From positions 1-36,011 of the forward strand of contig CACZKE010000028.1 of NCBI GenBank assembly GCA_902781705.1: a stretch of 36,011 nucleotides of DNA, in the 5' to 3' direction. The notes beneath the pieces are model-generated. The model had not been told where the DNA came from, did not search any database, and saw only the letters and a program-made list of their open reading frames with translations. The DNA is from an uncultured Bacteroidia bacterium. Its GTDB lineage: Bacteria; Bacteroidota; Bacteroidia; Bacteroidales; UBA932. Each line of letters begins with the position of its first letter. The stretch's first letter is position 1. Positions 1 through 36,011 of the stretch are shown one piece after another. The position numbers and the translations under genes were made by a program.

Positions 1-48
1 TATCACCTCATCGTAATACAAAGCCTGGTTTTCTTTGGTCTTTCCCAT
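1..48 (-). CDS. Possible partial CDS running off the left edge
   Basis: On the minus strand an ATG at 48-46 opens a reading frame of 16 codons (MGKTKENQALYYDEVI) that continues past the window edge without a stop. An in-frame TGA lies just upstream, so the ATG is the natural start if the frame is real. Base composition here is lower in GC than in the neighbouring genes. Sixteen residues are too few to recognise a family, and no promoter box lies close by; the nearest TAnnTTTG match on this strand is at 182-189. It may be chance. Confidence 0.25.
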   Translation of the reverse strand, partial: MGKTKENQALYYDEVI

Positions 49-90
49 CTCTTGCTTGATTGGGAGTCAACTTTTTTCAGCGAAAGACAA

Positions 91-268
91 CCTGCGCCAC
101 TGGAGAACGCCTATGCCCGTTTCTTGGCGCAGGTCCCTATCCCAAAATCACACCTGCGCCAGGAGGGTTGATGACCTGCGCCAAAACTAGCCGATACCTG
201 CGCCGGGGATGGCAGTCACCAGATCCCAAATGCCCACACCTGCGCCAAAACCAGTTGGTGCCTGCGCC
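91..268. repeat. CCTGCGCC array with 22-bp phasing
   Basis: The octamer CCTGCGCC occurs at 91-98, 153-160, 175-182, 197-204, 239-246 and 261-268, and its reverse complement at 126-133. From 153 onward the start-to-start spacings are 22, 22, 42 and 22 bp. The roughly 14-bp stretches between cores share little beyond A-rich starts after three of the copies (CCTGCGCCAAAA). The array is intergenic. Spacing near two helical turns would place the cores on one face of the DNA, which would suit a repeat-binding protein, but that is inference. Confidence 0.75.
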
Positions 269-310
269 AAAATGCCAGCAGGGCGCTTTCACTGGTAACG
301 GCGAGGGGGG

Positions 311-350
311 CTACTTCCAACAGCGACAGACTACCTCCAACGGCAAGGGG
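311..350. repeat. 20-bp tandem pair (CTACYTCCAAC)
   Basis: Two adjacent 20-bp units begin CTACTTCCAAC (311) and CTACCTCCAAC (331). Only the first 11-13 bases of each unit are conserved, the same core-plus-variable-tail pattern as the neighbouring 22-bp array. Confidence 0.55.
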
Positions 351-359
351 CGACCGGCC

Positions 360-472
360 ATAGCAAAGGCCTGTCGGCGGCCGTGACGGATGACGGGTCA
401 ATAGCAAAGGCCTGTCGGCGGCCGTGACGGATGACGGGTCAATAGAGATAGTTACGGATGACGGGTCAATAG
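360..472. repeat. 41-bp perfect tandem duplication plus partial third copy
   Basis: Positions 360-400 and 401-441 are identical 41-bp units containing GGCCTGTCGGCGGCC and ending in GATGACGGGTCA. A third partial copy of the unit end (ACGGATGACGGGTCAATAG) lies at 454-472. That third copy covers the TGA stop codon (466-468) of the minus-strand repeat-protein gene, so the 3' end of that gene appears to have been copied outward. Confidence 0.8.
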
Positions 473-990
473 AGGTAGTTCACCGCATACCAGACGGCGA
501 GGAATTCAGGGAGGGTGAGGGGACCGTCGAGGGTGAAGAGGAGGTCGGAGCGGTAGGAGGAGGTGCCGCGGAAGACTTCGCGGCCGGTGGGGCTGGTCCG
601 GGAACTGCCGTTCCGGGCAGGATTGTCCCGCAAGGTGGCGAGGATGTCGCTCCGGTAGGTCGATGCGCCCTTGTACAGGCAGCCGTCGCGGAGGGTCCAG
701 AGGATGTCGGACCGATAGGTGGAGCGGCCTTCGTAGGCGGCGCCGTCCCGGACGGTCAGGAGGATGTCGGACCGGTAGGTGGAGTTCTTGCGGTAGATGT
801 CGTTCCCGTCGATGCGTAGCAGGATGTCGGAGGTGTAGGTGGAGCGTCCCTTGTACACCTTCCCGTCGCGGACGGTGCAAAGGATGTCGCTCGCGTAGTG
901 GGAACCGCCTTTATAGACGGTCACCTCCCTGCCGGAAAGCGCCGGCAGGAAAAGGAACAGGAAGAAGAGAATCGTAAACAGTGTTTTCAT
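466..990 (-). CDS. Secreted 20-residue-repeat protein (beta-flower-like)
   Basis: This 174-residue protein starts at the ATG at 990, where MKTLFTILFFLFLFLPALSG forms a signal peptide; the frame stays open further upstream but without export character. The mature part is built of repeats of the form vYkGxStYrSDILxTxRDG. SDIL recurs every 20 residues five times, then after 34 residues as SDLL. The shortened sixth unit (DNPARNGSSRTSPTG) is degenerate. Such short Gly/Tyr/Asp repeats resemble Bacteroidota proteins named 5-fold beta-flower, and more loosely MORN repeats, but I assign no function. A TATCTTTG box lies about 20 bp upstream. The protein is probably periplasmic or exported, because there is no lipobox Cys. 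Confidence 0.75.
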   Translation of the reverse strand: MKTLFTILFFLFLFLPALSGREVTVYKGGSHYASDILCTVRDGKVYKGRSTYTSDILLRIDGNDIYRKNSTYRSDILLTVRDGAAYEGRSTYRSDILWTLRDGCLYKGASTYRSDILATLRDNPARNGSSRTSPTGREVFRGTSSYRSDLLFTLDGPLTLPEFLAVWYAVNYLY

Positions 991-1010
991 CCGATCGAAG
1001 GGTCCATGGG

Positions 1011-1018
1011 CAAAGATA
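1011..1018 (-). promoter_or_regulatory. -7 box for the repeat-protein gene
   Basis: The minus strand reads TATCTTTG, a match to the Bacteroidota -7 consensus TAnnTTTG, 20 bp before the ATG at 990. I see no clear TTG -33 element at the expected distance. Confidence 0.5.
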
Positions 1019-1032
1019 ACCAATATTTTCAC

Positions 1033-1040
1033 TAATTTTG
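1033..1040 (+). promoter_or_regulatory. -7 box for the GH20/hydrolase unit
   Basis: TAATTTTG matches TAnnTTTG and lies 23 bp before the ATG at 1064. It sits back to back with the minus-strand box at 1011-1018, so the two transcription units diverge from a gap of about 75 bp. Confidence 0.5.
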
Positions 1041-1063
1041 TGCCAGTTATTACGCCCATGCCC

Positions 1064-2185
1064 ATGAAACGGTTCCTACTTGTCCTGGCGACCCTCCTGG
1101 CCGCCGCCCTTTCCCTCCCGGCTGCCGCTCCCGCCGCCGACCCCATCGACGAACTCCTGCCCGTCCGCGGCCTGGCCATCCAGGCGCCCCAGCGCTCCCA
1201 GATGAACGATTTCCTGAAATTCGTCGAGGGGGAACTCGTGCCGGCGCACTTCAACCTGCTGATCCTCCGCGTGGACTGGGGCTATGCCTATGCCTCGCAT
1301 CCGGAATTGCAGGACCCGGACCCGCTCACCCGCGAGGACGTGCAGCGGATCGTTGCCGTGTGCCGGAACCGGGGCATCCGGCTGGTGCCGCAGATCAACC
1401 TGCTGGGCCACCAGTCCTGGGCGAAGCAGACGCATGCGCTCCTGCGCGAGTACCCGCAGTTCGACGAGAATCCTTCCGTAAAGACGGAGAACTATACGGA
1501 CTGGCCCAATCCGGAAGGGCTGTATTGCAAGAGTTACTGCCCATTGCATCCGGACGTACACAAAGTCGTTTTCGATGTGGTCGATGAACTCTGTGACGCC
1601 TTCGAGACCGATGCTTTCCACGCCGGGATGGACGAAGTGTTCTACCTGGGCGAGAAGGAATGCCCCCGCTGCAACGGCCGCGACAAGGCCGAACTGTTCG
1701 CCGGGGAAGTGACCCTGATCCGGAACCACCTGGCGGAAAAGGGCCGGCAACTCATGATCTGGGGCGACCGCCTGCTGGACGGGCGCACGACCGGCCTGGG
1801 CGAGTGGGAAGCCAGTTACAACTATACGTGGCGGGCCATCGACCTGATCCCGAAGGACGTTTTCATCTGCGACTGGCACTACGAACGGGCGGACCTCACC
1901 GGCGTGTATTTCGCAACCAAGGGCCTTCCCGTCGCCTCCTGCGGCTATCGGAATCCCACCGTGTGCGAGCAGCAGATCCGCGACATGGTCCGCTTCCGGA
2001 AGCAGTCCTCCCCGGAGACCGCCGCCCGGCTCCAGGGCTACATCCACACCATCTGGTCCGGCTTCGGTCCTTTCCTCCGCCGCTACAACGAAGTGAAAAA
2101 CGAGAAGGAGCCCGACGAAGCCCATTGGAACGACGCCCAGGCCCTCCGGACGGTCATCGAAACGTTCACGAACTTAGCCCAGTAA
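1064..2185 (+). CDS. Exported GH20-family glycoside hydrolase (hexosaminidase-like)
   Basis: The product has 373 residues. I chose the ATG at 1064 because it begins a clear signal peptide (MKRFLLVLATLLAAALSLPAAAPAA); the GTG at 1040 overlaps the -7 box. The mature protein is a single TIM-barrel-type domain with GH20 features: an early strand (LLPVRGLAIQAP), RGIRLVPQINLLGH, and the Asp-Glu pair in HAGMDEVF (D190, E191), which in GH20 orients the substrate N-acetyl group and donates the proton. The N-terminal GH20b domain of typical hexosaminidases is missing, so the protein is shorter than usual. The insert KECPRCNGRD carries two Cys that could bind metal or form a disulfide. Substrate is uncertain; beta-N-acetylhexosaminides are the family default. 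Four bases separate it from the next gene. Confidence 0.75.
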   Translation: MKRFLLVLATLLAAALSLPAAAPAADPIDELLPVRGLAIQAPQRSQMNDFLKFVEGELVPAHFNLLILRVDWGYAYASHPELQDPDPLTREDVQRIVAVCRNRGIRLVPQINLLGHQSWAKQTHALLREYPQFDENPSVKTENYTDWPNPEGLYCKSYCPLHPDVHKVVFDVVDELCDAFETDAFHAGMDEVFYLGEKECPRCNGRDKAELFAGEVTLIRNHLAEKGRQLMIWGDRLLDGRTTGLGEWEASYNYTWRAIDLIPKDVFICDWHYERADLTGVYFATKGLPVASCGYRNPTVCEQQIRDMVRFRKQSSPETAARLQGYIHTIWSGFGPFLRRYNEVKNEKEPDEAHWNDAQALRTVIETFTNLAQ

Positions 2186-2189
2186 ACCC

Positions 2190-3905
2190 ATGAAACGAAC
2201 CCTCACCCTGATCGCCCTCCTGCTGGCAGGGACCCTGCTGGCCCAGGAACGCATGCCCGTCTGGCCCAAGGGCAAGATGCCCGATGCGCAGGCGCACCAG
2301 ATTGCGGCCATGACCGACGAGGCCGGTCTTCCGGATTTCAACCCCGACAAGCACCGCGTCGCCTACCTGGAATGGTTCGACAAACCGGCGAACCCGAACG
2401 GGGCCTGCATGATCCTCATCTCCGGCGGCAGTTATATGAACTGCTGCGACGTGGGGCTGATCAAGCAGTGGCGGGAACGGTTTACGGAACTGGGCGTGCA
2501 GTGCGTCAACTTCGTGTACCGGACGCCCCGGCCGGTGGGGCTGCCCATCTGGCAGACTGCCTGGGAAGACGGTCAGCGGGCGGTCCGCCTTGTGCGGAAA
2601 GAGGCTGTCAAGCGGGGCTTCGACCCGGAAAAGATCGGCGTGATCTCCATGTCGGCCGGGTCGCACCTGGCGCTCCTGCTGGCCACCAGCAGCCAGACGC
2701 CGGCGTATGCGCGGATCGACAAGGTCGATGACCTCCCTTGCCATATCAACTGGGCGATTGTCAATGCACCCGCCTATGCCACCACGGACGGCGAGACCGG
2801 CACTCCGGCCACCCGCGAGGGCTACGGCCAGGACGTGCGGCTGTCCGAGGTGTTCAAGTTCGACGAAAAGACCTGCCCGATGAGCCTGCATCACGGGGAA
2901 ATCGACCCCTACACTCCGACGGGCTCCACGCTCGTGTACCGGGAACTCCGCAAGCGGGGGATTCCGGCCGAGGTGCATCTGTATCCGGGCAAGGGCCACG
3001 GGGCCTTCGGCCTGGAACGGGGCGTCGAGTTCATGCGGCAGATGGGCTATCTGGGCCCCATCGCTCCGGAAGTCCCGCTGACGGACCGTTTTACCTCGGA
3101 TGAAGCGCGGGCGGAATACATCCGCGAGGACATCTGGCCGGAGGGCCGGATGCCCGACGTGCAGGAGAACCAGGGCACGCCCTATATCGAGTGGCATTTC
3201 CCCAAGGAACTGAAAACCACGGCCATCCAGATCATCTACTCCGGCGGCGCCTACAACGGAAACGGGACGGACAGTTTCGAGGTGGCGCCTGCCCGGCGGT
3301 ACCTGAACGACCTGGGCATGACGGTCGTGACCATGCGCTACCGCACCCCGCGTCCCGAAACGCTGGCCAAGCATACGAATGCCTGGCAGGACCTCCAGCG
3401 GGCCGTCCGTGTGGTCCGGAGCAAGGCGGCGGGCTACGGCCTGGATCCCGACCGCATCGGCATCATGGGCTCTTCCGCCGGCGGACACCTGACCGTGATG
3501 GGCGTTACCTCGTCCCGGCACCGGTCTTATTTACCGATAGACGATATCGACAAGCTTTCCTGCAAAGTGCAGTGGGGCATCGGCATTTATCCCGCGTACA
3601 CCCTGATTGACGGGGCCGACGGGCACAATGCGCACCGTGGCAACGGGGATGAGGACATCCTGGTCCCGGATTTCTCTTTCGACCTGGACACCGCGCCGAT
3701 GCTGATGATCCACGGTGATGCCGACGTGTATGCGTCCATGGGTTCCGTGAAAATTTGGGAAAAACTCCGCGCGATGGGCATCCCGGCCGAGCTCCATACC
3801 CTCGCCCTCCGCGACCACTGCTTCCAGCGCACGGCGTCCCCCGGCACCGGCAGTTACACCTGGCTGGACCGCATCGGGGTGTATCTGCAGCCGATCTGCT
3901 TCTGA
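2190..3905 (+). CDS. Exported tandem alpha/beta hydrolase (two esterase-type domains)
   Basis: This 571-residue protein has a signal peptide (MKRTLTLIALLLAGTLLA) and two homologous alpha/beta-hydrolase domains of the carbohydrate-esterase/BD-FAE kind, roughly residues 20-300 and 305-571. Both begin with a WPxGxMPD motif and carry an oxyanion GG(S/A)Y loop. The nucleophile serines are S155 (SMSAG) and S429 (GSSAGG). The Asp and His candidates lie in HGEIDPY with GKGHGAFG, and in HGDADVY with RDHCF. Both triads look intact. It is likely translated with the GH20-type gene upstream, so a joint role in deacylating and cleaving a decorated glycan is plausible but inferred. The gene ends 3 bp from the converging Lrp gene. 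Confidence 0.82.
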   Translation: MKRTLTLIALLLAGTLLAQERMPVWPKGKMPDAQAHQIAAMTDEAGLPDFNPDKHRVAYLEWFDKPANPNGACMILISGGSYMNCCDVGLIKQWRERFTELGVQCVNFVYRTPRPVGLPIWQTAWEDGQRAVRLVRKEAVKRGFDPEKIGVISMSAGSHLALLLATSSQTPAYARIDKVDDLPCHINWAIVNAPAYATTDGETGTPATREGYGQDVRLSEVFKFDEKTCPMSLHHGEIDPYTPTGSTLVYRELRKRGIPAEVHLYPGKGHGAFGLERGVEFMRQMGYLGPIAPEVPLTDRFTSDEARAEYIREDIWPEGRMPDVQENQGTPYIEWHFPKELKTTAIQIIYSGGAYNGNGTDSFEVAPARRYLNDLGMTVVTMRYRTPRPETLAKHTNAWQDLQRAVRVVRSKAAGYGLDPDRIGIMGSSAGGHLTVMGVTSSRHRSYLPIDDIDKLSCKVQWGIGIYPAYTLIDGADGHNAHRGNGDEDILVPDFSFDLDTAPMLMIHGDADVYASMGSVKIWEKLRAMGIPAELHTLALRDHCFQRTASPGTGSYTWLDRIGVYLQPICF

Positions 3906-3908
3906 GCC

Positions 3909-4385
3909 TTATCCGATGCAGGAGGCCGGCAGGCCGAAACTGTTCTTGACCTCGTTCATCACGAACCAGCTCTGGATGGACCCGAGACTCTCGATGGTAC
4001 CCAGGGTGTTGATGATGAAATCATTGTAATACTGCATGTCGGGGGCGTAGATCTTCAGGAGATAGTCGAAGTCCCCGGAGATGTTGTAGCATTCCGCCAC
4101 TTCGGGGATGTCCCGGACGCGGGATACGAAGTCGTGGGCGATATCCTTGCCCATGCGGCGGAGCCGAACGCTGCAGAAGACGGTGAAGCCGCGTCCCAGG
4201 CGCGCTGGGCTCAGGACGGCCGTATAGCGCTGGATATAGCCGCCGGACTCCAGCCGGCGCATCCGCTCGAAAACGGGTGTAGGGGAGAGGTGGACCTTCA
4301 GGGCGAGGTCCTTGACGGTGATGCGGGCATTCTCCTGCAGGATGCGCAGGATGGCGATGTCGGTTTTGTCCAGGGACTCGGTCAT
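3909..4385 (-). CDS. Lrp/AsnC-family transcriptional regulator
   Basis: The product has 158 residues. Residues 5-60 form the winged helix-turn-helix of Lrp/AsnC proteins (LDKTDIAILRILQENARI through LSPTPVFERMRRLESGGYI), and residues 65-150 the RAM/AsnC effector domain, including the strand-and-loop region around CYNISGDFDYLLKIYAPD. These proteins are octameric or tetrameric regulators responding to amino acids. It is divergent from metY, so control of sulfur amino acid synthesis and of itself is a reasonable inference. A 15-bp palindrome lies between its promoter box and start codon. Confidence 0.92.
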   Translation of the reverse strand: MTESLDKTDIAILRILQENARITVKDLALKVHLSPTPVFERMRRLESGGYIQRYTAVLSPARLGRGFTVFCSVRLRRMGKDIAHDFVSRVRDIPEVAECYNISGDFDYLLKIYAPDMQYYNDFIINTLGTIESLGSIQSWFVMNEVKNSFGLPASCIG

Positions 4386-4406
4386 GGTGGATTCTTCTGT
4401 TAAAGG

Positions 4407-4421
4407 GACCTCAAAGAGGTC
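4407..4421. promoter_or_regulatory. 15-bp palindrome, candidate Lrp operator
   Basis: GACCTC-AAA-GAGGTC is a perfect 6+3+6 inverted repeat. It sits 22 bp before the lrp-like start codon and inside its probable leader, between the -7 box at 4441-4448 and the ATG. Lrp/AsnC proteins commonly bind palindromes of about 15 bp and often repress themselves. Confidence 0.5.
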
Positions 4422-4440
4422 TCGATAATTGATTCTTCTA

Positions 4441-4448
4441 CAAATATA
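4441..4448 (-). promoter_or_regulatory. -7 box for the Lrp-type regulator
   Basis: The minus strand reads TATATTTG, matching TAnnTTTG, 55 bp upstream of the ATG at 4385. I see no clear -33 TTG. Confidence 0.45.
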
Positions 4449-4486
4449 CTGATTTTTGGAGGATTCCTGCTAATTTTTGCGTTTTC

Positions 4487-4517
4487 TTGTTTGAAATGTC
4501 TGCGTGCTCTACCTTTG
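4487..4517 (+). promoter_or_regulatory. metY promoter
   Basis: A -33 TTG (4487-4489) is followed after 20 bp by TACCTTTG (4510-4517), a good Bacteroidota sigma-factor promoter. The start codon lies 25 bp downstream. Confidence 0.7.
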
Positions 4518-4542
4518 CAGACAGAAATAAAACGAACTGATC

Positions 4543-5829
4543 ATGAGCACGCACAAACTCCACTTCGAAACCCTTCAGCTCCATGTGGGTCAGGAGCATC
4601 CGGATCCGGCATCCGACGCCCGCGCCGTCCCCATCTACCTCACTTCCTCCTATGTCTTCCATAATTCCGAGCACGCCGCCGCGCGCTTCGGCCTCACCGA
4701 TCCCGGCAATATCTACAGCCGCCTGACGAACTCCACGCAGGACGTCCTGGAGCAGCGGATCGCAGCCCTGGAAGGAGGCGTGGGCGCCCTGGCCGTCGCT
4801 TCCGGCGCGGCTGCCGTCACATACGCCATCCTGAACATCACCCGCGCGGGCGACCATGTCGTATCGGCCAAGACCATCTATGGCGGCACGTATGACCTGC
4901 TCGAGCACACACTGGTCCCCTACGGGGTGACGACCACTTTCGTGGACCCGTCCGACCTGTCGAATTTCGAGAAGGCCATCCGTCCCGAGACCAAACTGAT
5001 CTTCATCGAATCCTTCGGCAACCCGAATTCCAACCTCATCGACATCGAAGCCGTTGCGGACATCGCCCATCGGCACCGGATCCCGCTGGTGATCGACAAT
5101 ACCTTCGCGACGCCCTTCCTGCTGAGGCCCATCGAACACGGTGCCGACATCGTCGTCCACTCCGCCACCAAGTTCATCGGTGGACACGGAACGACCATCG
5201 GCGGAGTCATCGTGGACTCCGGCAAGTTCGATTGGAAGGCCTCCGGCAAGTTCCCGCAGTTCACGGAGCCCGACTACAGTTACCACGGGATTGTCTTTGC
5301 CGACGCCGTCGGGCCGGCCGCCTACATCACCCGGGCCCGGGCCATCCTGCTCCGGGATACCGGTGCCACCCTTTCTCCGGTGAGTGCCTTCATCTTCCTG
5401 CAGGGCGTGGAAACCCTGTCCCTGCGGGTGGAGCGCCATGTCGCCAATGCCCTGAAGGTCGTGGAATACCTGTCCCGGCACCCCAAGGTGGCGAAGGTCA
5501 ATCATCCCTCGCTCCCCGGCCATCCCGACCATGCCCTTTACCAGCGGTATTTTCCGGACGGAGGCGGGTCCATCTTCACGTTCGAGATCAAGGGCGGAAA
5601 GGAGGAGGCCTACCGGTTCATCGACTCGCTGGAAATCTTTTCCCTCCTGGCCAATGTGGCCGACGTGAAGTCCCTGGTCATCCATCCTGCCACGACGACG
5701 CATTCCCAACTCACGGAGGCCGAACTGGCGGACCAGGGAATCTTCCAGAGCACCATCCGCCTGTCCATCGGCACGGAGCATGTGGATGACCTGATCGCCG
5801 ACCTGGACCAGGCCTTCGGGAAAATCTGA
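4543..5829 (+). CDS. metY: O-acetylhomoserine sulfhydrylase
   Basis: This 428-residue cytoplasmic PLP enzyme of the Cys/Met metabolism family makes homocysteine from O-acetylhomoserine and sulfide. The N-terminus (FETLQLHVGQEHPDPASDARAVPIY) and the long MetY-type insertion around DYSYHG, AYITRARAILLRDTGA and LQGVETLSLRVERH separate it from the shorter cystathionine synthases and lyases. The PLP lysine is K210 in SATKFIGGHG, and the conserved phosphate-binding region reads SGAAAVTYAIL. Full length for the family. Its promoter faces the divergent Lrp-type gene. I looked for a SAM riboswitch in the short leader and saw none. Confidence 0.93.
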   Translation: MSTHKLHFETLQLHVGQEHPDPASDARAVPIYLTSSYVFHNSEHAAARFGLTDPGNIYSRLTNSTQDVLEQRIAALEGGVGALAVASGAAAVTYAILNITRAGDHVVSAKTIYGGTYDLLEHTLVPYGVTTTFVDPSDLSNFEKAIRPETKLIFIESFGNPNSNLIDIEAVADIAHRHRIPLVIDNTFATPFLLRPIEHGADIVVHSATKFIGGHGTTIGGVIVDSGKFDWKASGKFPQFTEPDYSYHGIVFADAVGPAAYITRARAILLRDTGATLSPVSAFIFLQGVETLSLRVERHVANALKVVEYLSRHPKVAKVNHPSLPGHPDHALYQRYFPDGGGSIFTFEIKGGKEEAYRFIDSLEIFSLLANVADVKSLVIHPATTTHSQLTEAELADQGIFQSTIRLSIGTEHVDDLIADLDQAFGKI

Positions 5830-5854
5830 CGCCCGGGTGGCGGAACGGAAACGA

Positions 5855-5884
5855 TTGCAAATCGCGGGGAAAGTCGTATCTTTG
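5855..5884 (+). promoter_or_regulatory. Promoter of the EamA-Nudix gene
   Basis: TTG (5855-5857), a 19-bp spacer and TATCTTTG (5877-5884) match the Bacteroidota promoter consensus. The ATG at 5902 follows after 17 bp. Confidence 0.75.
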
Positions 5885-5901
5885 CCCGCGATTTTTTTTG
5901 G

Positions 5902-7251
5902 ATGCCGATGGATACGGGAAAACTGACCGGTCACCTCGCTGCGCTGGGGGCCTATACGATTTTCGGCCTGAACATCGTCTTCTGCAAGGACATTGCGAAT
6001 TCGGAGGCCGTGTCGCCCGTGGTGCTTTTCACCTTCCGGGCGCTGGGGGCGTCGGCCCTGTTCTGGCTGCTGTCCCTCCTGATGCCCCGGGAGAAAGTGG
6101 AGAAGGGGGACTTGCCGAAGATCGCCCTCGCCGGGTTCTTCGGCCTGTTCCTGACGCAGATGGCCTTCCTCCTGGCCATTCCCATGGCGACGGCTATCGA
6201 CACGGCCATCCTGAGTACGCTGGGACCGGTGTTCACGATGTTCTTCGCGTATATTTTCCTGAAAGAACCCATTACCGGAAAGAAGGCGGGCGGCGTGGCC
6301 CTGAGCCTGGCCGGCGTCATCTTCCTGATCCTGAATTCGGTCCATGCCGGGGGCGCATCGACCAGCAAACCGTTGGGTATCATCCTGTTGCTGGTGAACA
6401 GCCTCACTTTCGCCCTGTATCTGGGAAAGTTCCGGCCGCTCATCGCCAAATACAGCGTCGTGACCTTCATGAAGTGGGCGTTTCTTTTCTGCCTGCTGCT
6501 CGCCCTGCCGTTTTCGGCGAAGGGGCTTGTGGAGACGGACTATGCGGCGATTCCGGTAAATGTCCGCTGGGAGATCGGTTACCTGGTCTTCTTCGCCACT
6601 TTCGTGGCGTATTTCCTCATCCCCGTGGGCCAGAAACACTTACGGCCCACGCTGGTGAGCATGTATTCCTACCTGCAGCCCATCATCGCGGCCGTCGTGA
6701 GCATCTGGGCCGGCCTGGATACCCTCACCTGGCAGAAATGCCTCGCCACGGTGCTCATCGTGGGCGGCGTGATCCTCGTGAGCCGCAGCCGTGCGGCGGC
6801 GCAAACGGCCCCTGATGCAAAAGGGAAAGCCGTTCCTGTGCCGGAAACTCCTCACAAGCGCATTGAGGTCGTCGCGGCTATCATCCGCAAGGGAGATCGC
6901 ATCTTCGCGACACAGCGGGGGTACGGCGACTGGAAGGACTGGTGGGAGTTCCCGGGCGGGAAGATGGAGCCGGGGGAAACCCGTGAAGCCGCTCTCGTAC
7001 GGGAAATCCGGGAGGAACTCTCTGCCGACATCCACATCGACTCTTTCCTCCGCACCGTGGAGTGGGATTATCCCGCCTTCCACCTGACCCTGCATTGCTT
7101 TATGTGTTCGCTGGAAGGCGAAGCCCTGCACCTGAACGAACATGAAGCCGCCCGCTGGCTGTCCGCTTCCGAACTCTCCTCCGTCCGCTGGCTTCCCGCC
7201 GACGAGGACCTCCTGCCGCTGATTGAAAGGGAGTTACAGTCTGGCCTTTAA
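5902..7251 (+). CDS. EamA/DMT transporter fused to a C-terminal Nudix hydrolase
   Basis: One uninterrupted frame of 449 residues joins two families. Residues 1-300 form an EamA drug/metabolite transporter with about ten membrane helices in two similar halves (LGAYTIFGLNIVFCKDIANS; HLRPTLVSMYSYLQPIIA). A polar linker, about residues 300-312 (AAAQTAPDAKGKAVPVP), leads to a MutT-like Nudix domain, about 318-445, with the full Nudix box GGKMEPGETREAALVREI followed by REEL. The RIFATQRGYGDWKDWWEFPGG stretch resembles MutT/8-oxo-dGTPase and CTP-pyrophosphohydrolase types. The ATG at 5908 is an alternative start. The Nudix part should face the cytoplasm. Substrates of both halves are unknown. Confidence 0.88.
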   Translation: MPMDTGKLTGHLAALGAYTIFGLNIVFCKDIANSEAVSPVVLFTFRALGASALFWLLSLLMPREKVEKGDLPKIALAGFFGLFLTQMAFLLAIPMATAIDTAILSTLGPVFTMFFAYIFLKEPITGKKAGGVALSLAGVIFLILNSVHAGGASTSKPLGIILLLVNSLTFALYLGKFRPLIAKYSVVTFMKWAFLFCLLLALPFSAKGLVETDYAAIPVNVRWEIGYLVFFATFVAYFLIPVGQKHLRPTLVSMYSYLQPIIAAVVSIWAGLDTLTWQKCLATVLIVGGVILVSRSRAAAQTAPDAKGKAVPVPETPHKRIEVVAAIIRKGDRIFATQRGYGDWKDWWEFPGGKMEPGETREAALVREIREELSADIHIDSFLRTVEWDYPAFHLTLHCFMCSLEGEALHLNEHEAARWLSASELSSVRWLPADEDLLPLIERELQSGL

Positions 7252-7263
7252 GACAAGACAGCG

Positions 7264-7926
7264 CTATTCCTCCGCCCGCAGATAGCCGTGCCGGACCAGG
7301 TCCTCCCGGCAATGGACCGGGCTGGTATAGCCGTCGGCAATCACGAAAAGGTTGTCCGCCACAGAAGAGAGGGCGTCGTAGTTATGGTCCGTGACGATGA
7401 TGCCATGATCTTCGCTCCGTTCCCGGATCAGTGCCTTGACTTCGTCGATATTCACCGGATCGACCTGTGTGAACGGTTCGTCCAGGATGTAGAAAGGAGC
7501 GTCGCTCAGCAGCACCAGGTACAGTTCCGCCAGGCGGGCTTCACCTCCGGAGAGTTCATAGAGGGGCGAATCATAGTGCCGGGAGAACTGGGGAGCGCGA
7601 TTCACGAAGGTCCAGTAGTTTACGCCATAGAGGTCGAACGCCCGGTGCAGCTTCATCCCTTCGGGAATCAGCCGGCCTTGGGGAAGATATTTGATGGAAT
7701 AGCCGATCTTCCTGCGATCTACGGGTTTCCCGTCGATGCTTACCATGACATTCTCCACCTTCAAGCCGCCCATCAGGGCCCGGAACATGCAGGATTTGCC
7801 GGCACCGTTGCGGCCCAGAAGACCGGTGACCATTCCTGTTTCGGAGGTGATGTACCCGCCGCTCAGGACCGTCTTCTGACCGAAGCGGACCACCACGCTG
7901 TCCACGATGAGCCGATGCTTATCCAT
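7264..7926 (-). CDS. ABC transporter ATP-binding protein
   Basis: This 220-residue ATPase has all canonical motifs: Walker A GLLGRNGAGKSC, signature LSGGEARLAEL, Walker B FYILDEPF and an H-loop in VTDHNYD. Length and layout are those of a stand-alone ATPase of the LptB/CcmA-like type. Its start codon overlaps the 3' end of the small membrane-protein gene by 8 bp, pointing to translational coupling and a shared complex. The substrate cannot be inferred. It ends 12 bp from the converging EamA-Nudix gene. Confidence 0.88.
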   Translation of the reverse strand: MDKHRLIVDSVVVRFGQKTVLSGGYITSETGMVTGLLGRNGAGKSCMFRALMGGLKVENVMVSIDGKPVDRRKIGYSIKYLPQGRLIPEGMKLHRAFDLYGVNYWTFVNRAPQFSRHYDSPLYELSGGEARLAELYLVLLSDAPFYILDEPFTQVDPVNIDEVKALIRERSEDHGIIVTDHNYDALSSVADNLFVIADGYTSPVHCREDLVRHGYLRAEE

Positions 7927-8239
7927 AGATCAGATGCATGATGGCCATGAGGATGGCGAGTACCAAAAAGTCGATGACGATAACGCTGGCAAGCAGTTTC
8001 CTTCGTGAAAGTCCCAGATTGATGTAGAAGAAGATGGCATCCCGGTCGCTGAACTGCTTCATCAGGAATAGCGTGATGGCCGTGACTACAGTCTTTATGA
8101 TGAAGGAATCCACCATAAACGTGTAGGAAAAACCGCCGGACTGGAATCCGGCGCACACCAGGTTATACACCGCACCTATCAGGAAAAGGCCTTTCCCATA
8201 GCGCCATGTCAGTGATATGCGGTCCCGAAGGGTCATCAT
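7919..8239 (-). CDS. Small membrane protein, probable partner of the ABC ATPase
   Basis: I place the start at the ATG at 8239 (MMTLRDRISLTWRYGKGLFL), giving 106 residues; the frame runs on upstream but there it is only the antisense of the MATE gene. There are about three hydrophobic segments: LFLIGAVYNLVCAGF, FIIKTVVTAITLFLM and LLASVIVIDFLVLAILMAIM. The loop FFYINLGLSRRKLLA resembles the coupling motif seen in ABC-2-like permeases of Bacteroidota (iNlGlsrrkL), but the protein is far shorter than a normal permease. It overlaps the ATPase start, so a minimal two-gene ABC system is likely. No family is recognised with confidence. Confidence 0.72.
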   Translation of the reverse strand: MMTLRDRISLTWRYGKGLFLIGAVYNLVCAGFQSGGFSYTFMVDSFIIKTVVTAITLFLMKQFSDRDAIFFYINLGLSRRKLLASVIVIDFLVLAILMAIMHLIYG

Positions 8240-8290
8240 GCCGAAGTCGGTATCCTGCAAAAAATAAACCAGCAGGCCGAATAAAAATGC

Positions 8291-8298
8291 TATCTTTG
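8291..8298 (+). promoter_or_regulatory. -7 box for the MATE gene, start almost leaderless
   Basis: TATCTTTG matches TAnnTTTG exactly and ends only 7 bp before the ATG at 8306. If transcription starts the usual few bases after the box, the mRNA would have almost no leader. Confidence 0.6.
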
Positions 8299-8305
8299 CA
8301 GCCCC

Positions 8306-9637
8306 ATGGAAATCGCGCTGCAGGGACATTACGGATACAGGCGGCTGGTGTGGTCGTCGGTGCCGAGCATCCTGATGATGCTCGTGGGGAGCATATACAG
8401 CGTGGTGGACGGGCTGTTCGTGTCCAATTTCGTGGGGACGTCGGCCTTTGCGGCGCTCAATATCATCTGGCCGGCGGTGATGATCGTGGGGGCGCTGGGG
8501 CTGATGATCGGCACCGGCGGGGCGGCGCTGGTGTCGCAGACGATGGGCCAGGGCGACTGTTACCGGGCAGATGTCATCTTCTCCATGCTCATCCGTTTCA
8601 CGATCGTCCTGTCGCTGGTCTTCATGGTGCCGCTGCTCCTTTTCATGGAGCCGCTGGCCCGGCTGCTGGGCGCGGAGGGGGAGACGGTAAGACTTTGTGT
8701 GATATACGGTTCCATCTGTACCATCGGCCTTCCGGCCTTCATGCTGCAGATGTGTTTCCAGTCCTTTTACATGACGGCGGAACGGCCGCAGCTGGGGACG
8801 CTCATGTCCATCGTCTGCGCGGTCACGAACATGGCCCTCGACGCCCTTTTCATCGTCGTCTTCCATTGGGGGCTGGCCGGGGCGGCGGCCGCGTCGATGC
8901 TGGCCTGCTGCGTGGGCGGCTTCTTCCCGCTATGGTATTTTTCCAGCCGTCACAACCGCAGCTCGCTGCGGATGGTGCCCGGGAAGATGGAACGGGAACC
9001 CCTCCTGCAGGCCTCCAGCAACGGACTGTCCGAGTACGTGGGCAATATCTCTTTCAACGTCCTCGCCATCTGCTACAATCTCCAGCTCCTCAGGATGATG
9101 GGCGAGAACGGGGTGGCGGCCTATTCGGTCCTCCTGTATTACGGCTATATTTTCGCCGCCGTTTTCTTCGGGTACAACATCACGGTGACGCCCATCATCG
9201 GCTATAATTACGGAGCCGGTAATACGAAGGAACTGAGGAGTTTGCTGCGGCATTCCCTCATCCTCCTGCTGGTGCTCGGTGCCTTGATGACGCTGGTGTC
9301 GGAGATATCCGCCGGACCGGCGGCGCGGCTGTTCGTGGGCTACGATCCGGAACTGTCGGCCCTGACGAAACATGCGATCCGGCTGTATATGATCAGCTTC
9401 TTCATCGCCGGGGTGAACCTGTTCACATCGGCCTGGTTCACGGGGCTCGGGAACGGGAAGGTGTCGGCGACCGTATCCTTCATCCGGAATCTCGTGTTCG
9501 AACTGGGCTTCGTCTTCCTGCTGCCCGCCGTCATGGGCGGCGACGGCATCTGGCTCGCCGTGGACGCGGCCGACCTGTGCTGCCTCATCCTCTGCGTCAG
9601 CCTCCTTGTGGCCTACCGCAAGCGGTACGGGTATTGA
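8306..9637 (+). CDS. MATE-family efflux transporter
   Basis: The 443-residue inner-membrane protein has the 12-helix layout of MATE antiporters, which export cationic drugs or metabolites using Na+ or H+ gradients. Visible family features are the N-terminal segment LVWSSVPSILMMLVGSIYSVVDGLFVSNFVG, the FQSFYMTAERPQLGTLMSIV region ending the first half and the equivalent FTSAWFTGLGNGKVSATVSFIRN in the second half. The start is fixed by similarity of MEIALQGHYGYRRLVWSS to other MATE N-termini. It is divergent from the ABC pair and converges on menA with a 2-bp gap. Confidence 0.92.
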   Translation: MEIALQGHYGYRRLVWSSVPSILMMLVGSIYSVVDGLFVSNFVGTSAFAALNIIWPAVMIVGALGLMIGTGGAALVSQTMGQGDCYRADVIFSMLIRFTIVLSLVFMVPLLLFMEPLARLLGAEGETVRLCVIYGSICTIGLPAFMLQMCFQSFYMTAERPQLGTLMSIVCAVTNMALDALFIVVFHWGLAGAAAASMLACCVGGFFPLWYFSSRHNRSSLRMVPGKMEREPLLQASSNGLSEYVGNISFNVLAICYNLQLLRMMGENGVAAYSVLLYYGYIFAAVFFGYNITVTPIIGYNYGAGNTKELRSLLRHSLILLLVLGALMTLVSEISAGPAARLFVGYDPELSALTKHAIRLYMISFFIAGVNLFTSAWFTGLGNGKVSATVSFIRNLVFELGFVFLLPAVMGGDGIWLAVDAADLCCLILCVSLLVAYRKRYGY

Positions 9638-9639
9638 CT

Positions 9640-10545
9640 CTAGAACAGATGCGCGCAGAACCCCAAGCCTGCGAGCAGGCAGAAGAGGAAGGTGGCGATG
9701 ACGAGGAGGGGGAGCATCGGGTCGAGCGCCTTGCCGGTACGCTGCCAGACGCCGCGGAGATGCAGCACGAACAGCGGCAGGGTGGCCACAAAGAGGTAGT
9801 GCCACCAGGAGAACATCCGTAACTGGCAGTAAACCAGCATGAAGACCCATCCCAGGACAATCAGGACGGTCTGGTAGATTTTCGCCTTCCTTTCACCCAG
9901 GCGGATCGCCACGGTGACGCGGTTCGCGGCGTCGGTTTCCATGTCGCGGATGTTATTCACATTCAGGACGCCGATGGAGAAGCAGCCCACGGCGGCCCCG
10001 GGCAGGAGCAGTCGCCAGAACAGGGTGTGGCTGGCCACGAAATAGGCCCCGAGCACGGCCACGATGCCGAAAAACAGGAACACATAGAGGTCCCCGAGCC
10101 CGCGGTATCCGTACGGGTTCCGGCCGAGGGTGTATTTCATCGCGCCCATGATGGCGGCGGCGCCGAGGAGCAGCACCAGGATGGACGTCATGTCCCACAG
10201 CGTGCCGAACGAAACCAGGGTCATTGCCGTGCCGGAAACGATGCACAGGCCTACGAACAGGGCGATGAGCCCTTTCATCTCCCCGATGGTCAGGACGCCC
10301 CCGTTGAGTCCGTACTGCGGGCCCTGGCGGTCCGCCGTGTCCGTCCCGTGCAGGACGTCGCCCAGTTCGTTGGAAAGGTTGGACAGGATCTGGAGGCAGA
10401 CGGTCGTGAGGATGATCAGGAGGGCCACCCAGACATTCACGCGGAAATCGGCCGTGGCAAGGAGGATGCCCAGCAGGACGCCGCCCGCGGACAGCGGCAG
10501 GGTACGGAGCCGCATCGAAGCGATGGCGGCACGGAACTTATTCAT
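9640..10545 (-). CDS. menA: 1,4-dihydroxy-2-naphthoate prenyltransferase
   Basis: The 301-residue UbiA-family membrane enzyme attaches the isoprenoid tail in menaquinone synthesis. The two Asp-rich, Mg-diphosphate-binding motifs are present: NLSNELGDVLHGTDTADRQG (first) and NNIRDMETDAANRVTVAIRL (second). The N-terminus (AAIASMRLRTLPLSAGGVLLG) is typical of MenA. About nine hydrophobic helices fit the family. It overlaps the upstream glycosyltransferase-like gene by 8 bp, and the pair follows lepA directly. No other men genes are in the window. Confidence 0.93.
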   Translation of the reverse strand: MNKFRAAIASMRLRTLPLSAGGVLLGILLATADFRVNVWVALLIILTTVCLQILSNLSNELGDVLHGTDTADRQGPQYGLNGGVLTIGEMKGLIALFVGLCIVSGTAMTLVSFGTLWDMTSILVLLLGAAAIMGAMKYTLGRNPYGYRGLGDLYVFLFFGIVAVLGAYFVASHTLFWRLLLPGAAVGCFSIGVLNVNNIRDMETDAANRVTVAIRLGERKAKIYQTVLIVLGWVFMLVYCQLRMFSWWHYLFVATLPLFVLHLRGVWQRTGKALDPMLPLLVIATFLFCLLAGLGFCAHLF

Positions 10546-11200
10546 ACATAGAGATGTTATGGATCACGAAACGCCGGAAGGCACTGCGGAGGAAGAACCA
10601 GACGGCGACGAAAGGTCCCTTGGTGCGGAGGTCCAGCAGGAAGTCCGAGCCGAGGGTGCGGTCCGGATCGGGACGCACCGGACAGGTGCAGGTGATGCCC
10701 GGGGCAATGACGCTGGGATACCCGGCCTTGCGGGCCCGGATCGCATAGTCGAAGCCGGCGAGCTGGCCGCGGTAGCGCCCGCCCAGCAGGCCGATGCGCC
10801 TGTACACCACGGACGGGATGAGGGCAAACAGCCCGTCGAACATCTTGCAGGCCACGGGAATCACCGGATCCGGCTGCAGGAGGCGCCGTCCGCGGCCGAA
10901 ACCGCCGCTGACGATGTTCCCTTCCCCATCCTGCACGGTGCCCACCAGAAGGGCCCGGTCACCCAGGAAGGAGGAATTGTCCAGCAGGCTGTAGATGGCG
11001 CCGTCCACCGGCGTCACGAGCCCGTGGACCCAGATGTAGAAGTCCTTCTCGCCCGCTTCGCGCCAGGCGGCGTCCAGGTCCGGGTTCACGAAAACCTCGA
11101 ACGTGAACTCGTCCTCGGGAATCGTGCCGATCTGCCGCCGGCACTCGGCGACGACGGCCTCGGAGGCCTCGGCATAGATGAGCAGGGCGACGGTTTTCAT
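10538..11200 (-). CDS. Glycosyltransferase-like protein (GT2-like, tentative)
   Basis: This 220-residue protein lacks a signal peptide. The stretch ACKMFDGLFALIPSVVYRRIGLLGGRYRGQLAGFDYAIRARKAGY resembles the C-terminal acceptor-side part of GT2 enzymes (FALIPRxVYRRIGxLdxxYfhxxgDxDYaLRaRkaGy). The N-terminal DFYIWVHGLVTPVDGAIYSL segment would hold the nucleotide-sugar site, although no clean DxD is seen, so activity is uncertain. The start codon shares one base with the lepA stop (TGATG) and the end overlaps menA by 8 bp, so it belongs to a tightly coupled operon. Confidence 0.6.
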   Translation of the reverse strand: MKTVALLIYAEASEAVVAECRRQIGTIPEDEFTFEVFVNPDLDAAWREAGEKDFYIWVHGLVTPVDGAIYSLLDNSSFLGDRALLVGTVQDGEGNIVSGGFGRGRRLLQPDPVIPVACKMFDGLFALIPSVVYRRIGLLGGRYRGQLAGFDYAIRARKAGYPSVIAPGITCTCPVRPDPDRTLGSDFLLDLRTKGPFVAVWFFLRSAFRRFVIHNISMYE

Positions 11201-12987
11201 CAGTCGAGTTTCAACACCGCCATGAACGCACTCTGGGGCACCTGGACGGTACCGATCTGGCGCATCCGCTTCTTGCCTTCCTTCTGCTTCTCGAGGAGTT
11301 TGCGCTTACGGGTGACGTCGCCGCCGTAGCACTTGGCCGTCACGTCCTTGCGCACCTGGCGGACCGTTTCGCGGGCGATGATCTTCGCGCCGATCGCCGC
11401 CTGGACGGCGATGTCGAACTGCTGGCGCGGGATGAGTTCCTTGAGTTTCAGGCAGATCTTGCGGCCGAAGTCGTAGGCGTGGTCCTCGTGGATGAGGGTG
11501 GAGAGGGCGTCGGCCGGGTCTCCGTTCAGGAGGATGTCCAGTTTCACGAGCCGCGCCGGACGGAACTCCGTGACGTGGTAATCGAAAGAGGCGTAGCCCT
11601 TGGAGATGGACTTGAGCTTGTCGTAGAAGTCGAAGACCACCTCCGACAGGGGCATGTCGTAGTTCAGTTCCACCCGGTCGGTGGTCAGGTAGTGCTGGCC
11701 GATGAGGGTGCCCCGCTTGTCCATGCACAGTTTCATGATGGGGCCGTAGAAATCGGACTTGGAGATGATCTGGGCGCGGATATAGGGCTCTTCGATATGG
11801 TCGATGAGGGTCTGCGGCGGGAGGCCGGAGGGATTGTGGACATCGACCACCTCGCCCTTGGTCGTATAGACCTTGTAGGACACGTTCGGGACGGTGGTGA
11901 TCACGTCCATGTTGAATTCCCGGAACAGGCGTTCCTGCACGATCTCGAGGTGCAGCAAACCCAGGAAGCCGCAGCGGAAACCGAATCCGAGGGCCAGCGA
12001 GCTCTCGGGCTCATAGACGAAGGAGGCGTCGTTGAGTTGGAACTTCTCCAGCGTAGCGCGGAGTTCCTCGAACTTGGAGGCATCGACCGGATACAGGCCC
12101 GCGAAGACCATCGGCTTCACCTCCTCGAATCCCGCAATCGCCTGGGAACAAGGGTTGTCCACGTGCGTGATGGTATCGCCCACCTTCACTTCCACGGCGG
12201 CCTTGATGCCGGAGATGATATAGCCCACGTCGCCGGTGCGCACCTCGCCCGTGGGGTTCAGCTTGAGCTTGAGATTGCCGATTTCCTCGGCCTCGTATTC
12301 CTTGCCGGTATTGAAAAACTTCACCTTGTCGCCCTTGCGGATCGTGCCGTTCACGACCTTGAAATAGGCGATGATGCCGCGGAAGGAATTGAACACGGAG
12401 TCGAAGATGAGGGCCTGCAGGGGCGCTTCCGGATCCCCCTTCGGGGCCGGGACCTTGTCCACGATGGCGTCCAGCACGGCCGGTACGCCCTCACCCGTGC
12501 GGGCGGAGACGCGGTACACGTCCTCCGGGTCGCAGCCCAGCAGGTCGCACACCTGGTCCGTCACCAGTTCCGGCTGCGCGGAATCCATGTCGATCTTGTT
12601 CAGCACCGGGATAATCTCCAGCCCGTGGTCGATGGCCTGGTACAGGTTGGAAATCGTCTGCGCCTGGATACCCTGGGAAGCGTCCACCACGAGCAGCGCC
12701 CCTTCGCAGGAGGCGATGCTTCGCGACACCTCATAGCTGAAGTCCACGTGGCCGGGGGTGTCGATGAGGTTCAGCCGGTAGGTCTCCCCGCCGCGGGTGT
12801 ACTCCATCTGGATCGCGTGGCTCTTGATGGTGATGCCCTTCTCCCGCTCCAGGTCCATGTCGTCCAGCACCTGGTTCTCCATCTCCCGGTCGCTGAGCGT
12901 ACGCGTCAGTTCCAGCAGCCGGTCCGCCAGCGTGCTTTTTCCATGGTCGATATGCGCAATGATGCAAAAGTTGCGGATGTTCTTCAT
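11200..12987 (-). CDS. lepA: Elongation factor 4 (LepA), ribosome back-translocating GTPase
   Basis: The 595-residue GTPase begins [26 protein letters not shown] with the G1 motif at residues 11-19. The effector region, [12 protein letters not shown] and the domain IV/LepA-specific C-terminus ([63 protein letters not shown]) are all present. I chose the ATG at 12987 because it starts the conserved N-terminus; an in-frame TTG 9 bp upstream lies inside the promoter box. It leads an operon with the glycosyltransferase-like gene and menA. Confidence 0.97.
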
Positions 12988-12993
12988 AACTTG

Positions 12994-13001
12994 CAAAGAT
13001 A
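12994..13001 (-). promoter_or_regulatory. -7 box for lepA, start almost leaderless
   Basis: The minus strand reads TATCTTTG, ending 6 bp before the lepA ATG, so the transcript should begin at or within a few bases of the start codon. No -33 TTG is obvious at the expected distance. Confidence 0.6.
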
Positions 13002-13036
13002 CGCATTTTCTTGCAGATATCGTGTTTCGCCGTCCG

Positions 13037-13081
13037 GAGCACTTTTGTGGTGCTCAAATGGCACCTCAGACGTGAGCGTCG
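13037..13081. other. Stacked small hairpins between the ExbB-like gene and lepA
   Basis: GAGCAC (13037-13042) pairs with GTGCTC (13050-13055) around a 7-nt loop, GGTGC (13049-13053) could instead pair with GCACC (13061-13065), and GACG-TGAG-CGTC lies at 13070-13081. They follow the minus-strand ExbB-like gene. No U-run follows, so this is at best a weak or factor-dependent terminator; the two overlapping stems are mutually exclusive. Confidence 0.4.
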
Positions 13082-13084
13082 TAC

Positions 13085-13432
13085 TTACAGTCGCGGCTTC
13101 TTGACAATCCGGACGATGAGGGAAAGCAGATAGATGATGATACCGTAGAAGACAGGGATCAGGCCGACTTTCATCCCGCCGAAGAAAACGCCGGGCGAAA
13201 TCAGGTCGAAAATGCCCCTTACCCCGTCTCCCTGGTCCATGGAAACCTGCTGCAAGGCCTGGAACATCTGGCACAGGCCGATAAGGTATGTCAGGAATCC
13301 GAAAACCAGGGCGAAGGATCCGATTTCCTTGACCCAGCGGGGGGCTTTCCAAGCGGCGAAAAAGACGGCGACCAGGAGGACGGTGAGGATGGTCATGTAT
13401 CCGGCACCTCCTTGCATGAATACTTTAAACAT
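13085..13432 (-). CDS. Small MotA/TolQ/ExbB-like membrane protein
   Basis: The 115-residue protein has three hydrophobic segments (YMTILTVLLVAVFFAAW; IGSFALVFGFLTYLIGLCQMFQAL; GLIPVFYGIIIYLLSLIVRIV). The order and the phrase FGFLTYLIGLCQMFQALQ followed by a cytoplasmic stretch resemble the pore helices of MotA/TolQ/ExbB proton channels, but it is about half the usual length and no ExbD/TolR partner is nearby. In Bacteroidota similar short proteins are annotated in this family; the function is unknown. It is divergent from the membrane LytTR gene. Confidence 0.6.
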   Translation of the reverse strand: MFKVFMQGGAGYMTILTVLLVAVFFAAWKAPRWVKEIGSFALVFGFLTYLIGLCQMFQALQQVSMDQGDGVRGIFDLISPGVFFGGMKVGLIPVFYGIIIYLLSLIVRIVKKPRL

Positions 13433-13467
13433 GGGACAACAGTTTTAATGGATTTGACATTCTGGGC

Positions 13468-13498
13468 CAAAGGTAAGGGTTGGCCGCCCTTTCCCCAA
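13468..13498 (-). promoter_or_regulatory. Promoter of the ExbB-like gene
   Basis: Reading the minus strand, TTG (13498-13496), 20 bp and TACCTTTG (13475-13468) match the Bacteroidota promoter. The ATG at 13432 lies 35 bp further. Confidence 0.65.
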
Positions 13499-13571
13499 AC
13501 CGAAACCCCACGATGAAATGTCAAATCCCCCTTTTCGCACCCGGGCTCCGCTGGAAATTCGTTTTTTATGC

Positions 13572-13579
13572 TATTTTTG
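13572..13579 (+). promoter_or_regulatory. -7 box for the membrane LytTR gene
   Basis: TATTTTTG fits TAnnTTTG and ends 10 bp before the ATG at 13590. This supports the internal ATG as start rather than the earlier in-frame ATG at 13518. Confidence 0.55.
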
Positions 13580-13589
13580 CATCAGTCCG

Positions 13590-14297
13590 ATGAAACGTTT
13601 TCTGGTCATATCCTATTGGGTGGTTTCCATCCTGCTGGTGGCGGTTGTCCTCACCAGCGTCGGTTACAGTTTCCTGGAAGCGCTGTTCATCGGGTCGATG
13701 TTCCTCCCCGGCGCATTGGCAGCCAAGTACTTTTTCCCGAAGGTGAAGGGCGTCAAGGACACGGTCTTCGTCACGTTTGGAATCCTGGTCGGGGAAATGC
13801 TTCTGTTCCTGATTGCTCATTACATCATCCTCACTTTCCGGGTGAACCTGCCGGTCTGGGTCCTGGAATGGCCGGACATTCCCCACATCCTGACCAATCC
13901 CGTTTTCATCGCCATCATCCTGACATCGCTCGCGGCCGGTGGCTATTTCTTCGACTCTTGGTTGGACCGGACGCGCCCCTCCCGTCCGGCCCCCATCACG
14001 TTCACATCGGACCGGAAACCGGTGACGCTCCCGCTGGAGGAAATCCTGTACGTCGAATCCAACGACGACATCACCACCGTCATCGCGACCGGCGACCGCC
14101 TCTTCCGGAACAAGACCCCCATCTCCCAGTGGGAAGCCATCCTGAGGCCCCATTTCCTCCGCATCCATCGGTCCTACCTCGTCAACAAGGAGGCAATCAC
14201 CCGGGTCGATGGGGACCTCCTCTACGTCAATGACATCGAACTTCCCATTTCCCGCAAGTACAAGGATGCGGTCCTGAAAGCCTGCTCTGTTTCGTGA
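13590..14297 (+). CDS. Membrane-anchored LytTR-domain transcriptional regulator
   Basis: The 235-residue protein has four predicted membrane helices in residues 1-130 (ISYWVVSILLVAVVLTSVGY; FIGSMFLPGALAAKYF; TVFVTFGILVGEMLLFLIAHYIIL; PVFIAIILTSLAAGGYFF). A LytTR DNA-binding domain follows at about 140-235 (LEEILYVESNDDITTVIATGDRLFRNKTPISQWEAIL; FLRIHRSYLVNKEAITRVDGD). There is no receiver domain, so the signal is probably sensed by the membrane part. It converges on the LytTR response regulator and diverges from the ExbB-like gene, which it may control. Confidence 0.85.
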   Translation: MKRFLVISYWVVSILLVAVVLTSVGYSFLEALFIGSMFLPGALAAKYFFPKVKGVKDTVFVTFGILVGEMLLFLIAHYIILTFRVNLPVWVLEWPDIPHILTNPVFIAIILTSLAAGGYFFDSWLDRTRPSRPAPITFTSDRKPVTLPLEEILYVESNDDITTVIATGDRLFRNKTPISQWEAILRPHFLRIHRSYLVNKEAITRVDGDLLYVNDIELPISRKYKDAVLKACSVS

Positions 14298-14320
14298 GCG
14301 GATAAAGCCAGGATGGGGAG

Positions 14321-14342
14321 ATTCCCGGTCGGGGCCGGGAAT
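14321..14342. terminator. Palindrome between convergent LytTR genes
   Basis: ATTCCCGG (14321-14328) and CCGGGAAT (14335-14342) form a perfect 8-bp stem with loop TCGGGG. It lies in the 67-bp gap between two converging genes, so it could end transcription in both directions, although no T-run follows on either strand. The form (GATTCCCGG...CCGGGAATGAC) resembles dispersed palindromes known from many bacteria, so it may also be a REP-like element. Confidence 0.5.
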
Positions 14343-14364
14343 GACGGAGGAGAAACCAGGAAGC

Positions 14365-15159
14365 TTACCCCTGCAGCCAGTCCAGGAAGGCGTCGGCGCG
14401 GGCGCGGGAGACGACGAGGTCCGCATCGACCCGGATGCCGGGTTTGAGGGAGATCCTGAGGCGGCCGCCGAGGAGTTTGGACACGGTGTCGATGACGCTT
14501 TCCGCGATGATGGTTCCGCGCGAGATGCGGAAGAAGGATTTCGGGTCCAGGGAGCCCTCAAGGCTGTCCAGGGAATCGTCCAGAACGAAGGTGCGTCCCG
14601 CCCGCGTGACGATGTAGGTGTTCTTCGCCTCCGAATAGAAGCAGGCGATCTCGTCCGTGCGCACCGGGACGATCCGGTCGTTGAGGCGGATGAGGAACTT
14701 TTCCCGGGCGGGCTGGCCCGGAATCGGGCCGTACGCCGTCTCCTCCGGGGCCTGCGCCTGCCGGAAGGCCTCAAGCACTTTCGAGAAATCCACGGGCGCC
14801 GGGGCGGCGAGCCGCTCCTTGACGCGCTCCACGGCCCGTCTCAGGTCATCCACCTCCACCGGTTTCAGGAGATAGTCCACCGAGTTCACTTCGAAGGCCT
14901 TCACGGCGTAATTGTCGTAGGCCGTAGTCATGACGACCTGGGCGTCCACGGGACCGGCCGCAAAGATGTCGAAACAGTTGCCGTCCTGCAGTTCGACGTC
15001 CATGAAGATGACGTCGACCTTGTTCCGGGACAGCCAGCCCAGGGTCTCCTGCACGGAGGCGGTGGCGCCGATGACGTGGATCTCGGGGAAATGGGTGCGG
15101 AGGAGGTTCTCCAGCATGCGCTGTGCGCGCGGTTCATCTTCAACGATCAGGGCTTTCAT
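14365..15159 (-). CDS. LytTR-family response regulator
   Basis: The 264-residue protein has a receiver domain (residues 1-120: acidic cluster in MKALIVEDEP, phosphoacceptor D54 in VIFMDVEL, Thr/Ser in TTAYDN, Lys in YLLKPVE) and a LytTR DNA-binding domain (about 165-262, FLIRLNDRIVPVRTDEIACFYSE onward). I chose the ATG at 15159 giving MKALIVED; an ATG at 15165 would overlap the kinase stop (TGATG) and is also possible. It is the cognate partner of the upstream LytS-like kinase. Confidence 0.92.
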   Translation of the reverse strand: MKALIVEDEPRAQRMLENLLRTHFPEIHVIGATASVQETLGWLSRNKVDVIFMDVELQDGNCFDIFAAGPVDAQVVMTTAYDNYAVKAFEVNSVDYLLKPVEVDDLRRAVERVKERLAAPAPVDFSKVLEAFRQAQAPEETAYGPIPGQPAREKFLIRLNDRIVPVRTDEIACFYSEAKNTYIVTRAGRTFVLDDSLDSLEGSLDPKSFFRISRGTIIAESVIDTVSKLLGGRLRISLKPGIRVDADLVVSRARADAFLDWLQG

Positions 15160-15164
15160 AAACA

Positions 15165-16529
15165 TCACAGAAGGGGAATGCGGACAAGGAACCGGTCCGG
15201 GGTTTCCTCGACGAGGATGTCCTTTCCGGAAATGTCCAGATACTGTTTACGGATATAAGGGAGCCCGAGGCCGGTGGATGGCGGCGGGGATGTCCGGGGA
15301 ATGCGGTTGTTCTCCAGGGTGAGGAATTCACCGTCGGTGCGCACCCGGATCAGCACGGGGTGCGCGGCGGAGATGGCGTTGTGCTTGGTGATATTCTCCA
15401 CGAGAAGTTGCAGGGCGCAGGGAACGACCATCCGGGCGAAATCCTCCTCCCGGATTCCTTTGTCCACGGAAAGGCCTTCCGGGAAGCGGATTTTCAGGAG
15501 GTCGTAGTACATCGTGACGAAGGTGTCCTCCTCGCTCAGGCGCACGAGTTTGCTGCCGTCGTGCTGGAGCATGTAGCGGTAGATGCCGGCGAGTTTGTGG
15601 ACATACCGGCTGGCCTCCTCCTTCTCTCCCTCCTGGATCACGGAGTCCAGGATGTTCAGGGAGTTGAACAGGAAATGGGGATTCACCTGGTTCTTCAGGG
15701 CCATGTAGCGGTATTCGGCGAGGTGCCGTTTCTCCCGCTGGGAGGCCAGTTCCCGGCGGATGTTCACCGCGTATTCCACCAGGTACACCAGGCCGAAGAC
15801 CGTCATCTCCACCAGGAGGGCGATGACCGTGTTCCGCGACAGGGCCGCCGTATCCAGCCCGGGATTCCAGTGGAAGGGAAGGCCGAAGGTATGCAGGAGG
15901 GCGGCGAGGATGCTGGAAAGGCCGATGAAAAGGGTCGTGCCGATGGTGGCGACGTCCAGGCTGTAGTGCTTGTCATGTCCGGAGCGCACGAAGAGCAGCG
16001 TCGCGATGAACAGCAGCAGCATGACGAGGGAATTCCCCAGGAACAGGCGGAATTCGTGGAGACTGTCCACTCCCTGGAAGGGGCCCTTCCGGAAGACGAA
16101 CACTTCGATGAAGATTCTCAGGGCGAACACCACGATGACCGCGAAAATGAGCCATCCCAGACTCTCCTTCCAGCCCGTCCGCTGCCCGGTGGGGATGCGG
16201 TAGGCCCGGGCGAAGAGGGCGAGGGACCATCCCAGGATTTCCGTGGTGAGGAACGTGGCCAGGGCGTGGTTGAGCAGGCTGGAAGGGAAGTTGAACACCT
16301 CTGCGCCCACGTTTCCCAAGGCATACCCCAGGATGTTCACGAGGATGACGCAGATGGCGGTGAATTCCACCGTGAGGCTCCGCCGCTGGCAGATGAGCAC
16401 GGTGAGAAGCATCGTCAGGGCCGTGAGAATGAGCGAGTCCGGGATGCCGGCGAGGGTGCACACGATGGTCACCACGGCGTGCAGCACCGCGAATCCGTGA
16501 ATGAGCCAGGATGTCCGAATCCGTTCCAT
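15165..16529 (-). CDS. LytS-like sensor histidine kinase
   Basis: The product has 454 residues. The ATG at 16529 (MERIRTSWLIHGFAVLHAVV) starts a membrane domain with about six to seven helices over residues 1-245. A short coiled segment (REKRHLAEYRYMALKNQV) leads to the His_kinase domain with H285 in NPHFLFNSLN, followed by a HATPase region with the N-box LQLLVENITKHN and G-box STGLGLPYIRKQY. No periplasmic sensor domain is seen, so the ligand is unknown. Its stop overlaps the response-regulator region, and it diverges from the MFS/Sus locus, making it a candidate regulator of that locus. Confidence 0.92.
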   Translation of the reverse strand: MERIRTSWLIHGFAVLHAVVTIVCTLAGIPDSLILTALTMLLTVLICQRRSLTVEFTAICVILVNILGYALGNVGAEVFNFPSSLLNHALATFLTTEILGWSLALFARAYRIPTGQRTGWKESLGWLIFAVIVVFALRIFIEVFVFRKGPFQGVDSLHEFRLFLGNSLVMLLLFIATLLFVRSGHDKHYSLDVATIGTTLFIGLSSILAALLHTFGLPFHWNPGLDTAALSRNTVIALLVEMTVFGLVYLVEYAVNIRRELASQREKRHLAEYRYMALKNQVNPHFLFNSLNILDSVIQEGEKEEASRYVHKLAGIYRYMLQHDGSKLVRLSEEDTFVTMYYDLLKIRFPEGLSVDKGIREEDFARMVVPCALQLLVENITKHNAISAAHPVLIRVRTDGEFLTLENNRIPRTSPPPSTGLGLPYIRKQYLDISGKDILVEETPDRFLVRIPLL

Positions 16530-16533
16530 ATTT

Positions 16534-16570
16534 CCTGCTAAAATACAAAATACGCAGGATTTGTGCAAAT
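16534..16570. promoter_or_regulatory. Structured intergenic region, candidate operator
   Basis: In the kinase/MFS divergent gap, CCTGC (16534-16538) and GCAGG (16554-16558) flank a tandem AAAATAC-AAAATAC. Directly after is ATTTG-TG-CAAAT (16559-16570), another inverted repeat. LytTR regulators bind paired short elements, so this is a place to look for their site; the sequence alone does not prove it. Confidence 0.35.
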
Positions 16571-16662
16571 TGCGAAGTCCATTCGTCCCGAAAAATGCAC
16601 CGCCCGTCCGACAAAACGGCGGGGTCGGCCCATTCCCGTAGGGAATTGCCGGAAAAAGAATT

Positions 16663-16670
16663 TACTTTTG
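16663..16670 (+). promoter_or_regulatory. -7 box for the MFS/Sus operon
   Basis: TACTTTTG fits TAnnTTTG, 30 bp before the MFS ATG at 16701. A TTG at 16646-16648 is only 14 bp upstream of the box, shorter than the usual 19-20, which could mean an activator is needed. Confidence 0.5.
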
Positions 16671-16700
16671 CATGCACCAAACCGCAGAAATGGTAACGCT

Positions 16701-18044
16701 ATGAGTACGAAACGCAACTTGACTTTCAGGCAGATGGTGGACCTGAGCTTCGGCTTTTTCGGGGTCCAGATCGCGTACGCCCTGCAGAGCGCCAATATCA
16801 GCCGCATCTTCGCCACCCTCGGCGCGGATCCGCACCAGCTCTCCTGGTTCTGGATCCTCCCTCCGCTGATGGGCATGATCGTCCAGCCCCTCATCGGCAA
16901 GTGGTCCGACCGGACCTGGACCCGGATGGGCCGCCGCAAGCCCTACCTCATCGTGGGCGCCATCGTGGCCGTCCTGGTGATGCTGTTCCTCCCGAATGCG
17001 GGCTCGCTGCACTTCTCCGCCCGGCTGTTCCTGGGCCTGAACATGGCGATGTGGTTCGGCCTGTTCTCCCTGATCTTCCTGGACACCTCCATCAACGTCG
17101 CGATGCAGCCCTTCAAGATGATGGTCGGTGACATGGTGAACGAGGAGCAGAAGACCACCGCCTATTCCATCCAGAGTTTCCTGTGCAACGCGGGCTCCCT
17201 GGTGGGCTACCTGTTCCCGATTTTCTTCACCTGGATCGGCATCGCCAATGAGGCGCCGGAAGGCGTTGTCCCCGACAGCGTGATCTATTCCTTCTACTGC
17301 GGTGCCGCCATCCTTATCCTGTGCGTCCTCTATACCTTCCTGCGCGTGAAGGAAATGCCTCCGAAGGAATATGCCGAGTTCCACGGCATCGACCTGCAGA
17401 AGCAGGAGGCGAAATCCGACAAGGGCCTGATCCGCCTGCTGGCGGAAGCCCCGAAGACCTTCTGGACCGTGGGCCTCGTGCAGTTCTTCTGCTGGGCCGC
17501 TTTCCTGTACATGTGGACCTATACGAACGGGGCCGTGGCCGAGAACTGCTGGGGCGTGGACATGAGCGCCGCGGGCGCCGCCTCCACCGCCGGCTTCCAG
17601 GCCGCGGGCAACTGGGTGGGCGTGCTGTTCGCCGTGCAGGCCGTGGGCTCCATCCTCTGGGCCGCCGTACTGCCGCGTTTCAAGAGCATCAAACTGGCCT
17701 ACGTGGTGAGTCTCCTCATCGGCGCCGCGGGCTTTGCCTCGGTCATGTTCATCCACAACCAGTACATGCTCTTCCTGAGCTTCTTCCTGATCGGCTTTGC
17801 CTGGGCCGCGATGCTCGCCCTGCCGTTCACCCTTCTCACGAACGCCCTGGAGGGAAGCCCCTACATGGGCTCCTACCTGGGTCTTTTCAACTGCACCATC
17901 TGCCTGCCGCAGATCGTCGCGGCGGCCACTGGCGGACTGGTGCTCAGCCTTCTCGGCGGGAGCCAGCCGGCCATGCTGCTCGCCGCCGGCGTATTCCTCG
18001 TCCTCGGCGCGGTGTGCGTCCGGCTCGTGGATACCAAGAAATGA
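16701..18044 (+). CDS. MFS sugar transporter (SLC45/GPH-like)
   Basis: The 447-residue, 12-helix inner-membrane carrier starts at the ATG at 16701 (MSTKRNLTFRQMVDLSFGFFG); the frame upstream overlaps the promoter. The loop 2-3 signature reads IGKWSDRTWTRMGRRKPYLIVGA, as in disaccharide/SLC45-like symporters. It opens the Sus-like locus with only 33 bp to susC, so it likely imports the glucose or maltose released in the periplasm. Bacteroidota alpha-glucan loci often carry such a carrier. Substrate is inferred from context. Confidence 0.88.
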   Translation: MSTKRNLTFRQMVDLSFGFFGVQIAYALQSANISRIFATLGADPHQLSWFWILPPLMGMIVQPLIGKWSDRTWTRMGRRKPYLIVGAIVAVLVMLFLPNAGSLHFSARLFLGLNMAMWFGLFSLIFLDTSINVAMQPFKMMVGDMVNEEQKTTAYSIQSFLCNAGSLVGYLFPIFFTWIGIANEAPEGVVPDSVIYSFYCGAAILILCVLYTFLRVKEMPPKEYAEFHGIDLQKQEAKSDKGLIRLLAEAPKTFWTVGLVQFFCWAAFLYMWTYTNGAVAENCWGVDMSAAGAASTAGFQAAGNWVGVLFAVQAVGSILWAAVLPRFKSIKLAYVVSLLIGAAGFASVMFIHNQYMLFLSFFLIGFAWAAMLALPFTLLTNALEGSPYMGSYLGLFNCTICLPQIVAAATGGLVLSLLGGSQPAMLLAAGVFLVLGAVCVRLVDTKK

Positions 18045-18077
18045 ATACCTAACAAAATAACTACTAACTACACGCTA

Positions 18078-21000
18078 ATGAAAAGGTTATTAACCGCAAT
18101 CGCAGTGCTTCTGACAGCCTGCGCGACCGTATTCGCCCAAGGCGGATATACGGTCAAGGGTGTTGTGGTCGATGCCCAGGGACCGGTGATCGGTGCCGCC
18201 GTGCTGCAGCAAGGCACGTCCAACGGTACCTCCACCGGGATCGACGGCGACTACACGCTCACCGTCCCGAACGGAGATGCCATCATCGAGGTCAGCTGCA
18301 TCGGCTATGGCACGCTGACTTTCAAGGCCTCCGAGGTTCCGGGCACCATCACGCTCGTGGAGGACACCGAGTTCCTGGACGATGTCGTCGTGATCGGCTA
18401 CGGTACCGTGAAGAAGACGGACATGACCGGTTCGGTCTCCACGGTCCGTGCCGACCAGGTGAACAAGGGTATCGCCTCGTCTCCTTCGCAGCTGCTCGCC
18501 GGCAAGGCGGGCGGCGTGGTGGTGACGGCCGGCGACGGTGCGCCGGGTTCCGCTTCCACCATCCGGATCCGTGGCGGATCTTCCCTGACTGCCAGCAACG
18601 ACCCGCTCATCATCGTCGATGGTCTGCCGGTAGGTACGCACGGCGTCGGAGGCATGTCCGACCCGCTCTCGTCCATCAACCCGGATGACATCGAGAGCTT
18701 CACCGTCCTGAAAGACGCTTCCGCGACCGCCATCTACGGTTCCCGTGCATCCAACGGCGTCATCATCATCACCACCAAGACCGGCAAGCGGTCGGACGGC
18801 ACGATTCCGCATGTCAATGCGGACTTCACGACATCCGTGAGCCAGAATACGCGCTATCTGTCCATGCTCACCGGCGACCAGCTGCGCGACGTGATGCTGG
18901 GCGAGAACGGTTACATCGCCACCCGCCTGGGCAACGAGAAGGACCGCGCCGCGGCCACGGCCAATCTGGGCAAGGAGAATACGGACTGGCAAAAGGCCAT
19001 CTATCAGCTGGGCAAGACCTATGAAGGGAACTTGGGTGTTACCGGCAACATCAAGCTGGGCAAGGAGGTTTACGTACCTTACCGCGTATCAGGCGGCGTC
19101 CTTTCCCAGGAAGGCACCCTCAAGACTTCCGGCATGCGGCGCGCCAACGTGGCCGTCAACCTCAATCCTTCCTTCCTGGACAAGCACCTGAAGCTGGACC
19201 TTAGCGCCAAGGAGACCTACATGCACACGCGTTATGCCAATACGGGCGCCATCGGTGCCGCTGCCGTGTTCAACCCCACGCAGCCCATCTATGACGTCAA
19301 CGGTGTGAACGGTTACTACACCATCAAGAACAACGAGGGCGGCACGGCCCAGCTGTCCACGATGAACCCCGTGGCGGCCCTGGACGAGTACTCGAACGAG
19401 AATGACGCGCTCCGCTTCATCGGCAACGCGCAGATCGACTACGCCGTCCACGGCTTCGAGGACCTGCACCTGCACCTCAATCTGGGTCTGGACGCTTCCA
19501 GCTCCAGTGGTTTGAGCTATGTGGCGGCCGGTGCCGAGCAGTCCTATCACGACCAGGCCCATTATGGCCTGGGTTCCAACCATCCCTGGAATGAGGGCCG
19601 CACCGACAAGACCCTGGAGCTCTATGCCAACTACAACAAGGAACTGGGCAGGCACAACATCGGGGCCATGGCCGGTTACTCCTGGCAGGAATTCAAGGTG
19701 CACAGCTGGGGCGAGACCACTTCCGCCGACGGGAAAGAGGTCTTTTCCGAAGCCGACGACTATGACTTCCTGTACCGTCTGATTTCGTTCTATGGCCGTG
19801 CCAATTATTCCTTCGACGGCAAATACCTCCTCACCGCGACGGTCCGTGCCGACGGCACCTCCCGGTTCGTCAACAACAAGTGGGGTATCTTCCCGTCCGT
19901 GGCCCTGGCCTGGAATGCCAAGAACGAGGACTTCCTGAAAGGCGTGGAGGCGGTCACCACCGCCAAGCTGCGGCTCTCCTGGGGCCAGACCGGCCAGCAG
20001 GAAGTCAATGCGGGCGACTATCCCTCGCTGCCGACCTACATCTTCAGCCAGGATGCCAGTATGTACTATTTCGGCGACCGCCGGATTGTGCCGATTACTC
20101 CGCAGGGCTACAACGCGGACCTCAAGTGGGAAACCACCACGACCTACAATGCGGGCGTGGACCTGGGCTTCTGGGGTGACCGCCTCACCGCGAACCTGGA
20201 TGTGTACTACCGCAAGACCACGGACCTTCTGAACAAGACGCCGATTCCCGCGGGTGCCAACCTCAGGAACGAGCTGGTGGCCAACATCGGTACGCTGGTG
20301 AACAAGGGCATCGAGCTGGATCTGACCTACATTGCCCTCCAGCAGAAGGACTTGTTCTGGCAGATCGGCTTCAACGTGGCCTACAACAAGAACAGAGTCA
20401 CGAAGCTGACGGCCTATGACTCCGCCGAGTACAAGGGCGTCGCCACGGGCGGCATCTCCGGCGCCGTGGGCAACACCATCCAGCGTTTCATGGTCGGGGA
20501 GCCCGTGCAGACCTTCTACGTGTACCAGCAGGTATATGACGCGCAGGGCCATCCCATCGCCGGCCTGTTCGTGGACCGTAACGAAGACGGAAAGGTGAAC
20601 GAGGACGACATGTACTGCTACCAGAAACCGGCCCCGGACTTCACCTTCGGCTTCAATACGAACTTCAACTGGAAGAACTGGACGCTGGCCGCCTCGGCCC
20701 ACGCGAACATAGGCAACTACGTGTACAACAACAACAGGTCCCAGTTCAGCTACATGGGTGACCTGTGGACCAACAACTTCACGGCCAACCGCATCTCCGG
20801 CGTCCTGCAGGATCCGTTCTACAACAGCGACAACCTGTACTTCAGCGACTTCTTCATCGAGAACGCGTCCTTCTTCAAGCTGGACAACGTCACGCTGGGA
20901 TACACGATCCCGAAGCTCTTCAAGCTGGCGGAGCGCAATGCGTCCCTGAATCTGTTCTGCACCGTGCAAAACGTTCTTACCCTCACCCGTTACACGGGCG

Positions 21001-21086
21001 TGGACCCGGAAGTTTTCGGCGGCATCGACTCCAACATCTATCCCCGTCCGCGCAACTATGTGGCGGGCGTGAAGTTCAACTTCTAA
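18078..21086 (+). CDS. susC: SusC-like TonB-dependent outer-membrane glycan transporter
   Basis: The 1002-residue protein has a signal peptide (MKRLLTAIAVLLTACATVFAQ), a carboxypeptidase-regulatory-like N-terminal domain (YTVKGVVVDAQGPVIGAAV through GYGTLTF, residues 23-100), a TonB-box-like VVVIGYGTVKK near 115-125, the plug (QLLAGKAGGVVVTAGDGAPGSASTIRIRGGSSL; SNGVIIITTKTGK) and a 22-strand barrel ending in GVKFNF. Together with SusD it forms the pedal-bin importer for oligosaccharides. No extra STN domain is present, so anti-sigma signalling is not expected. Composition matches the neighbours. Confidence 0.96.
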   Translation: MKRLLTAIAVLLTACATVFAQGGYTVKGVVVDAQGPVIGAAVLQQGTSNGTSTGIDGDYTLTVPNGDAIIEVSCIGYGTLTFKASEVPGTITLVEDTEFLDDVVVIGYGTVKKTDMTGSVSTVRADQVNKGIASSPSQLLAGKAGGVVVTAGDGAPGSASTIRIRGGSSLTASNDPLIIVDGLPVGTHGVGGMSDPLSSINPDDIESFTVLKDASATAIYGSRASNGVIIITTKTGKRSDGTIPHVNADFTTSVSQNTRYLSMLTGDQLRDVMLGENGYIATRLGNEKDRAAATANLGKENTDWQKAIYQLGKTYEGNLGVTGNIKLGKEVYVPYRVSGGVLSQEGTLKTSGMRRANVAVNLNPSFLDKHLKLDLSAKETYMHTRYANTGAIGAAAVFNPTQPIYDVNGVNGYYTIKNNEGGTAQLSTMNPVAALDEYSNENDALRFIGNAQIDYAVHGFEDLHLHLNLGLDASSSSGLSYVAAGAEQSYHDQAHYGLGSNHPWNEGRTDKTLELYANYNKELGRHNIGAMAGYSWQEFKVHSWGETTSADGKEVFSEADDYDFLYRLISFYGRANYSFDGKYLLTATVRADGTSRFVNNKWGIFPSVALAWNAKNEDFLKGVEAVTTAKLRLSWGQTGQQEVNAGDYPSLPTYIFSQDASMYYFGDRRIVPITPQGYNADLKWETTTTYNAGVDLGFWGDRLTANLDVYYRKTTDLLNKTPIPAGANLRNELVANIGTLVNKGIELDLTYIALQQKDLFWQIGFNVAYNKNRVTKLTAYDSAEYKGVATGGISGAVGNTIQRFMVGEPVQTFYVYQQVYDAQGHPIAGLFVDRNEDGKVNEDDMYCYQKPAPDFTFGFNTNFNWKNWTLAASAHANIGNYVYNNNRSQFSYMGDLWTNNFTANRISGVLQDPFYNSDNLYFSDFFIENASFFKLDNVTLGYTIPKLFKLAERNASLNLFCTVQNVLTLTRYTGVDPEVFGGIDSNIYPRPRNYVAGVKFNF

Positions 21087-21104
21087 TATCAGGAGGATAT
21101 GACC

Positions 21105-22688
21105 ATGAAAAAGTATATAAGCATTCTTGCGGTGATGGCCGCAGCCCTTCTTTCCGCCACCTCCTGCGTCAAGGACCTGGACATCGAGCCTGTGGATGAC
21201 GACGTGGTGCTGCCTGCCGATGTCCTGACGGGGGTCGAACAGTACGAACAGGTCCTGGCCAAGTGCTACATCGGCCTGGCCGTCTCCGGCTCCGCCGGTG
21301 AGAACTCCGGCGACATCGACGGCATCGACAACGGTTTCGGCCAGTACATCCGCGCCCTCTTCTATATGCAGGAACTCACCACGGACGCCGCCCACTGCGT
21401 GTGGGACGACAAGACCGTCCGGTTCCTCCACTACATGAAATGGACCCGTTCCGACGTGTTCGTGCGTGCCATGTTCTCCCGCGGCTACTACCAGATCAGC
21501 ATGTGCAACGAGCTGATCCGCCAGGCCGAAGCCTCCCAGTTCAAGGACAATGAAAAGATCCAGCAGTATATCGCCGAAGCGAAGGCCCTGCGTCTGCTGA
21601 GCTATCTCCATATCGTGGATATGTTCGGCTATGAGCATGTTCCTTTCGCCACTGAGGAGACCAGTGTCGGTTCCGTGGGCCCTGCCCCGAATCCGGAACT
21701 CATCGACTGGATGGAGGACCAGATTGACGAACTGCTGCAATCCAACAGACTTGCGGATATCCGTCACGCCGAGTACGGCCGTGTGGACAAGGGTTTCGTA
21801 CAGATGATCAAGGCCAAGCTGAACCTGAACGCTCCGGTGTACCTGAACCTTTCCGGCGCTGAAGCGGCTCCTTACTACACGAAGGCCGCCGAAGCCTGCA
21901 AGGCCATCGTCGCCGCCTATCCTGCCCTGCATCCGAACTACCAGGAACTGTTCATGGCCGACAACGACCGCTGCACCGACGAGATCATCTTCGGAGTGCA
22001 GGCCAAGGCCGGCGAGACGCAGACCTGGGGTGCGACCCAGTTCCTGATCCGCAGCTCCTACGAGGAAGGCGACGCCGAGACCGGCAACCGGCTCGGAATG
22101 AATTCCGGCGGCTGGGGCGGTGTCGTGGTTACGCCCACCTTCCTGCAGAAGTTCGACCGGACCAAAGACGCCCGATTCATCTTCGACGGCGGCCCTAACA
22201 ACTATCCGGATACGATGGACGATCCCGGTTCCTTCAAGACGGCCTGGACGGCGCACAAGTTCACGAACATGGCCAGCACGGGCAACATTTATGAAGGAGC
22301 CACCTTCGTGGAGACGGATTTTCCGATCTTCCGTGCCGCTGACGCATATCTGATGCTGGCCGAATGCCAGCTCCGGGGCGCTTCCAATGTGACGGAGTCC
22401 GAGGCCAAGGCTGCCTGGAACGCCGTCCGCACCCGCGCTGGCCTCGGCAATGTGACCAGTTACACCCTGGACGAGCTCCTGGACGAGCGCGGACGGGAAC
22501 TGTACTGGGAGTGCTACCGTCGCAGCGACCTCATCCGTTTCGGTAAGTATACCGGAAATGCCTATCTATGGACTTGGAAAGGCGAAGAGTATAATGGAAC
22601 GTCCGTTGCCGACTACCTGAAACTCTTCCCCATCCCGGATGCCGAGTTCAATACCAACAGCCTCCTGGGCCAGAACCCGGGTTATTAA
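21105..22688 (+). CDS. susD: SusD-like surface glycan-binding lipoprotein
   Basis: The 527-residue RagB/SusD-family protein has an SPII signal, MKKYISILAVMAAALLSATSC, with the lipobox Cys followed by VKDLDIEP. TPR-like helices carry family phrases such as YQISMCNELIRQAEAS, YIAEAKALRLLSYLHIVDMFG and the C-terminal LLDERGRELYWECYRRSDLIRFGKY. An ATG two codons earlier (21099), preceded by AGGAGG, is an alternative start. It lies 18 bp after susC and caps that transporter at the cell surface. The starch specificity is inferred from the amylase and GH97 genes downstream. Confidence 0.95.
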   Translation: MKKYISILAVMAAALLSATSCVKDLDIEPVDDDVVLPADVLTGVEQYEQVLAKCYIGLAVSGSAGENSGDIDGIDNGFGQYIRALFYMQELTTDAAHCVWDDKTVRFLHYMKWTRSDVFVRAMFSRGYYQISMCNELIRQAEASQFKDNEKIQQYIAEAKALRLLSYLHIVDMFGYEHVPFATEETSVGSVGPAPNPELIDWMEDQIDELLQSNRLADIRHAEYGRVDKGFVQMIKAKLNLNAPVYLNLSGAEAAPYYTKAAEACKAIVAAYPALHPNYQELFMADNDRCTDEIIFGVQAKAGETQTWGATQFLIRSSYEEGDAETGNRLGMNSGGWGGVVVTPTFLQKFDRTKDARFIFDGGPNNYPDTMDDPGSFKTAWTAHKFTNMASTGNIYEGATFVETDFPIFRAADAYLMLAECQLRGASNVTESEAKAAWNAVRTRAGLGNVTSYTLDELLDERGRELYWECYRRSDLIRFGKYTGNAYLWTWKGEEYNGTSVADYLKLFPIPDAEFNTNSLLGQNPGY

Positions 22689-22706
22689 CAGATGCTTCTG
22701 ACGATT

Positions 22707-25700
22707 ATGAAAAGATTTGCTTCCATTATACTGACAGGAGCCGCGCTGTTATTGGGCCTGGTCTCCTGCATGAAGGACGAGGACAGAGCCATCTTCGACC
22801 CCTCCCAGTGCACTGCACCGGTGCTTGTCGGGTACTCGGTGGTGGATGGCGCCGTATCGGCTGAGTACACCCCTGCCGTCCTCAACACCAACCCCAAGAT
22901 CCTGAATCACATGCTGGCGATCGTTTCCCTCGACGGGAAACCCGTGAGCAAGCGTGTGAACGCGACGGACAAGGACGGAGTCCTGACCGTCTCTTCCACC
23001 AACCTGACCCGCGCCCTGCAGGAACTGGGCTGCGAGGAAGGGACCATGCATTCCCTGGAAATGGCCATCCGGGCCTCGAACCTGAAGACGCCGGACGACC
23101 AGAACTCCGGATCCTTCATCGAATCCCTCGGCCACATCATCATTGACGGTTACGAGATCATCCTGCCCAGCGGCGACCCGTATGCCCGGTACACGCAGAA
23201 GAGTGACTGGGGCCTGATCGGTTCGTTCAACGGCTGGGGCGGCGATTACGAGATGTGGTCGAACGGCACCCTGCACGTGGCGAAGGCCGTCGAGCTGGAA
23301 GCCGGTGCGGAGGTGAAGTTCCGCAAGGATGGCGCCTGGGATGTTAACTTCGGTTATGCCGAAGGCGTGAGCTCCTACACGCTGGGCGAAGAATTCGAAG
23401 TGGCCCAGGGCGGCAGCAACATCGTGATCGCCGAGGCCGGCACGTACGACTTCATCCTGGATCCGGAGAACGCGACGGCGAAGATCATCAAGAGCGTCGT
23501 GCCGCAGGAGGACCCGTACGCCGCCTATACGGAGGAGAGCCCCTGGAGCGTCATCGGCTCCTTCAACAGCTGGGGCGGCGACGTGGAGATGGTCACCAAC
23601 GGTACCCTCCATGTGTGCAAGAACATCACCCTGGCGGCCGGTGACGAATTCAAGTTCCGCAAGGACGCCGGCTGGGACGTGAACTTCGGTTATGCCGAGG
23701 GTGTCGAGTCCTATGTGCTGGGCGAGGACTTCTCCGTGGCGCAGGGCGGCGGCAACATCGTCATCGCCGAGGACGGCGCCTACGATCTGTTCCTGGATCC
23801 GGAGAACGCGACGGCGAAGATCATCAAGACGCAGGCCGTCGTGATCGACCCGTATGCCGCTTATACCGAGACGAGCCCCTGGAGCGTCATCGGCTCCTTC
23901 AACAGCTGGGGCGGCGACGTGGAAATGGTCACCAACGGTACCCTCCATGTGTGCAAGGCCATTCCTTTCAACGCCGGTGACGAGTGGAAGTTCCGCAAGG
24001 ACGCCGGCTGGGACGTGAACTTCGGCTATGCCGAGGGTGTCGATTCCTACACGCTGGGCGAGGAATTCGCCGTGGCGCAGAACGGCGGCAACATCGTGGT
24101 CGCCGAGGACGGCGTCTATGACCTCATCCTGGATCCGGAGAATGCGACGGCGACGGTCATCAAGTCCGTCGCTCCGGACGCCGGTGAAACGCCCGAGCCG
24201 AAGCCGAAACCGAAAGCCTGGTCCGTCATCGGCACCCTGGAGGACAGCGGCTGGGAAAAGGATTATGACCTGCAGAACGTCTCGGGCGACGTGTGGACCA
24301 TCAAGAACCTCTTCGTGCGCGAACAGGATGAGTTCAAGATCCGCGCTGACCATGACTGGGCAAAGAGTTACGGCGGTCCTGAGGAGAATGCCGAGAGCAC
24401 CTATGAGGCAGGAAATGTGTATGGTGTCTATCAGCCGGTTCTTGGCCAAGCCTTTGCCGCTGGCGGAAAGAACATCCGTATCGGTGTGGAAGGCAACTAC
24501 AACATCACGCTCACTTACGGTGACGAGCCGACGATCCTCATTGAGGAGTACCGGGAGTTCCCCGAGCACCTGTACATGACCGGTACCGATTTCGGCGACT
24601 GGAGTTGGGGCGAAGGGACCGTGGAACTCTGGCCGGTGATCAACAAGCCGGACTGGGACGAAGGGAAAGCGGCGGACGGCCAGTTCTACACGATCCGGTA
24701 CTTCACCACCAATGGCTTCAAGTTCAACGGCGCCAAGGCGTGGGACGGCGGCCAGTTCGGTTCGCTGGAAACCAACAAGGGCTTCACCAACGACAATGAC
24801 GGAAACGTCGTCGTCCCCGAGGAAGGCTTCTATCTCGTCCACATCGACCTCAAGAACAGCATCCTGAATGTCGAGCCGGCCAGAGTTTATGGTATTGGCG
24901 ATGCGTTCGGCAGCTGGGATTCGGCCGTGGCTGACAACCGCTTCACGGCGGACGGCCGGGTCATGAAGGTCACGGCCCCGAAGGGCGGCAAGCTGCGCAT
25001 GTATGTCGAGTCGGACATTGCCACGACGTCTTGGTGGACCCGTGAGTTCAACCTCATCGACGGGCAGATCGTCCCGCGCGTGCTGGACGAACTGGCGGCT
25101 CCGGATATCCTGGCCGGCCAGGTGGTGACCCTCAACTTCAACGAGGGCACCGGTACCATCACCGGTGAAGGCGAAGCCCCGGCCTACAAGACCGAGATCA
25201 GCGTCCCCGGCGCCTACTCCGGCAGCGAATGGAACCTGGATACGGCTCCGAAGCTCCTGGGCAAGGGTGACGGCGAATTCAAGGGCGCCCTCGTCATGTA
25301 CAAGCAGGGCGACGCGGCCGTGGAGTTCAAGTTCGGACACGACGGCTCCTGGATCGGCGGCACGGCCGACGGGCTGAACTACACCCTGGGCGCCAATGAC
25401 AACATGACCATCGACGAAGGCACGTATTTCTGGACGGTGAACCTCGAGTCCAAGACCGCGACGGCCCTCAAGGTCGAGAAGGTGGGCCTGATCGGCTCCT
25501 TCAACGAGTGGTCGGACGACGTCGTCCTGACCTTCAATGCGGAGGACCATACCTACAACGGGACGGTCACCCTCGGAGAGAATGCCGAACTGAAGGTCCG
25601 CTTCAACGGCAATTGGGACTATTCCCTGGGCGGTGACCTCAACCGCCTTCAGGCCGTGAACGACAACTGCAAGGTCGCTGAGGCTGGCACTTACACGGCC

Positions 25701-25742
25701 AAGCTCGACCTGAACAAGGGTACGCTGACCCTCACCAAGTAA
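22707..25742 (+). CDS. Giant SusE/SusF-like multi-module starch-binding lipoprotein
   Basis: The product has 1011 residues, more than twice classical SusE or SusF. The ATG at 22707 starts an SPII signal (MKRFASIILTGAALLLGLVSC, then MKDED). Residues 22-155 form a SusE-type N-terminal domain. Then follow at least eight Ig-like glycan-binding modules, each opening with a form of hydrophobic-IGsFNxWggd: three nearly identical units of 112 residues starting at about 157, 269 and 381, then divergent ones near 503, 622, 727, 827 and 926. The conserved Trp (SFNSWGGD) and KFRKDxxWDVNFGY are likely ligand-contact regions, by analogy with SusE/F. A PEPKPKPK linker precedes module four. It should sit on the cell surface and hold starch for the amylase. 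Confidence 0.88.
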   Translation: MKRFASIILTGAALLLGLVSCMKDEDRAIFDPSQCTAPVLVGYSVVDGAVSAEYTPAVLNTNPKILNHMLAIVSLDGKPVSKRVNATDKDGVLTVSSTNLTRALQELGCEEGTMHSLEMAIRASNLKTPDDQNSGSFIESLGHIIIDGYEIILPSGDPYARYTQKSDWGLIGSFNGWGGDYEMWSNGTLHVAKAVELEAGAEVKFRKDGAWDVNFGYAEGVSSYTLGEEFEVAQGGSNIVIAEAGTYDFILDPENATAKIIKSVVPQEDPYAAYTEESPWSVIGSFNSWGGDVEMVTNGTLHVCKNITLAAGDEFKFRKDAGWDVNFGYAEGVESYVLGEDFSVAQGGGNIVIAEDGAYDLFLDPENATAKIIKTQAVVIDPYAAYTETSPWSVIGSFNSWGGDVEMVTNGTLHVCKAIPFNAGDEWKFRKDAGWDVNFGYAEGVDSYTLGEEFAVAQNGGNIVVAEDGVYDLILDPENATATVIKSVAPDAGETPEPKPKPKAWSVIGTLEDSGWEKDYDLQNVSGDVWTIKNLFVREQDEFKIRADHDWAKSYGGPEENAESTYEAGNVYGVYQPVLGQAFAAGGKNIRIGVEGNYNITLTYGDEPTILIEEYREFPEHLYMTGTDFGDWSWGEGTVELWPVINKPDWDEGKAADGQFYTIRYFTTNGFKFNGAKAWDGGQFGSLETNKGFTNDNDGNVVVPEEGFYLVHIDLKNSILNVEPARVYGIGDAFGSWDSAVADNRFTADGRVMKVTAPKGGKLRMYVESDIATTSWWTREFNLIDGQIVPRVLDELAAPDILAGQVVTLNFNEGTGTITGEGEAPAYKTEISVPGAYSGSEWNLDTAPKLLGKGDGEFKGALVMYKQGDAAVEFKFGHDGSWIGGTADGLNYTLGANDNMTIDEGTYFWTVNLESKTATALKVEKVGLIGSFNEWSDDVVLTFNAEDHTYNGTVTLGENAELKVRFNGNWDYSLGGDLNRLQAVNDNCKVAEAGTYTAKLDLNKGTLTLTK
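23175..24182 (+). repeat. Three 336-bp in-frame tandem repeats in the SusE/F-like gene
   Basis: Unit starts at 23175, 23511 and 23847 are exactly 336 bp apart (112 codons), each opening with GACCCGTAYGCC. Units two and three are almost identical at the DNA level over long stretches (from 23540 and 23876 on), while unit one differs more, so the last duplication is the youngest. Such an array can expand or contract by recombination. Confidence 0.85.
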
Positions 25743-25750
25743 TTTTTTCG

Positions 25751-25778
25751 GGCCGGGGCCTCTGACCGGACCCCGGCC
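25751..25778 (+). other. Strong GC hairpin between the SusE/F-like gene and the amylase gene
   Basis: GGCCGGGG (25751-25758) pairs perfectly with CCCCGGCC (25771-25778) around a 12-nt loop. It fills the 61-bp gap within the operon. It is preceded, not followed, by a T-run on the plus strand, so it does not look like an intrinsic terminator. It may protect the upstream mRNA part or lower expression downstream; this is inference. Confidence 0.6.
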
Positions 25779-25803
25779 TGCCAATTTTCAATCCGACAGC
25801 CTG

Positions 25804-28095
25804 ATGAACCGGAAACTGATCTCCATCCTGCCCCTTTTGGCGGCCCTTTTCCTGACTTTCTCCTGCGACCCGACGAAGAACAAGCAGGAACCCCAGGACA
25901 CCCTGACGGTGAATCCCGCCTCCATCGCTTTCGAGGCTGTGGATGCCTCGACCAAGCTTGTGTACGTCACTACCGAGAAGGACTGGACGGCCACGACTTC
26001 CGACACCTGGATCCATCTGGGAAAGACCTCCGGTACTGGCAAGGGTAACCTCGATGTGACGGTCGATGACAACCTGGGTGAAGACCGCACCGGGTCGATC
26101 ACCGTCAAGGGCTCGAATACCGAGACGGTCGCCGTATCTCAGAAGGGCAAGCATGTCATTACGGTCGTGGCGAACCCCGACAGCTTCGACGGCAACAAGC
26201 GCTCTTCCACGACCTACCAGCTCCTCATCTATTCCTTCGCCGACAGTGACGGCGACGGAATCGGCGACTTCAAGGGCATCCAGAACAAGCTGGACTACCT
26301 GGACGGCCTGGGCGTGACGGGTATCTGGCTGTCGCCGGCGCACCCCACGAATTCTTATCACGGGTATGATGTCAATGACTACAATGCCCTGAATCCGCTT
26401 TTCGGCACGGAAGCCGATTTCAGGAATCTGATCGTCGCCGCACACGCCAAAGGCATCAAGATTTATATGGACTACGTCCTCAACCACAGCGGCACAGGCA
26501 CGGAATGGTTCAAGAGCGTGAAGGCCGACCCTAAGAACAGTCCATATAGGGATTATTACGTACTATCCAACGGCGATTATCCTCTTGAAGCCGTCGGTGG
26601 CATGGGTGGTTGGGTTTCCTTGGGAGACGGCAATATCGGTTATAAGGGCCGCCTGCATTTCAAGGTGGACTGGACGGGCAATACCAAGTACGTGACCGTG
26701 ACGGAAACCACAGAGGCGGTAACGGCCCCCAATTCTTCCAATGCCAAGCGTTGGATTCACGTGGGCAGCAAGGGCAGTCTGGGGATGCATGAAACGTCTA
26801 CCAATATCTTTGAACTCACGTTGGATGTGGATACCGAATGGGGCTTCCTGGTGCGCACCTCCAACGATGATTCCTGGCCCGTGGGCACCAAATACGGAGG
26901 AAAGACCGGTGCTAATGTCATTACGTTAGGCAAACCCTTCCCGCTGGACAACAGCACGGCGGCCGATATCGTTTTTGGCGAAAGTACCTCATATTATGCG
27001 AGCTTCGACGCCAGTATGCCGGACTTGAACTACGGAAAGCCTGACGAGTGCGAGAACTCCGGCGCGTTCCAGTCCACCGTGGAATCGGCCAGAAAATGGG
27101 TGGATATGGGTGTGGACGGATTCCGTCTGGATGCGGTGGTATGGATTTATGCGGCATCTGCCAGCGCCAATGCCAAATTCCTGGACAAGTGGTACAATGC
27201 GGTGAACGAGGCTTACAGAGCCACCCATTCGGACGACATCTTCATGGTGGGCGAGGCTTGGCATGGCGGGCACGGTGAGGAGAAGAAGTACTATGCCGGC
27301 CTTCCTTCCAATTTCGAGTTTGATTACTGGAGAAATGCGCTGCTGCCTGCCATCAATAACGGAAAAGGAAGCACCTATGCTTCAACGGTTATCGGCTATA
27401 TCTCAGATCATGAAGGAAAGCGTTTGACCAGTCCCAAGGCCGTCACCTCTTTCTTCATGACCAACCACGACAAGTCCAGCGTGAAAGCCAAGCAGAATCC
27501 GTACAACGACAACGAATGGCTTTCTTTCTACCGTGCCGCAGACGACTTGAACAGGAATCTGAACAAGGAAAAACAAGCTTGTGCCATGCTCCTCACCACC
27601 CCAGGAAAACCTTTCGTCTATCAGGGAGAAGAGCTGGGCTATTGGAGAATTGATGATAATGACAAGCTGGACGACGAGTACATACGCGCACCCATTGTGT
27701 GGAATTCTTCCGCTACGGACTGTGCCAAGAAGGGCGTCAACAACCGGGTAGACAACAACATGCTAAAGGGTTCCATCTCGGTGGAAACCCAGTCGGCCGA
27801 AGAGAACAGCCTTCTGAATACCTACAAGACTTGGATCCGCCTGCGGAACATCTATCCCGCCCTCGCCGAAGGCACGATGACCGATGCCTCCCTGGGGGGC
27901 GGCAATACCATCGCCGCCTGGTACATGACCGCCGGCAGCCAGAAGCTCCTCGTGATCCACAATACCGCTACCTCGGCGAAGGATGTCACGGTCAAGGACG
28001 ACATGTCCCGTGCGGTCGGCCTCCTCGGTACGGCGACGATCGACCACGACGTGCTCACCCTCGGTCCGAACTCCTCCGTGGTCTTCAAACTGTAG
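25804..28095 (+). CDS. susG: BACON-GH13 alpha-amylase, SusG-like surface lipoprotein
   Basis: The 763-residue protein has an SPII signal (MNRKLISILPLLAALFLTFSC), then a BACON domain (about 34-118, LTVNPASIAFEAVDASTKLVYV through VAVSQKGK), then the GH13 barrel. GH13 regions are visible: YMDYVLNHSG, nucleophile D443 in GFRLDAV, acid/base E484 in MVGEAWHG and D556 in FFMTNHD. About 140 residues (256-398) are inserted in the B-domain region (GRLHFKVDWTGNTKYVTVTE through NDDSWPVG), where SusG carries CBM58. The C-terminal beta domain ends SSVVFKL. It should cut starch outside the cell. GC content drops clearly in the middle of the gene. Confidence 0.93.
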   Translation: MNRKLISILPLLAALFLTFSCDPTKNKQEPQDTLTVNPASIAFEAVDASTKLVYVTTEKDWTATTSDTWIHLGKTSGTGKGNLDVTVDDNLGEDRTGSITVKGSNTETVAVSQKGKHVITVVANPDSFDGNKRSSTTYQLLIYSFADSDGDGIGDFKGIQNKLDYLDGLGVTGIWLSPAHPTNSYHGYDVNDYNALNPLFGTEADFRNLIVAAHAKGIKIYMDYVLNHSGTGTEWFKSVKADPKNSPYRDYYVLSNGDYPLEAVGGMGGWVSLGDGNIGYKGRLHFKVDWTGNTKYVTVTETTEAVTAPNSSNAKRWIHVGSKGSLGMHETSTNIFELTLDVDTEWGFLVRTSNDDSWPVGTKYGGKTGANVITLGKPFPLDNSTAADIVFGESTSYYASFDASMPDLNYGKPDECENSGAFQSTVESARKWVDMGVDGFRLDAVVWIYAASASANAKFLDKWYNAVNEAYRATHSDDIFMVGEAWHGGHGEEKKYYAGLPSNFEFDYWRNALLPAINNGKGSTYASTVIGYISDHEGKRLTSPKAVTSFFMTNHDKSSVKAKQNPYNDNEWLSFYRAADDLNRNLNKEKQACAMLLTTPGKPFVYQGEELGYWRIDDNDKLDDEYIRAPIVWNSSATDCAKKGVNNRVDNNMLKGSISVETQSAEENSLLNTYKTWIRLRNIYPALAEGTMTDASLGGGNTIAAWYMTAGSQKLLVIHNTATSAKDVTVKDDMSRAVGLLGTATIDHDVLTLGPNSSVVFKL

Positions 28096-28102
28096 TCCCT
28101 TT

Positions 28103-29260
28103 ATGAAGAAACTGATTTGGCTGGCGGCATTCCTGGCGGTATGCTCCTGCGGCGGGAAACTGGTCGATCCTGACCCGCCGACGCCGGATCCGACCCCGTC
28201 CGTTGTGGAGACCCCTTCCTTCGCCAAAGGCGCGGACATCAGCTGGGCCTCCGAGATGGAGGCCGGCGGGCGCACGTTCCGGAAGAAAGACGGGACGTCC
28301 GCTCCCTTGCTGGACGTGCTTCGCGAGGGGGGCTTCAACGCCATCCGCCTCCGTGTATGGGTAGACCCGTACAAAGGCTGGAGCGGTCCGGCAGACGTGG
28401 AGGCCGTTGCGAAAAAGGTCTCCGCGGCCGGTCTGGCCCTGATGGTGGACTTCCATTACAGCGATTTCTTCGCCGACCCTTCCCGGCAGAAGGCCCCGTC
28501 GGCCTGGGAAAAGGACAAGGCCGATGCCGACAAGGTGGCCGCCCTGGTCACCACCCATACCCGGGAAGTGCTCCAAGCCTTGAAGGCGGCGGGCGTGACG
28601 GTCAACTGGGTCCAGATCGGGAACGAGACCCGGGGAGGGATGGTCTATCCGGCCGGCCAGCTGAATTACGACAACAAGGGGAAGGAGTTCCAGGGTTTCG
28701 TGAAACTCTTCAACGCCGGATACGCCGCCGCGAAGGCGGTCTATCCTTCCGCCTTGGTGATGCCGCACCTGAACAACGCCTTCGATTCCCCGTCCAATAC
28801 CTGGTGGCTCTCCAATTTCAAGAGCCAGGGCGGCAAGTTCGACGCCATCGCCCTTTCCCATTATCCGCATTACGGGGGCAAACTCTGGATCGGCGGGAAG
28901 GAGACGGTCCTTACGCCCGCCCAGGTCAACCAGTATGCCCTGCAGGACATCACGGACCTGGCCGATACCTTCAAGGTCCCGGTCATCGTGTCGGAGGTGG
29001 GCGTGAATCCGAAACAAAGCGATGCGGCGTCCATCCTCTCCTCCTTCCTGACCGACTCCCGCAAGATTTCCGCCTGCAAGGGCGTGTTCTACTGGGAACC
29101 CGAAGTGGACGGGAACTGGAAACCCGCCCTCTATTCGGACCTTGCCGCCCTGACCCGGTACAGCGGCAGCACCCAGACCCGTGCCTGGAACGCCTACGAC
29201 CAGGGAGCTTTTACCGCTTCCGGTTCCCCGTCCGCCATCCTGGACTGTTTCGGGGAGTGA
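28103..29260 (+). CDS. GH53 endo-beta-1,4-galactanase lipoprotein
   Basis: The 385-residue protein has an SPII signal (MKKLIWLAAFLAVCSC) and a Pro/Asp-rich linker (DPDPPTPDPTPS). The GH53 barrel shows family marks: FAKGADISWASEMEAGG, NAIRLRVWVDPYKGW, LMVDFHYSDFFADPSRQ, acid/base E175 in QIGNE and nucleophile E298 in VSEVG. GH53 enzymes cut beta-1,4-galactan side chains of pectin. It begins 7 bp after the amylase gene, so it is cotranscribed with a starch machinery, which is unexpected. The start is fixed by the signal peptide; the frame upstream is antiparallel-like noise inside the amylase gene. Confidence 0.93.
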   Translation: MKKLIWLAAFLAVCSCGGKLVDPDPPTPDPTPSVVETPSFAKGADISWASEMEAGGRTFRKKDGTSAPLLDVLREGGFNAIRLRVWVDPYKGWSGPADVEAVAKKVSAAGLALMVDFHYSDFFADPSRQKAPSAWEKDKADADKVAALVTTHTREVLQALKAAGVTVNWVQIGNETRGGMVYPAGQLNYDNKGKEFQGFVKLFNAGYAAAKAVYPSALVMPHLNNAFDSPSNTWWLSNFKSQGGKFDAIALSHYPHYGGKLWIGGKETVLTPAQVNQYALQDITDLADTFKVPVIVSEVGVNPKQSDAASILSSFLTDSRKISACKGVFYWEPEVDGNWKPALYSDLAALTRYSGSTQTRAWNAYDQGAFTASGSPSAILDCFGE

Positions 29261-29293
29261 TCCGGGCTGTAGACCGCAAACATTGATCCTGCC

Positions 29294-31294
29294 GTGAAAA
29301 GAATCGCCATCCTGGCATGCATCCTCCTGGCGGGAGCCTGCTGCCCCAAAAACCATGTTTCCTCGCCAGACGGGCGGATTTCCGTCCGGTTCTCGGTGGA
29401 TGCCGACGGTGTCCCCACCTATGCCGTGGACGTCGACGGAGAGCCCTTCCTGGAGTCCTCCGCGATGGGCTTGTTTTCCGATGACGTGAACCTGGACCGG
29501 GGCTTCAAGCTCAAGTCTTCCCGGGTCAAAAGCCGCCGGGAGACCTGGCATCAGCCCTGGGGCGAGAACAAGGAGGTGGTGGACAGCCACAAGGAACTCG
29601 CCCTCAGACTGAAGAATGACGCCGGGGTGGGCCTGGAGGTCGTTTTCCGCGTGTTTGACGACGGGTTCGGCTTCCGGTACGCCTATGAGGTCCCGGGCGC
29701 CGACACGCTCCGCATCCACGGCGAGCGGACGCAGTTCGCCTTCGCCGCCGATGCCGACACCTGGTCCATCCCGGGCGATTTCAACTCCTACGAGCACCTG
29801 TACCGCAAGATGCGGCTGTCGGAGCTCCGCAATGCGAATACGCCGCTGACGCTCAAGTTCTCCGACAGCCTGTACGCCGCGGTCCATGAGGCGGCGCTGG
29901 TCGATTTCCCCGAGATGGTGTTGCGCAACGACTTCGGCCTGACCTTCCAGGCGTCGCTCGCTCCGCTTCTGGTGGATGCGAAGGACATCAAGGCGCTGGT
30001 CTCCGGTTCCTTCCAGACCCCCTGGCGGACGGTCCAGATCGCCCGTTCCGCCGTGGGCCTCATCAACTCTTCCCTCATCCTGAACCTCAACGAACCCTGC
30101 GCCCTGGCGGATGTCTCCTGGATCAAGCCCATGAAATATATCGGCGTTTGGTGGAGCCTGCACCTGGGCGTGGAATCCTGGGGCGGGGAAGGCCACGGCG
30201 CGACGACGGAGAATGCGATGCGGTATATCGACTTTGCCGCCGCCAACAATATTCAGGGTGTTCTGTTCGAGGGTTGGAACGACTCCTGGCGGGGCTCCGA
30301 CGCCCTTCCCGATTTTGATTTCACCCGGGCCGCCCCTGACTACGACGTAGAGAAAGTGGCTGCTTACGCCCGTTCCAAGGGCGTGGCGCTGATTACCCAT
30401 AACGAGACCGGCGGCAATTACCTGCGGTTCGAGGAGCAGTTGGAGCGTACGTTGGACTGGGATGCTTCATTGGGCATCCATGCCATGAAGACCGGTTATG
30501 CCGGCGGTGGCCTGTCCGGCGGCGCACCGCGGCATAGCCAGACCGGTGTCCGGCATTTCCAGAAAGTCGTCGAGGAAGCCGCGGAACGCCAGATCATGGT
30601 CGACGGTCACGAGGTTATCAAGGCCACCGGCCTCCGGCGTACCTGGCCCAACTTCATGACCCGCGAGTGCGTCCGGGGCATGGAATACAATGGCTGGGGC
30701 CCCGGCAATCCGCCTTCCCACACGGTCATCCTCCCTTACACCCGGCTGCTGGGCGGTCCGGTGGACTATACGCCGGGCGTGTTTGACATCCGGTACACCT
30801 GCGTCGAGGGCAAGCCGCAACTCCGTACCTGGGGCCGTCCCAGTTCCGAGTGCAGCGAGCATACGACCCTGGCGAAACAGATGGCGAACTGGGTGGTCCT
30901 ATATTCGCCCATGCAGATGGCCTGCGACCTGTTGGAAAACTACGAGGGACATCCCGCCTTCCAGTTCTTCCGCGACTTCGATGCCGACTGCGATGCCTCC
31001 GAAGCCCTGCAGGGCGAGGTGGGCGAGTGGATTTCCATCGTCCGCCGTGCCGGGGACCGCTTCTTCCTGGGCGCCACGACCGACGAGACCGGCCGCAGTT
31101 TCGACCAGCCGCTGACCTTCCTGCGTCCGGGTGTCCGCTATACGGCTACGGTTTACGGCGATGCCCCCGATGCGCATTGGGAATCGAATCCCACCGCCTA
31201 CGAAATCACGACCCGGTCCGTCACTTGCGAGGACACGCTCTCCCTCTGCCTCGCACCCGGTGGCGGCGCGGCCGTGTCATTCCTCCCGGAATAG
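29294..31294 (+). CDS. susB: GH97 alpha-glucosidase lipoprotein, SusB-like
   Basis: The 666-residue protein starts at GTG 29294 (no nearby ATG) with an SPII-type signal (KRIAILACILLAGAC, then CPKN). The GH97 layout is complete: N-terminal beta-sandwich (SSPDGRISVRFSVD; MGLFSDDVNLDRGF), TIM barrel (MKYIGVWWSLHLG; QGVLFEGWNDSW) and C-terminal beta domain. Candidate catalytic glutamates E371 (HNETGG), E440 (DGHEVIK) and E464 (GMEYNGW) are spaced 69 and 24 residues, the same as Glu439, Glu508 and Glu532 of SusB as I recall them. The slot of the nucleophile Asp of retaining GH97 enzymes appears to read KTGYAGG. An inverting alpha-glucosidase releasing glucose from malto-oligosaccharides is therefore likely. 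It closes the operon. Confidence 0.94.
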   Translation: MKRIAILACILLAGACCPKNHVSSPDGRISVRFSVDADGVPTYAVDVDGEPFLESSAMGLFSDDVNLDRGFKLKSSRVKSRRETWHQPWGENKEVVDSHKELALRLKNDAGVGLEVVFRVFDDGFGFRYAYEVPGADTLRIHGERTQFAFAADADTWSIPGDFNSYEHLYRKMRLSELRNANTPLTLKFSDSLYAAVHEAALVDFPEMVLRNDFGLTFQASLAPLLVDAKDIKALVSGSFQTPWRTVQIARSAVGLINSSLILNLNEPCALADVSWIKPMKYIGVWWSLHLGVESWGGEGHGATTENAMRYIDFAAANNIQGVLFEGWNDSWRGSDALPDFDFTRAAPDYDVEKVAAYARSKGVALITHNETGGNYLRFEEQLERTLDWDASLGIHAMKTGYAGGGLSGGAPRHSQTGVRHFQKVVEEAAERQIMVDGHEVIKATGLRRTWPNFMTRECVRGMEYNGWGPGNPPSHTVILPYTRLLGGPVDYTPGVFDIRYTCVEGKPQLRTWGRPSSECSEHTTLAKQMANWVVLYSPMQMACDLLENYEGHPAFQFFRDFDADCDASEALQGEVGEWISIVRRAGDRFFLGATTDETGRSFDQPLTFLRPGVRYTATVYGDAPDAHWESNPTAYEITTRSVTCEDTLSLCLAPGGGAAVSFLPE

Positions 31295-31307
31295 TTCCCG
31301 GAGTTTA

Positions 31308-31415
31308 CGAAACCTATGTGACAAAATCGTCCTCTGGTTCGCTGAATCGTTGCATACCCTGCCTTCCGAGGTGGGGTATGTGACGTTTTAGGATGCAGGG
31401 ACTCGATTTTGTTAC
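31308..31415. repeat. REP-like palindromic element, copy 1
   Basis: Positions 31308-31388 match 32433-32513 in the same orientation with 6 mismatches in 81 bp; the last 46 bp are identical. The core is an imperfect hairpin, CATACCC...GGGTATG, with an inner CCT-TCCG-AGG stem-loop. Outer arms TGTGACAAAATCG (31317-31329) and CGATTTTGTTACA (31403-31415) are inverted, with one mismatch. It lies 13 bp after the GH97 stop codon and may also act as transcript end for the Sus operon. Confidence 0.85.
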
Positions 31416-31510
31416 AGTCGATTGGGTTGACTGATTCTGTTTTCAGATTTTTATCGTAAATCTTTCGGTAAAAAATGCTGTTATACGCCGTGGAAGCCTG
31501 TTTTTGCTGT

Positions 31511-31541
31511 TTATCCGTCTGCATTTTGCTTAGACGGATAA
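31511..31541 (+). promoter_or_regulatory. Perfect 10-bp hairpin upstream of the REP transposase
   Basis: TTATCCGTCT (31511-31520) and AGACGGATAA (31532-31541) pair perfectly over an 11-nt loop. The hairpin ends 31 bp before the ATG at 31573 and directly abuts the possible TTG start at 31543. It could limit expression of the transposase or be part of its recognition system. Confidence 0.5.
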
Positions 31542-31572
31542 GTTGTCATACCTTCGTCGAAAACGGTTGGTT

Positions 31573-32409
31573 ATGGCGATATGGCATGTATATTCGGACG
31601 GGACACGGGCGGACATTCCCTTCAATACGGAGGAGGACAAAGTATTTGGGTGGAACAGTGTGGCCGTTTGTGCAGAGATTGCCGGTGTGCGGGTATGGGT
31701 GGTTACCGTGAATGATACGCACTTCCATTCACTGGTTTGCGGGGAAGAGGAGTTGGCTGAGCGTTATCGGGGTGTTCTTCAGCAGCGCCTTCAACGACGT
31801 TTCCCGGAAGAGAATATCTATATTGCCAGAGACGAGGTGGAGTCCAGGGAAGAAATCATGCGGAAGTTCATGTATGTGTATCGGAACTGTCTTGATTTCT
31901 ACAAGAATCTTCCTGGAGAGTATCCCTGGGGTTCCGGAAATATATATTTTTCCGAGAAACGGCATTTTTTTGAAGGAAAAAGAATCGGGGCTCTTCCGGT
32001 CCGTGAGTATAACAGGATGTTCAAGACCCATGTGCGGCTTCCGGATCACTGGCTGTACGATGGGGAAGGACGGATCCTTCCGGAGTGCTTCATCGACTTC
32101 GAGGCCGTGGAACGGCATTTCGGGAGTGTCAAGGCATTCATTGCCTTTCAGTTCGTAAAGAAAGAGGACGAAGCGGCGATGAAACAGCAGATCCACCGGC
32201 GATACGTGGAATCCCGGACCATCCAGGATCTGAGGCGTATCGGAAGCAAGTATTGTTCCGACCTGTGCCGGATGTCGTTGAAGACGGCACCGTTCGAGAT
32301 TCGTCTGAAAGTGGCGGTCAAAATGATCGGGAAGGGCGTCTCGGGGCGGTCGGCGTCCTTGGCGAAAGCCTTGTTCCTCCGGCCGGAAGACCTGAACCGA
32401 TTAGTCTGA
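31573..32409 (+). CDS. REP-associated tyrosine transposase (RAYT, HUH/Y1 type)
   Basis: The product has 278 residues from the ATG at 31573; a TTG at 31543 would add ten. The HUH metal site is THFHSL in VVTVNDTHFHSLVCG. The catalytic tyrosine is in KFMYVYRN, followed by the RAYT signature PGEYPWGSGNIYF. A C-terminal helical part (TIQDLRRIGSKYCSDLCRMS) may be a helix-turn-helix for hairpin recognition. Base composition is clearly lower in GC than in flanking genes, a sign of transfer. It is bracketed by two direct copies of a palindromic element, the arrangement of a REPtron. Such enzymes cut and join single-stranded DNA at REP hairpins. It appears intact. Confidence 0.88.
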   Translation: MAIWHVYSDGTRADIPFNTEEDKVFGWNSVAVCAEIAGVRVWVVTVNDTHFHSLVCGEEELAERYRGVLQQRLQRRFPEENIYIARDEVESREEIMRKFMYVYRNCLDFYKNLPGEYPWGSGNIYFSEKRHFFEGKRIGALPVREYNRMFKTHVRLPDHWLYDGEGRILPECFIDFEAVERHFGSVKAFIAFQFVKKEDEAAMKQQIHRRYVESRTIQDLRRIGSKYCSDLCRMSLKTAPFEIRLKVAVKMIGKGVSGRSASLAKALFLRPEDLNRLV

Positions 32410-32432
32410 CGGGCCCTTCACGGGGGTGCCTC

Positions 32433-32546
32433 CGAAACCTATGTAACAAAGTCGGCCTTTGGTGCACTGAATCGTTGCATACCCTGCCTTCCGAGGTGGG
32501 GTATGTGACGTTTGGGAGCAGGAACAAAGGTTTTTGTCACATACCT
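32433..32546. repeat. REP-like palindromic element, copy 2
   Basis: Positions 32433-32513 are the direct second copy of the 81-bp unit. The outer arm TGTAACAAAG (from 32442) is partly inverted in TTTTTGTCACATACC (32531-32545). The latter also pairs with GGTATGTGAC (32500-32509), giving a 10-bp inverted repeat not present in this form in copy 1. It starts 23 bp after the transposase stop codon. Confidence 0.85.
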
Positions 32547-32579
32547 TTCGGCAGCCGGCGGGAGAAAGCAAATAATTCG

Positions 32580-32587
32580 TATCTTTG
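32580..32587 (+). promoter_or_regulatory. -7 box for the glutathione peroxidase gene
   Basis: TATCTTTG followed by CA, identical to the lepA and MATE boxes, lies 19 bp before the ATG at 32607. No -33 TTG is visible at 19-20 bp. Confidence 0.6.
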
Positions 32588-32606
32588 CACCACTAACTAA
32601 CGGTAT

Positions 32607-33215
32607 ATGAAACGAATCCTGTCCCTGGTTGCCGTGGCCGCCGCCCTTCTCTCCTGCAACAACAAGCCCATGAGCAAGCTTTATGAGATGACCGCCCTGT
32701 CCAACAAGGGCGAAGAGGTCGCCTTCAGCCAGTACGAAGGCAAAGTCCTCCTGATTGCGAACACCGCCTCCAAGTGCGGTTTCACCCCTCAGTATGACGG
32801 CCTGGAGGCCCTGTACCAGAAGTACAAGGACCAGGGATTCGTCGTCATTGGATTCCCTTGTGACCAGTTCGGTCACCAGGAGCCCGGTTCCAACGAGGAG
32901 ATCGCCGAATTCTGCCGCCTGAACCACGGCGTGACGTTCCCGCTGATGGACAAGTGCGACGTCAACGGCGAGAACGCCCATCCGGTGTTCCAGTGGCTTT
33001 ATGCCGAGAAGCCTTTCGTTGGCTTCGGCGAGGGGGTGACCGCCCAGTTCATGGACAAGATGCTCTCCTCCAAGGATCCGGAGTACGCGTCCAACCCGGA
33101 CATCAAGTGGAACTTCACGAAGTTCCTCGTGGACCGGAAGGGCAATGTCGTCGCCCGCTTCGAGCCCACGGTCGCTCCCGAGCAGATGGAGCAGCAGATC
33201 GCAGACCTGCTCTAG
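32607..33215 (+). CDS. Exported glutathione-peroxidase-family thiol peroxidase
   Basis: The 202-residue protein has an SPII signal (MKRILSLVAVAAALLSC, then NNKP), so it should be a periplasmic or membrane-tethered lipoprotein. The GPx fold is full: peroxidatic C57 in NTASKCGFTPQY, Q87 in FPCDQFGHQEPG, and IKWNFTKFLVDRKG with the catalytic Trp and Asn. It uses Cys rather than selenocysteine, and such bacterial forms usually take electrons from thioredoxin-like proteins rather than glutathione. Its stop codon overlaps that of the converging peptidase. Confidence 0.94.
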   Translation: MKRILSLVAVAAALLSCNNKPMSKLYEMTALSNKGEEVAFSQYEGKVLLIANTASKCGFTPQYDGLEALYQKYKDQGFVVIGFPCDQFGHQEPGSNEEIAEFCRLNHGVTFPLMDKCDVNGENAHPVFQWLYAEKPFVGFGEGVTAQFMDKMLSSKDPEYASNPDIKWNFTKFLVDRKGNVVARFEPTVAPEQMEQQIADLL

Positions 33216-34576
33216 TAATACTGGTAGAACAGCGCGATGGATTCCATCCCGGCGAAGAGTTGCCGCAGCAGGTAACTCTCGTTGGGAGAGTGGATCGTGT
33301 CGCGTTCCAGCCCGAATCCCATCAGGAGCGGGTCGATGCCGAGGACCCGCTGCAGGTCCGCCAGGACGGCGATGGAGCCGCCTCCGCGGGACGGGACCGG
33401 CTCAATGCCATAGACCTCCGTCATGGCCTTGGATGCGGCCTTGTAGCCGTCTGAGGTGATGGGAATCAGGAAGCCGTTGCCGCCTTCGCAAGGGGTGACA
33501 TCGACCTTCGCATAGGGCGGGCAGATGGCCCGGAAGTGCTTTTCGAACAGTTCCGTGATCCGGGCCGATGTCTGGTTGGGGACCAGGCGCATGGAGATTT
33601 TCGCATGGGCCGTGGAGGGGAGGACGGTCTTTGCGCCCTTGCCGGTGTAGCCGCCCCAGATGCCGCAGACGTCCAGGCAGGGACGGATTCCCACACGCTC
33701 CAGGGTCGTATAACCCTTTTCACCCTTGACTTCATTGATGTCCAGGAAGGCCTTGTATTCGTCCATGTCGAAGGGGGCGCGGGCCAGCATGGCGCGGTCC
33801 TCGGCCGACAGTTCCACGACATCGTCATAGAATCCGGGCACGGTGATGCGACCGTCGGCATCGTGGAGGCTGGCGATCATCGCGCAGAGGGTGTTGATCG
33901 GATTGGCGACGGCGCCGCCGTAATGGCCGGAGTGGAGGTCCTTGTTCGGACCGGTGACGGTGACCTCCAGGTAGGACAGTCCGCGCATGCCGCAGTTGAT
34001 GGACGGGACCTTTTCGGAGATCATCGTGGTGTCGGAGACGAGGATGATATCGGCCTTCAGGAGGTCCTTGTGGTCCCGGGCCCAGGCGGCGAGGGAGGGA
34101 CTGCCCACTTCCTCTTCCCCTTCGAAAATGAATTTCACGTTGTGCCTCAGGAGGCCTTTCTTCAGCAGGAATTCGAATGCTTTCAGGTGCATGAACAACT
34201 GGCCCTTGTCGTCATTGGCCCCGCGGGCGTAGATAGCTTCTTCGCCCGTGGCGGGATCCTTGGCGATGACGGGCTGGAAAGGGTCCGTGCGCCACTTCTC
34301 CAACGGCTCCGGGGGCTGGACGTCGTAGTGGCCGTACACGAGGACGGTCTTCTGCGCGCCCGGGATGCTTTTTTCTCCGAAGACGACCGGATTGCCGGTG
34401 GTCTCATAGACGGCGGCCTTGTCGGCCCCGGCGGCAGTCAGGAGTTCCGTCAGGCGGCGGGCGCAGCGGTACATGTCGGGTTTGTATTCGGGCTTGGCGC
34501 TGATGGAAGGGATGCGGAGGAGGGAGAAAAGTTCCTCGAAGAAGCGCTCCCGGTTCTGCTGGATGTATTCTTTCAT
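33212..34576 (-). CDS. M20-family dipeptidase
   Basis: The 454-residue cytoplasmic metallopeptidase starts at the ATG at 34576 (MKEYIQQNRERFFEELFSLLRIPSISA). Zinc-site motifs of the CNDP/PepV-like M20 group are visible: VYGHYDVQPPEP, RGANDDKGQ, the general base pair in FEGEEEVGSP, VSDTT and the C-terminal MGFGLERDTIHSPNESY. The lid domain starts near GMRGLSYLEVTVTGPNKDLHSGHYGG. No signal peptide. It cleaves dipeptides or short peptides; exact substrate unknown. It converges on the peroxidase gene with stops sharing CTAG. Confidence 0.93.
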   Translation of the reverse strand: MKEYIQQNRERFFEELFSLLRIPSISAKPEYKPDMYRCARRLTELLTAAGADKAAVYETTGNPVVFGEKSIPGAQKTVLVYGHYDVQPPEPLEKWRTDPFQPVIAKDPATGEEAIYARGANDDKGQLFMHLKAFEFLLKKGLLRHNVKFIFEGEEEVGSPSLAAWARDHKDLLKADIILVSDTTMISEKVPSINCGMRGLSYLEVTVTGPNKDLHSGHYGGAVANPINTLCAMIASLHDADGRITVPGFYDDVVELSAEDRAMLARAPFDMDEYKAFLDINEVKGEKGYTTLERVGIRPCLDVCGIWGGYTGKGAKTVLPSTAHAKISMRLVPNQTSARITELFEKHFRAICPPYAKVDVTPCEGGNGFLIPITSDGYKAASKAMTEVYGIEPVPSRGGGSIAVLADLQRVLGIDPLLMGFGLERDTIHSPNESYLLRQLFAGMESIALFYQYY

Positions 34577-34592
34577 GGTTTCAGTGTTTCCA

Positions 34593-34600
34593 CAAAAATA
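34593..34600 (-). promoter_or_regulatory. -7 box for the M20 dipeptidase gene
   Basis: The minus strand reads TATTTTTG, fitting TAnnTTTG, 16 bp before the ATG at 34576. No -33 TTG is apparent. Confidence 0.45.
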
Positions 34601-34722
34601 GCAAGAAATCACGAAAGAGCGGGCGTCTCTTTCGGAAATATTGGTTTTTTGTGTTTTTTACTACGGAGTGTAACTGTTTTTCGGGAATTGTTTATAACTT
34701 TAAAGGTCGAAAGGTTGTTCGT

Positions 34723-35649
34723 ATGAAAGAGATCCTCCAATATCTGACCACCTGGAAGTTCTGGAAGGAACTTCTCATCATGACGCTGGGCATGACCATC
34801 GCCGCCGCGGCCGTCTATTATTTCATGATGCCGGGCAAGCTCGTGCTGGGGTCCATCTCCGGCCTGTCCATCGTGATCGCCAACGTGTTGGGCCTGGCGG
34901 GCGTCACGGTCAAGGTGTCCTGGGTCGTCACGACGATCAATGCCATCCTGCTTTTGCTGGCTTGGCTCCTGGTCGGCTCGGAGTTCGGGGCCAAGACCGT
35001 CTATACGGCCATGATCCTGGGACCGCTGCTGGACTTCTGGGCGTGGGTGTGTCCCTATGAGAAGCTCATCGAACCGGGGCTGACCTCCGTGATGGGCGAC
35101 CCGCTGATGGACCTCATCGTCTTCGTCCTGGTGGTGAGCATCTCGCAGACCATCCTGTTCAGCATCAACGCTTCCACCGGCGGACTGGATATCCTCGCGA
35201 AGATCGTGAACAAGTACCTGCACTTCGATATCGGCGTTTCCGTGACCGTCGCCGGGGCCATCATCTGCTGCACGGCCTTCGCCATCAATCCCTTCCGGAT
35301 GGTCGTCATCGGCCTCGTGGGTACCTGGCTCAACGGCCTGGCGCTGGATTACTTCATGGCCTCGGTGAACCGGCGGAAGCGCATCTGCATCGTCTCGGAC
35401 CAGAACGAGCAGATCCGCTCCTACATCGTGGACACCCTTTCCCGCGGCTGTACCATCTACGATGTCCGCGGCGGCTACAACGGCGCTCCCCATACGGAAA
35501 TCCAGTCGCTCCTGACCACGGACGAATTCTCCAGCGTGATGAACTACATCAAGAACCACGACATCAAAGCCTTCATCACGGCCGGCAACGTAAGCGAAGT
35601 GTACGGCCTCTGGAACAACCACCGCAAAAACAAGAAAATTGAAAAATAA
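34723..35649 (+). CDS. YitT-family membrane protein (DUF161 plus DUF2179)
   Basis: The product has 308 residues. The ATG at 34723 (MKEILQYLTTWKFWKELLIMTLGM) begins the conserved region; the longer frame upstream has no family character. Five to six membrane helices cover residues 15-215 and include the STGGLDILAKIVNKY motif of YitT proteins. The cytoplasmic C-terminal DUF2179 domain (about 225-300) carries IVDTLSRGCTIYDVRGGYNGAPHTEIQSLLT. Function is unknown for the family. It is immediately followed by tRNA-Leu. Confidence 0.92.
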   Translation: MKEILQYLTTWKFWKELLIMTLGMTIAAAAVYYFMMPGKLVLGSISGLSIVIANVLGLAGVTVKVSWVVTTINAILLLLAWLLVGSEFGAKTVYTAMILGPLLDFWAWVCPYEKLIEPGLTSVMGDPLMDLIVFVLVVSISQTILFSINASTGGLDILAKIVNKYLHFDIGVSVTVAGAIICCTAFAINPFRMVVIGLVGTWLNGLALDYFMASVNRRKRICIVSDQNEQIRSYIVDTLSRGCTIYDVRGGYNGAPHTEIQSLLTTDEFSSVMNYIKNHDIKAFITAGNVSEVYGLWNNHRKNKKIEK

Positions 35650-35650
35650 T

Positions 35651-35680
35651 TTGCACTTTCAGTTTTTTGCGCTAACTTTG
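35651..35680 (+). promoter_or_regulatory. tRNA-Leu promoter
   Basis: TTG (35651-35653), a 19-bp spacer and TAACTTTG (35673-35680) match the Bacteroidota consensus. The tRNA begins 14 bp after the box. Confidence 0.75.
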
Positions 35681-35694
35681 CATTCCCATACTAC

Positions 35695-35780
35695 GCGGTA
35701 GTGGTGAAATGGTAGACACGCTACTTTGAGGGGGTAGTGCCCGTTGGGGTGTGTGAGTTCGACTCTCACCTACCGCACCA
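35695..35780 (+). tRNA. tRNA-Leu (anticodon GAG)
   Basis: Acceptor arms GCGGTAG (35695-35701) and CTACCGC (35770-35776) pair fully, followed by discriminator A and an encoded CCA (35778-35780). The anticodon stem CTACT/GGTAG encloses loop TTGAGGG, giving anticodon GAG. The long variable arm (class II) and the T-loop TTCGACT fit tRNA-Leu. Length is 86 nt including CCA. Confidence 0.96.
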
Positions 35781-35781
35781 A

Positions 35782-35817
35782 AAACCGGCTTCAGAATTGC
35801 TCTGAGGCCGGTTTTTT
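35782..35817 (+). terminator. Intrinsic terminator of tRNA-Leu
   Basis: ACCGGCTTCAG pairs with CTGAGGCCGGT (one mismatch) around a 7-nt loop and is followed by six T residues, directly behind the tRNA. Confidence 0.9.
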
Positions 35818-35941
35818 GTGTCGGGGCTGGTTGGGTCTGCGGGCAGGCTTGACGGAAGCTCTTGATTAATAGTTGCTTACAGAAAGGTCGGCCGCAGGCC
35901 TACAGAACATTGGGTTCTTCGTCACTTTCGGTGCAAAAATT

Positions 35942-35983
35942 AAGGCTAATCAATTGAATATCAACTGATTAGCCTTGCTTTTT
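35942..35983. terminator. Strong AT-rich hairpin with T-runs on both sides
   Basis: AAGGCTAATCA (35942-35952) and TGATTAGCCTT (35966-35976) form a perfect 11-bp stem that extends by TTGA/TCAA after one mismatch, with a 3-nt loop. TTTTT follows on the plus strand, and on the minus strand the hairpin is followed by TAATTTTTG. It can act as a bidirectional terminator, or as structured end sequence of a mobile element. Confidence 0.65.
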
Positions 35984-36011
35984 CGGATATTATTCCGTAA
36001 CTTAAAGTGCT

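Follow-up and report, generated by a model that had tools for sequence, protein, structure and literature searches.

Does a gene for an HUH/Y1-type single-strand nuclease, lying between two direct copies of a hairpin-forming repeat, make up an enzyme–element pair with that repeat, and how does such a pair compare with the RAYT/REP systems? The question is raised by one locus in the window, i.e., the whole stretch of 36,011 nucleotides analyzed here, which an earlier note had read as a self-contained REPtron. Cleavage by TnpAREP enzymes takes place in single-stranded REPs, close to the hairpin; the tnpAREP genes are mostly single-copy, with REPs distributed genome-wide (PMC8266576). The recognition study in that paper used enzymes from E. 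coli, S. maltophilia and Marinomonas. RAYTs are described as single-copy, vertically inherited genes in PMC8049555. The subdivision of the TnpAY1 enzymes into subclasses (Quentin et al., 2018; PMC6006769) includes a Bacteroidetes subclass 2.6 with 'atypical secondary structures' and a subclass 2.1 with C-terminal HTH domains, for which that paper reports no REPs. TIRYTs with non-GTAG repeats have also been described, in Koribacter as three genes with three different TIRs (De Nocera et al., 2013; PMC3733652).

We consider it likely that the RAYT-type HUH/Y1 enzyme of the window and the two 118-bp dyads around it, as its cognate element, constitute a REPtron-like pair. The architecture of the locus, the gene-specific flank pairs across the enzyme family and the low copy number of the element are direct observations. 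About 14 such enzymes exist side by side in this genome, and the feature is more interesting at the genus level than as a single locus, its striking aspects being the number of genes and the low element copy number.

The enzyme and the dyads beside it

The features of the locus are collected in Table 1. The motifs named in the earlier note (THFH, MYVYRN and PGEYPWGS) are present in frame in the RAYT-like gene, for which an alternative TTG start at 31543 is possible. In the alignment of 22 family proteins, His50, Tyr101 and Asn105 are invariant and His52 is retained in at least 90%. Searched alone, the window protein has no Pfam, NCBIfam or PDB-sequence match at E<=1; at E<=0.01, NF047646 ('REP-associated tyrosine transposase') is matched by 14 and PF01797 (Y1_Tnp) by 8 of the 22 aligned family members, the window member being among neither. 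The RAYT identity that had been claimed from motifs only is not borne out by a model match of the protein itself; it stands through membership in a family to which the model matches of its relatives assign it. The best PDB sequence matches of the family profile are the transposase chains 2xo6, 2xm3 and 2xma (E 0.0064–0.0066), which span profile positions 43–86, that is, the HUH region, and which we take to be the ISDra2 enzyme.

Table 1. Coordinates of the features of the locus within the window
Feature	Positions	Strand	Basis or remark
Predicted HUH/Y1 single-strand nuclease gene, RAYT type	31573..32409	+	278 aa from ATG
HUH motif His-Phe-His, residues 50–52	31720..31728	+	alignment, 22 family proteins
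Presumed catalytic Tyr101 and Asn105 (YxxxN)	31873..31887	+	alignment, 22 family proteins
Predicted C-terminal helical region, resembling helix-turn-helix	32293..32406	+	structure model
Upstream 118-bp dyad copy	31308..31425	+	81-bp repeat, ungapped frame, long-hairpin fold
Downstream 118-bp dyad copy	32433..32550	+	81-bp repeat, ungapped frame, long-hairpin fold
Central 17-bp hairpin, TCCG loop, upstream copy	31348..31385	+	fold, pair counts across 5 copies
Central 17-bp hairpin, TCCG loop, downstream copy	32473..32510	+	fold

The AlphaFold model (window protein plus one relative) is poor (pLDDT 52.7, pTM 0.36) and usable only for the helical C-terminus, where helices are predicted at residues 241–253, 261–266 and 271–277, with ten-residue blocks at pLDDT 79–93; a Foldseek fold search with this model gave no meaningful match. 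An HTH model (HTH_PafC, E 0.0085) is matched by one of the 22 family members. The enzyme's relatives in other genomes are under purifying selection, with dN/dS of 0.05–0.13 in four pairs; for the pair of the window gene and its homologue at locus L036, dS is unusable. The genome is GC-rich, as had been stated (59.9% in the window, 58.2% in a genome sample). Between 31426 and 32406, both the leader of the RAYT-like gene (38.8% GC) and the gene itself (52.5%) lie below the genome sample.

The two 81-bp direct repeats (31308–31388 and 32433–32513) are as the earlier note described them: 75 of the 81 positions agree (93%), and the last 46 bp are identical. Their TCCG-loop hairpin, with a 17-bp stem, also holds up; DNA folding of the 56-nt hairpin pieces yields z of -6.1 and -4.0, with no shuffle of 200 as stable in either case. 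A 118-bp dyad unit centred on this hairpin extends beyond the 81-bp repeat, which is its better-preserved portion. The unit has an imperfect outer inverted repeat, CGAAACCTATGT..ACATACCTTTCG, well kept downstream of the gene and decayed on the right-hand side of the upstream copy. The ends of the downstream copy define the 118-bp frame, which fits, ungapped, the upstream and downstream copies and a solo window-type copy on another contig of the same genome (L003, 1504–1621). Mirrored positions are complementary at 35, 37 and 36 of 59 (upstream, downstream and solo, respectively). Over the full frame, the upstream and downstream copies agree at 91 of 118 positions, hardly more than each does with the solo copy (88 and 89); thus, the strong similarity of the flank pair is limited to the first 81 bp. 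The 118-bp units fold with z of -6.4 upstream, -3.9 downstream and -3.3 for the solo copy (no shuffle of 200 reaching the same stability in any of the three), the flanking copies as one long hairpin and the solo copy with the central hairpin kept and the outer part branched.

When the three window-type copies are combined with two that a related MAG carries, pairing is seen in 84% of the stem cells. With the stem structure derived from one of these five sequences, two-sided change is seen in 12 of the 43 stem pairs, a count reached by 2 of 500 shuffles, with sliding giving at most 5; the other measures are weaker and were reached by 44 (cells paired), 24 (covariation score) and 68 (pair types) of 500 shuffles. 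The sequence GT[AG]G occurs in either window copy only at element position 64, inside the stem, and is absent from the hairpin foot in both; GGGGWSAS is absent from the window element. The flank pair scores 73 in direct vs 30 in inverted orientation, the lesser inverted match being that of dyads.

In a genome given as 98.97% complete, the window-type element occupies three places, two flanking and one solo, and is therefore not a high-copy REP. Cognate palindromes beside the gene and a copy elsewhere were thus found; a high genomic copy number, or the many intergenic copies that the earlier note had named as support, was not. The refuting outcome named in that note, no further copy in the genome, fails narrowly, by that one solo copy.

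The surroundings of the locus were compared through the peroxidase-like neighbour, with 37 genomes searched for it. A locus was available for some of the matches, and among the 29 relatives' loci examined (L139–L167, mostly 1.5 kb per side) no empty site corresponding to the window locus was seen. The peroxidase is present in 27 of these 29, and in none of them does a GH97-like, M20-like or RAYT neighbour lie beside it. The labels GH97-like, amylase-like, peroxidase-like, M20-like and radA-like are our reading of the sequences only. Genes that read as amylase and GH97 precede the RAYT gene at 25729–31294, perhaps as a starch-utilisation locus; at L036 (6.2 kb), an amylase-like homologue directly precedes the RAYT gene, and no clear GH97 match was seen. 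Four other loci (L047, L048, L056 and L168) have in common a radA-like gene with a RAYT-like gene next to it; the RAYT-like genes come from different branches, and in L047 and L048 they are oppositely oriented relative to the radA-like gene. This spot is a possible preferred site.

A family of enzymes, most with matching flanks

The earlier note had named a single RAYT gene as supporting evidence; at E<=0.01, the search of the own genome detected 14 family genes plus a C-terminal fragment, the members being mutually at most 48% identical. With the window protein as query, matches were obtained in 32 of 61 genomes, all of the same genus, and in none of 24 from other families. A profile search at E<=1e-10 detected the family in 86 of 150 genomes. 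The same genus accounts for 79 of these (91 searched) and other families of the order for 7 (59 searched), with weaker hits in the latter (E between 5e-11 and 2e-16). By the same search, the maximum per genome is at least 15 genes, and the matches summed over the 79 genomes having the family number at least about 500. The nearest named relative by gene is in the Bacteroidales MAG RGIG8438 (64% identical over the matched segment). This much of the earlier note's interpretation is supported: a RAYT-like gene between direct element copies, with a further copy elsewhere, in a GC-rich genome that has a Bacteroidales MAG as its nearest named relative by this gene.

The flanks of the family genes were assessed by the best local match between the 400 bp upstream and the 400 bp downstream of each gene, relative to a line of 17.58, the 99th percentile of 672 cross-gene comparisons. 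In the first set (60 distinct genes, four of which were dropped, leaving 56 with both flanks), the match lies above the line in 39 of 56 genes and 17 are without a pair; in a second set, drawn from other genomes, 12 of 20 genes lie above it and 8 do not, and 11 of 380 cross pairs of that set exceed the same line. Among the controls, one ordinary gene in 63 and 20 random intervals in 500 also pass, so that a few per cent of chance passes should be allowed for. Within the own genome, 12 of the 14 genes pass, two of them barely (scores 18 and 19 vs 17.58). The 39 passing pairs comprise 32 direct, 6 inverted and one tie; the median distance between the last sense codon and the start of the downstream match is 25 bp, and the elements of siblings differ in sequence (e.g., GAGGTGCACC, TTGAGGATGA and AAAGTACCCGGGA). 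One family gene (L054, G016:C4, around 197990) sits within long repeats of ~600 bp on both sides, with a flank score of 240.

Dyad symmetry was examined in 31 of the 35 direct pairs with a score >30, four being too short. It exceeds every one of 40 block shuffles made from the upstream region in 19 of 31 upstream and 16 of 31 downstream elements, and the best dyad centre agrees between the flanks in 17 of the 31 pairs. With these counts, global dyad symmetry as a universal rule was rejected.

The element types differ in the number and place of their copies. The C8 type has four copies around its gene and three solo; the C13 type has nine copies, all of exactly 108 bp under a search pattern that permitted 79–154, with a central hairpin and the end repeat CGTCGAATGGAA/TTCCATTCGACG (at most three substitutions per end). 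No target duplication was seen by eye at the nine C13-type copies, and the base before the element on the strand shown is C in eight of nine. Element length is constant in the two types measured, C13 and the window type. The downstream C16a query gives one strong and two weak matches, the upstream copy not being among them; the L182 type has two flanking copies and three weak matches; and for the L048 type, solo copies were undetected in two genomes, each with just the two flanking copies. When the flanks of the 14 genes served as queries against 400 kb sampled from the own genome, the C16a and C13 types gave solo copies, other hits being weaker (E 4e-4 to 0.005) and reversed queries giving one weak hit. 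Two weak C16a-type solos and the window-type solo lie within ~13 kb of each other on one contig (G000:C26 39403, 48743, 51800). At L037 (G000:C8 31745–32114), a sibling ORF reads on across a copy of its element; 291 bp beyond it, the 79 bp are found again without any difference, and a C-terminal gene fragment lies between both copies.

Alike enzymes tend to have alike elements. The 1540 pairs of family genes were grouped by protein identity, with a line for flank similarity of 19, set at the 99th percentile of the 1358 pairs of <35% identity. Pairs above the line number 7 of 8 where the identity is >=60%, 11 of 36 at 50–60%, 5 of 82 at 45–50%, 2 of 30 at 40–45%, 1 of 26 at 35–40%, none of 151 at 30–35% and 11 of 1207 in the class of <30%. 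For pairs that share no neighbours within loci of ~4 kb, the counts are 4 of 5 at >=60% and 7 of 29 at 50–60%. The window and L036 loci are partly syntenic, a homologous amylase-like gene preceding each, and hence this pair indicates descent rather than movement.

The two copies around a gene are often, albeit not always, closer to each other than to the elements of related genes. In nine homologous pairs (17 genes) chosen from the most similar ones, 12 genes have flanks of their own that are 0.79–0.96 identical over at least 80 columns, vs 0.62–0.80 between genes at that length; of the other five, L036 (0.67), L088 (0.66) and L051 (0.70) are lower, and L056 and L047 have short matches only. 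For the close species pair G023/G071, three loci are collinear and 89–92% identical (one locus 92%), and sites shared within the species vs conserved by position number 2:1, 6:6 and 0:15 at the three loci (totals 8 and 22); with these ratios, strict concerted evolution as a general rule was rejected. A fourth comparison, in another species pair (23:0), was set aside because the elements of the two species do not correspond. At the 6:6 locus (L222/L218), the hairpin loop is nearly the reverse complement between the species, as if flipped in both flanks.

Known systems, a possible mechanism and competing explanations

As in the RAYT/REPtron arrangement (PMC6006769), an HUH/Y1 enzyme is flanked by a palindrome, has its own element type and has copies elsewhere. 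In contrast to canonical REPs, which have GT[AG]G at the foot, the window element is without it, as is subclass 2.6; REPtrons have multiple dispersed copies whereas the window element has three; and the same paper distinguishes, in 12 species, up to four class 2 genes that belong to different subclasses, as against a maximum of at least 15 divergent genes per genome here. At 278 aa, the window protein is longer than what are apparently the mean lengths of subclass 2.6 (179 aa) and, for comparison with IS200/IS605, subclass 1.1 (152 aa) in Table 1 of PMC6006769. The TIRYT/TIRtron systems (PMC3733652), which probably correspond to subclass 2.1 in the terms of PMC6006769, share the non-GTAG repeats around the gene, some of them self-complementary and of moderate copy number, and the C-terminal HTH-like extensions of subclass 2.1 find a possible counterpart in the predicted helical C-terminus of the window protein and the single family member that matches an HTH model. 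However, TIRtron repeats are inverted, whereas those of the present family are mostly direct (32 of 38 untied pairs, the window pair included); GGGGWSAS, which many but not all TIRtron repeats contain, is missing from the window element; and the genes per genome are many more here. REPINs (Bertels and Rainey, 2011; PMC3116915) are likewise short one-hairpin dyads thought to be moved by RAYTs; by contrast, the present elements have single-digit copy numbers and no canonical REP at their ends. One element type per enzyme at modest copy number is, given PMC6006769 and PMC3733652, not new in principle. For the scale, the mostly direct dyads of constant length and the genus-wide statistical link, a limited search of the open literature returned no description.

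The arrangement of the locus is what would be expected of a TnpAREP-like enzyme that has its substrate on either side. If the enzyme and the dyads are a cognate pair, recognition, cleavage, copying or mobility and the likeness of the flanks could, as we infer from the sequences, be connected in the following manner. When the locus becomes single-stranded during replication or repair, the element would fold into its hairpin, on which the enzyme would dock, with His50 and His52 holding a metal; Tyr101 would then nick next to the hairpin, and strand transfer would move or copy the short element. Such transfer might rarely plant a solo copy elsewhere and, together with recombination, might tend to keep the two flanking copies alike. 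Single-strand transfer fits the dispersed copies in that they are constant in length and without target duplication.

With IS200/IS605, the locus shares a Y1 enzyme between same-strand hairpins and the lack of target duplication. An autonomous IS of this sort, with the hairpins as its ends, a mobile unit of 1.2 kb and solo copies as remnants, would be in keeping with the direct hairpins at both ends, the C13-type copies at which no duplication is seen, the GC content of the gene (52.5% vs 58–60% around it) and those gene pairs that have similar elements and share no neighbours in 4-kb loci. Yet no near-identical second unit exists in the genome (best identity 48%), three loci are collinear between two species at 89–92% identity, one orthologue is partly syntenic in the named MAG, and the ORFs next to the gene look, from their sequences, like other sorts of enzyme; we accordingly regard an IS as improbable. 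We are comparably doubtful that the palindromes are regulatory or terminator-like, bound by the protein or another factor, with an enzyme that does not move them and ordinary gene conversion keeping the two copies alike. The close spacing of the downstream matches to the gene end (median 25 bp) and the L048-type lineage, which keeps its flank pair without solo copies, favour this explanation, but the element also occurs far upstream and as solo copies elsewhere, and the HUH/Y core residues are kept in the family.

A coincidental local duplication, with gene and repeats functionally unlinked, could appeal to the mere three copies of the window element in the genome. Nevertheless, flank pairs accompany 39 of 56 and 12 of 20 family genes, compared with a single ordinary gene in 63 and 20 random intervals in 500, and elements tend to be alike where enzymes are alike. 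Since the majority of siblings are themselves flanked by a matching pair, a simple one-off duplication, which the earlier note had named as a possible refutation, explains the locus poorly, and we hold it to be highly improbable.

A different and, in our estimate, unlikely reading takes element–enzyme–element as the maintained unit, excised as a one-element circle and re-entering a solo element or scar. Were it true, re-entry would regenerate two matched direct flanks, and solo copies would be empty docking sites; cells of the genus would then carry about a dozen single-strand recombination systems that are blind to one another and whose enzyme–hairpin codes evolve separately.

The REPtron-like pairing that we favour bears on what RAYTs do for the host and how they choose their palindromes. 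With many divergent enzymes, most of those tested having matching flanks, the recognition code may become readable by covariation, and one cell would supply both cognate and non-cognate pairs for specificity tests. Furthermore, the family points to the persistence of enzyme–element pairs even where the element is present in very few copies.
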